This document shows, piece by piece, positions 1-48,695 of a stretch of DNA of 48,695 bases (position 1 is its first letter; the number at the start of each line of letters is the position of its first letter). The DNA comes from Burkholderiales bacterium (GTDB lineage Bacteria > Pseudomonadota > Gammaproteobacteria > Burkholderiales > Burkholderiaceae_C). Position numbers and translations under genes: made by a program. The notes under the pieces were generated by a model that ran no database searches, had not been told where the DNA came from, and worked only from the letters and a program-made list of their open reading frames with translations. The stretch covers positions 1 to 48,695 of the forward strand of contig JANXYH010000007.1 of assembly GCA_025350145.1 (NCBI GenBank). Reading direction: 5' to 3'.

Positions 1-2
1 CC

Positions 3-263
3 CAGCAAGCCTTCCACCTCGGCCAGCAAGGCCTGTACATGCTGTTGATGGTCTCGGCACCGATCCTGCTGACGGTGCTGGTGGTCGGACTGGTCGTCAG
101 CATCCTGCAGGCCGCGACCCAGATCAACGAGGCCACGCTGAGCTTCGTGCCCAAGGTGGTGGCCGCCGTCGCGGTGCTGGCCGTGGCCGGGCCGTGGATG
201 CTGACCCAACTGGTCGAGTACATCCAGCAGACCTTGCTGGCGATCCCCACCGCCGTGGGCTAG
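3..263 (+). CDS. fliQ: flagellar biosynthesis protein FliQ, 5' end outside window
   Basis: FliQ is a small inner-membrane component of the flagellar type III export gate and works with FliP and FliR. The reading frame is open from the window edge (first full codon at 3), so the N-terminus is missing; the family is about 89 residues and 86 are visible. Two hydrophobic segments flank the conserved stretch QAATQINEATLSFVPK, which is diagnostic for the family. The ATG at 39 lies inside the first membrane segment and is not the true start. fliR follows 9 bp downstream on the same strand, the normal fliP-fliQ-fliR order. The call is secure. Confidence 0.95.
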   Translation, partial: QQAFHLGQQGLYMLLMVSAPILLTVLVVGLVVSILQAATQINEATLSFVPKVVAAVAVLAVAGPWMLTQLVEYIQQTLLAIPTAVG

Positions 264-272
264 CCGAGGGCC

Positions 273-1034
273 ATGCTCAATTTCAGCGAAACCCAGGTCA
301 TCGCCTGGCTGACGCCCCTGCTCTGGCCCTTCATCCGTGCCCTGGCGCTGCTCGCCAGCCTGCCGGTGTTCAGCCAGCGGGCCGTGCCCAACCGCATCAA
401 GATCGGCCTGGCGGCCTTCATTGCCATCGCCGCCCAACCCAGCCTGCCGCCGTTCGCGGTGCTGCCGCTGGACACCCCCCAGGCCATGCTGCTGGTCGTC
501 CAGCAGGTGCTGGTCGGGGTGCTGCTGGGCTTCGCCGTGCGGCTGGTGTTTGCGGCGGTGGAACTGGCCGGCGAGCTGATCGGCCTGCAGATGGGCCTGA
601 ACTTCGCTGGCTTCTTTGATCCCGCCACCGCCTCGCAGGGCACCGCCAGCGGCCGCTTCTTCAACACCATGGTGGCCTTCCTGTTCGTCATCGTCAACGG
701 CCACCTCGCCGTCATCGCCGCGCTGGTGCGCAGCTTCGAGGTCTTTGCCGTCGGCCAGGAGCCGTTTGCCTTTCTGCGCCAGTTGCAGCCGCAGAACTGG
801 GGCGCCGAGCTGTTCGCGCTCGGCCTGTGGATCGCCCTGCCGCTGGTCGGCATGCTGATCTTCGTCAACCTCGTGCTCGGCCTGATCTCGCGCGTGGCGC
901 CGCAAATCAACATCTTCGCCATGGGCTTTCCGCTGACCCTGGCGGTGGGCCTGCTCGGCATGCTGCTGACGCTGCCGCTGATGGAGCAGCCGGTGACCCT
1001 GGCGCTGGAGCGGATGCTGGCGCGGTTTCAGTAG
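273..1034 (+). CDS. fliR: flagellar biosynthesis protein FliR
   Basis: FliR is a polytopic inner-membrane protein of the flagellar export gate, forming the FliPQR pore through which rod, hook and filament subunits pass. The 253 residues match the family length. Several hydrophobic segments are visible, and the conserved GLQMGLNFAGFFDP region lies about residues 106-119, with the conserved RVAPQINIFAMGFPL segment near 208-222. The ATG at 273 follows fliQ by 9 bp, so the two are co-transcribed. flhB, which often follows, is absent; the next gene is convergent and begins 18 bp downstream, so the operon ends here. Confidence 0.96.
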   Translation: MLNFSETQVIAWLTPLLWPFIRALALLASLPVFSQRAVPNRIKIGLAAFIAIAAQPSLPPFAVLPLDTPQAMLLVVQQVLVGVLLGFAVRLVFAAVELAGELIGLQMGLNFAGFFDPATASQGTASGRFFNTMVAFLFVIVNGHLAVIAALVRSFEVFAVGQEPFAFLRQLQPQNWGAELFALGLWIALPLVGMLIFVNLVLGLISRVAPQINIFAMGFPLTLAVGLLGMLLTLPLMEQPVTLALERMLARFQ

Positions 1035-1052
1035 CCCGGCAAGGCCCCGCCT

Positions 1053-1688
1053 TCAGTCGCCGACCAGGCCGTTGCGGATGGCGTAGACCGTCAGCTCCGA
1101 GTTGTTCTGCAGGGCCAGCTTCTCCAGCACCCGGGCGCGGTAGACGCTGACGGTCTTGGGGCTCAAGGTCAGCTCGACCGCGATGTCTGAGAGCCGCTTG
1201 CCCGAGGCGATCATCACCAGGGTCTGCAGCTCGCGGTCGGAGAGCCGGTCGTGGGCATGCTCAGTGTTCGCTGCGGTCAGGCTCTCGACCAGCATCTCGG
1301 CGATCGCCGGGGTGACGTACTTGCGCCCCTGGGCGACGGTGCGCACCGCCTGCACGATCAGCGCCGGGTCGCTGCCCTTGTTGGCATAGCCGTGGGCACC
1401 GGCGCGCAGGGCGCGGATCGCGTACTGGTCCTCGGGGTACATGCTCAGCACCAGCACCCGCACAGCAGCGCCTTCGTCCTTGAGCGCATGCAGCACGTCC
1501 AGGCCGCTGCGCCCGGGCAGGTTGATGTCCAGCACCAGCACGTCGCAGGCGGTGCTGCGCATCAGGCTGCGCAGTTCGCCGTAGTCGCCGGCCTCGCCGA
1601 CGACCTGGATGTCGGTCGCGTCGGCCAGCGTGTCGCGTATGCCCCGGCGGATCAGGGCGTGGTCGTCGCAGAGGATGACGCGGATCAC
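1053..1688 (-). CDS. LuxR/NarL-type response regulator
   Basis: A 211-residue DNA-binding response regulator. The receiver domain (about 1-120) has the acidic pair D8/D9, phosphoacceptor D54 in VLVLDINLPG, and a lysine near 104. A LuxR-type helix-turn-helix (about 148-205) contains LSDRELQTLVMIASGKRLSDIAVEL in pieces typical of the NarL/UhpA group. The start is GTG at 1688, which overlaps the TGA of the upstream kinase gene (GTGA, 4 bp), implying translational coupling. The kinase is the likely phosphodonor. The signal and target genes cannot be read from the sequence. The gene lies tail to tail with fliR, so a role in motility control is possible but only inferred from position. Confidence 0.93.
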   Translation of the reverse strand: MIRVILCDDHALIRRGIRDTLADATDIQVVGEAGDYGELRSLMRSTACDVLVLDINLPGRSGLDVLHALKDEGAAVRVLVLSMYPEDQYAIRALRAGAHGYANKGSDPALIVQAVRTVAQGRKYVTPAIAEMLVESLTAANTEHAHDRLSDRELQTLVMIASGKRLSDIAVELTLSPKTVSVYRARVLEKLALQNNSELTVYAIRNGLVGD

Positions 1689-2863
1689 AGCGCGCCCCAG
1701 CCCGAAGGGTCGTGGTCGGCATCGGCGTCGAAGCGCGCCTCGACGACGCCGCCGCCCTGCCCTATCGGCACCGACAGCAGCAAGGTGGTGCCGCTGCCGG
1801 CCGCGCCGCGCGGCTCGCTGCCGCCACTGGAGACCTCGACCCAGCCACCGACCGTGCCGGCCCGCTCGCGCAGCCCGCGCAGGCCAAAACTGCGCGCTTT
1901 GTCAAGATCGTCGGCGAGCAGGCCGCGACCGTTGTCGACCACCTCCAGCGAGAGCACACCGCGGGTCAGCGACAGGTCGATGGTGACCTGGCTGGCCTGG
2001 GCATGCTTGCTGATGTTGGTCAGTGCCTCCTGGGCGAAGCGGTAGGCCACCAGCGGCACGCCACTGGGCAGCGCCATGCTGTCGTGGCGGCAGCGAAATT
2101 GGCAGGCCGCGCCGTTGCGCTTCTCGAACCGGCTGGACAGCCATTGCAGCGCCGCCACCAGGCCCTGCTCGAGGATTGCCGGGCGCAGGTTATGCATGAT
2201 CCGCTGGCTCGCCTCGACCGCATGCGCCAGCGTCTCCAGCGCGCCGGCCACGCGCTGCCGGATCTCGGGCGATTCGGTGTGCCGGCCGATCCAGGCAAGG
2301 TCGAAGTTCAGCGCCGTCAGGCCGCCGCCGACCTCGTCGTGGATCTCGCGCGAGATGGCGGCGCGCTCCAGCTCGATGCTCAATTGCAGGTGCTGGGCCA
2401 GCTCCGACAGGCGCTGCCGGCTCTCGCCCAGCGCGCGGTCGCTGGCCTGCCGGGCGCGGCGCTCGTCGGCCGCAGCGATGGCATGCTCGACCGCCGGCGC
2501 CAGCCGGGTGAGCTTGTCCTTGAGCAGGTAGTCGGAGGCGCCATTGCGCATCGCCTGCACCGCCGCGTCCTCGCCGATCTGGCCCGACACCAGCACGAAC
2601 GGCAGTTCAGGGGCAGTCTCCTTGAGGATTTGTTGGGCCTGCAGGCCGTCGAAGCCCGGCAGGTTGAAGTCCGACAGCACCATGTCCCAGTTTCCCTGGG
2701 CCAGCGCCTGGACGAATTCAGACCGGCTCTCGACCCGCAGTGCCTGCACCCGCAGCCCGGCGCGGCGCAACTGCGCCATCGCCAGTTCATGGTCGGGCAA
2801 GGAATCCTCAAGGTGCAGGAGCCGGAGCGCGCGAGGTTCAGCGGTGGCAGCGGATGTGACCAT
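1685..2863 (-). CDS. hybrid sensor kinase: N-terminal receiver plus HisKA_3 kinase
   Basis: A 392-residue soluble histidine kinase. An N-terminal receiver domain (about 13-130) has E19/D20 and phosphoacceptor D65 in LSDFNLPG. It is followed by a short helical linker and a NarX/DegS-type HisKA_3 domain with H175 in SREIHDEVGGGLTALN. A C-terminal ATPase domain has the N-box near QEALTNISKHA and the glycine-rich FGLRGLRERA segment. No membrane segment or classic sensor domain is present, so its input is probably phosphorylation of its own receiver by another kinase. The frame is open further upstream, but the ATG at 2863 sits just before the receiver fold and is the best start. It is coupled to the downstream regulator gene. 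Confidence 0.9.
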   Translation of the reverse strand: MVTSAATAEPRALRLLHLEDSLPDHELAMAQLRRAGLRVQALRVESRSEFVQALAQGNWDMVLSDFNLPGFDGLQAQQILKETAPELPFVLVSGQIGEDAAVQAMRNGASDYLLKDKLTRLAPAVEHAIAAADERRARQASDRALGESRQRLSELAQHLQLSIELERAAISREIHDEVGGGLTALNFDLAWIGRHTESPEIRQRVAGALETLAHAVEASQRIMHNLRPAILEQGLVAALQWLSSRFEKRNGAACQFRCRHDSMALPSGVPLVAYRFAQEALTNISKHAQASQVTIDLSLTRGVLSLEVVDNGRGLLADDLDKARSFGLRGLRERAGTVGGWVEVSSGGSEPRGAAGSGTTLLLSVPIGQGGGVVEARFDADADHDPSGWGAL

Positions 2864-2949
2864 TGCCGCCAGTATGGCAAACCGCGCCGGCCGAGGCTGA
2901 TCGCGGCGGCCAGCCGGAACTGTGGAATTGGCCCAGCTTCGGGCGCATG

Positions 2950-2981
2950 TTCGGCTCAATGTCGAACGGGTCTGAGCCGAA
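2950..2981. promoter_or_regulatory. inverted repeat in divergent control region
   Basis: A perfect 9-bp inverted repeat (TTCGGCTCA at 2950-2958 and TGAGCCGAA at 2973-2981) separated by 14 bp. It lies in the 266-bp space between the divergent kinase gene and the gene at 3130. It could be an operator for a dimeric regulator, for example the LuxR-type regulator next door, or an RNA hairpin. No run of T follows, so a terminator is unlikely. Nothing else in this space is recognisable. Confidence 0.35.
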
Positions 2982-3129
2982 GAATGCTCTGCCCAGACAC
3001 CCAAAGGCCCGGCCTTGACCTGCATGCACGCCAACCCCCAGCCCTGCCCGACGCCCGCGCCCAGCGGCGCGCCGGCTGCGCTGGGTTGGGCCCATCGCCG
3101 CTCAGGCCCGCCGCTGCGGAGACCCCCAC

Positions 3130-3645
3130 TTGCAGCCTGACTCCTGCCCGAACGCGGATCCGTCCGAACTGCTGCTGCCATTGGCGCTGCAGGGCGCTGC
3201 CGAGGTGCAGGACGGATTGATGGTGGCGGCCCATGATCTGGGCCGCCTGCAACGCCTGCTCAGCGACGCCGCCGCCACCTTGATGGGGCACTTCTACGGC
3301 GCCTCGGCCCAGGTGCATGCACTGCGCCTGCAGCACGCCGACGCCCAGGCTTCGTCCGGCCAGAACCTGCCGCCGATGCCGCAGGAACAGGCGATAGGCG
3401 CGGCCCTGCAGCATCTGGCCGGCGCGGTCACGGCGCTGCAATTCGAGGACATGGCGGTGCAGTTGATCGCCCACACCACACGCCGCCTGCGCCACTGCGC
3501 CGACCGCCTGGCCTACGAGGCCATGGGCGGCGACGAGGGCGACGACGACATCGCCAACGGCCCGGCCTACATCGAGGACGCGCCACAGCGACCCAACCCG
3601 GTCACGCAGGACGAGGTCGACGCCGGCTCGGTCGAGCTGTTCTGA
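3130..3645 (+). CDS. CheZ-like chemotaxis protein candidate, directly upstream of cheY
   Basis: A 171-residue acidic, largely helical protein. The segment LQFEDMAVQLI (residues 103-113) resembles the catalytic helix of CheZ, where an Asp and a Gln four residues later act in CheY-P dephosphorylation; here these would be D107 and Q111. The C-terminus, QDEVDAGSVELF, resembles the acidic CheY-binding tail of CheZ that ends in LGF. Overall similarity to classical CheZ (about 210 residues) is weak, so this is a remote relative at best. The start is uncertain: TTG at 3130 gives the whole frame and the first ATG is at 3220. It lies 64 bp ahead of cheY in the same direction. The family link is my inference. 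Confidence 0.6.
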   Translation: MQPDSCPNADPSELLLPLALQGAAEVQDGLMVAAHDLGRLQRLLSDAAATLMGHFYGASAQVHALRLQHADAQASSGQNLPPMPQEQAIGAALQHLAGAVTALQFEDMAVQLIAHTTRRLRHCADRLAYEAMGGDEGDDDIANGPAYIEDAPQRPNPVTQDEVDAGSVELF

Positions 3646-3709
3646 ACGCCGAGCCGCCGAACCGCCCGCGCCTCACCCTCTCCGCACCGCCTGCCCCCAG
3701 GAGTAAACC

Positions 3710-4072
3710 ATGCACTCAATCCTTGCCGTCGACGACTCCGCCTCGATGCGCCAGATGGTCTCGTTCACCTTGAAGAACGCCGGCTTCAACGTTGTTGAGG
3801 CGGTGGACGGGCAGGACGCGTTCAAGAAGTCCGGCAAGCAAGACTTCAACCTCGTGCTCACCGACCAGAACATGCCGCGCATGGACGGCATCACCTTGAC
3901 CAAGCGGCTGCGCGAAAGCCCCAAGTTCAAGGCCACGCCGATCCTGATCCTGACCACCGAGTCCAGCGACCAGATGAAGCAGTCCGGCCGCGCTGCCGGG
4001 GCCACCGGCTGGCTGGTCAAGCCGTTTGATCCGGCCAAGTTGATCGAGGTCATCGGCAAGCTCATCCGTTGA
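3710..4072 (+). CDS. cheY: chemotaxis response regulator CheY
   Basis: A 120-residue single-domain receiver that carries the phosphoryl signal from CheA to the flagellar switch. D8/D9, phosphoacceptor D52 in LTDQNMPRMDG, a conserved threonine in ILTTES, and the lysine in LVKPFDP are all present. There is no output domain. The ribosome-binding sequence AGGAG lies 8 nt before the ATG. It is followed by cheA 51 bp downstream. The sequence is of the type found beside cheA in Burkholderiales chemotaxis operons, often annotated as a PilH-like or CheY response regulator. Confidence 0.95.
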   Translation: MHSILAVDDSASMRQMVSFTLKNAGFNVVEAVDGQDAFKKSGKQDFNLVLTDQNMPRMDGITLTKRLRESPKFKATPILILTTESSDQMKQSGRAAGATGWLVKPFDPAKLIEVIGKLIR

Positions 4073-4123
4073 CCAGGTCCAAAGCCGCAGATCCGCAGAC
4101 AAGCAGAGAAGGCAAAAAGCAAA

Positions 4124-6262
4124 ATGGCTGAAGCAAGCAAGGACAGTGCGAACCACGCGGCCGGCATCGATCTGAGCCAGTTCTTCCAGGTCTTCTTCGA
4201 GGAGGCCGGCGAGAACCTGGAGACGATGGAGAAGATGCTGCTCGAGCTCAACCTCGAGACCGCCGACGACGAGGCGATGAATGCCATCTTCCGCTGCGCC
4301 CATTCGGTCAAGGGCGGGGCGGCGACCTTCGGCTTTGCCGATGTCGCCCAGCTCACCCACCAGATGGAGACCCTGCTCGACAAGCTGCGTCGGCGCGAAC
4401 TGGTCGCCACCGCCCAGATGGTCGATGTCCTGCTCAGTGCCGGCGACGTGCTCAAGGCGCAACTGGCGCGGCACCAGGGCGCTGGCGGCGATGTGCCCGA
4501 GACCAGCGAGTTGCTGAAGTCGATCAAGGCGATGTGCGAGGGTCGGGCGGTGGACACCCTGGCAAAGTCAGGCGCCACGCCCAGCCCGTCTGCGGCGCTG
4601 GCCAGCGAGGCTGCGGCGGTGCCGGCCGGACACAGGGTGCTGGATCTGACGGTGACTGACCTGATCGACCCCGGCGTGGCCAACAGCATCACCGAGTTGT
4701 TCAAGGAAATCGAAGGCCTGGGCCAGATCGAGCCGCTGGATTCCGGCCGCGACGCCGACGGCGTGCGCCGCTTCAAGGTCGTCACCGGCGCCAGTGACAA
4801 CGACCTGCTCGACCTGCTGGGCTTCCATGTGCCGCGCGAGCATGTGCGCCTGAGCCCGCTCGGCGACGGCTATGGCTTCTATCCGGGCGCGCCGGGCGCA
4901 CCGGGCGCGACAACGGCTCAGCCGGGCGCGGACAGCGCGGCACAGCAGCACGGCGCCGCTGACCCCGGCTACGGCTTCTTCGACAACGCCCCCGGCACGC
5001 CAGACCAGGCGCCAGCGATTGCCGCCGCCAAGCCCGCCGCCCACAGTGCTGCCGCTGCGGCGGTGGTCAGGGCCGAGTCCAAACCCGCCGCCAGCCTGGA
5101 GTCGGCAACGCTGCGGGTGTCGGTCGAAAAGGTCGATCAGCTCATCAACCTGGTCGGCGAGCTGGTGATCACCCAGGCCATGCTGGCGCAGAACAGCGCG
5201 GCGCTGAACGCCAACCTGCAGCAACAACTGGCCTCTGGCCTGAGCGACCTGGAGCGCAACACCCGCGACCTGCAGGCCGCCGTGATGTCGATCCGCATGA
5301 TCCCGATGTCGATGGTCTTCAACCGCTTCCCGCGGATGATGCGCGACCTGGCGGCCAAGCTCGGCAAGAAGGTCGAGCTGGTGACCGTTGGCGAGGCCAC
5401 CGAGCTGGACAAGGGCATGGTCGAGAAGATCACCGACCCGCTGACCCATTTGGTGCGCAACAGTTGCGACCACGGCATCGAGCTGCCAGCCGAACGAGCC
5501 GCCCGAGGCAAGCCCGAGCAGGGCACGATCACCCTGGTGGCCAGCCACCAGGGCGGCAGCATCGTCATTGAAGTGCGCGATGACGGCAAGGGCCTGAACC
5601 GCAAGAAGCTGATCCAGAAGGCCCGCGAGAAGGGCATAGACGCGCCCGACAGCATGTCCGACAGCGACGTCTGGGGCCTGATCTTCGCGCCCGGCTTCTC
5701 CACCGCCGAGGTCGTCACCGACGTGTCCGGCCGCGGTGTCGGCATGGACGTGGTCAAGAAGAACATCACCGCCCTGGGCGGCACGGTCGAGATCGATTCG
5801 GCCGAGGGCTACGGCATGAGCGTCAAGGTGCGGCTGCCGCTGACCCTGGCGATCATGGACGGCATGAGCGTGGGTGTCGGCGACGAGTGCTACATCCTGC
5901 CGCTGGGCTCGGTGGTCGAGTCGTTCCAAGTCAAGCCCGGCATGGTCAAGACCATAGGCGGCAGCGGCCGGGTGGTCGAGGTGCGGCAGGAGTACATGCC
6001 GGTGATCGACCTGGAGCGCGTCTTCGAGGTGCCACGCTTCGACTTCGAGCACGTCAGCAACATCATGGTCGTGGTCGAGGCCGAGGGCGCGCGGGTCGCC
6101 CTGCTGGTCGACGAATTGCTCGGCCAGCAGCAGGTGGTGGTCAAAAATCTGGAAGCCAACTACCGCAAGGTGCCGGATGTGTCGGGCGCCACCATCATGG
6201 GTGACGGCCGGGTGGCGCTGATCCTGGACGTGGGCTCGCTGGTACGGCGCACCAGACATTGA
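4124..6262 (+). CDS. cheA: chemotaxis histidine kinase CheA
   Basis: CheA phosphorylates CheY under control of chemoreceptors bound through CheW. The 712-residue protein has an N-terminal Hpt domain with H60 in CAHSVKGGAA. A P2-like CheY-docking region follows, then a long Ala/Pro/Gly-rich linker (about 255-325). The dimerisation domain starts at LRVSVEKVDQLINLVGELV. The ATPase has an N-box at HLVRNSCDHGIELP, a G1 box at VRDDGKGL and a G2 box at GRGVGMDVV. The CheW-like regulatory domain covers roughly the last 140 residues. All catalytic elements look intact. The purine-rich sequence GAAGGCAAAAAGC precedes the ATG. Confidence 0.97.
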   Translation: MAEASKDSANHAAGIDLSQFFQVFFEEAGENLETMEKMLLELNLETADDEAMNAIFRCAHSVKGGAATFGFADVAQLTHQMETLLDKLRRRELVATAQMVDVLLSAGDVLKAQLARHQGAGGDVPETSELLKSIKAMCEGRAVDTLAKSGATPSPSAALASEAAAVPAGHRVLDLTVTDLIDPGVANSITELFKEIEGLGQIEPLDSGRDADGVRRFKVVTGASDNDLLDLLGFHVPREHVRLSPLGDGYGFYPGAPGAPGATTAQPGADSAAQQHGAADPGYGFFDNAPGTPDQAPAIAAAKPAAHSAAAAAVVRAESKPAASLESATLRVSVEKVDQLINLVGELVITQAMLAQNSAALNANLQQQLASGLSDLERNTRDLQAAVMSIRMIPMSMVFNRFPRMMRDLAAKLGKKVELVTVGEATELDKGMVEKITDPLTHLVRNSCDHGIELPAERAARGKPEQGTITLVASHQGGSIVIEVRDDGKGLNRKKLIQKAREKGIDAPDSMSDSDVWGLIFAPGFSTAEVVTDVSGRGVGMDVVKKNITALGGTVEIDSAEGYGMSVKVRLPLTLAIMDGMSVGVGDECYILPLGSVVESFQVKPGMVKTIGGSGRVVEVRQEYMPVIDLERVFEVPRFDFEHVSNIMVVVEAEGARVALLVDELLGQQQVVVKNLEANYRKVPDVSGATIMGDGRVALILDVGSLVRRTRH

Positions 6263-6412
6263 GCCGGCGACCTGCAGTACCTGGGCACCTGTCACCAGCC
6301 ATCCTTTGCCCCCAATCGCCGCTATCGCCGCAACTGTGGCGCCATCCCTGACACCGACCGCCATCCACACCCGATCGATCCGCCTTTCGCTCCTTGCACT
6401 CGGAGAACAACC

Positions 6413-7963
6413 ATGAGATTCGACCACTTTCGTATCGGCACCCGGCTTGCCTTTGCCTTCGCCATCATGCTCGCCCTGAGCCTGGCCATGGCCCTGCTCG
6501 GCGCCTGGCGGCTGGGCTCGACCGCCCATGACGTGGCCGCGATGATGAGCGCGCCGCTGGCCAAGGAACGCCTGGTCGGGGAGTGGTATCGCAACCTCAA
6601 TGTCGGAGTGCGCCGCACCGCCGCGATTGCCAAGAGCAGCGACCCCAGCCTGGAGGCCTACTTCGCTGACGAGATCAAGACCGCGACCCAGCGCGCCAGC
6701 GACATCGTCAAAGAGATCGAGGCGATGCCCGGCGGCGACGCCGAGAAGGCTCTGATGGCCACCATCACCGAGCGCCGCAAGCCCTACCTGGCGTTGCGCG
6801 ACGCGATCATCAAGGCCAAGCGCGACGGCAAGCCCGAGGACGCCACCCGGCTGTTCAACGCCGAGTTTGCGGCCACATCGACCACCTATCTCGACAGCAT
6901 GAAGGCCTACCTGGCCCACCAGGTCAGCGCCATCGACGCCACCAGCCTCAAGATCCAGGCCGACGCTGCCAGCGCCCGCACCAGCCTGGCGGTTCTGGGG
7001 CTGCTGGCGGTGCTGCTCGGTGTTGGCCTGGCCTGGTCGATCGCCTCGTCGATCACCCGCCCGCTGCACCAGGCCACCGACCAGGCCAACGCGGTCGCAG
7101 CCGGTGACCTGACGCGTACGGTCCAGGTCAGCGGCGACGACGAGGTGGCCGCCCTGCGCCGCGCCATGCGCGACATGCAGACCCAGTTGGTGAGCCTGGT
7201 GTCGCAGGTGCGGCAGGGCGTCGACTCGGTCAGCATCGCCAGCCAGGAAATTGCCGGCGGTAACGCCGACCTGAGCCAGCGCACCGAGCAGACCGCCAGC
7301 AGCCTGCAGCAGACCGCCAGCGCGGTCGAGCAGCTCAACGGCACGGTGCGCCAGACGGCCGAATCGGCGCGCACCGCCAACCAGCTCGCGGCCTCGGCCA
7401 GCGATGTTGCCCAGCGCGGCGGCAGCGTGGTGTCCAAGGTGGTGGCGACGATGGACGAGATCAACGCCAGCTCGCGGCGCATCGCCGACATCATCAGCAC
7501 CATCGACGGCATCGCCTTCCAGACCAACATCCTGGCCCTCAACGCTGCGGTCGAGGCCGCCCGCGCCGGCGAGCAGGGCCGCGGCTTTGCGGTCGTCGCC
7601 AGCGAGGTGCGCAGCCTGGCCCAGCGCAGTGCCGAGGCGGCGCGCGAGATCAAGAGCCTGATCAGCGCCAGCGTCGAGAAGGTCGAGTCGGGCTCGCGCC
7701 TGGTGGCCGACGCCGGCAGCACCATGACCGAGATCGTCAGCAGCGTGCAGCGCGTCTCGGACATCATCGGCGAGATCAGCGCGGCCACCGCCGAGCAGAG
7801 CAGCGGCATCGGCCAGATCAACGGCGCCGTCAGCCAGCTCGACCAGATGACGCAGCAGAACTCGGCCCTGGTCGAGCAATCCGCCGCCGCCGCCGAAAGC
7901 CTGCGCGACCAGGCCGCGCGGCTGGGCACGGTGGTGGCGCGGTTCCAGATCGCCGCCGCCTGA
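6413..7963 (+). CDS. methyl-accepting chemotaxis protein
   Basis: A 516-residue transmembrane chemoreceptor. TM1 spans about residues 11-31 and TM2 about 189-211. Between them is a four-helix-bundle-type periplasmic sensor region of about 155 residues. A HAMP domain follows (about 212-265), then a long coiled-coil signalling domain with the hairpin tip [20 protein letters not shown]. The protein ends shortly after the coiled coil and has no C-terminal CheR-binding pentapeptide, unlike the receptor encoded at 8719. The ligand cannot be predicted. It sits between cheA and cheW, so it very likely feeds this CheA. An ACTCGGAGAAC Shine-Dalgarno region precedes the ATG. Confidence 0.96.
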   Translation: MRFDHFRIGTRLAFAFAIMLALSLAMALLGAWRLGSTAHDVAAMMSAPLAKERLVGEWYRNLNVGVRRTAAIAKSSDPSLEAYFADEIKTATQRASDIVKEIEAMPGGDAEKALMATITERRKPYLALRDAIIKAKRDGKPEDATRLFNAEFAATSTTYLDSMKAYLAHQVSAIDATSLKIQADAASARTSLAVLGLLAVLLGVGLAWSIASSITRPLHQATDQANAVAAGDLTRTVQVSGDDEVAALRRAMRDMQTQLVSLVSQVRQGVDSVSIASQEIAGGNADLSQRTEQTASSLQQTASAVEQLNGTVRQTAESARTANQLAASASDVAQRGGSVVSKVVATMDEINASSRRIADIISTIDGIAFQTNILALNAAVEAARAGEQGRGFAVVASEVRSLAQRSAEAAREIKSLISASVEKVESGSRLVADAGSTMTEIVSSVQRVSDIIGEISAATAEQSSGIGQINGAVSQLDQMTQQNSALVEQSAAAAESLRDQAARLGTVVARFQIAAA

Positions 7964-8104
7964 TCACACACGCTGCCCAAAGCCGCCCGCTGCGCACCGA
8001 CCACGCCAACCACGCCGACCGCGCCAACCCGCGGCCTACATCCAGCGCTGCCGCTGCCGATAAACAGACAAGCTCCCGCACCCGACCCCAGCCAAGGATT
8101 CGCC

Positions 8105-8647
8105 ATGGAAATGATGATTGAGACCGCCGCAGTCGCCCGCCATGAGGCGCAACGCGCCGTCCAGGCGGCCGGGCAGCGCGCCCGCCACTCCGCCAACCAG
8201 GGCGAGTACCTGACCTTCAAGCTCGGCGCCGAGGAGTACGGCATCGACATCCTGCGGGTGCAGGAAATCCGCAGCTACGAGCCGCCGACGCGCATCGCCA
8301 ACGCCCCGCCCTTCCTCAAGGGCGTGGTCAACCTGCGCGGCGTGATCGTGCCGATCATCGACCTGCGCCTGAAGCTCGGCTGCGACAGCGCCGAATACAA
8401 CCACTTCACCGTCGTGATCGTGCTCAATGTGCGCAACCGCGTGGTCGGCGTGGTGGTCGACTCGGTCTCCGACGTGCTGGAGCTGTCCGGCGAGGCGATC
8501 CGCCCGGCGCCGTCGACCAATGCCAGCATCGACACCAGCTACATCACCGGCATCGGCAGCGTCGCCGAGCGCATGCTGATCCTGATGGACATCGAGGCGC
8601 TGATGGGTTCGGCCGACATGGGCCTGATGGACGATCCGCAGGACTGA
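8105..8647 (+). CDS. cheW: chemotaxis adaptor protein CheW
   Basis: CheW couples chemoreceptors to CheA. The 180-residue protein has a single CheW domain starting near residue 37 ([22 protein letters not shown]). It carries the conserved [19 protein letters not shown] motif and [11 protein letters not shown]. An N-terminal extension of about 35 charged residues and a short acidic C-terminal tail lie outside the domain. AAGGA precedes the ATG. It lies between the two receptor genes in the same direction. Confidence 0.96.
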
Positions 8648-8718
8648 TCCGGCACGGACAGCCCCGCCAGACCGTCGCAGCGCTGCCCAACTGGCCGCGA
8701 ACACCCCAGGACCCCGAC

Positions 8719-10533
8719 ATGCGCCTCTCGACCCGAATCTGGCTGCCCACCGCCATCCTCAGCCTGTCGCTGGCCGGCCTGGCCAGCCTCATGCTGCTGC
8801 GCACCCAGGTCGATCTGCACGACAACGAGTTGCGGCTCAGCGATCAGCAGGCCAAGGTCATTGACAGCCAAGCCTGGACTACGCTGACCCAGGGCAACGC
8901 GATCCGCACCCAGGCGACGCTGCAAGGCGGCGATCCGGCCCTGGACGCGGTCCTGGGTGTGGAGATGACGGCGGTATCCCAGCGAATCACCGAGATCCAG
9001 CAGCGCATCAGCGCGCGTTCACCGGACGGCGAAGAAAAGGCGGCGCTGGACCGCATCGACGCCGCCCGCAAGGCCTACCTCGGCGCCCGCGATGTCGCCA
9101 AGAAGCTCAAGACCGAGGGTCAGGCCGAGGCGGCACGTGCTGCCTGGGCCAACCAGGTGCAGGCGCCGCTGGCCGGCTACCTGGCCAGCCAGCAGGCCTA
9201 TGTCGAGCTGCAGACCGAACGCAGCCGGGCGCAGCGCGCCAGCGCCGCCGCCGCGCAGATGACCATGCTCTGGCGCGTCGCCGGCGCGCTGGCGCTGCTC
9301 GCCGCCGGGCTGCTGGTCGCCACCGCGCTGGTGGTGCGCGCGATCTCGCGGCCGCTGGCCGGCCTGGCCGACGTCGCCCGGCGCATCGGCGAGGGCGATC
9401 TGACGGTGGAGGTCGAGGCCGATCGCGACGACGAGGTCGGCGCCGTCAGCCGCTCGCTGGCGCAGATGCGCGACGCCCTGCGCGGCATCGTCGGCCAGGT
9501 GCGTCAATCGGCCGAATCGATCCAGTTGGCCAGCGCCGAAGTGGCCTCGGGCAACCTCGACCTGTCACAGCGCACCGAGCAAGCTGCCTCCAGCTTGCAG
9601 CAGACCGCCGGCTCGATCGAGCAGTTGACCAGCCACGTGCGCCAGAGCGCCGATTCCGCCGCCCAGGCCAACCAGCTTGCCGCCTCGGCGTCCAGCGCGG
9701 CCACCCGTGGCGGCGAGGTGGTGGCCAAGGTCGTCAGCACCATGGACGACATCAACATCGCCTCCAAGCGCATTGCCGACATCATCGGCACGATCGACGG
9801 GATTGCCTTTCAGACCAACATCCTGGCCCTGAACGCGGCGGTCGAGGCCGCCCGGGCCGGCGAACAAGGCCGCGGCTTCGCAGTCGTGGCCGGCGAGGTG
9901 CGCAGCCTGGCGCAGCGCAGCGCCGAGGCGGCGCGCGAGATCAAGGGCCTGATCAGCGCCAGCGTCGAGAAGGTCGAGACCGGCGCCAAGTTGGTCGGCG
10001 ATGCCGGCGCGACCATGACCGACATCGTCAGCAGCGTGCAGCGCGTCAGCGCCATCATTGCCGAGATCACCACCGCCTCGGCCGGGCAAAGCAGCGGCAT
10101 CGTCTCGGTCAACAGCGCGGTCGGCGAACTCGACCAGATGACCCAGCAGAACGCGGCGCTGGTCGAACAGTCCGCCGCCGCTGCCGAGAGCCTGCGCGAC
10201 CAGGCCAAGCGCCTGAGCCAGGCGATCTCGGTGTTCCAGATCCGCGCGCCGGGACCGGAGTCCGGCGGCGCGGCGCGGCGGCTGGACCTGGGCGACGCCG
10301 CCTCCACCCAGGCCAACGCCGCCTCCAAGCCGGCTGCTGTGCCTGCGTCGACCACAGCGCGGCCCAGCGCCGCCTCGTGGCCTACCGCCACCAGTTCCCG
10401 ATCCACCACCGGCGCCGCAGCCGAGGTCGCCCGGCCGGCCGCAAAACCCATCGCCAAACCCGCCGCGCCCAGCGCCAGCACCGCTGCCGCGGCCAAGGCC
10501 AGCACGGCCGACGACGAGTGGGAGACGTTCTGA
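8719..10533 (+). CDS. methyl-accepting chemotaxis protein with C-terminal EWETF tether
   Basis: A 604-residue chemoreceptor with TM1 at about residues 5-27, a periplasmic four-helix-bundle region, TM2 at about 183-208, HAMP, and a signalling domain whose tip is nearly identical to that of the receptor at 6413. It differs in having an Ala/Pro/Ser-rich linker of about 90 residues after the coiled coil that ends in EWETF. This closely matches the NWETF pentapeptide with which major enterobacterial receptors bind CheR and CheB. The linker and pentapeptide imply methylation-based adaptation, yet cheR and cheB are not in the window. It is the last gene of the operon before the Tn3-type unit, 64 bp downstream. 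Confidence 0.96.
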
Positions 10534-10597
10534 GCATCGCCCCCAAAATCGACCGCTTCGCGTCAATCCCCGCCAGGGCTCAGGCAAACGCCGGAGC

Positions 10598-10631
10598 GGG
10601 GTCGTATCAGAAAACGAAATTCGAAGTACGT
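10598..10631 (+). repeat. left terminal inverted repeat, Tn3 type
   Basis: The 34-bp left end matches the right end at 31 of 34 positions, with mismatches at positions 9, 20 and 25 of the repeat. It begins with GGGG, the typical first bases of Tn3-family ends. It starts 64 bp after the stop codon of the upstream receptor gene. Confidence 0.8.
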
Positions 10632-10948
10632 TGAATCCGTGACCTGACCCACCCCAAAGGTCCGCCAGCGGCGCTTCGACAGCCGAATATGTGCACGCGC
10701 AGCGTTGCCCAAGCCATCGCCGACTGGCCAGACTTGGCCGGTCGCGTATTTCCTGCGCTGGGTGCGGTCAAGGCGCTTGGTTTGTCGCCCCTGCACCTTG
10801 GCGAGCCCATGCCGTAACCCGTGCGGTAGCCGACTTTCAGGATCGGTGAACCCGATTGGGGCTCAGGTTGGCCCTCAGCCTCCAGCACTGTCCCCATCGG
10901 CATTCACCCTGCAGGTGAGGCGTTCTGGGCAGTGGGGTCACGGATTCA
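10632..10948. repeat. 317-bp relic with 13-bp inverted ends inside the Tn3-type unit
   Basis: TGAATCCGTGACC at 10632-10644 recurs inverted at 10936-10948. The left copy abuts the left Tn3-type end. The interior has no gene that I recognise: the best plus-strand reading is a 42-codon frame at 10689-10817, and minus-strand frames are short and not family-like. It could be a small miniature element or the remains of an insertion sequence. This stretch makes up most of the 468-bp space between the receptor gene and mntA. Confidence 0.4.
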
Positions 10949-11001
10949 GGGAAATGTTATTCTCGACCCCTTACCATTGCGATGAGTTTTGACAAGCGAG
11001 G

Positions 11002-11298
11002 ATGCCCGTGCGCCCGTCCGTTGTGCTGGACCTGAAGCGAAGTGCAGTGCGTGAAGCGGTGAACCGCTTTCGCACGGCGAACCTGCGTGTCTTTGGTTCG
11101 GTGCTGCATGGCACCGACCGGGATGGCAGCGACCTTGATCTCTTGGTCGATGCGATGCCAGGCGCCACGTTATTGGACTTGGGCGGTCTGCAAGACGATC
11201 TGGAAACGCTGCTCGGTATTCACGTTGATTTGCTGACGCCTGGCGACTTGCCGCCGAAGTTCCGCGCCAAAGTGCTGGCGGAGGCCCAGCCGGTATGA
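11002..11298 (+). CDS. mntA: MntA-type nucleotidyltransferase antitoxin
   Basis: A 98-residue minimal nucleotidyltransferase (MNT) protein. The signature G32-S33 followed by D44-x-D46 (FGSVLHGT...SDLDLLVD) is the catalytic motif that binds metal and ATP. Established work on MntA/HepT systems shows that MntA neutralises the HEPN toxin by adding AMP to a tyrosine near the toxin active site. The ATG at 11002 has GAGG immediately in front of it, which is too close; GTG at 11008 is spaced better from the same GAGG, so the true protein may be two residues shorter. The stop overlaps hepT (ATGA). It is carried inside the Tn3-ended unit. Confidence 0.88.
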   Translation: MPVRPSVVLDLKRSAVREAVNRFRTANLRVFGSVLHGTDRDGSDLDLLVDAMPGATLLDLGGLQDDLETLLGIHVDLLTPGDLPPKFRAKVLAEAQPV

Positions 11299-11681
11299 AT
11301 GAGAACCGTCTGCCGGATTATATCGATCACATACAGCTGGCCGCAGCAGACGCGTGCCAATTCATGGAAGGGTTGGCCAAGGACGATTTCCTGGCCGACA
11401 AGCGCACCCAGCAGGCCGTCATCATGAGCCTCATCATCATCGGCGAGGCCGCGACGAAGGTGATCGAAGGCTTTGCCGCGTTCACTCAGGCGCACCCCGA
11501 GGTGCCCTGGCGCAACATGCGCGGCATGCGCAATCGCATGGCCCACGGCTATTTCGACATCGACCTCAATGTGGTGTGGGAGACGGCGCAGGAATGGCTG
11601 CCGGAGTTGCTGGAGCAGCTACCTGCCGTGCGCCTGGATGCCGACAATGAAGTCCGCAACGACGAAGGAATGGAGCCATGA
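11295..11681 (+). CDS. hepT: HepT-type HEPN ribonuclease toxin (DUF86)
   Basis: A 128-residue all-helical HEPN protein. The catalytic motif of HEPN RNases is R79-x4-H84, followed by Y86 (RNRMAHGYF). This R-x4-H-x-Y form is the one in which the tyrosine is AMPylated by the partner MntA. The protein cleaves RNA when free, as known for the family; nothing in the sequence suggests inactivation. It starts with ATG overlapping the mntA stop by 4 bp, and its own stop overlaps the next ATG at 11678. Cognate toxin and antitoxin in this order and overlap make the pair a confident call. Confidence 0.9.
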   Translation: MNENRLPDYIDHIQLAAADACQFMEGLAKDDFLADKRTQQAVIMSLIIIGEAATKVIEGFAAFTQAHPEVPWRNMRGMRNRMAHGYFDIDLNVVWETAQEWLPELLEQLPAVRLDADNEVRNDEGMEP

Positions 11682-11887
11682 CCTCTTACATTTTCCCGCC
11701 ACCGCCACTGGATGTGCATTGTTCCAAACGCAACAGGACGGTGGTTATTGCTGTGAACCCAAGCAAGCCGGGTATCGAGTCTGAATGTAGCGACGCCAAC
11801 TGCCTTATTGCACACGACCCGAGTTATCAGCTGATCGGGGCCGACGGAACACTCTTTAGTTTCCCTGAGGTACACCCGGATGCTTAA
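11678..11887 (+). CDS. small protein of unknown function, third gene of the MntA/HepT operon
   Basis: A 69-residue protein that I do not recognise. It starts with ATG overlapping the hepT stop (ATGA), with GGAG just upstream, so it is translationally coupled to the toxin gene. It has three cysteines (C15, C37, C42) and H46, a spacing that could bind a metal but matches no motif I know. There is no signal peptide or membrane segment. Base composition is lower in GC than the host genes. It might be a modulator of the toxin-antitoxin pair or unrelated cargo. That it is a real gene is inferred from overlap, ribosome-binding site and operon position. Confidence 0.5.
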   Translation: MTSYIFPPPPLDVHCSKRNRTVVIAVNPSKPGIESECSDANCLIAHDPSYQLIGADGTLFSFPEVHPDA

Positions 11888-12065
11888 CGTTTATGTGTCG
11901 TGGGAATGCGTTAGCGATGGCAAGACAAGAGACGGTGCGAATTTCAAATGCCTTATGGGGCAGTTGCGCGATGAGGGTTACAAACTCGACATTGATACGC
12001 CAATCGGAAAACACTCGTTCACATCAACGCAAACGTTCGACGCATATTTTGAATTACTGGCATGA
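11880..12065 (+). CDS. small protein of unknown function, fourth gene of the Tn3-type unit
   Basis: A 61-residue protein that I do not recognise, starting MLNVYVSWECVSDGK. It overlaps the end of the previous gene by 8 bp, and a TGAGGT stretch lies about 8 bp before the ATG. It contains two cysteines and is AT-rich (KHSFTSTQTFDAYFELL region), unlike the neighbouring genes, which suggests transfer. It ends about 50 bp before the right inverted repeat. No function can be assigned. Confidence 0.45.
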   Translation: MLNVYVSWECVSDGKTRDGANFKCLMGQLRDEGYKLDIDTPIGKHSFTSTQTFDAYFELLA

Positions 12066-12111
12066 TGACACACGCGCTATACCGCTGGGAGCCAGCCTCG
12101 GCACAGTCTTG

Positions 12112-12145
12112 ACGTACTTCAAATTCCGTTTTCTGAGACGACCCC
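12112..12145 (-). repeat. right terminal inverted repeat, Tn3 type
   Basis: Read on the minus strand, this 34-bp end starts GGGGTCGTCTCAGAAAACG, which agrees, from memory, with the first bases of Tn21/Tn501 ends. It lies 40 bp from the stop codon of the convergent permease gene, so the insertion has disrupted neither neighbour. Confidence 0.8.
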
Positions 12146-12185
12146 AAGCGGTCCTTGGCGTTGCGGGTGCGCTGAGGTCGGCCGG

Positions 12186-14735
12186 CTACTCGGCGACGCG
12201 GCGCAGGCTGTCCATCACCGGCCGCCGCAGCACCTCGCGCAGCCCCCACCAGCCGGCCGCCAGGGCCAGCCCGGCGCCTGAGGCGGTGCCGCCGACCAGC
12301 ACCCATGGCGATGGCGCCCAGGCGAACTCGAACACCTGCCGGGCTATGGCGCCGCCCAGGACCATCGCTGCGGCCGAGGCCAGGAATCCGGCCAGCGCGC
12401 CGACCCCGAGCAACTCACTGCGCTGCACCGCCCGCAGCAGGCCGCTGCCGGCGCCGACCGCGCGCATCACCGCGTACTCGCGCGCCCGGCTCTCGCGCGT
12501 CGCCGTGACCGCCGCAAACAGCACCACCAGCCCGGCGGCCAGGGTGAAGCCGAACAAGAATTCCACCGCCAGGATCACCTGGTCCAGCACCCGCTGCACC
12601 TGCGCCAGCGAGGCCGACACGTCGACGTCGGTGATGTTCGGAAACTGGCGCACCAGGGCGGCGTCGAAGTTCGCCGTGCGCGGCGCCTTGAACGCGCTGA
12701 TGTAGGTCAGCGGCACGCCGGGCTCGGGCTGGCCTTGCGGCCACATGACATAGAAGTTGACCCGCATCGAGCCCCAATCGACCTTGCGCAGGCTGCTGAT
12801 CCGGCCCTCCTGCAACTGGCCGGCGACGTCGAAGCGCAGGCTGTCGCCGAGCTTCAGACCCAGGCTCTGGGCCAGGCTGGTTTCGACGCTCAGCGCATTG
12901 CGTTCGTCGGTCAGCCAGGCGCCAGCGGCCACGCTGTTGTATGCCGGCAAAGTGCTCGAGTGGCTGAGGTTGAACTCGCGGCTGGCCCAGCGCCGGGCGC
13001 GCTCGTCGGGCAGTTTGTCCAGCGCCAGCGGCTGGCCGTTGATCGCCACCAACCGGCCGCGGATCATCGGGTACCAGTCGAAGCGCGCCACCCCGGCGGC
13101 GCGCAGCGCGGCCTGGAAGGCCTCGCCCTGCTCGGGCTGGATGTTGATGACGAAGCGGTCCGGCGCGTCCGGCGGGGTGGTGCTGCGCCAGGCGTCGATC
13201 AGGTCGGTGCGCAGCAGCACCAGCAGGATCAGCGCCAGCAGCCCGACCGCCAGTGCCGAGACTTGCAGCACCGCGAACGCCGGCCTGGCCGAGAGCTGGC
13301 GGGTGGCCAGCACCAGGGCGCGCGGCGCCGAGGATGCTGCCGGCACGACCCAGCGCAGCAGCAGCACCGCGAGCAGCCCGAGCCCGGCGAACACCGCCAC
13401 CGCAGCGGCGAAGCCTGCGACCACCAACAGACCCAGGGTTGAATCGCCGGACACCGCCAGCAGCAGCCCGGCAAAGCCCAGGCCACCGGCAGTCAGCACG
13501 CCCAGCGGCGCCAGGCGCAGGCCGCCGATGTCACGGCGGATCACGCGCAGCGGCGGCACCTGCGCCAGTTGCAGCACGGGAGGCAGGCCGAACGCCACCA
13601 GCAGCGTCATGCCCACGCCCAGGCCAAACAGGGCCGGCAGCGGTGTGGCCGCCGGCAGCACCGTGTCCATCAGGCCGGTCAGCAGTTGGACGAAGACGAA
13701 ATGCAGGGCGAAACCGGCGGCCACCCCGGCCGTGCTGGCGAGCAGACCGACCGCGCCGAACTGCAGCGCATAGGCGCCGGCAATCGCCCGCTGCGGCGCG
13801 CCCAGCACCCGCAGCATGGCGCTGTCGTCGAGGTGGCGCTGGGCGTAGTCGCGCGCCGCGATCGCCACCGCCACCGCCGCCAGCAGCGCCGCCAGCAGCG
13901 CCACCAGGTTGAGGAAGCGCTGCGCCCGGTCCAGCGTCTGGCGCATCTCGGGCCGGCCGGTCTCCAGCGACTCCAACCGCAGCCCGGGCACCAGCGCGGC
14001 CTTGCTGCGGTCCTGCACCCAGGCGGTGTAGGCGGCGACATCGGCCTGGCGGTGGTCGGCCGCCGCCACGGCCAGCCGGTAGGTGATGCGGCTGGCCGGC
14101 TGGACCAGGGCGGTGGCCGCCAGGTCGAGGGCGTTGAGCATCACCCTGGGCGCAAAACCGAGGAAACCGGCACCCCGGTCGGGCTCCTGCACGATCATCC
14201 GGGCGATGGTGAACCGCGCGTCGCCTAGCAGCAGGCTGTCGCCAATGCCCAGCCCGAGCACATCCAACAGGCCGGGCTCGACCCAGACCTGGCCACGCGG
14301 CGGGCCGCTGGCCTGGGCGCTGACCGGCCCGTCGCGGCGGTCGCGCAACTGCATTGCGCCGCGCAGCGGGTATTGGGCGTCTACCGCCTTCAGCGACACC
14401 AGCCGGGCCTGGCCGCCCTTGTCGTCCTGGGCCCGCGCCATGCTCGGGAAACTGGCGCTGACCGAGACCTTCAAACCCAGCGCCAACGCCTTGGCGTGGA
14501 ACTCGGTCGGCGCCGGCTGGTCGCTGGCGATGACCGCGTCGCCGCCCAGCATCGCCCGGGCGTCGCGGGCCAGGGCGGCCTCGATGCGGGCGGCGAAGAA
14601 GCCGACCGCCGTCAGCGCCGCCACTGCCAGCACCACCGCCACCATCAGCAGCCGCAGCTCACCGGCGCGGAAGTCGCGCCAACCCTGGCGCCAGGCCAGA
14701 CGGACGATGGAGACGGGCAGGACGGTGTCGTTCAT
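12186..14735 (-). CDS. FtsX-like ABC transporter permease (YbbP type)
   Basis: A large (849 residues) membrane protein of the FtsX-like permease group that includes YbbP. The N-terminus has a positively charged stretch and one membrane helix (near residues 26-48), then a large extracytoplasmic region. It continues with clusters of membrane helices at about 270-440 and 470-500, a second periplasmic region, and three C-terminal helices. Such permeases work with a LolD-like ATPase, usually encoded next to it, but no ATPase gene is adjacent here. The first possible start is GTG at 14744; ATG at 14735 is preferred. The substrate is unknown. Confidence 0.85.
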   Translation of the reverse strand: MNDTVLPVSIVRLAWRQGWRDFRAGELRLLMVAVVLAVAALTAVGFFAARIEAALARDARAMLGGDAVIASDQPAPTEFHAKALALGLKVSVSASFPSMARAQDDKGGQARLVSLKAVDAQYPLRGAMQLRDRRDGPVSAQASGPPRGQVWVEPGLLDVLGLGIGDSLLLGDARFTIARMIVQEPDRGAGFLGFAPRVMLNALDLAATALVQPASRITYRLAVAAADHRQADVAAYTAWVQDRSKAALVPGLRLESLETGRPEMRQTLDRAQRFLNLVALLAALLAAVAVAIAARDYAQRHLDDSAMLRVLGAPQRAIAGAYALQFGAVGLLASTAGVAAGFALHFVFVQLLTGLMDTVLPAATPLPALFGLGVGMTLLVAFGLPPVLQLAQVPPLRVIRRDIGGLRLAPLGVLTAGGLGFAGLLLAVSGDSTLGLLVVAGFAAAVAVFAGLGLLAVLLLRWVVPAASSAPRALVLATRQLSARPAFAVLQVSALAVGLLALILLVLLRTDLIDAWRSTTPPDAPDRFVINIQPEQGEAFQAALRAAGVARFDWYPMIRGRLVAINGQPLALDKLPDERARRWASREFNLSHSSTLPAYNSVAAGAWLTDERNALSVETSLAQSLGLKLGDSLRFDVAGQLQEGRISSLRKVDWGSMRVNFYVMWPQGQPEPGVPLTYISAFKAPRTANFDAALVRQFPNITDVDVSASLAQVQRVLDQVILAVEFLFGFTLAAGLVVLFAAVTATRESRAREYAVMRAVGAGSGLLRAVQRSELLGVGALAGFLASAAAMVLGGAIARQVFEFAWAPSPWVLVGGTASGAGLALAAGWWGLREVLRRPVMDSLRRVAE

Positions 14736-14926
14736 GGCCGGCACAGTACACCAGCCCGTGCGGCCAGGCGCTGGCGCCCCCGACCGAGGCCGCAGTGCTG
14801 GGCAGCTTCAGGCACAGGCTGCGGATGGTCTTCGGCCCTGGCCTGCGGCTGCCTGGGTATGGCCGCCTGCGCCTTGGGTCCGTCGGCAACCCTGATCGCG
14901 GCCTGCGTAACTGCCGCAGCGCGGCC

Positions 14927-16009
14927 TCAGCGCCCGCCGGGCACCTGCCCGACCACGCCCTGCACCAGCCAGTCCATCGTGGCGATCTGCGCGTCGCTCA
15001 GCGCGCCCTGCGCCAGCCGCACCTGGCCGAGGTTGTCGCGCAGCGGCGCGGCAAAGGGTTGCAAGCGCCGATCCAGGATCGATTGGCGCAGCCGTTCGAG
15101 GTCGGCCAGTTCAGCCGCCGGCAATCCGGCCCTGAGTGCGCTGAGCTGCACCAGGCCCTCACGCATGCCGTCCCAGACCGGCGTGTTGCTCCAGCGGCCC
15201 TGGATGATCGACCTCGCCACCCGGGTGTAGTACGGCCCCCAGTGGTGGCTGACCGTCGCCAACTGGGCCTTGGGCGCAAAGCCGGCCATGTCGCTCTGGT
15301 AGGCCAGCAGAGCCAGGCCTTTCTCTTCGGCCACCTGGGCAACGGCCGGCGAGCCGCTGTGGTTGGTCAGCACATCCACGCCCTGGGCGACCAGGGCCAA
15401 GGCCGCATCGCGTTCGCGGGCCGGATCGAACCAGGCGTTGAGCCACAGCACCCGCACCTGCGCCGCCGGGTTGGCCGCGCGCATGCCCAGGGTGAAGGCG
15501 TTGATGCCCTGTACCACCTCGGGCACCGGAAATCCAGCCACATAGCCGGCCTGGCCGGTTTTGCTGTGCCTGCCCGCCAGCCAGCCCGCCAGCCAGCGCG
15601 CCTCGTAGTAGCGGGCGTTGTAGGTCGCCAGGTTGGGCGCGGACTTGTAGCCGCCTGCATGCAGGAACTGGACCTGCGGAAACTCCGCCGCCACCCGCAG
15701 CGCTGGCTCCAGGTAGCCGAAGCTGGTGGCCACCACCAGGCCGCAGCCGTCGCGCGCCAGGTCGCGCATCACCCGCTCGCTGTCGGCGCCCTCGGCCACG
15801 GCCTCGACGAACCGGCTCCTGACCTGCTCGCCCAGCGCCTTGTCCATGGCCTGGCGGCCCAGCTCATGCTGGTAGGTCCAGCCGGCCTGGCCGACCGGGC
15901 TGACATAGACGAAACAAGCCTGCAAGGGCGCGGCCGCAAGCGGCAAGGCGATTGCCGCACTGAAAGCGGCGACCCAAGGCGCCAGGCGGCGCCAGAGGTT
16001 TTTGTGCAT
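14927..16009 (-). CDS. BMP-family substrate-binding protein
   Basis: A 360-residue periplasmic binding protein of the BMP/PnrA-like group, whose members bind nucleosides or related ligands for ABC importers. The N-terminus has an Arg-containing start and a hydrophobic core (about 10-27). The mature part begins near FVYVSPVGQAGWTYQHELGR, typical of this group. The motif LQAC at 29-32 could be read as a lipobox, but the cysteine falls in the first strand, so ordinary signal peptidase cleavage is also possible. ATG at 16009 has GAGG 7 nt upstream and is the chosen start. No permease or ATPase genes are adjacent. It is divergent from the DppA-like gene. Confidence 0.85.
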   Translation of the reverse strand: MHKNLWRRLAPWVAAFSAAIALPLAAAPLQACFVYVSPVGQAGWTYQHELGRQAMDKALGEQVRSRFVEAVAEGADSERVMRDLARDGCGLVVATSFGYLEPALRVAAEFPQVQFLHAGGYKSAPNLATYNARYYEARWLAGWLAGRHSKTGQAGYVAGFPVPEVVQGINAFTLGMRAANPAAQVRVLWLNAWFDPARERDAALALVAQGVDVLTNHSGSPAVAQVAEEKGLALLAYQSDMAGFAPKAQLATVSHHWGPYYTRVARSIIQGRWSNTPVWDGMREGLVQLSALRAGLPAAELADLERLRQSILDRRLQPFAAPLRDNLGQVRLAQGALSDAQIATMDWLVQGVVGQVPGGR

Positions 16010-16047
16010 GGTTGACCTCGACATGGCCCCGGGTGGATGAATGCCAA

Positions 16048-16077
16048 GCGCCGGTCTCGGGGGCACGAGACCGGCGC
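16048..16077. promoter_or_regulatory. perfect 12-bp inverted repeat between divergent binding-protein genes
   Basis: GCGCCGGTCTCG at 16048-16059 pairs exactly with CGAGACCGGCGC at 16066-16077 across a 6-nt loop. It sits in the 211-bp space between the divergent BMP and DppA-like genes. No T run follows on either strand, so it is more likely an operator or a 5'-UTR hairpin than a terminator. Confidence 0.45.
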
Positions 16078-16220
16078 AGGGGCGTGATTGTCGCCGCACC
16101 CGCATACACATCCGCAGACAAACCCGCAGGCGCCGCCGCCCCACCCAGGCCAGGGTTGGCACGGGCATGCCGCCAGTGGCGCCGGTCGTAGCATTCCCGG
16201 CACCCACAGGAGGCTCCGCC

Positions 16221-17825
16221 ATGTCCATTGCATCTACTCCCCTGACCCTGGCTGCGGCCGCAGCGGCCCTGCTGCTGGCCGCCGCGCCCGCGCTGCAGGC
16301 CAAGACCTTGGTCTACTGCTCCGAAGGCTCGCCCGAGAACTTCAGCCCGGCGCTCAACGTCACCGGCACCAGCTTCGACGCGGCCCGGCCGGTGTACGAC
16401 AAGCTGACCGAATTTGCCCGTGGCTCGACCCAGGTCGAGCCCGGCCTGGCCGAGAGCTGGACGGTCTCGCCCGACGGCCGGGTGTTCACCTTCAAGCTGC
16501 GCGCCGGGGTCAAGTTCCACAGCGGCGTCAACGGCTTTCGGCCCAGCCGCGACTTCAATGCCGAGGATGTGCTGTTCAGCTTCAACCGCCAATGGAAGGC
16601 CGACCACCCCTACGCCAAGGTCTCGGGCGGCAAGTACGACTACTTTGCCGACATGGGCCTGCCCGACGACGTGGTGGCGATCGACGCGCTCGACCCGATG
16701 ACGGTGCGCATCAGCCTCAAGCGCCCGAACGTGACCATGCTGGCCAACCTGGCGATGGATTTCGCCAGCATCGCCTCGGCCGAATACGCCGACTTCCTGG
16801 CCAAGCAGAACAAGAAGGAGCAGTTCGATCAGGTGCCGGTCGGCACCGGGCCGTTCTCGTTCCTGGCGTACCAGAAAGACGCCGTGATCCGCTACAAGGC
16901 CAACCCGGCGTACTGGGGTGAGAAGGCCCTGGTCGACGACCTGGTCTACGCCATCACCCCCGACCCGACCGCGCGCTACAGCAAGCTCAAGGCCGGCGAA
17001 TGCCACTTCGTGATCGCCCCGCGCCCGGCCGACCTGGCCGAGATGGCCAAGGACGCCAGCCTCAAGCTCATCAACCAGAGCGGCCTGAACATCGCCTACT
17101 GGGCCTTCAACACCCAAAAAGCCCCGTTCGACAAGAAGGAAGTGCGCCAGGCGCTGAGCATGGCCATCGACAAGGCGGCGATCCTGAAGGACGTCTACCT
17201 CGGCGCCGGCCAGCCAGCCAAGAACCTGATCCCGCCGACCCTGTGGAGCTACAACGACGCGGTCAAGGACTACCCCTTCGACGCCGCCCGGGCGCGCGAC
17301 CTGCTGGCCAAGGCCGGCGTCAAGACGCCACTGGAGATCGACCTCTGGTACATGCCGGTACAGCGCCCCTACAACCCCAACGCCAAACGCATCGCCGAGA
17401 TGATGCAGGCCGACCTGGCCAAGATCGGCGTCAACGCCAAGCTCGTGACCTACGAATGGGGCGAATACCGCAAGCGCATGCAGCAGGGCGAGCACACCAC
17501 CGGCATGCTCGGCTGGACCGGCGACAACGGCGATCCCGACAACTTCTTCTTCCTGCGCGGCTGCGACGCCGCCCGGCCGGGTGGCCAGAACCTCTCAAAG
17601 TGGTGCAACAAGGCCTTCGACGAGCGCATGGAAAAGGCCCGCGCCAGCGCCGACACCAAGGAGCGCAGCCGGCTCTACCAAGAGATGCAGGTCATTGAGA
17701 AGGAAGATGCCCCCGACTTCAAGATCGCCCACTCGGTGGTCTACGAGGTGATGCGCGCCGGCGTCAGCGGCTACAAGCAAAGTCCGTTCGGCTCGCACCA
17801 GTTCAATGGGGTGGATGTCAAGTAG
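16221..17825 (+). CDS. DppA-like dipeptide/oligopeptide ABC transporter substrate-binding protein
   Basis: A 534-residue family 5 periplasmic binding protein. The signal peptide covers about residues 1-26 and ends at ALQA. The mature N-terminus KTLVYCSEGSPENFSPAL matches the start of DppA. Other landmarks are EPGLAESWTVSPDGRVFTFKLR and YKANPAYWG. Members bind di- or oligopeptides, and some bind heme or glutathione, so the ligand is uncertain. CAGGAGG sits 7 nt before the ATG at 16221. The genes dppBCDF are not present, so this is an orphan binding protein that may use a transporter encoded elsewhere. Confidence 0.93.
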   Translation: MSIASTPLTLAAAAAALLLAAAPALQAKTLVYCSEGSPENFSPALNVTGTSFDAARPVYDKLTEFARGSTQVEPGLAESWTVSPDGRVFTFKLRAGVKFHSGVNGFRPSRDFNAEDVLFSFNRQWKADHPYAKVSGGKYDYFADMGLPDDVVAIDALDPMTVRISLKRPNVTMLANLAMDFASIASAEYADFLAKQNKKEQFDQVPVGTGPFSFLAYQKDAVIRYKANPAYWGEKALVDDLVYAITPDPTARYSKLKAGECHFVIAPRPADLAEMAKDASLKLINQSGLNIAYWAFNTQKAPFDKKEVRQALSMAIDKAAILKDVYLGAGQPAKNLIPPTLWSYNDAVKDYPFDAARARDLLAKAGVKTPLEIDLWYMPVQRPYNPNAKRIAEMMQADLAKIGVNAKLVTYEWGEYRKRMQQGEHTTGMLGWTGDNGDPDNFFFLRGCDAARPGGQNLSKWCNKAFDERMEKARASADTKERSRLYQEMQVIEKEDAPDFKIAHSVVYEVMRAGVSGYKQSPFGSHQFNGVDVK

Positions 17826-17939
17826 CCCTGGCCGTGGCGCAACAGCCAGGCGCGAGGTGCTGGATGCTGGAAAAGCGCGACAGCCCCGGCGCCGGTCTGG
17901 CTGATCACAGCCTGCGCTGTGGATATGTCGCTGCCGGTG

Positions 17940-19142
17940 TCACGTCGGCGTGCCTTGCCGCGCTGCGGGTGTGACCTCGCTCGGGGTTGTCACAGCGGCG
18001 GCGGGCCGAATCGGCCGCCCTGCCAACATCCCCGCCAGCAGCAGCGCCAGCAGGGCCGCCGCGCCCAATGCGGCGTGGGCCCACAGCAGCCCTTCGGCGC
18101 CGCGCCATTGCACCAGCGCGCCGAAGGCCAGGGTGATGAGCGCATAGCCCACGGCGGCGCGCAGCGGCGAAGCGCCCTGCTCGCCTCGACGCGCCGGAGC
18201 CCACAACTGACCGGCCCAGGCGATGCCCCAGGCCGCACCCTGTGCCAGCGCCACGCCGACCAGGTTCCAGGGCGGCGGGGCCCACAAGGCACAGGCCGCG
18301 CCTGTGCCCAGCCCGAGCGCACAAGCCAGCGCCAGGCGCGCGGCTGACCAGCGCATCAGCCAAGGATGCAGCAACCATGCCGGCGCGAACATCGCGCCCA
18401 GGTGCAGCGCCGTCATGGCCGGTGGCGGCAGCGCGCTGCTGCGGCACCAATCGGCCATCAGCGGCAGCGCAGCCATCATCGGCAGCATGGTCAGACCGGC
18501 GAGCTGGGTGGGCCATTGCCGCAGATCGCGCCAGGCACCGGTGGGCCAGGCCGGCAGGGAGCAGTCGAACAGGCCGGCACGGCAGCGGCTGCCGCCAACT
18601 GCGGGCGCATCTTCGGGCTGCAGCAGGGCCAAGGTCAGCGCCGCCAGCGCCATCGCAATCGCCAGACGCGTGGACAGTTCGACCAGATCGGCCAGGTCCC
18701 ACAGCACCAGCGCGGCCAGGGCGGCGCCGAGCGCGGCGGCGCCCACCGGTGCCGCTGGCTGGCTAAGCTGCACACGCCGCAGGCGCCGCACCACGCCCGA
18801 GGCCAGCGCCGTCATCGCCGCCCAGGCCAGGAGCGCCAGCAAGAAGGCCGTCAGGCCAGCGCCGCGCACACTCGCCAGGAGCGCGCAGGCTGCGAGCGTG
18901 CCGCAAGCGATCAGTGCCAGGCGCCGGTGTCGGGCTTGGAGGCTGTCGCGTGTGGCCACCGTGGCTGCCCCACCCAGGGCCAGCAGCCACAGCGCCACCA
19001 GCGCAAAGCCGCGCACGGTGTCGGCAGCAAGCGCAAAGGCGAAGCTGCCAAGACCCGCCCAGCCCGCCAACAGCAGCAGCCAAGCCAGGGCGCGCGCGGT
19101 GGCGAGGCGGTCGATCATGGTGGCCGCAGCGCCATCGCTCAT
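17940..19142 (-). CDS. polytopic membrane protein of unknown function, end of cox operon
   Basis: A 400-residue, very hydrophobic protein with roughly ten to twelve predicted membrane segments and alanine/leucine-rich composition. I recognise no family; the overall look is transporter-like (MFS-like), without a clear signature. Its ATG at 19142 overlaps the stop of the upstream cytidylyltransferase gene (ATGA), so it is translationally coupled to the cox cluster. A role tied to the CO dehydrogenase is possible from position alone. The stop at 17940 is convergent with the DppA-like gene, 114 bp away. Confidence 0.65.
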   Translation of the reverse strand: MSDGAAATMIDRLATARALAWLLLLAGWAGLGSFAFALAADTVRGFALVALWLLALGGAATVATRDSLQARHRRLALIACGTLAACALLASVRGAGLTAFLLALLAWAAMTALASGVVRRLRRVQLSQPAAPVGAAALGAALAALVLWDLADLVELSTRLAIAMALAALTLALLQPEDAPAVGGSRCRAGLFDCSLPAWPTGAWRDLRQWPTQLAGLTMLPMMAALPLMADWCRSSALPPPAMTALHLGAMFAPAWLLHPWLMRWSAARLALACALGLGTGAACALWAPPPWNLVGVALAQGAAWGIAWAGQLWAPARRGEQGASPLRAAVGYALITLAFGALVQWRGAEGLLWAHAALGAAALLALLLAGMLAGRPIRPAAAVTTPSEVTPAARQGTPT

Positions 19143-19846
19143 GGGGCCGCCAGCGCGGGCGCCGAGGCCAGCCGCGCCGGCCACACCAGGCGGTGGCCGG
19201 TCTCGGCGGCAAAGCGCTCAAGGTCCTCGGGCGTGTCCACGTCCATCGCATAGCGCCGGTTGTCGGTGTCGAACCAGCGCACCTGGTCCGGGTGCTGGCT
19301 GCGCCACTTGCGGCACGCCAGGTCGGCGCCGCCTGCCAGCCAGGCGTCGCGCAGCGTGGCGTCAAACACAAGGGGGTTGCCGGGCTGCAATTCGCCGCCG
19401 GGCAGGGTCAGGCGCGGCACCACCATCTTGGCGTCACCGCGCTTTTTGTAGGCGCCGATGAGCGCGACGATGTCTTCGGCGGCGATGAGCGGCAAGTCGG
19501 CTGGCGCGACGATGATGGCATCCAGGTGCGGCGAGAGCGCCTGCAGCCCCAGGCGCACCGACGACGCCTGGCCCTGGTCAGGCGCCGGGTTGTGCACCAG
19601 CGTGATCGGGAAGGCGCTGACCGCAGCCTGTACCGCCTCAGCATGGTGGCCCAGCACCAGCACCAGTTCATCCACCCCAGCACCGGAAAGCGCCACCAAC
19701 TGGCGCATCACCAAGGGCACGCCGCCGAGTTCGAGCAGCGACTTCGGCCGCCCGCCCATGCGCTGGCCTGCGCCCGCGGCGAGCAGCACCGCGCCGACCG
19801 TCATGCGGCTGTAAAGGCCGCCGCCACCTTTCATCAGACAAGCCAT
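19139..19846 (-). CDS. MocA/MobA-like molybdenum cofactor nucleotidylyltransferase
   Basis: A 235-residue NTP-transferase of the MobA/MocA group. The nucleotide-binding loop LLAAGAGQRMGGRPK lies near residues 20-35, and APADLPLI is the metal-binding segment. It probably makes molybdopterin cytosine dinucleotide, the cofactor form of CO dehydrogenase; MocA (CTP) is favoured over MobA (GTP) because of this context. The start at 19846 has GGAG 8 nt upstream; a second ATG at 19804 is nearer the motif. It is located 74 bp after coxE and overlaps the next gene by 4 bp. Confidence 0.8.
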   Translation of the reverse strand: MACLMKGGGGLYSRMTVGAVLLAAGAGQRMGGRPKSLLELGGVPLVMRQLVALSGAGVDELVLVLGHHAEAVQAAVSAFPITLVHNPAPDQGQASSVRLGLQALSPHLDAIIVAPADLPLIAAEDIVALIGAYKKRGDAKMVVPRLTLPGGELQPGNPLVFDATLRDAWLAGGADLACRKWRSQHPDQVRWFDTDNRRYAMDVDTPEDLERFAAETGHRLVWPARLASAPALAAP

Positions 19847-19920
19847 GGGCAATCTCCAGAGATCAGGGGGTAAACGCAGAGCCTGTGTTTCATGGTGGCT
19901 GGGTGGCGCTAAGCACCCAT

Positions 19921-21048
19921 TCAGTGCAGTGCCTGCACCAGCCGCGGCAACACGGCGGCGATGCCGGCCAAGTCCGCACCGGGCGCAAACAAGTCCAGGT
20001 GCGGCAGCGCGGCCGCCATGGCCTGGCTGAGCGGTGCATAGCCGGGCTGGGCTGCCAGCGGGTTGAGCCAGACCACCCGCCGTGCGCGGCGGCGCAATTG
20101 CACCAGCGCCTGGGCCAGTTGCGCGGGCTCGCCGGTGTCGTAGCCGTCGCTCATGACCAGCACGGCGGTGCGGCCGTGCACCAGGCGCGGGCCATGCTCG
20201 CGGTTGAACATCGCCAGGCACTCGCCAATGCGGGTGCCGCCGGCAAAGCCCTGGGCCAGAAACTGCAGGCGCTCCTGCGCGCGCCAGGGGTCGGGGTCGG
20301 CGAGTGCGCGGCTCACGCCGGTGATGCGGGTGTGAAAAACGAAGCTGCGCACATCCGGCCACTCGGCGGCCAGCGCGCGGGCCAGGCGCAGGTAGAAGAA
20401 GCTGTAGGCGGCCATCGAGCGGCTCACGTCCACCAGCAGCACCAGACGCGGGCGGACGCGGCGGTGCTCTCGCCAGCGCAGCTCCAGCGGCAGGCCGCCG
20501 CGCTCCACGCTGCGCCGGATCGTGCCCGGCAGGTCCAGGCGGGCACCGCGCAGGTTTTGCTGCTCGCGGCGCAGGCGCAGCCAGCGCAGGCGGCGCGCCA
20601 GGCGGCGCATCAGCGCTTCGATGTCCAGCAGGTGTTCGCGCGCAGTCAGGCGAGCGAAGTCGGTGCTGGCCAGCACTTCCTCGCGGCTGGCGGTGCGGCG
20701 CGGGCGGCTGTCGTCGTGATCGGACTCGGTATCGTCTTGCGGGGCTGTGCCGCCAGCCTGCGCACCGGCATGGCGGCCCTCGTCGGCGACATCGCGCAAT
20801 TGCAGTGCCTGCCAGCGGTTGGCGGGCAGAAACCAGGCGTCGAACAGAGCGTCGAAGCGGCGCCACTCGTCGCCACGCCCGCACAGCAAGGCCTTGAGGC
20901 TGTGGCGCAGCGGCTCGCGTTCGAATGCGCCCACGCGCGCTGCCACCTGCAAGGTATCCACCGCAGCGCCCGCGCCGCCGGCGGCAAAACCGTTGCCATG
21001 GAGGAAGGCCGGGAAGCCGGCGAGGCGGTCATGTTCGGTGCCTGACAT
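19921..21048 (-). CDS. coxE: CoxE-like von Willebrand factor A protein
   Basis: A 375-residue protein with a C-terminal von Willebrand factor A domain. The metal-ion-dependent adhesion site is DVSRSM, with GTRIG and SDGYD completing the site. In CO dehydrogenase clusters CoxE works with the AAA+ protein CoxD in maturing the Mo-Cu-S active site; this is established for Oligotropha. The N-terminal half is charged and partly repetitive (acidic segment near residues 100-115). coxD lies 69 bp upstream, and the MocA-like gene follows. Confidence 0.88.
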   Translation of the reverse strand: MSGTEHDRLAGFPAFLHGNGFAAGGAGAAVDTLQVAARVGAFEREPLRHSLKALLCGRGDEWRRFDALFDAWFLPANRWQALQLRDVADEGRHAGAQAGGTAPQDDTESDHDDSRPRRTASREEVLASTDFARLTAREHLLDIEALMRRLARRLRWLRLRREQQNLRGARLDLPGTIRRSVERGGLPLELRWREHRRVRPRLVLLVDVSRSMAAYSFFYLRLARALAAEWPDVRSFVFHTRITGVSRALADPDPWRAQERLQFLAQGFAGGTRIGECLAMFNREHGPRLVHGRTAVLVMSDGYDTGEPAQLAQALVQLRRRARRVVWLNPLAAQPGYAPLSQAMAAALPHLDLFAPGADLAGIAAVLPRLVQALH

Positions 21049-21117
21049 GGCAAGTTGTACGCCGACGGATCGATCACCCAGAAGCCGTTGCGTCGCCCGC
21101 AGCCGCAGTTCGGAACA

Positions 21118-22020
21118 TCAGCAGGTCGCGGCCAGCCGCGCAACCACCTCGGGCGCGAAGCTGGCGCGGTCCTCGCGCGTCTTGATCAGCGCCGACAGGC
21201 TTTGCATGATGCGCTCGCTGCCCTCGATGTCGATGCTCGCGATGCCCAGGCGCAGCAGCGCCGCCGCCCAGTCCAGCGTCTCGGCCACGCCGGGGCGCTT
21301 GGTCAGCTCCATCCGGCGCACGGCCTGCACGAACGACACCACCTGCTGCGCCAGTTGGGCGCCGACTTCGGGCGCGCGTGCCCGCACGATCGCCAGTTCC
21401 TTGGCGTGGTCGGGGTGGTCGATGTACTGGTACAGGCAGCGTCGGCGCAGGGCGTCGGAGAGTTCACGCGTGCCGTTGCTCGTGATCACCACCCGCGGCC
21501 GCTGCGTGGCCTGCACCGTGCCCAGCTCCGGGATCGAAACCTGGAAGTCCGACAACAGCTCAAGCAGGTAGGCCTCGAAGGCTTCGTCGGCGCGGTCGAT
21601 CTCGTCGATCAGCAGCACCGGCGCGGGTGCCGCCGGGTCGCTGGTGATGGCTTGCAGCAGCGGGCGCTCGAGCAGGTAGCGGCGACTGAAGATGTCGGCC
21701 TCTTTCTCGGCCACGCCGCGGTCGTCGCCTTCGAGCAGTTTGATGGCCAGCAACTGGCGCTGGTAGTTCCACTCGTACAGCGCCGTGTGCACGTCCAGGC
21801 CTTCGTAGCATTGCAGGCGGATGAGGCGGGCGCCGTGGATTTGCGCCAGCACCTTGGCCACCTCGGTCTTGCCGACACCGGCCTCGCCTTCGAGCAGCAG
21901 CGCGCGCCCGAGTTCGCGCATCAGCAGCAGCGCCGCCGCCAGCCCCGGCTCGGCGATATAGCCGTGCCGTGCCAGTTCGTCTTGCAGGGCCTGCAGCGCC
22001 GCTGCGCGGGGGCCGCTCAT
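21118..22020 (-). CDS. coxD: CoxD-like MoxR-family AAA+ ATPase
   Basis: A 300-residue AAA+ ATPase of the MoxR group. Walker A is GEAGVGKT (near residues 44-51) and Walker B is VLLIDEIDRAD. The sensor segment is VVITSNGTREL. CoxD is a chaperone-like ATPase that, with CoxE, inserts sulfur and copper into apo-CO dehydrogenase. The ATG at 22020 overlaps the coxG stop (ATGA), which fixes the start; an upstream extension of the frame is ignored for that reason. Confidence 0.9.
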   Translation of the reverse strand: MSGPRAAALQALQDELARHGYIAEPGLAAALLLMRELGRALLLEGEAGVGKTEVAKVLAQIHGARLIRLQCYEGLDVHTALYEWNYQRQLLAIKLLEGDDRGVAEKEADIFSRRYLLERPLLQAITSDPAAPAPVLLIDEIDRADEAFEAYLLELLSDFQVSIPELGTVQATQRPRVVITSNGTRELSDALRRRCLYQYIDHPDHAKELAIVRARAPEVGAQLAQQVVSFVQAVRRMELTKRPGVAETLDWAAALLRLGIASIDIEGSERIMQSLSALIKTREDRASFAPEVVARLAATC

Positions 22021-22652
22021 GGGCGTGGCGGAGCGAACAGGCCGCGCAGCCAGCCCTTGAGCACCGCCCACATCAGGGCCACGCCGTTGATGGCCTGGGC
22101 CTGGGCCGGGGCGGTCATGGCGCCGCTGGCGCTGCCGTCGGGCGGCGTGGCGCTGGCGGCCGCAGTGGCCTCGGGCGCGGCGGGCGGCACCTGCATCGCC
22201 GCCACCTTGGCCGCGAAGTTGGCCGCAAACTGCCCCAGCACCTGGTCCGCCATGGGCACCGCCAGGCGCGAACCAAAGGCGGCGGCCTTGCCGCTCATCG
22301 TCACCGTGCTGTTGCCGCGCAGCGTGCTGCTGGCGGCGTCGGCGCCCTGCAGCACGGTGGCGGTGAGATCCATCGTTGCGCCCGAGCCGCCGCTGGTGTC
22401 GCTGCCCTTGGCCACCAGTTGCAGCGTGTGGCTGGCGGGGTCGAGTTGCCTGACCTCGATTTCGCCGCGAAACGACAGGCTGGCCGGCCCCATCTTCACC
22501 GCCACCTTGCCCTTGTAGTGCGTTTCATCGACCCGCTCGGTGATGACGGCGCCGGGCATGCAGGTGGCGACGGCTTCGATGTCGCTCAGCAGCGCCCAGG
22601 TGGTGGCGGGCGCGCCGGGCATGGGGAAGGATTTTTCGAGTTGGACTTTCAT
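22017..22652 (-). CDS. coxG: CoxG-like SRPBCC-domain membrane-anchor protein
   Basis: A 211-residue protein with an N-terminal CoxG/SRPBCC domain (about 1-150) starting MKVQLEKSFPMPGAPATTWALL. This is followed by an Ala/Pro-rich linker and a hydrophobic C-terminal segment near NGVALMWAVLKGWLRGLF. CoxG has been implicated in attaching CO dehydrogenase to the membrane and electron transfer to quinone. Here the gene lies between coxL and coxD, whereas in Oligotropha coxG comes after coxF. The 99-bp gap from coxL holds no other feature that I see. Confidence 0.88.
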   Translation of the reverse strand: MKVQLEKSFPMPGAPATTWALLSDIEAVATCMPGAVITERVDETHYKGKVAVKMGPASLSFRGEIEVRQLDPASHTLQLVAKGSDTSGGSGATMDLTATVLQGADAASSTLRGNSTVTMSGKAAAFGSRLAVPMADQVLGQFAANFAAKVAAMQVPPAAPEATAAASATPPDGSASGAMTAPAQAQAINGVALMWAVLKGWLRGLFAPPRP

Positions 22653-22751
22653 CGGCGGCGCGGTCTCTTGGTGGTGGCTGCGCAGTGTCGCGGCATCCGC
22701 CGGGTGGCTGAGCGTTATCCATGCACCGGGGCGTAGCCCGACGCCTGGTGG

Positions 22752-25166
<2,415 letters not shown>

Positions 25167-25225
25167 GGCTGATCTCCGGTGGGTGAATTGGGGTTGGATT
25201 CGGTTGGGGTGCGGCGGGCTGGGTA

Positions 25226-25723
<498 letters not shown>

Positions 25724-25757
25724 GGTGGCAGTGCCTTTTGGTTCGAGGTGCGCGCGC

Positions 25758-26624
25758 TCAGCGCGTGGCGCGCGCAGCGGCGGCGTGCAGGGCACGGCGG
25801 GTCATCTCGCCGAACATCGCGGTCTTGTAGGCGGCGTCGCCACGCTGGTCGGCCATGGGCGCGCAGATGCCCATGGCCAGACGCGCGGCGCCTTCGATCT
25901 GGGCCTCAGCCAGCGGCTGGCCGCGCAGGCTGTCCTCGGCTGCTCGCGCTTTGAGCGCCGTCACGCCCGCGTTGGTGAGCGTGATCGCCACCTGCGCCAC
26001 CGTGTCGCCCTGCATCTGCAGCAGCACCGCAGTGGCGGCGGTGGCAAAGTCGCCGCTCTTGCGCTTGAGCTTGCTGTAGGACCAGCCGCTGCCGGCGGCG
26101 GGAATGGGAATGCGCACCTGGGTCAGGATTTCATCGGCCGCGCACTCGGTGCTGAACAGGCCGAGGAAGTAGCCGTCGGCCTTGACCACACGCTCGCCGC
26201 CGGGGCCATTGAGCACGAACGAGGCGCCCAGCGCCAGCATCAGCGCGGGGTGGTCGTTGCCCGGGTCGCCGTGCGCGATGTCGCCACCCAGCGTGCCGCG
26301 GTAACGCACCTGCGGGTCGGCAATCAGGGCCACGCCTTCGGCCAGCAACGGCAGCTTGTCAGCGATCAGCGCTGAGCGCAGCAGATCGGCTTCGCTGGTC
26401 ATGGCCCCGATGTGGATCTCGTTGCCCACCTGCGCGATGCCCTTGAGCGCGGTAATGCGCCCCAGGTCCACCAGGTGCGCCGGGGCGGCGAAGCGCAGCT
26501 TCATCATCGGCAGCAGGCTGTGGCCGCCAGCCAGCAGCTTGGCATCTTCGCCCAAGGTGCTCAGGAGCTTGATGGCTTCTTGTAGGCTGCTGGGCGCGTG
26601 GTATTCGAAGGACGCTGGGGTCAT
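25758..26624 (-). CDS. coxM: CO dehydrogenase medium FAD-binding subunit CoxM
   Basis: A 288-residue FAD-binding subunit. The two FAD pyrophosphate-binding motifs are AGGHSLLP (near residue 32) and [14 protein letters not shown] (near 110); in many homologues the second reads GGN rather than GGD. It receives electrons from CoxS and delivers them to the respiratory chain. ATG at 26624 is preceded by GAGGAG 10 nt upstream. It is the first gene of the visible cox operon. Confidence 0.92.
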
Positions 26625-26821
26625 TGTTGGGGTCTCCTCGGTCGGCGGGTCAATGTGCAAGTCAGGCCGGTGCAGGGCAAGGCGCAGTGTGGCCAAGCCC
26701 TGTCCTGCGTGTGGCGCGACTGCACGAACGGATTGGCGGCGGCCATGAAGCGCAGCGCCGCCGCACGAACCGCAGCATGCGGCGAGCAGCGCAAACCGGC
26801 CTCCGGATAAACCCGAAGACT
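26625..26821. other. leader region of coxM, no gene seen
   Basis: These 197 bp upstream of coxM hold its ribosome-binding site at the coxM end. I see no convincing promoter hexamers and no family-like frame on either strand. The transcription start of the cox genes is most likely here or within the remnant upstream. Confidence 0.3.
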
Positions 26822-27058
26822 TCAAACACTGCCCTGCACGCCCGAAGGATCCAAGCGCACGAGCTGCTGCGGCACGCTGGTGCGCGCCACGGGCAGGGCC
26901 GCTTCTTCGTGGTGCAACTTGAGCGTCACCCGGCCCTCGTCGCGCGTGATCTGCTCGGCGTGGTCGAAGCTGGCCAGATAGCTGCGGCGAATGCTCGGGA
27001 AGGCTGCGGTGTCCGGCCGCGCCTCTGGGCTGAAGGCCCGGGCCTGGGCCGAGGCCAA
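26822..27058 (-). pseudogene. LytTR-domain regulator remnant upstream of coxM
   Basis: A 78-residue frame whose middle part, IRRSYLASFDHAEQITRD, then RVTLKLHH and LPVARTSV, resembles a LytTR DNA-binding domain (the usual form is VHRSYLVNL...LPVSR). Only the C-terminal half of such a domain is present and no sensory part precedes it. In Oligotropha the gene just upstream of coxM is coxC, an MHYT-LytTR regulator, so this may be what is left of a coxC-like gene in the same orientation. The similarity is short and read by eye, so the call is tentative. Confidence 0.45.
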
Positions 27059-27332
27059 CGGCGTGGCGCTGGGAACGCTGGGCAGTTGGTGTGCGCACTA
27101 CCGGCGCTGTGACGAATGCCTGAACCACAAGCTGCAGTCCAAGGTGGCTCGCGTCTACATCCCCGACCGCCGCGAAGCTGACCAGCGGCGCGCGTTCGAC
27201 GCGCTGGGCCGGCGGCTGGCTGAACTGGTGGACGGCCGGGCTGAAGCCGACGGTAGAGTGGTGCCGCTGCGCGCCGCCTGAACCTCCGGTTGACTTCCGC
27301 ACCCGAACAGTGCAACCATTGCACTAGCCCAC
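27059..27332. other. 273-bp region without a recognised gene
   Basis: A plus-strand frame runs from 26991 to 27281 (96 residues). It reads through the remnant above and ends in QRRAFDALGRRLAELVDGRA, which I cannot place in a family. The first part overlaps the LytTR remnant on the other strand, so at most its later half could be genuine, perhaps a broken gene end. The border of a rearrangement between the cox cluster and the DUF4160 pair probably lies here. Confidence 0.3.
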
Positions 27333-27563
27333 ATGCCCACGCTGGCCCGCCTCGCCGCATCCAAGGTGACGATGTACGCGGCCGACCACAACCCGCCGCA
27401 CTTCCACATCCTGACCAACGACGGCGCCGAAGCATGGGTGGAAATCGGTTCGCTGGCTGTGATCCATGGCCGCATCCGGGCTGCGGCGCTGAAGGAAGCG
27501 CTGGCCTGGGCCGAATCCAACAACGCATGGCTGTTGACGAAGTGGAAGGAACTGAACCCATGA
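27333..27563 (+). CDS. DUF4160 family protein
   Basis: A 76-residue protein with the DUF4160 signature YAADHNPPHFHIL near residues 15-27. The segment ALAWAESNNAWLLTKWKELN forms the typical C-terminal helix. Function is not established. DUF4160 and DUF2442 genes recur as neighbours in many genomes, and the pair is suspected to act as a toxin-antitoxin-like module; that is inference. The stop overlaps the next gene by 4 bp (ATGA at 27560). Confidence 0.85.
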   Translation: MPTLARLAASKVTMYAADHNPPHFHILTNDGAEAWVEIGSLAVIHGRIRAAALKEALAWAESNNAWLLTKWKELNP

Positions 27564-28030
27564 GGCCCAGGCAATTCACCCTCACGGCGGCCGAGCCCAA
27601 GGGCGGTTCAATGCTGCGGCTGACCTACGCCGACGGCCACCGCTGCGACCTGGACCTGGCCGGCGTCATCGAACGACACCCGTCGCTTTCGCGTCTGCGC
27701 GACCCCAAGGTGTTCGCCACGGCCAAGGTCGGCGAGCAGGGCGCCAGCGTGCTCTGGGCCAACGACGACGGCCTGGAACTGGCGGCGGACAACCTGCGGG
27801 CTCGGGCGATCGAACAGGCCGGCGGCGTGTCGCATGAGTTCGTCTGGAACTGGATGGCGCGCCACGACCTGACGCTGGACACTGCGGCCGAGGCGCTGGG
27901 CGTTTCGCGCAGGATGCTGGCTTACTACCGCAGCGGCGCCAAGCCGGTGCCGCGCACCGTGGCCCTGGCCTGCTTGGGCTGGAAAGAGGCCCAGAAGGCC
28001 GGGGCGGAACCGTTCGCGCTGGCGGCCTGA
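27560..28030 (+). CDS. DUF2442 protein with C-terminal helix-turn-helix
   Basis: A 156-residue protein. The N-terminal half (about 1-85) is a DUF2442 domain (LRLTYADGHRCDLDLAGV...). The C-terminal part contains LDTAAEALGVSRRMLAYYRSG, an XRE-like helix-turn-helix, which suggests DNA binding and control of its own operon. The ATG overlaps the DUF4160 stop, so the two are translated together. The arrangement small protein plus DNA-binding partner is antitoxin-like, but toxicity of the partner is not known. Confidence 0.82.
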   Translation: MRPRQFTLTAAEPKGGSMLRLTYADGHRCDLDLAGVIERHPSLSRLRDPKVFATAKVGEQGASVLWANDDGLELAADNLRARAIEQAGGVSHEFVWNWMARHDLTLDTAAEALGVSRRMLAYYRSGAKPVPRTVALACLGWKEAQKAGAEPFALAA

Positions 28031-28120
28031 ATCGATCGTCGACGAGTTCCGCCGCGCCTAGGCTGATCCCCACCCCCCGCCAGGCACTCTCAAGTCTGCA
28101 GAATTCTGTTGCCAGCGGCT

Positions 28121-28162
28121 CGAAAACAGAAATGGGCTAGCTCCTTGTGAGAGCTAACCCAT
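28121..28162 (-). terminator. rho-independent terminator after tRNA-Pro
   Basis: On the minus strand ATGGGTTAGCTC (28162-28151) pairs with GAGCTAGCCCAT (28143-28132), with one mismatched pair, followed by a T-rich stretch TTTCTGTTTT (28131-28122). It lies 10 nt past the CCA end of the tRNA gene. The same stem could also serve the plus-strand DUF pair, but there is no T run on that side. Confidence 0.75.
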
Positions 28163-28171
28163 TGATTTCAT

Positions 28172-28249
<78 letters not shown>

Positions 28250-28320
28250 CTGAAAGGCGAATTATAGGCGGGGAAACTGGTCCATCCGGCGAGCACCAGG
28301 GCCAACGCCCGGCCGGGCGC

Positions 28321-28791
28321 TCAACTCGCCAGCAGAGCGCGGATCGAGAGCAGTTCGGCGCGCAGTTGCGGGGCGCCGAAGTCGATGCCGTACGCGGCCG
28401 GAGCCAGCCCAGAGAGCTGGATCACGCCGGGCAGGCTGGCAGCGACGGCTGGCGGCGCGGTCGGTGGATCGCCGCCGCTGGCCGCTTCGGCCCCGTCGCC
28501 GACTTCGTCCAGTGGCGCGTCGTCGCCGTTGCGCCAGGCCGATTCGCCCAACTGGTTGCGCGCGCCGCTGATGGTGAAACCCTGGTCGTAGAGCAGGTCG
28601 CGGATCCGGCGGATCAGCAGCACCTCGTGGTGCTGGTAGTAGCGGCGGTTGCCGCGCCGCTTCATCGGCTTGAGCTGGGTGAACTCCTGCTCCCAGTAGC
28701 GCAGCACGTAGGGCTTGACGCCACACAGCTCAGAGACTTCTCCGATCGTGAAATAGCGCTTGGCCGGGATGGCAGGAAGCTGCTTTTCCAT
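28321..28791 (-). CDS. MerR-family transcriptional regulator
   Basis: A 156-residue regulator with an N-terminal winged helix MerR domain (about residues 14-80: YFTIGEVSELCGVKPYVLRYWEQEF). It is followed by a Pro/Ala-rich region with no obvious effector site and no metal-binding cysteines. It is the small MerR protein that commonly sits after ihfA in Burkholderiales. ATG at 28791 is preferred over TTG at 28800. Its target is unknown. Confidence 0.9.
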   Translation of the reverse strand: MEKQLPAIPAKRYFTIGEVSELCGVKPYVLRYWEQEFTQLKPMKRRGNRRYYQHHEVLLIRRIRDLLYDQGFTISGARNQLGESAWRNGDDAPLDEVGDGAEAASGGDPPTAPPAVAASLPGVIQLSGLAPAAYGIDFGAPQLRAELLSIRALLAS

Positions 28792-28825
28792 TGAAATCAA
28801 CGAGCTTTGCGTGCAAAGCTAGACT

Positions 28826-29188
28826 TTACTCGAAGTCGTCGGCGGACGGTGTGTCACCTTGCACAATTGCTTTGAGCTTGTGGCTGGCATGGAAAGTCAC
28901 GACGTTTCTGGCCTTGATCGGGATCGCCTCGCCGGTGCGCGGGTTGCGTCCCGGGCGCGGCGCCTTGCGCCGGATGTTGAAGTTGCCAAAGCCCGAGAGC
29001 TTGACGTCGGCGCCGCTGACCAAGGTGCCGTGGACCAGTTCGAAGAAGGCCTCGACCATGTCCTTGGATTCGCGCTTGTTCAGGCCGATCCGCTCGAACA
29101 GCAGTTCGGCCAGCTCCGCCTTGGTCAGGGTCGGGGTCTCCAGGCTGGGCAGGATCAGTCGCTCGGGTTCGGTCTCTGCGGTGGCCAT
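28826..29188 (-). CDS. ihfA: integration host factor alpha subunit
   Basis: IHF-alpha bends DNA as a heterodimer with IHF-beta. The 120-residue protein has the core HU/IHF fold with the DNA-binding arm [19 protein letters not shown]. It carries an N-terminal extension of about 20 residues ([19 protein letters not shown]) and a short acidic tail, both common in betaproteobacterial IhfA. ATG at 29188 with AGGAG 13 nt upstream is chosen. It follows pheT by 75 bp, as in E. coli. Confidence 0.95.
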
Positions 29189-29263
29189 GGTGTCTGCTCT
29201 CCTCACTGGTTTGTGCTTGCTCTTGGGGCCTGCAGCCGGACGGGCTGGGTCGCGTCTGGCCGC

Positions 29264-31690
29264 TCAGGCCCGCAGGCGTGCGCCATGGGCCTGCGCCACG
29301 CGGGCGACGGCGGCGGCCACGGCGAGGTCGATCCGATCTTCGGTCAGCGTGGCCTGGGGGTCGAGCAACTCCAGGCGCACGGCCAGGCTGCGCCGGCCTG
29401 CGGCGATGTCGCTGCCGGCCTGGCTTGGGCGGTAGACGTCGAACAGCGTGGCCTGGCGCACGAGGCCCTGCGGATCGGCGCGCAAAGCTGCCACCAGCGC
29501 GTCATGGGGGGTCTCGTCCGCGACCACCAGCGCGAGGTCGCGCCAGGCGCTCTGGTGGCGAGCGATTGGCTTGAACAGGGGCAAATCGCGTGCCAGCAGG
29601 GCCGGCAGATCGAGCTCGAACAGCATCGGCGCATGCGGCAACTCATAGGCCTGGCGCCAGCGCGGGTGCAGCTCGCCGAGCACGCCAACGGCCCTGCCGT
29701 CGAGCCGCAGCAGGGCGCTGCGTCCAGGGTGCAGCGCCGGATGCTCAGTGGGCTCGAACTGGGCCTGGCGTGGCGCCAGCAGCGCCTCTACGTCGCCTTT
29801 GAGGTCGAAGAAATCGACGCCGCGCTCCTTGCTGGCCCATTGCAGGCTGTCGACCGGCCCGTAGGCCAAGCCGGCCAGTTTCAGCGGCTGGGCGATGCCG
29901 GCGACGCTGAGCGGGCCGTCGGCGGCGCCGGGGTCGCGCCAGGCGACGCGGCCGAGTTCGAACACCCGCACCCGGCCGGCCTTGCGCGCCAGGTTGTGGC
30001 GCAGCACCTGTACCAGGCTGCCGATCAGCGAGGAGCGCATCACCGACAGCGGCGCGGCGATCGGGTTGAGCACCCGGATCGGGTTGGCGTTGCCGGCCAG
30101 CTCGGTCTCCCAGCGGGCCTCGACAAAGCTGTAGTTGATGGTCTCCTGGTAGCCCAGCGCGGCGCAGGCACGGCGCAGGGCGCTGCTGCTGCGCTGGCTC
30201 TCGCTGCGCATCCGGGCGACGACTGGCGCCAGCGGTGCGCTGTCGGGCAGCTTGTCGTAGCCGATGACGCGGATGACCTCTTCGACCAGGTCCTCTTCGA
30301 TCGCCAGATCGAAACGCCAGCTCGGCGGGCGGACATGCAGCAGGCCGGGCTCCTGGCTGAATTCAAAGCCCAAACGGCTGAAGACCGCAGCGCACTGGGC
30401 CTGGTCCAGCGGCATGCCAATGAGCTTGGCCGCCCGCGCCACCCGCAGGCTCACCGGCCGAGGCGCCGGCAGGTTGACGCACTGGTCGTCGATCACGCCG
30501 GGCTGGCCACCACAGATGTCGACGATGAGTTGGCTGACGCGCTCGATCCGCGCCACCGTCTGGGCCGGATCGACACCGCGCTCGAAGCGGTGGCCGGCAT
30601 CGGTGCTGAAGTTGTAGCGGCGCGAGCGCCCGGCCACCGCCTCGGGCCACCAGAACGCCGCCTCGACATAGACATGGCGGGTGCTGTCGGAGACGGCGGT
30701 GGCATCGCCGCCCATGATCCCGGCCAGCGACTCGACCGCCTGCGCGTCGGCGATCACGCCGACCTTGTCGTCCAAGGCGACGGTGTTGCCATTGAGCAGC
30801 TTGAGCGACTCGCCCGCCCTGCCCCAGCGAACCACCAGGTGCCCATCGATCTTGTCGAGGTCGAAGATGTGGGTCGGCTGGCCCGACTCGAACATCACGT
30901 AGTTGGAGATGTCGACCAGGGCGTTGACCGAACGCTGGCCACAGCGTGCCAGCCGCTCGACCATCCAGGCGGGGGTCTTGGCCTGGGTGTTGACCTCTCG
31001 CACGATCCGTCCGGAAAAGCGCCCGCACAACTCGGGCGCCTCGATCTTGACCGGCAGCACGGCGCCAGGGGACACCGCCAGCGGCGGCACGGTCGGCAGG
31101 GTCAGCGGCGTGCCGGTCAGGGCCGACAGCTCGCGCGCCACGCCCAGCACCGACAGCGCGTGGCCCAGGTTGGGGGTGAGCTTGAGCGTGAACAGGCTGT
31201 CGTCGAGCTTGAGCCAATCACGCAGCGTGGCGCCCAACGGCGCCTCGGTGGCCAGCTCAAGCAGGCCGCCATGGTCATCGCCAAGCCGGAGTTCGCGCGC
31301 CGAGCAAAGCATGCCGCGGCTCTCGACACCGCGCAGTTGGCCAACGCCGATCGTGAACGGCGTTTGTGCGCCCTCGGCCGGGGGCAGGATGGCGCCGACC
31401 AGCGCCAGCGGCACCTTGATGCCGGCCCGGGCATTGGGCGCGCCGCAGACGATCTGCAGGCCGCCGATCGGCGTGCCCGGCCCCGCATCGACCCGGCAGA
31501 CGCGCAACTTGTCGGCCTGCGGATGCGGCTCGGCGCTGAGGATCTCGGCCACCACCACGCCGCTGAACGGCGGCGCGGCGGGGCGGGTGTCCTCGACCTC
31601 CAGGCCGGACATGGTCAGCAGCTCGGCCAGCGCGGCGCTGGACAGCGGCGGGTTGCAGAACTCGCGCAACCAGGATTCAGGGAATTGCAT
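29264..31690 (-). CDS. pheT: phenylalanine-tRNA ligase beta subunit
   Basis: The 808-residue beta subunit forms the alpha2-beta2 synthetase with PheS. The N-terminal tRNA-binding OB domain covers about residues 40-155 (ADKLRVCRV, IVCGAPNARAG). This is followed by B3/B4 editing and B5 domains, a catalytic-like core and a C-terminal ferredoxin-fold anticodon-binding domain (the last 95 residues). Length matches the family. It starts 30 bp after the pheS stop. Confidence 0.97.
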   Translation of the reverse strand: MQFPESWLREFCNPPLSSAALAELLTMSGLEVEDTRPAAPPFSGVVVAEILSAEPHPQADKLRVCRVDAGPGTPIGGLQIVCGAPNARAGIKVPLALVGAILPPAEGAQTPFTIGVGQLRGVESRGMLCSARELRLGDDHGGLLELATEAPLGATLRDWLKLDDSLFTLKLTPNLGHALSVLGVARELSALTGTPLTLPTVPPLAVSPGAVLPVKIEAPELCGRFSGRIVREVNTQAKTPAWMVERLARCGQRSVNALVDISNYVMFESGQPTHIFDLDKIDGHLVVRWGRAGESLKLLNGNTVALDDKVGVIADAQAVESLAGIMGGDATAVSDSTRHVYVEAAFWWPEAVAGRSRRYNFSTDAGHRFERGVDPAQTVARIERVSQLIVDICGGQPGVIDDQCVNLPAPRPVSLRVARAAKLIGMPLDQAQCAAVFSRLGFEFSQEPGLLHVRPPSWRFDLAIEEDLVEEVIRVIGYDKLPDSAPLAPVVARMRSESQRSSSALRRACAALGYQETINYSFVEARWETELAGNANPIRVLNPIAAPLSVMRSSLIGSLVQVLRHNLARKAGRVRVFELGRVAWRDPGAADGPLSVAGIAQPLKLAGLAYGPVDSLQWASKERGVDFFDLKGDVEALLAPRQAQFEPTEHPALHPGRSALLRLDGRAVGVLGELHPRWRQAYELPHAPMLFELDLPALLARDLPLFKPIARHQSAWRDLALVVADETPHDALVAALRADPQGLVRQATLFDVYRPSQAGSDIAAGRRSLAVRLELLDPQATLTEDRIDLAVAAAVARVAQAHGARLRA

Positions 31691-31720
31691 GGCGTGATGG
31701 GGGAGGTGCGTGGGGCGGGG

Positions 31721-32776
31721 TCAGCGGAACTGCTGCAGGAAGCGCAGGTCGTTCTCGAAGAACAGGCGCAAATCGTTGACGCCGTAGCGCAGCATTGCCA
31801 GCCGGTCCGGGCCCATGCCGAAGGCAAAGCCGATGTGGCGCTCCGGGTCCAGCCCGTAGTTGCGCACCACGTTCGGGTGGACCTGGCCCGAGCCAGCCAC
31901 TTCCAGCCACTTGCCCTTGAGCGGGCCCTCGGCGAAGGCGATGTCGATCTCGGCCGAGGGCTCGGTGAACGGGAAAAACGACGGCCGAAAGCGCAGCGTC
32001 AGCGCATCGGTTTCGAAGAACCGGCGGCAGAAATCGGTGAAGACGACCTTGAGGTCCTTGAAGCTGACGTTCTCGCCCATCCACACGCCCTCGCACTGGT
32101 GGAACATCGGCGTGTGGGTCGCGTCGCTGTCGATGCGGTAGGTGCGGCCGGGGGCAATCACGCGGATCTCCGGTATCGGCTCGCCACGGGCGATCTGCGC
32201 CGCGTACTTGGCCGAATGGGCGCGGGCGTAGCGCAGCTGCATCGGGCTGGTGTGCGGGCGCAGGTTGTACCAGCGTCCGCCCTCGTCCTGCAGGTCAACG
32301 TAGAACGTGTCCTGCATCGAGCGCGCCGGGTGGTTCTCGGGGTTGTTCAGCGCGGTAAAGCTCATCCAGTCGGTTTCGATCTCGGGGCCCTCGGCGACGT
32401 CGAAACCCATGGACGCAAAGATCGACTCGATCCGTTCTATGGTCAGCGACACCGGGTGCAGACCGCCATTGCCGCGCTGGCGGCCGGGCAGGGTCACGTC
32501 CAGCGCCTCGGCCTTGAGTTGGGCCTCGAGTTCGGCATCGGCCAGGGCCTGGCGACGCGCGGTCAGCGCTGCCTCGATCCGCTGCTTGGCCTGGTTGATC
32601 GCCGCGCCACGGGTCTTTTTCTCGTCAGGCGTGGCGCCGGCCAGGCCCTTGAGCAACTCGGTCACCCGCCCGGCCTTGCCCAGCAGCCGGGCCTTGGCGT
32701 CTTCCAGCGCCGCCGGGGTGTGGGCGGCGGCAAAGTCTGCGGTGGCTTGCGCCACCAATTGATCCAGGTCGTTCAT
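31721..32776 (-). CDS. pheS: phenylalanine-tRNA ligase alpha subunit
   Basis: The 351-residue catalytic subunit charges tRNA-Phe. An N-terminal coiled coil (about 1-95) binds tRNA. Class II motif 2 is [16 protein letters not shown] and motif 3 is [22 protein letters not shown]. The ATG at 32776 gives the normal start MNDLDQLV. An attenuator-like hairpin with a T run lies 36 bp upstream, so expression may be set by transcription termination. The gene is preceded by rplT in the same operon. Confidence 0.97.
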
Positions 32777-32812
32777 CGGTCGAGTACAGGTGACGAAGTT
32801 GGAGTGGCCGGC

Positions 32813-32845
32813 AAAAAAAAAGGCCGCACCCGGAAGGCAACGGCC
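32813..32845 (-). terminator. attenuator-like terminator upstream of pheS
   Basis: On the minus strand GGCCG (32845-32841) pairs with CGGCC (32826-32822), with an inner CC/GG match, followed directly by nine T (32821-32813). It is 36 bp before the pheS ATG. It would end rplT transcripts unless prevented, which is the layout of the pheST attenuator in E. coli. A short frame starting at 32852 ([13 protein letters not shown]) includes two Phe codons inside the T run. Confidence 0.7.
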
Positions 32846-32864
32846 AGTGCATGGGCGCGGCGCT

Positions 32865-32891
32865 CACCGCCGGGACTTGTGCCCGGCGGTG
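32865..32891 (-). promoter_or_regulatory. perfect hairpin in the rplT-pheS leader
   Basis: CACCGCCGGG at 32865-32874 is a perfect complement to CCCGGCGGTG at 32882-32891 (10-bp stem, 7-nt loop). It lies between the rplT stop and the attenuator-like terminator. It could pause RNA polymerase or act as a competing structure. No T run follows. Confidence 0.55.
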
Positions 32892-32930
32892 GCCAGCGCC
32901 ATCAAGCCGACGCGGCCGGCAATTGGGCTT

Positions 32931-33284
32931 TCACAGTTGCGCCTTCACCTTGGCGACGATCGCGCCAAATGCGGCCGGGTCGTTGACCGCCAATTCGGCC
33001 AGCATCTTGCGGTCGATGTCGATCGAGGCCTGCTTCATGCCGGCCATGAACTTGCTGTAGGTCAGGCCCAGACCGCGCGTGGCGGCATTGATACGGGCGA
33101 TCCACAACTGGCGGAAGACACGCTTGCGGGTACGGCGATCACGGTAGGCATATTGCCCGGCCTTCATCACCGCCTCTTTGGCGACCCGGTAGACGTTCTT
33201 GCGGCGACCGCGGTAGCCCTTGGCCAGGGCGAGGATCTTTTTGTGGCGGGCGCGGGCGGTGACACCACGTTTGACGCGAGGCAT
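32931..33284 (-). CDS. rplT: 50S ribosomal protein L20
   Basis: The 117-residue L20 binds 23S rRNA early in 50S assembly. It begins [19 protein letters not shown] and contains [20 protein letters not shown], both standard. In E. coli it also represses translation of rpmI-rplT by binding the leader RNA. It lies 27 bp after rpmI. Confidence 0.98.
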
Positions 33285-33311
33285 GTGTTTCTCCTGGGGT
33301 CTGGTGGTGGA

Positions 33312-33515
33312 TTACAGGCCGGCGTACGGCAGCATTTGTGCCATATGACCCATGTTGGACTCGTGCACGGCGACCGTGCCGCGCAGGTGCCGCTTGTTCT
33401 TGGTGGTCTTCTTGGTCAGGATATGGCGTTTGAACGCCTGACCGCGCTTGACGGTGCCACCCGGGCGAACGCGAAAGCGCTTTTTGGCGCCGCTCTTGGT
33501 CTTCATCTTGGGCAT
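33312..33515 (-). CDS. rpmI: 50S ribosomal protein L35
   Basis: The 67-residue protein [20 protein letters not shown] is typical of L35. A ribosome-binding site AAGGAG precedes the ATG. The 173-bp space before it, after infC, is structured and probably carries the L20-binding leader. Confidence 0.97.
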
Positions 33516-33600
33516 GACTGCTCCTTCTCAATGACCCCTGCCGGCGGCGCCACGGGCTTGTGGACGCACTTGGATGGCCTGGCAGCGGCTTCGTGTCCCC

Positions 33601-33640
33601 CTGGACCGAAATCCAGTGGTTGCGGCGACCAAACCGCAAC
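33601..33640 (-). promoter_or_regulatory. structured leader of rpmI-rplT
   Basis: Two hairpins lie in the infC-rpmI gap. CTGGA/TCCAG at 33601-33616 and GTTGCGG/CCGCAAC at 33619-33640 are perfect short stems. A T-rich tract (AATTTTTTAG on the minus strand) lies nearer the infC stop. In E. coli this gap holds the L20 operator; whether these stems form that structure is not tested here. Confidence 0.45.
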
Positions 33641-33688
33641 GGGGATAAAACTAAAAAATTTCAGACTCGGTATCTACTGCTTGCGCTT

Positions 33689-34240
33689 TTACTGCTTGCG
33701 CTTAGGCGAAAGCACCATGATCATTTGCCGCCCCTCCAGCTTGGGGAACTGCTCGACCAGGGCGACATCGGCCAACTCGTCGCGGATGCGCTCAAGCATG
33801 CGCATGCCGATGTCCTGGTGGGTGATTTCACGACCGCGAAAACGCAGCGTGACCTTGCCCTTGTCGCCGTCCTCGGCAATGAAGCGCCGCAGGTTGCGCA
33901 TCTTGATGTTGTAGTCGCCATCGTCGGTGCCGGGGCGGAACTTGACTTCCTTGACCTCGATCACCTTCTGCTTGGATTTGGCCTCGGCGGCCTTCTTCTG
34001 CTCCTGGTACTTGAACTTGCCGTAGTCCATCAGCCGGCAAACCGGCGGGTCTGCCGTGGGTGCAATCTCGACCAGATCGACGTCCGCCTCGCCTGAAAGC
34101 CGCAGCGCTTCCATGATGGTGACGATGCCTATGGGCTCGTTGTTGACACCGTTCAGGCGCACCGATGGCGCCATGATCTCGCGGTTGAGCCGGTGTTTGC
34201 GCTCGACGTTGGGCGTGCGGCGATCAAGAAAAGTAGCGAT
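33689..34240 (-). CDS. infC: translation initiation factor IF-3 with ATC start codon
   Basis: IF-3 checks the start codon on the 30S subunit. The 183-residue protein has its N domain with [15 protein letters not shown] and a C domain with [18 protein letters not shown]. The full-length start is ATC at 34240: an in-frame TGA lies two codons upstream, and GAGGGG is spaced 8 nt from it. The first ATG, at 34174, would remove 22 conserved residues. A rare ATT or ATC start is known for infC and lets IF-3 repress its own synthesis. It lies 92 bp after thrS. Confidence 0.94.
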
Positions 34241-34332
34241 GGTTCAGACCCCTCTATGACCACTCAAGGTCACCGCCCGCTGGCAAGCAACAGGCCCCAA
34301 AAAAGCAAAACGTGCGCCACCGCAGGCATGGC

Positions 34333-36240
34333 TCAAAGCTTGGCGGCGATGTCCGCAGCGAGCTTCGACGCGAAGTCGGCCAGCGGCATCACGCCCAGAT
34401 CAGAGTTGCCCCTGGCGCGCACGGCAACGGTCCCGCTTGCCATCTCCTTGTCGCCGGCGACCAGGATGTACGGGACCTTTTGCAACGAATGTTCGCGGAT
34501 TTTATAGTTAATTTTCTCATTTCGCAAATCGACCGCCACCCTAAGCCCTTGTTTTTGCAGCGTTTTCGCCACTTCTCGGAGGTAATTTGCGTGGCTGTCA
34601 GTGATTGACGCCAGGACCACCTGGACCGGCGCCAGCCAGGCCGGCAGGGCCCCGGCGTGCTGCTCCAGCAGGATGCCGATGAAGCGCTCCAGGCTGCCGA
34701 CGATGGCCCGGTGCAGCATCACCGGGTGGGCGCGTCCGCTGGTCTCGGTGACGTACTCGCCGCCCAGACGTTCGGCGGTGTTGAAGTCGACCTGCATGGT
34801 GCCGCACTGCCATTGCCGGCCGATCGCGTCCTTGAGCGTGTACTCGATCTTTGGGCCGTAGAAGGCGCCGTCGCCGGGCGAGACGATGAACGCACAGCCG
34901 GAGCGGCGCAGTGATTCCATCACCGCATGCTCGGCCCTGTCCCAGAGCGCGTCCGAGCCGACCCGCTTGTCTGGCCGGGTCGCAACCTTGTAGATGATGT
35001 CCTTGAAGCCGAAGTCGGCGTAGACCTTTTGCAGCAGCGCGGTGTAGGCCACGCACTCGTCCAGGATCTGCTCCTCGGTGCAGAAGATGTGGCCATCGTC
35101 CTGGGTGAAGCCGCGCACCCGCATGATGCCGTGCAGCGCGCCGCTGGGCTCGTTGCGGTGGCACTGGCCAAATTCGCCGTAGCGCAGCGGCAGCTCGCGG
35201 TAGCTGCGCAATTGCGAGCTGAAGATCAGCACATGGCCGGGACAGTTCATCGGCTTGAGCGCGTACTCGCGCTTCTCGCTCTCGGTCACGAACATGTTGT
35301 CGCGGTAGTTGTCCCAGTGGCCGGTCTTCTCCCACAGCGCCTTGTCCAGGATCTGCGGCCCTTTGACCTCCTGGTAGCCGTTGTCGCGGTAGACACCGCG
35401 CATGTACTGCTCGACCGCTTGCCACACGGTCCAGCCCTTGGGGTGCCAGAACACCAGGCCAGGCGCGGTCTCTTCCATGTGGAACAGGTCGAGCTCGCGG
35501 CCGAGGCGGCGGTGGTCGCGTTTCTCGGCCTCTTCGAGCATGCGCAGGTGGCCGGCCAGCGCCTCCTTGCTGGCCCAGGCGGTGCCGTAGATGCGCTGCA
35601 ACTGGGCATTTTTCTGGTCGCCGCGCCAGTAGGCGCCGGCCAGCTTCATCAGCTTGAAGTGCTTGAGCCGCCCGGTGCTGGGCACATGCGGGCCGCGACA
35701 CAGGTCTTCGAAATCACCCTCGCGGTACAGCGACACGTCTTGGTCGGCCGGGATGCTTTCGATGATCTCGGCCTTGTAGTGCTCGCCCAGGCCCTTGAAG
35801 TAGGCCACCGCCGCGTCACGCGGCAGCACCCGGCGCAGCACCGGCTCGTCCTTCTGCGCCAGCGCGGTCATGCGCGCCTCGATCGCCGCCAGGTCCTCGG
35901 GAGTGAACGGGCGCTTGTAGGCAAAGTCGTAATAAAAGCCGTTCTCGACCACTGGTCCGATGGTGACCTGGGCTTCGGGGAACAGCGACTTGACCGCATA
36001 GGCCAGCAGGTGGGCGGTGGAGTGGCGGATCATCGCCAGGCCGTCGGCGTCGCGTTCGGTGACGATGGCCAGCGCCGCGTCGGCGCTGAGCCTGTGGCTC
36101 AGGTCGACCAGCCGGCCGTCGACCTTGCCGCCAAGCGCGGCCTTGAGCAGGCCGGGGCCGATTGCGGCGGCGACCTCGCCAACGGTCAGTGCCTGGGCAA
36201 ATTCGCGGCGCGATCCGTCGGGCAGTGTGATCTGGATCAT
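34333..36240 (-). CDS. thrS: threonine-tRNA ligase
   Basis: The 635-residue enzyme charges tRNA-Thr. It has an N-terminal TGS domain ([14 protein letters not shown]), an editing domain with [12 protein letters not shown], class II motif 2 at [16 protein letters not shown], motif 3 at [12 protein letters not shown], and a C-terminal anticodon-binding domain. Zinc ligands are the Cys in MNCPGH and the two His in DDGHIF and VMLHRA. It heads the thrS-infC-rpmI-rplT-pheST-ihfA run and has its own promoter and leader upstream. Confidence 0.97.
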
Positions 36241-36278
36241 GGGGCAACTCCAAGGTCGGTCAGGGATTCGTCGGGCGC

Positions 36279-36302
36279 AAAAAAGCGCGGTGAAGACCGC
36301 GC
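36279..36302 (-). terminator. terminator/attenuator 39 bp before thrS
   Basis: On the minus strand GCGCGG (36302-36297) pairs with CCGCGC (36290-36285) over a 6-nt loop, followed by six T (36284-36279). It may simply end the upstream hupE operon transcript, or, since a promoter-like element and a short frame lie between, it may be a thrS attenuator. Confidence 0.7.
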
Positions 36303-36325
36303 TGCAGGGTTGGCGCCTGAATGCT

Positions 36326-36400
36326 TCAGCGAACAGGCAGGGCAGCGCGGCCGGGCATGCGGCCAGTGGCGTTGCGCCAAGTTCGCGGTGTCAGAACCAT
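36326..36400 (-). CDS. possible 24-residue leader peptide of thrS
   Basis: A short frame, [20 protein letters not shown] plus four more residues, with AAGG 6 nt before its ATG. Three of the first twelve codons are Thr. It ends 23 nt before the terminator stem, as attenuator leader peptides do. Thr content is modest compared with classical leaders such as thrL, so this is a candidate only. Confidence 0.35.
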
Positions 36401-36440
36401 GCTGCCTTTCTCGCTCTTGTGGACGGGCTCAAGGGGCGGG

Positions 36441-36446
36441 ATTGTA
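36441..36446 (-). promoter_or_regulatory. candidate -10 element of thrS promoter
   Basis: TACAAT on the minus strand, 41 nt before the leader-peptide ATG. No good -35 match is visible 17 nt upstream. It lies in the 243-bp hupE-thrS gap. Confidence 0.4.
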
Positions 36447-36483
36447 GGCCAGCGGTCCCGGCCTCGGGCGGTGGCGGCGGCGC

Positions 36484-37674
36484 CTAGAACGGCATCAAAC
36501 GCAGGTCGGTGCTGCGCTCCAGCAACCACAGTGTGGCCATCGCCAGGGCCAGCGCCGAACCGCCGCCGAGCACGCTGCGTGGATACCAGGGCCGCGCACG
36601 CAGCCCGTAGAGCAGCGGCACGACGCAGAACACCAGCGCCAACTGACCGAGTTCGAGCCCGAGGTTGAACTCGAACAGGGCCCAACCGAACGCGGCGGTC
36701 GGCAAATTCAGCTCGGCCAGGACGCTGGCAAAGCCGAAGCCGTGGACCAGGCCGAAGCCGAAGGTGACTGCGCCGCGGTAGCGCAGCAGCAGCGGGCGCA
36801 GGTTGTCAAACGCCGCCAGCATGATGGTTGCGGCAATCGCCGGCTCGGTCAACCGTGGCGACAAACGAACCCAGCCCAGCGCCGCCAGCGCCAGCGTGAG
36901 CGAATGCGCCAGGGTGAACAGCGTCACCGTCTTGGCCACGGGCAGCAGCGCCTGGCGCCAACCGGCCACCGGCTGCCAGCGCGCGTCGCGGCGCAGCAGC
37001 ACCGCCGGCAGCAGCAGGCACAGCAGGAACAGCAAATGGTCGTAGCCGCTGAGGATGTGGTGTATGCCCTCGCGCAGGAACGAGGTCGGCGCCACCGCGG
37101 CCACAGGCGGTGCCGGGGCCGCCGCTGTTGCGCTGGCGGCCAGGGGCGCGGGCCCCGCGCTCTCGGCTGAGGCGGCAGCGGCGGGTGTCTGAGCCACTGG
37201 CAGCACCGGGACCGGGCCAGGCACCAGCATCCGCACTGTCGCCGGGGCACCGTCCAGGCTCAGCCGCAGCAGGCCACGGTGGGTCGTGTCGATCTCGCGG
37301 AACAGACCGTAGAACAGCGCGGTGTCGGCCTCGATCCGGCAGGGCGCGCGCAGCAGCAGCACCGCGTAGGCACCGTCGTTGCGCGCCTCCAGCGCATGGC
37401 CGGTGATGTCGAACTTGCAGCCGGCCACCGCCAGCGAGGCCATGGCCAGGGCATCGATGCGCGGCCAGGCGGCCTTGATCTCGCCCCAGCTCAGGGCGCG
37501 GTCGCCATCGGCGTCCAGGGTCGGCAGCGCGGCGTCCAGGTCGCGCAAGGCGATGTCCCAGCGCAGCGTGCTGACTTGGCCCTGGACGCTCAGCGCCAGG
37601 TAGGCGTCGCTGGACTTGTGGGCCAGGGCCGGTGGCGCCAGCAGCGTCAGCAGGACCAGCAGGAGCGCCCGCAC
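36484..37674 (-). CDS. HupE/UreJ family membrane protein
   Basis: A 396-residue protein with a signal peptide (about 1-18) before HKSSDAYL. A periplasmic region carries an EF-hand-like DADGDRALSWGE (near 54-65), followed by an Ala/Pro-rich linker (about 155-200). The C-terminal half is a HupE/UreJ-2 type membrane domain with HHILSGYDHLLFLL, AHSLTLALAA and FGFGLVHGFGFA; the histidines suggest metal handling, such as nickel, in related proteins. Start GTG at 37674 is 1 bp after the TPR gene stop, so the genes are coupled. The actual substrate is unknown. Confidence 0.85.
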   Translation of the reverse strand: MRALLLVLLTLLAPPALAHKSSDAYLALSVQGQVSTLRWDIALRDLDAALPTLDADGDRALSWGEIKAAWPRIDALAMASLAVAGCKFDITGHALEARNDGAYAVLLLRAPCRIEADTALFYGLFREIDTTHRGLLRLSLDGAPATVRMLVPGPVPVLPVAQTPAAAASAESAGPAPLAASATAAAPAPPVAAVAPTSFLREGIHHILSGYDHLLFLLCLLLPAVLLRRDARWQPVAGWRQALLPVAKTVTLFTLAHSLTLALAALGWVRLSPRLTEPAIAATIMLAAFDNLRPLLLRYRGAVTFGFGLVHGFGFASVLAELNLPTAAFGWALFEFNLGLELGQLALVFCVVPLLYGLRARPWYPRSVLGGGSALALAMATLWLLERSTDLRLMPF

Positions 37675-37675
37675 C

Positions 37676-38779
37676 TCAGATCCCCGACCGGCGCAGATCG
37701 ACCATGCCGACCTGCGCCGCCAGCGCGCGGGCCTGCGCCTGCGCGGCGGCGTCGCCAGCGGCCTTGGCGCAGCGCGCCAGGATCAACAGGTCGATAGGCT
37801 CGCGCTGCCAGGACACGTTCTGCCTGGCCAGGGCCAGCGCGGCACGCGGCCTGTCGTCCAGGTCGAGCGCGGCCAAGGCGCGTTCGCGCTCGTGGCCGCT
37901 GGACTCCGGGCGCTGGTCGGCCAGGGCAAAGCGTTCGCGCAATTCCCGCTGCAGGGCGGCGGCGTCCGGCCGCTGGGCGCGGCGCGCGGCAATCGCCAGG
38001 CGCAGCAGGACGTTGTCGTTGCGCGGCTCGGCGCTGAGCGCCGCATAGGCCTCCAGCGGGCGGCCCTGCTCCAGCAGGAAATCGGCCCAGCCGATCAGGG
38101 TATAGCCGTCCGGGTCGCTGTCCAGGGCGTCGCGCCAGGCGGCTTCGGCGGCGCCGGGGTTGGCCGCACGCTGCTCCAGCTCGGCCAAGGTGGTCGACAG
38201 CCAGCCGCGCAGGGCCGGGCTGCGAAAGGCCGAGCGCAGCGCCTGCAGGCGGCTGCGTGCCGCGTCGAACTCGCCGCGCAGTGCCTGGTTTTCGGCCAGG
38301 CAGGCCGGGCCATAGGGCGCTGGCGTGGTCCGGGCCACCTGCGCGCAGGCCGCGTCGGAGTCGCCATAGCGGCCCTGAGCCCGACGCAGCGTGGCCAGCA
38401 TCAGCCAGGCCTGGGGCTGGGCCGGGTCGCGCTTGAGCAAATCGCTCAGGCGGGCGATGGCCTTGTCGAACTGGTGGATGTACTGCTCGGCCGACGCCAG
38501 GGCAATGATGAGCGCCGGGTCGGCCTGCGGGTCAGTTTGCCAGCGCGCCAGCCGCGCCAAGGCGCGCCCGGCCAGGCGCGGGTCGCCCTGGCGGCGAGCC
38601 TCGTCGAGCAGCGCCAGGGCATCGCGGGTGGCGCTGGCCGGGTCGCTGCTGAGGCTGATCCGGGCGGCGGGCGGCAGCCGCTCTATGACCTGGCTGTCGC
38701 TACTCGGCAATATCGGTTGGGCTGTGGCGGCCAGCCACCCCAGACAGATCCACAGCAGCAAGGCGGCGCGACTGAGCAT
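37676..38779 (-). CDS. TPR-repeat exported protein
   Basis: A 367-residue protein with a signal peptide (LLLWICLGWLAATAQ) and several TPR-like helical repeats through the rest, for example AIARLSDLLKRDPAQPQAWLMLA. It is probably periplasmic and serves as a scaffold. ATG at 38779 is used; TTG at 38803 is an alternative start. It sits between the lipoprotein and hupE-like genes in one operon. No enzymatic motif is visible. Confidence 0.8.
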   Translation of the reverse strand: MLSRAALLLWICLGWLAATAQPILPSSDSQVIERLPPAARISLSSDPASATRDALALLDEARRQGDPRLAGRALARLARWQTDPQADPALIIALASAEQYIHQFDKAIARLSDLLKRDPAQPQAWLMLATLRRAQGRYGDSDAACAQVARTTPAPYGPACLAENQALRGEFDAARSRLQALRSAFRSPALRGWLSTTLAELEQRAANPGAAEAAWRDALDSDPDGYTLIGWADFLLEQGRPLEAYAALSAEPRNDNVLLRLAIAARRAQRPDAAALQRELRERFALADQRPESSGHERERALAALDLDDRPRAALALARQNVSWQREPIDLLILARCAKAAGDAAAQAQARALAAQVGMVDLRRSGI

Positions 38780-38860
38780 GTTCGAGTGAATTTGGGGGAG
38801 CAAACGCGACGACGCCGCCCGGGCGCGATGCTGCCTGGGCGGCGTCCACCAGGCCGGTGT

Positions 38861-39145
38861 TCAGGGGATGGTAGTCGGCTCGGTGGTGTCGCTTTGCGCC
38901 AGGCTCATCGTGCCCAGGTCGATGGCCTCGCGGGTCTCGGCCTGGGCGTTCTTGGTCTCCAGATTGAGCAGGTAGCCTACGACGGCGTCGGCACTGCTGG
39001 CGGTGATGGCCGGCACCACCGATAAGGGATCAACCGGCGGCGTGGTGACCACGGTCTCGCCGATGGTGCCGCTGCCGCCGCCGCAGGCGCCCAGCGACAA
39101 GGCAGCGACCAGGGCCAGGGCCGCACTGTGGTGAATGCTGCGCAT
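38861..39145 (-). CDS. small lipoprotein
   Basis: A 94-residue protein with a clear lipobox (LGAC, Cys at about residue 21) after a short signal peptide, followed by GGGSGTIGETVV. The mature part is acidic and threonine-rich, ending EPTTIP. AAGGAG 5 nt before ATG 39145 decides the start. It lies 11 bp after the DUF4331 gene and is probably translated with it. Function unknown. Confidence 0.75.
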   Translation of the reverse strand: MRSIHHSAALALVAALSLGACGGGSGTIGETVVTTPPVDPLSVVPAITASSADAVVGYLLNLETKNAQAETREAIDLGTMSLAQSDTTEPTTIP

Positions 39146-39156
39146 GGTGGGCTCCT

Positions 39157-40701
39157 TCACTTGCTGCCCGGGATGGGCGTGAACAGGTAGGGGAAGCCGG
39201 GCATCAGCGGCACCACCGCCTGGTCAACGGCGTCGTGCAGTTTCAGCGAGGTCGCGCCCAGCGGCACGTTGGCGGGCTTGCAGTCCACGCCCAGGCCCAG
39301 GGCGTTGGCGTCACCGTTGATCATGCACAGGCCGCCCATCACCGCCACCAGGGAGATGTCGACGATGTCGTCCTTGGGCCGGCGGCCATTGGGGAAGCCC
39401 GCCGCATCGCCGCCGGCCAGTCCCAGCCGGTTCTGCATGGCGCTGGGCGTGGCCGGGGTGCTGGTGTTCAGCCGCAGCATTTCCGAGGCGGTGACCGTGG
39501 CCGGCTGGTTGACGCCCTTGATGCCGGTCAAAAAGACCGTGACCAGGTCGGTGCGCGGCAGGTTCTTCGGCGCGATGCCGGGCATGCCGAGGGCGATTTC
39601 GAGCAAGGCCGGCAGGGTCGGGTTGGTCACGTAGTCGGCAAACTGGCCATCGTCCTTGGGCTTGCTGCCGTTGAAGCGGTCCTTGTCGGGCAGGCCGATC
39701 ACGACCTCATTGACCAACGGCATGCCCAGGCGCGAGACCTGCGTCCAGGCGCCGCCGGGCAGATCCGTTTTGACCAGGCCCTTGCCCGGTGCCGGGTTGA
39801 GCAATCGGCCCTGGCGCAGGCTGGCGGTGGTCCAGGCGCCGATCACCGGGTCGCTGCTGCCGGCGGCGGTCAGGCAGCTCTTGTGCACTTCCAGCGCCAG
39901 CGTGGTGACGTTCTTGTCGTCCAGGACGTTGGGCGCGGCATTGATCAGCGTCGGGTCGGTGATGACCGCGACCGGGGCGTTGACCAGGTCAAAGATGATC
40001 CCCAGGTTGACCGCGAACGGGTCCTTGCGCTGGCCGACGAACATCTTTGCCGGGGTGGCGCAGCCTGGGATGTTGACCGAGTAGATGTGCTTGGCGGCGT
40101 AGCCGGGATAGTCGGGAATCGTCTTCACGCCGATGTTGTCCACCGGCTTGTCGAAGGTCGCCGAGCCACCCGTGGCATTGGTCACCGCCGCCTTGCTGCC
40201 GCTGCGTCGATCACCCCGCACCAGGTCGAGGGTGAAGGTCTCGTTGACGTTGAGGTTGGCCGCCGCCGGGCCGCTGACCGTGCCGGCCTGCACCAAGGGG
40301 ATGGGCACCATCTTGCCGCCTATCGGCAGGGCGATGGCCTTGAGCGCATTCTTGAAGCGGAACTGGAAGCTCAGGTCTTCCTTGGCGTCGCCGTTGTTGT
40401 CGATATGGATCTCGTAGAGCGCGTTCGGATCCATCTCGAAGTAGTTCGGGCCACCATAGCCGTCTTGCAACGGCAGGTAGTTGGCGATCAGGGTGATGAA
40501 GCCGTCACGGCCGGGCTCGTAGCTGGCAAACATGTAGAAGTCGGCACCGTCGACCTTGGGCTGGCCGCTGATGAAGGGTGCCTCGCGGTGGCTGGAGGCG
40601 TCGGCGGGGTTGAAGGCCAAGCCGGACAACGCGGCCAGGACGGCAACGGTGACCGGCAGGTAGCGATGGCCGCGCGCCTTGCGGGGGCTTGTACTGGGCA
40701 T
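39157..40701 (-). CDS. DUF4331 family exported protein
   Basis: A 514-residue protein with an N-terminal signal sequence (residues about 14-38) and the DUF4331 hallmark SSHREAPFISGQPKVDGADF at the mature N-terminus. It continues with DFYMFASYEPG and PNALYEIHIDNNGD. DUF4331 proteins are periplasmic or outer-membrane-associated and of unknown function. The start ATG at 40701 follows AAGGA 8 nt upstream. It is the first gene of the operon that continues with the lipoprotein, TPR and HupE genes, a combination seen repeatedly in Proteobacteria. Confidence 0.88.
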   Translation of the reverse strand: MPSTSPRKARGHRYLPVTVAVLAALSGLAFNPADASSHREAPFISGQPKVDGADFYMFASYEPGRDGFITLIANYLPLQDGYGGPNYFEMDPNALYEIHIDNNGDAKEDLSFQFRFKNALKAIALPIGGKMVPIPLVQAGTVSGPAAANLNVNETFTLDLVRGDRRSGSKAAVTNATGGSATFDKPVDNIGVKTIPDYPGYAAKHIYSVNIPGCATPAKMFVGQRKDPFAVNLGIIFDLVNAPVAVITDPTLINAAPNVLDDKNVTTLALEVHKSCLTAAGSSDPVIGAWTTASLRQGRLLNPAPGKGLVKTDLPGGAWTQVSRLGMPLVNEVVIGLPDKDRFNGSKPKDDGQFADYVTNPTLPALLEIALGMPGIAPKNLPRTDLVTVFLTGIKGVNQPATVTASEMLRLNTSTPATPSAMQNRLGLAGGDAAGFPNGRRPKDDIVDISLVAVMGGLCMINGDANALGLGVDCKPANVPLGATSLKLHDAVDQAVVPLMPGFPYLFTPIPGSK

Positions 40702-40819
40702 GATCTGGTCCTTCCATGTGGTCGCTTCTGGGTACCGGCGGGGTTGCCGGCAGGGCGGGACACCAAGCTGTTTTGACGGTGTCTGGCCGGAGATACGCGA
40801 CTTTCCAAAGATCGGATGC

Positions 40820-40855
40820 GGTGCCGCGAAAGGCGCCGCGAATGGCGCCGCGAAT
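40820..40855. repeat. three 12-bp tandem repeats
   Basis: GGTGCCGCGAAA at 40820-40831 is followed by two exact copies of GGCGCCGCGAAT (40832-40843 and 40844-40855). They lie in the 200-bp gap between the patatin-like gene and DUF4331. No gene is seen in the gap. Confidence 0.8.
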
Positions 40856-40901
40856 GGCGCTGATGGCGACCCGGCGCCGCTGCACGGACCGCTGCAGGCC
40901 T

Positions 40902-41972
40902 TCACGCCAGCGGCAGGGCCTCGATCCCGGGCTGCGCCAGCAGTTCGGCAAACTCGTCCGCCAGGCGCTGGCTCTGCGCCAGTGCTGTCGACCAGGCCTT
41001 GGCCCGGCCGGCGAAGTCGTCGCCAAAGGCCTTGAAGTCGCCCCGGTCCGGCAGCTTGGCGCCAGGCAGGCTGCGCACCCAATCCGGGTGCGGCGCCAGC
41101 AACACCAGGTTGTCCAACCAGGGGCTGGCGCGGTGGCGTCTCGGCAGCGCCTTGTCCAGCCAGCCGGGCACCAGGCGGGGCTGAAAGTGTGGGTACAGCA
41201 CCAGGCCGTCGGCGATGTCGGCATAGCGCAGGTGCAGGTGGTAGTCGGTGATGCCGCCGTCCCAATAGGCGCCGCGCGGCGCGCCCGGGATGTCGTGCAC
41301 CGCCTTGAGCCAGAACGGGATGGCGCAACTGGCCTGCACCGCCAGCGCCAGGTTGGCCGCCGTCAGCGCCACCTGACGGCTGCGGAAGTCGTGCAGGCCC
41401 AGAGGCAGCGGCGAGCGCGGGTCGGAGAACACCACCCGCTCCAGCCAGCCGCCCAGCGCCCGCCGGCTGAGCAGGTTGGTGGCGAAGGCAGCGGCGTAGC
41501 CCAGCGGGGTGGCCAGGCGGGCCTCGCGCCGCAGCAGGCCACGGCCTCGGCTGGTGAACACATGCAGGCGCAAGCGCGGGTGGGCCAGCAGTTGCCCCTC
41601 ATGGCCGGCAAACTGGGCGCGCACGCTGGCCGCAAAGACCGCACTGACATGCGCCGGCAGCGGCGACTTGCCTGGCGCGTGGTCGTAGCGCTGGTGGATG
41701 TAGGAATCGGCCATTGCCGCCAATGCCGCGTCGGGGTCGGCCAGGCCGGCGCAGGCCATCCGCCACGCGCCTATCGAGGCGCCGAGCAGGTGCACCACGG
41801 GCCCGCTGCCGGCCAGCCAATGGCCGAAGATGAGGCGGTCCAGCGGGTTGAGGATCAGGCCCTTGGTGCCACCGGCGGCGCCGGCAATCACGCGCACATC
41901 CGACGCGCGCAGGCCGCGCTCGCGCAACTGAAGGCGGGCACGCGGGCCGGCGAAGATTTGGAGCGCGGGCAT
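40902..41972 (-). CDS. patatin-like phospholipase
   Basis: A 356-residue patatin-domain hydrolase. The nucleophile motif is GASIG (S66) and the dyad aspartate is in DGGITD. A glycine-rich segment near residue 31-38 (GAAGGTKG) may form the oxyanion hole. No signal peptide is evident. Such proteins release fatty acids from lipids. It is 79 bp downstream of the EAL/HDOD gene and could be co-transcribed with it. Confidence 0.85.
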   Translation of the reverse strand: MPALQIFAGPRARLQLRERGLRASDVRVIAGAAGGTKGLILNPLDRLIFGHWLAGSGPVVHLLGASIGAWRMACAGLADPDAALAAMADSYIHQRYDHAPGKSPLPAHVSAVFAASVRAQFAGHEGQLLAHPRLRLHVFTSRGRGLLRREARLATPLGYAAAFATNLLSRRALGGWLERVVFSDPRSPLPLGLHDFRSRQVALTAANLALAVQASCAIPFWLKAVHDIPGAPRGAYWDGGITDYHLHLRYADIADGLVLYPHFQPRLVPGWLDKALPRRHRASPWLDNLVLLAPHPDWVRSLPGAKLPDRGDFKAFGDDFAGRAKAWSTALAQSQRLADEFAELLAQPGIEALPLA

Positions 41973-42051
41973 CGTGGGCGGGGCGACTGGCTGGGCTGGG
42001 TGGGACGAAGAGTGTCACCGCCCTGGCCTGCCGCGCTCGCCGACCTGGTCC

Positions 42052-43260
42052 TCAGTCGAGTTGCCGGGCCGCCAGCAGCGCCCGCAGCAGCGCCTGGTTG
42101 ACCTCCTGCTGCGACATCATCAGGGCGTCGGCGGCGGCGCGGATGTCCCAGGCGCTGGCCGACTCCAGGGCGCGCACCAGATGGAGGTAGGGAAGGTGCG
42201 GACTGGCCTCGTCGAGCAGGGCCAGGCGCACGGCGTCGGGCACGGGAATGGCCTGCAGCAGTTCGGCGAAGGGCTGCTGCAGCATCCGGTCCAGGAGCGA
42301 AAAGACGCCGCAGACGAACAGTTCGCCGCGCTGGCCCTCGTCGCAGTTGCTGCGGCCCAGCTCTTCCATCAACAGGCCGCGGCGCACGGCGGCGTAGACC
42401 AGCGGCTTGAGGTCGGGGTCGCGGCCGCTGGAGATCATCAGCAGCGCCAGCCAGCGCTTGAGCCGGTCGTAGCCCAGCATCATCACCGCGTGGCGGAAGG
42501 ACGAGATCTCGACCCGCAGGCCGAAGGCCGGTGCATTGATGTAGCGGATCAAACGGTAGGCCAGGGTCGGGTCGAGCTTGAGCACGGCCTCGATCCGCTC
42601 GATGCTTTCCTGCCGGTCGACCCGGTTGATCAGCTCGATGATGGCCTGCAGCTCGGGCGCCGGCTTGGCCGCGCCGCTGCCGCGCGCGACCGAATTGTCC
42701 AGCGCCTCGCCCAGCGGCCAGCCCAGCACTGCGATCGCACCCCGGCCGAAGGCGTAGGCCATCTCGTGTACGTGGCTGATGCCGGCCTGGACATGGGGAA
42801 TCTGCCGCGCCTGCCCGCCGGGCGGGGGCAGGCCGTCGCGGCGCTCGTCGGCCAGGTCAATGATCGAGTAGGCCAGGCAATCGAGTACCGCTCGGGGCAG
42901 AGGCGCCGACGGTCGGCCCTTGATCAGGATCGCCGTGCCGTTCTGGTGCAGCGCGTTCAGCGCTGCGGCATGGGCCGGGTCGCCGGCCATGAACGCCGGC
43001 AACTCCAGCATCAGGTTCTGCGCCGGCAACTGCTGCAGCACCGCCGCCAGCAGCGGCTCGCTGGCGATGTTGAGCGACAGCCTGCCGGCCTCGACCGGCC
43101 AGAGCTCGGCCAGCGCCGCCAGCAGCGCGCCGGCATCGGGCAGTTGCTCCGGCCTGGCCGGGGTGATGGTCAGGCGCAGCGCCGTGACCGCGCGGTGGCG
43201 GTCGATCATCGGCGCGTAGCCCAGCACGAGCTGGGCAAAGGCGGTGGCCTCGGGGTTCAC
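42052..43260 (-). CDS. EAL/HDOD-domain regulator with degenerate EAL
   Basis: A 402-residue protein. The N-terminal half has the fold position of an EAL domain, but the catalytic motif is replaced (MLELPAF), so c-di-GMP hydrolysis is unlikely. The C-terminal HDOD domain (about 195-390) includes LDPTLAYRLIRYINAPAFGL and FRHAVMMLGYDRLKRWLALLM. Proteins of this YuxH/CdgJ type act as regulators by binding. The start is GTG at 43260, 8 bp after the flgL stop. It is thus the likely last-but-one member of the flagellar operon, pointing to motility control. Confidence 0.88.
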   Translation of the reverse strand: MNPEATAFAQLVLGYAPMIDRHRAVTALRLTITPARPEQLPDAGALLAALAELWPVEAGRLSLNIASEPLLAAVLQQLPAQNLMLELPAFMAGDPAHAAALNALHQNGTAILIKGRPSAPLPRAVLDCLAYSIIDLADERRDGLPPPGGQARQIPHVQAGISHVHEMAYAFGRGAIAVLGWPLGEALDNSVARGSGAAKPAPELQAIIELINRVDRQESIERIEAVLKLDPTLAYRLIRYINAPAFGLRVEISSFRHAVMMLGYDRLKRWLALLMISSGRDPDLKPLVYAAVRRGLLMEELGRSNCDEGQRGELFVCGVFSLLDRMLQQPFAELLQAIPVPDAVRLALLDEASPHLPYLHLVRALESASAWDIRAAADALMMSQQEVNQALLRALLAARQLD

Positions 43261-43268
43261 GGGGGTGC

Positions 43269-44471
43269 CTATTTGAGGTAGTCGAACAGCGACATGCGCT
43301 GGACCATGGCGTAACTTTGCAGCGCCGCGCTGTACGAGGTCTGCTTGCTCTGGAAATCCGAGACCGCCTGGACCATGTCCACGTCCTCGGCGCTGGACTG
43401 CAGCGTCTTGGCCCAGAGTGTCTTGTCGCTGTTGCGCTGCGACATTTGGTCGAGCCGGGTCAGCGCCGCGCCGGCCTGCGAGCGGGCCGATTGCACCTGC
43501 GACATCACCGCGTCAACATCGCGCAGGCCGCTGTTGACCGCCTGCAAGACCTGGCCGCCGTTGGCCGACGGGTTGCCGAGCGCGGCGATGGCTCTGGACA
43601 GCGCGCTGAACGGGTCCAGGATCGGGGTCGAGGGCGTCAGGCTGAAGTGGTCGGTGTCGGCCGGCTGGCCGCTGATGTGCAGGCTCTGGCCGTCGACCAC
43701 GATGGCGCTGCCGCTCTTGTAGGCCACACCGGTGGCGGCGGTCGGCGCGCCGTCCTTGAGCACCGAGTAGCTGGTGCTGCCGGCGCTGACCGAAAAGACG
43801 ATGTCGTAGCTGCTGCCGGTCAGGGCGGCGGGGTTGCTGACGCCACCGGCGTCGATCCAGGCCTGGCCGGTGTTGGCGGCGGCGGCAGCGCTGACGAACA
43901 CACCGTTGCCGCTGCGGGCATTGAGCCAGATCGCCTGGCCGTCGACAGTGGTAGGGATCTGCTCCACCGCCGACAAACCGGTCTGGCCCGGGGTGCCGAC
44001 GAAGCTGACCCCGCCCAGGCCATCGGCAAAGGGCTCGCCAGTGCTGCCCTGGCCGCCGAAGATGTAGCCGCCGCCGCCATCGGTCTGGTTGGCCACCGAC
44101 AGCAATTGGCTGCGCATCTGCTGGAGCTGGCTGACCAGGGCGGCGCGCTCGCCGGCGCCATAGCTGCCGTTGCCTGCGGCCACCAAGGTCTGGCGGGCGG
44201 TCTGCAGGATGTCGTTGGCGCTGCCCAGGGCGGATTCGGCCAGGGACATCGCGCTTTGGCTGGTCGCCACCGAGCGCTGTGCCGCGTCCAGGCGTTGCTG
44301 GGCGATGTAGGCGCGCTCGGCCCTGGCTGCGCCGGTCGGGTCGTCGCTGGGCTGGGTGATGCGCTTGCCGCTGCTGAGTTGCAACTGCGCCTGGGCCAGG
44401 TCGCTCTGGCGCTGCTCTATCGCCGCGACCGTGTTGTCGAAACGGTTGGCTGAAGCGATCCGCAATGTCAT
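43269..44471 (-). CDS. flgL: flagellar hook-associated protein FlgL
   Basis: FlgL (HAP3) is the second hook-filament junction protein. The 400 residues start with MTLRIASANRFDNTVAAIEQRQSD in the N-terminal coiled coil and have the flagellin-like SSGKRITQPSDDPTGA. The C-terminal segment ends TSYSAALQSYAMVQRMSLFDYLK. Length is within family range. ATG at 44471 is at the end of the repeat that fills the flgK-flgL gap; GGAGG lies 8 nt upstream inside the repeat. Confidence 0.95.
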   Translation of the reverse strand: MTLRIASANRFDNTVAAIEQRQSDLAQAQLQLSSGKRITQPSDDPTGAARAERAYIAQQRLDAAQRSVATSQSAMSLAESALGSANDILQTARQTLVAAGNGSYGAGERAALVSQLQQMRSQLLSVANQTDGGGGYIFGGQGSTGEPFADGLGGVSFVGTPGQTGLSAVEQIPTTVDGQAIWLNARSGNGVFVSAAAAANTGQAWIDAGGVSNPAALTGSSYDIVFSVSAGSTSYSVLKDGAPTAATGVAYKSGSAIVVDGQSLHISGQPADTDHFSLTPSTPILDPFSALSRAIAALGNPSANGGQVLQAVNSGLRDVDAVMSQVQSARSQAGAALTRLDQMSQRNSDKTLWAKTLQSSAEDVDMVQAVSDFQSKQTSYSAALQSYAMVQRMSLFDYLK

Positions 44472-44592
44472 CAGGCTACCCTCCGCACTTCGTGCTGCGG
44501 GATTCGCGCTTGGGAGCGGCCCAGCGCGGGCATCAGGCAACCTCCGCGCCTGTGGCGCTCCGGGATTCGCGCTTGGGAGCGGCCCAGCGCGA
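44469..44592 (-). repeat. two 62-bp direct repeats filling the flgK-flgL gap
   Basis: 44469-44530 and 44531-44592 are tandem copies sharing GATTCGCGCTTGGGAGCGGC and flanking sequence. Each has a short hairpin (GCAC/GTGC or GCGCC/GGCGC) and, on the minus strand, GGAGG followed by ATG. The copy nearer flgL supplies the flgL start; the other places a similar start 62 bp away, out of frame. They resemble REP-type elements of Burkholderiales. Confidence 0.85.
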
Positions 44593-46509
44593 TCATGCCG
44601 AGACACCCATGCGGAGCAGCGTGTCGAGCAGGGTCTGCGCCGTCTGCAAGAGCTTGGCCGCAGCCTGGTAGCTTTGCTGGTACTGCATCAGCCGGGCAGC
44701 CTCTTCGTCGAGGTTGACCCCGACCTCGCCCTTCAGCGCCGCCGTGGCCCCGGTCGAGACCTGGGCGCTGGTCGTGGCCCTGGCCTGGCCACCCTGGGCC
44801 ATCAGGCCGACCGCCGACAGGATCTGGGCGTAGGCGTCGGTGGCGGTCACGCCATTGCTCAGGCGGGCATTGGCCATGTCGTCGATGGCCAGCGCGTTGC
44901 CGTTGTTCGACGCCGCAAAGGCAGTGGGCACGATGCTGAACTTGTCGCCCAGCGCGGGCGCGCCCTTGAGCTGCAGGTCGACGCCGTTGAAGCTGACCAC
45001 GCCCGAGGCCGTCAGGGTGCCGCTGGCCAGCACGGCGGCACTGGCGTCCAGCAATTGCCAGTCACCGCTGGCGCTGGTGAATTGCAGGCTTTCGGCGGCA
45101 TACGGCAGGGTCGGGGCGGCCGAAACGCGCAGGCTGCCGATGCTGGCCGTGCCGGTGTTGGCCGCGGCCGCGACTGCCGTCACCGGTGCAGCCGCCGCCA
45201 GGCCGCGCGGGTTGGCGATGGCCACATCGATGGTCTGGAAGCTGGCACTGACGGGCTTGAGCAGAAAGTGGTCGGTGGCGACCAGTGGCACGTCGATGCT
45301 GAACGAAAAGCCATCGACGGTAGCGCCGTTGGCCAGGTTGGACGTGACTTGGCCATCGGACAAGCGGGTCAGCACGTAGTTGCCGGGGTTGGCCGGGTCG
45401 GTGGCCAGGCTGTATTCGCTGGCCTGCAGGGCCGCCGGATCCGTGATCGCCAAGGTCGTGGTCGACACCAGGCTGCCGGCGCTGCGCAGATTGGTCTGCG
45501 CCGGCAGGGCTTGCGGCGGGTCGAGCTTGAACAAGGCGCCGCCGGGCTGGCCGGCCAGATCGATGCCGCGCGACTGCTGCTGGTTCAGCGCCAGCGCCAC
45601 ACCTGAGACCATCTGGCCAAGGCGGCTGCGGGCCTCGACCAGGGCGCCGTTCTGGAATTCGAGCAGGCCGCTGATGCGGCCGCCGCCGACGTCCTGCGCC
45701 GACAGTTGCAGGACGTTGCTGCCGGCCTTGATCGCCACCCCCATGCGCTGAGGATCGGTGGTGTCGGTTTGCGCCACCAGGGGGTTGCTGGTGCTGCCCA
45801 GCACCAGGTTGTGGCCGGCCACGGTGAACACGCTGACCGTGCCGTCACGGGCGATGATGCTGCTCAAGCCCAGCGAATCGCTGAGATGGTTGATCAAAAG
45901 ATCGCGCTGGTCGAGCAGGTCGTTGGGCGTCTGGCCGGTCGAGGCGGCCTCGGCGATGCGCGGGTTCAGGTTGGCCAGACTGGTGAGTTCGCCGTTGACC
46001 TCGCTGACCGTGTTCTGCAGGTCCTGGTTGACCCCGGCCTGCAGGCTGGACAGGCCGTCGGCGTCGGAGCGGGTCAGCGAGGCAAAGTCCTCCAGCCGCG
46101 ACAGCACCCCCTGGCGGGCCGACAGGTCGGCGGGCGCAGCGGCCAAATCGGCGAAGGAATTGAACAGCCGGGTGGTGGCCGCGCCCAGGCCGGCCGCGCC
46201 ACTGCCGAACACCTTCTGCAACTGCCCCAGCAAATCGCTCTGGGCGGCGTCGTTGGCGGCCACCGAGCGCGCCGCATCGGCCTGCGCCGACAGGAACATG
46301 TTCGACGCCCGCAGCACCGTCTGCACCGACACGCCCTGACCGAAATAGCCCGAGCCGCTGAACTGGCCCTCGGAGGTCGTCAGCTTGGCCTCCTGGCGCG
46401 AATAGCCCGGGGTGTTGGCGTTGGAGATGTTGTTGCTGGTGGCCAGCAACTGGGCATAGGCCGCGCTCATCGCGCGCGTGCCCAGGGACATCAGCATCGA
46501 CGCACTCAT
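44593..46509 (-). CDS. flgK: flagellar hook-associated protein FlgK
   Basis: FlgK (HAP1) joins hook and filament. The 638-residue protein begins MSASMLMSLGTRAMSAAYAQL, includes SNNISNANTPGYSRQEAKL, and ends in the coiled coil LMQYQQSYQAAAKLLQTAQTLLDTLLRMG. Both terminal helices are typical. The central part is variable, as usual. It starts 4 bp after flgJ. Confidence 0.95.
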   Translation of the reverse strand: MSASMLMSLGTRAMSAAYAQLLATSNNISNANTPGYSRQEAKLTTSEGQFSGSGYFGQGVSVQTVLRASNMFLSAQADAARSVAANDAAQSDLLGQLQKVFGSGAAGLGAATTRLFNSFADLAAAPADLSARQGVLSRLEDFASLTRSDADGLSSLQAGVNQDLQNTVSEVNGELTSLANLNPRIAEAASTGQTPNDLLDQRDLLINHLSDSLGLSSIIARDGTVSVFTVAGHNLVLGSTSNPLVAQTDTTDPQRMGVAIKAGSNVLQLSAQDVGGGRISGLLEFQNGALVEARSRLGQMVSGVALALNQQQSRGIDLAGQPGGALFKLDPPQALPAQTNLRSAGSLVSTTTLAITDPAALQASEYSLATDPANPGNYVLTRLSDGQVTSNLANGATVDGFSFSIDVPLVATDHFLLKPVSASFQTIDVAIANPRGLAAAAPVTAVAAAANTGTASIGSLRVSAAPTLPYAAESLQFTSASGDWQLLDASAAVLASGTLTASGVVSFNGVDLQLKGAPALGDKFSIVPTAFAASNNGNALAIDDMANARLSNGVTATDAYAQILSAVGLMAQGGQARATTSAQVSTGATAALKGEVGVNLDEEAARLMQYQQSYQAAAKLLQTAQTLLDTLLRMGVSA

Positions 46510-46513
46510 CGGG

Positions 46514-47443
46514 CTAGCCTTGGCGCTGTGCGCTGCGCATCGACAGCGTCATGTTGATCGCCCGGCCGAGCTTGGCGGCGTAGGCCGGATCGGTGGCGTA
46601 GCCGGCGCTCTGCAGGCCCTGGGCGAATTGCTGGGCGTCGTTGCCGGCGGCGCGCACCGCCTGGTAGCGCGGGCTGGTCGCGACCATCTTGGCGTAGTCG
46701 GCAAAGGAGTCGGCCGGGCTGGCGTAGGCGCGAAAGCGCTGCACCAGCTTCTGCGCCTGGCCATCGCGGAACTCGGTGGTCAGCACGTCCACGGTCGGGC
46801 CGCTCCAGCCGGCGCCGGCCTTGATGCCGAACAGGTTGTTCGACACCGTGCCGTCACGCCCGGTGATGCCGCGCTGGCCCCAGCCGGTCTCGTGCCCGGC
46901 CTGGGCGAGCATGAAGTTCGCCGGGATGCCGCTGTGCTGCGCCACCGCCTGCGCGGCGGCGCTGTATTGCTCGACGAAGGCAGAGGCAGCGCGCTCGGGG
47001 ATACGCGTGGCGCGCGCCGCCGGCTGGGCATCGGCGCCAGGCAGCGCGGGTGCCGCCTGGGCGGCCTCGGCAGGCTTGGTCGGGGTGGCCGGGGTGGCCG
47101 GGGTGGGGGCAATCACGTCGCCGGGCATGACGCTGAGCTGGCGTTCGAGCTGGCGCGCAACGATGTCGGCCAGGCCGCCAGGCTTGCCCGCCAGTTGCTG
47201 CGCGAGCTGGCTGTCGAGCATCTCGGTGCCGAGCTTGGAGCCCTCGTTGTCCAGCCCGGTGTCCAGCCAGGCGGCGCGCATGTGCTTGAGCATCTGCTGC
47301 ATGAACAGGCTCTCCAGCAGCTTGGCGGCCTCGCGCGCCGCGCCCTTGGGGTCCTGCCCGGCCCTGAGCTTGAGCCCCGCCAGCGCCGTCGGGTCGGCGG
47401 CCAGGCGCTGGCTGCTGTCGGCTGGCAGGCTGCCCAGGGCCAT
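46514..47443 (-). CDS. flgJ: flagellar rod assembly protein/muramidase FlgJ
   Basis: A 309-residue two-domain protein. The N-terminal rod-binding domain contains ESLFMQQMLKHMRAAWLDTGL. A Pro/Ala-rich linker (about 110-145) follows. The C-terminal glucosaminidase domain has AQAGHETGWGQRGI, with the likely catalytic Glu in GHETGWG. It digests peptidoglycan to let the rod pass. ATG at 47443 lies 3 bp after flgI. Confidence 0.95.
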   Translation of the reverse strand: MALGSLPADSSQRLAADPTALAGLKLRAGQDPKGAAREAAKLLESLFMQQMLKHMRAAWLDTGLDNEGSKLGTEMLDSQLAQQLAGKPGGLADIVARQLERQLSVMPGDVIAPTPATPATPTKPAEAAQAAPALPGADAQPAARATRIPERAASAFVEQYSAAAQAVAQHSGIPANFMLAQAGHETGWGQRGITGRDGTVSNNLFGIKAGAGWSGPTVDVLTTEFRDGQAQKLVQRFRAYASPADSFADYAKMVATSPRYQAVRAAGNDAQQFAQGLQSAGYATDPAYAAKLGRAINMTLSMRSAQRQG

Positions 47444-47446
47444 GGC

Positions 47447-48577
47447 TCAGATCACTTCCAGCTCGGCCTGCAGGGCGCCGGCACTCTTCATCGCCTGCAG
47501 GATCGCCAACAGGTCCTGCGGTGTCGCGCCCAGGGCGTTCAAGGCCTTGACCACGTCGGCCAACTTCGCCCCGGCCGGCAACTGCATCAGCGCCCCGCCC
47601 TGCTGGGTGATGGCGATGTCGGTCTTCTCGGTCACCGTGGTCTGGCCGCCGGACAGCGGGCTGGGCTGGCTGACGCTGGGCGTGGTGCTGATCGTCACCG
47701 CCAGCGCGCCATGGGCCACCGCGCAGGCGGCCAGGGTCACCGATTCGTTCATCACCACCGAGCCGGTGCGGGCGTTCAGCACCACCCGGGCGGCCGGCTT
47801 TTCCTGGGCGATGCTGAGGTTCTCGATGTCCGCCAGAAAGCCGACGCGGTCGACCCCGGCCGCCAGCTTGACCTGCACCACCCGGCCGTCCACCGCCCAG
47901 GCCGTGCCCGCGCCCTTGGCGCCGTTGATCGCCCCGGCCACGGCCCGGGCGGTGGCGTAGTCCGAGGCGTGCAGGTCGAGCTGCAAACGCTCGCCCAAGG
48001 CCAGCGGGGTCGGCACGGCGCGCTCGACGGTGGCGCCGTCGGGCACCCGGCCGGCCGCCAGGTGGTTGATCTGCACCTTGGAGCCACCGGCCGCAGCCCC
48101 CGCCCCGCCGACGATCAGGTTGCCCTGCGCCAGCGCGTAGACCTGGCCGTCGGCACCCTTGAGCGGGGTCACGATCAGCAGCCCGCCGCGCAGGCTCTTG
48201 GCATTGCCGATCGACGAGACGTTGACATCGACACGCTGTCCCGGCTGGGCAAAGGGCGGCAGCTCGGCCGTGACCAGCACCCCGGCCACGTTCTTGGGTT
48301 GCAGCGAGGCGCCGGGCGGAATCGTCACCCCCATCTGCTGCATCAGCGCGGTCAGCGCCTGCGGCGTGAACGGCACCTGCGTCGCCTGGTCGCCGGTGCC
48401 GTCCAGGCCGACCACGATCCCGAAGCCAGTCAAGGGGTTGCTCCGCACCCCCTGCACCTGGGCAATCTCCTTGAGCCGCGCCGCCTGCACCGGTCCGGCC
48501 AGCCAGGCGCACAACAGCAGCACGGCAAGCCCCAATGCTGGCCACCCTCGAAAAGCCGTGCCAGGAGCAAAAGCCAA
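47447..48577 (-). CDS. flgI: flagellar P-ring protein FlgI
   Basis: FlgI forms the P ring in the peptidoglycan layer. The 376-residue precursor has a signal peptide (FRGWPALGLAVLLLCAWLAGPVQA) and mature sequence RLKEIAQVQGVRSNPLTGFG, with GLDGTGDQ typical of the family. No in-frame ATG is present near the start; TTG at 48577 is the best start and lacks a clear ribosome-binding sequence. flgH, usually just upstream, is beyond the window, and the space holds repeats. Confidence 0.93.
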   Translation of the reverse strand: MAFAPGTAFRGWPALGLAVLLLCAWLAGPVQAARLKEIAQVQGVRSNPLTGFGIVVGLDGTGDQATQVPFTPQALTALMQQMGVTIPPGASLQPKNVAGVLVTAELPPFAQPGQRVDVNVSSIGNAKSLRGGLLIVTPLKGADGQVYALAQGNLIVGGAGAAAGGSKVQINHLAAGRVPDGATVERAVPTPLALGERLQLDLHASDYATARAVAGAINGAKGAGTAWAVDGRVVQVKLAAGVDRVGFLADIENLSIAQEKPAARVVLNARTGSVVMNESVTLAACAVAHGALAVTISTTPSVSQPSPLSGGQTTVTEKTDIAITQQGGALMQLPAGAKLADVVKALNALGATPQDLLAILQAMKSAGALQAELEVI

Positions 48578-48597
48578 CCCAGCGGCAGCCGCAGAAC

Positions 48598-48695
48598 CGG
48601 CTTTGCCGGGCTGCTGGCTGCGCCCCCCCGGGGGGGAGACGCCGAAGGCGTTTCGGGGGGGGGAGGAGGACTCGGCTTTGCCGGGCTGCTGGCTG
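48598..48695. repeat. repeat array upstream of flgI
   Basis: A 23-bp sequence starting CGGCTTTGCCGGGCTG occurs exactly at 48598-48620 and 48673-48695, the window edge. Between them are CCCCCCCGGGGGGG and CGCC/GGCG palindromic parts. The CCGGC/GCCGG arms of the repeat can fold into hairpins. This is REP/BIME-like and probably continues beyond the window. Confidence 0.8.

Follow-up and report, generated by a model that had tools for sequence, protein, structure and literature searches.

A Tn3-family unit with no transposase gene that encloses an intact MntA/HepT toxin-antitoxin operon in a Burkholderiales bacterium

The window (the whole stretch of 48,695 nucleotides that was analysed) contains, at positions 10598-12145, a 1,548-bp unit whose 34-bp inverted ends, matched at 31 of 34 positions, enclose an intact MntA/HepT operon. 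This unit very probably arose by deletion from a Tn3 transposon of the Tn21 subgroup, with the gene order tnpA / MntA-HepT-(passenger)-tnpR. As judged from sequence comparisons, the most likely source of the toxin-antitoxin (TA) pair is a full transposon in which the genes had this order already, and not a capture of the pair between the ends. Nothing that we found shows that the unit has moved in its present form. Its predicted features are summarized in Table 1.

Table 1. Features of the 1,548-bp unit, with their positions in the window.
Feature	Position	Strand	Remarks
Left Tn3 terminal repeat (tnpA side)	10598..10631	+	First 34 of 38 positions
Remnant of a likely IS1380-like element, no transposase	10632..10950		319 bp; outer left bases missing, right end complete
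51 bp upstream of MntA, probably kept from the parent transposon	10951..11001	+	Edge of the homology to relatives
MntA-type antitoxin (MNT nucleotidyltransferase)	11002..11298	+	NTP_transf_2, PF01909 (1.3e-10); GSX10DXD
HepT-type toxin (HEPN RNase)	11295..11681	+	HepT-like, PF01934 (2.4e-27); RX4HXY
69-aa ORF, overlapping HepT at its stop codon	11678..11887	+	No family match
ORF of 61 aa, overlapping the 69-aa ORF	11880..12065	+	No family match
tnpR resolvase, 3' tail	12075..12112	+	Reads ALYRWEPASAQS-stop vs. TLYRWVPASAQA-stop
Right Tn3 terminal repeat (tnpR side)	12108..12145	-	38 bp; 36/38 vs. the ends of L057 and L119

Structure of the unit and its ends

The two arms (10598-10631 and 12112-12145) constitute the top inverted repeat of the region 10300-12500 (34 nt, 91% complementary) and are of the Tn21 type of Tn3 ends, i.e. 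inverted sequences of approximately 38 bp, opening with GGGGTC. The chance expectation for such an arm pair is about 4e-6 per window (a composition-only estimate for spacings of up to 3 kb), and none of 50 shuffled windows contained any inverted pair at settings that recovered the real one. The host genome is a draft of 4.56 Mb (211 contigs, 98% completeness), throughout which the Tn3 end pattern, searched over 22 positions with at most 3 mismatches, is confined to the two ends of the unit. The IS1380-like remnant truncates the left end at position 34 of 38, and this end additionally carries 3 mismatches to the right end. An initial reading made from the sequence alone (the sequence-only reading) had proposed a Tn21-type Tn3 origin from these ends; this proposal is borne out by the inverted-repeat search, the tnpR tail and the related transposons described below.

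A Pfam search revealed no Tn3 transposase (PF01526) inside the unit, in agreement with the sequence-only reading, nor was such a TnpA found in the draft genome, which speaks against present mobility; TnpA is present in 4 of the 21 genomes of the genus. The unit has therefore to be considered a Tn3 derivative and not an autonomous member of the family, and with both ends kept and the transposition genes gone it corresponds to a non-autonomous Tn3 element of the TIME/MIC kind. The sequence-only reading had gone further, calling the unit mobilisable and naming multiple copies with 5-bp target duplications as possible support. Mobility was not substantiated: the unit is present as a single copy, with no further copy in the draft genome, its left end is truncated, and the 5-bp sequences at its borders (GGAGC and AAGCG) differ. 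Because of this missing duplication, it is unproven that the unit itself was inserted by transposition.

The MntA/HepT pair

The genes of the PF01909 and PF01934 families are adjacent, their reading frames overlap, and both the GSX10DXD and RX4HXY signatures are present, which places the pair among the HepT/MntA systems and agrees with the complete HEPN/MNT pair predicted beforehand. These two signatures define the AMP-transferring pair described in Shewanella oneidensis (PMC7641770), which is likewise composed of PF01934 and PF01909 proteins. The Shewanella pair is chromosomal and has been tested experimentally (PMC7641770), whereas that of the unit is Tn3-borne and known from its sequence. 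In a PADLOC analysis, MntA matched the candidate model PDC-S09 and HepT matched none.

Judged by the pairwise dN/dS values of seven comparisons (MntA, 0.09-0.17; HepT, 0.13-0.28), the pair is still alive. On the unit's own branch, the numbers of silent and replacement changes, which are small counts, are 6 and 2, respectively, for MntA, and 5 and 6 for HepT. Homology to ten of the relatives starts exactly at position 10951. No sigma-70-like promoter was found within the unit.

The remnant in place of tnpA

The sequence between the left end and position 10951, one of two features missed by the sequence-only reading (the other being the tnpR tail), has relatives on contigs C26, C202, C192 and C46 of the same genome. 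Three of these matches begin at 10632, and that on C46 ends at 10950. The edges of the remnant are inverted CCTGAATCCGTGACC-type ends, the outermost bases having been lost on the left. In the C26 copy, a 131-aa piece of an ORF is similar to two sequences that carry the annotation IS1380 family transposase in plasmid records (72% over 60 aa and 53% over 55 aa). The IS1380 assignment is likely, and not firm, because the matches to the two records are partial, Pfam gave no match for the remnant or the C26 ORF piece, and the IS1380 transposase family (PF13701) had no match in the genome. The C26 copy (L007:2859-3769) is a longer, decayed IS1380-like element with a broken transposase frame; of the pieces on C202, C192 and C46, two are located at contig ends.

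The right part of the unit

On alignment of the right end with those of relatives, the final codons of tnpR were recognised ahead of the terminal repeat. This tail beside the right end is direct evidence of a deleted transposon. The absence of a resolvase, as stated by the sequence-only reading, is correct insofar as the unit holds no complete tnpR gene, and has to be amended by the 3' tail that remains.

The DNA between HepT and this tail (11684-12074; 391 bp) contains the two small ORFs and has a G+C content of 50%, compared with 69% for the window. It had no DNA match among plasmids, and 299 genomes of the family yielded only its own copy plus one weak match (38%, with an internal stop). 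A protein search with the 61-aa ORF, which covered plasmids, gave no match; the 69-aa ORF gave one insignificant match. The passenger genes that six relatives carry between HepT and tnpR are unlike either ORF. This position is occupied by a cupin gene in L033 and by 0.5-0.8 kb of other DNA in L054, L061 and L073. Since several relatives carry passengers at that spot, the two ORFs may be the remains of a passenger. In L054, L061 and L073 the DNA from HepT to tnpR, and in L057 that from tnpR to the right end, differs among these loci and resembles a passenger slot.

Related transposons

A blastn search with the unit matched 1,549 of 72,556 plasmid records, with 1,497 best places at 80-90% identity; no record covered at least 80% of the unit, and in the first five records among the matches listed the pair and the right end were covered. 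Two of the records, plasmids of Enterobacter and Leclercia (L033 and L036), carry a 4,959-bp Tn3 transposon with the order tnpA / MntA / HepT / cupin / tnpR, in which tnpA is divergent from MntA-HepT and tnpR is placed at the far end. In this order and in its related ends it resembles the unit. In contrast to the reduced unit it is complete, contains the cupin gene, has GGAAAAAATCGTACGCTAAG-type ends and is flanked by perfect 5-bp duplications (AACTC and TATCT). Records L034 and L035 display the order MntA-HepT-cupin-three ORFs-tnpR. The DNA of the unit's pair is 82-85% identical to that of L033-L036, and 90% identical to that of L054.

Among 84,980 species genomes of bacteria and archaea, 66 loci with a HepT relative were identified, several of them on short contigs. 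A tnpR match was present in 19, a tnpA match in 10 (including a weak one in L054, 29% over 154 aa) and at least one of the two in 20 of the 66. Three loci represent cognate transposons with a GGAATTTAAAGTACG-type end: (i) L119 of a Nitrosospira MAG, encoding TnpA (matched over 983 aa) and a 93% identical MntA, with an end matching the unit's right end at 36 of 38 positions, (ii) L057 of Rhodoferax antarcticus, with the same end sequence as L119 and a partial tnpA, and (iii) L180 of an order-level genome, with both ends around tnpR-HepT-MntA-tnpA (4,632 bp), a fragmented tnpA and flanks that do not match as a target duplication. A 38-bp end of the unit's type (up to 3 mismatches) occurs in 17 of 399 genomes of the order, the host's own included. 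Among 87 of 92 HEPN/MNT loci tested (one locus with two matches was skipped, and several have short flanks), no transposase-free unit with Tn3 ends was found besides the unit itself.

The insertion site

The unit lies between a methyl-accepting chemotaxis protein (MCP) gene (8719-10533, + strand) and an FtsX-type permease gene (12186-14744, - strand), which are convergent. We surveyed 17 stretches from relatives for this site. In seven genomes of the same genus (L037, L039-L043 and L048) the orthologous MCP and permease genes are also convergent, no Tn3 ends are present, and the stop-to-stop gaps are 10, 22, 54, 64, 69, 70 and 100 bp. Since the flanking genes are only 10-100 bp apart, the site is empty in these relatives, an outcome that the sequence-only reading had named as support for mobility. 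Removal of the unit would leave a gap of 104 bp in its own genome. The gap is 7 bp in another family member (L044), and 230 bp and 1,330 bp in L038 and L045, respectively, neither of which contains Tn3 ends. Safe assignment of the MCP end failed for L046 and L047, and five stretches gave no result.

Origin of the unit

The proposed course of events is as follows. Judging from the empty sites, the parent transposon would have entered the gap between the MCP and permease genes. The IS1380-like element then probably came to lie at or near tnpA, and the loss of tnpA extended as far as position 34 of the left end; the scar of this loss is visible, and it is the order of events that we infer. Most of tnpR would also have been lost, and the 391 bp of low-G+C DNA with the two small ORFs now occupies its place. 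That MntA and HepT stayed intact would fit a pair in which the RNase HepT is silenced by MntA through AMP placed on the RX4HXY tyrosine, a transfer whose biochemistry has been published for Shewanella (PMC7641770); an intact pair is to be expected because a cell losing MntA first would be harmed. As both ends are recognisable, the unit might in principle still be mobilised by a TnpA acting in trans.

Other short units with Tn3-type ends

A second short unit with a TA pair was identified in the draft genome G104 (86% completeness). This 925-bp unit (G104:C65:61033-61957; L146:1534-2458) has ends that match the right end of the study unit at 35 and 34 of 38 positions. It is flanked by a perfect TAGAA/TAGAA duplication, is present in one copy and showed no transposase match. 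Its cargo consists of two overlapping ORFs encoding RelB (PF04221, 3.3e-20) and YafQ (PF15738, 5.9e-30), which resemble plasmid pairs (78% over 593 bp) and not the pair of the study unit. Directly inside its left end there is a degenerate second Tn3-type end (4 mismatches in 22 positions). A GGAATT-type end occurs in 7 of 399 family genomes, of which only the host of the study unit and G104 have both ends of this type within 4 kb. The RelB/YafQ unit with nearly the same ends may be what is new here.

A scan of the collected loci revealed further short units with paired ends, one of 178 bp in G570 and three of 288 bp, of which one is in G288 and two are in G415; one of the G415 copies (on C1) has a TGATA duplication. 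The 288-bp units (L190 and L196 of G415, L189 of G288) are likely TIMEs. The duplications in G104 and G415 indicate that transposase-free units with such ends have moved. Viral contigs contained the 22-bp end in 18 stretches and the 24-bp GGAATT end in none, and no short end pair was found among these stretches, nor in the four plasmid records with G104-like ends (L218-L221) among the matches listed. In one of these records, a plasmid of Xylella taiwanensis, a partial Tn3-type end is located just before a DUF1778-GNAT pair and an MqsA-type antitoxin gene (L220:2540-3629); a second Tn3-type end was not found within 4 kb.

These units bear on a broader reading, which we regard as tentative: TA-only Tn3 cassettes would form a recurrent class, in which selection keeps the TA pair after tnpA and tnpR are gone. 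The HEPN/MNT unit and the RelB/YafQ unit are both transposase-less with a TA pair as the sole recognised cargo, which holds for two of the four kinds of units below 2 kb (a small sample, collected via the ends of the study unit). They would then be two independent members that arose by different routes. It is conceivable, if doubtful, that TA pairs repeatedly become the sole cargo in this way, addiction guarding against deletion while the ends stay movable by a foreign TnpA. Against this stand the number of cases, which is two, and the incompleteness of the G104 draft. Moreover, the 178-bp and 288-bp units lack the length to hold a gene pair, and Tn3 ends therefore persist without TA genes as well. 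Recurrence of such cassettes may thus be suggested, yet is unproven, by two cases.

It is unlikely that the study unit is a working non-autonomous cassette of the MIC/TIME kind, inserted in its transposase-free form by TnpA acting in trans. Both ends are present, trans-mobilisation of TIMEs has been published (PMC4133298), and transposase-free units with closely related ends are flanked by 5-bp duplications in G104 (925 bp, TAGAA) and in one G415 copy (288 bp, TGATA). This is opposed by the single copy, the lack of a duplication and of a detected TnpA in the genome, the left end that stops at position 34 of 38 and has 3 further mismatches to the right end, and the 86 other loci, none of which holds a second transposase-free HEPN/MNT unit with such ends.

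The remaining alternative, a chance or shared intergenic repeat around an ordinary chromosomal HEPN/MNT operon, could draw on the frequency of such operons, also outside a Tn3 context (46 of the 66 loci lack a nearby tnpA or tnpR, some being on short contigs, and the same-genus genome G004 carries an operon of 75% identity), but the remaining piece of tnpR beside the right end refutes it, and the genome-unique end pattern, the shuffling result, the low chance expectation and the shared order of the full transposons also stand against it.

Published systems and significance of the unit

TA genes are borne by 39 of 190 listed Tn3 transposons, and one of these, TnSod9 of the Tn21 subgroup, carries a HEPN-MNT pair (PMC7157771; Lima-Mendez et al. 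2020). By its published description, TnSod9 resembles the unit in the type of TA system, the Tn3 subgroup (by ends) and the order <tnpR <T <A tnpA>, and differs in retaining tnpA and tnpR, the former lost from the unit and the latter reduced to a tail (PMC7157771). Partial copies that contain TA genes are also mentioned in this paper, which in addition depicts MICs lacking transposition genes. The MICs of Xanthomonas plasmids are, like the unit, Tn3 derivatives without transposition genes and with a passenger, which is a TALE gene instead of a TA pair (PMC7157771).

Non-autonomous Tn3 elements of 262-3,892 bp move in trans (PMC4133298), and TIME mobilisation has been extended to resistance genes in a paper whose main text does not use the word toxin (PMC13367494). 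TIMEs, TIME-RES (non-autonomous, 1,186 bp long and equipped with a resolution module) and TIME-COMP are, like the unit, transposase-less and have 38-bp Tn3-type ends; unlike the unit, they were either shown to be mobile or judged to be so by their duplications, and the available text of the two papers describes no TA pair as TIME cargo (PMC4133298, PMC13367494). Titles and abstracts searched, a set with most subscription journals outside its scope, contained no TA-bearing transposase-less Tn3 unit. Both a HEPN-MNT pair in a Tn21-subgroup transposon and the movement of transposase-less Tn3 elements in trans are already published.

Lima-Mendez et al. proposed that the TA pairs of Tn3 transposons are integral to the transposition module and maybe co-expressed with it (PMC7157771). 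As a probable deletion derivative of such a transposon, the unit naturally separates a TA pair from the transposition module, with tnpA, most of tnpR and the upstream region beyond 51 bp gone. It thus allows one to ask whether a pair of this kind is served by a promoter of its own and whether it protects the surrounding DNA. TA-only Tn3 cassettes, if common, would be minimal selfish units that are missed by transposase-based annotation pipelines.
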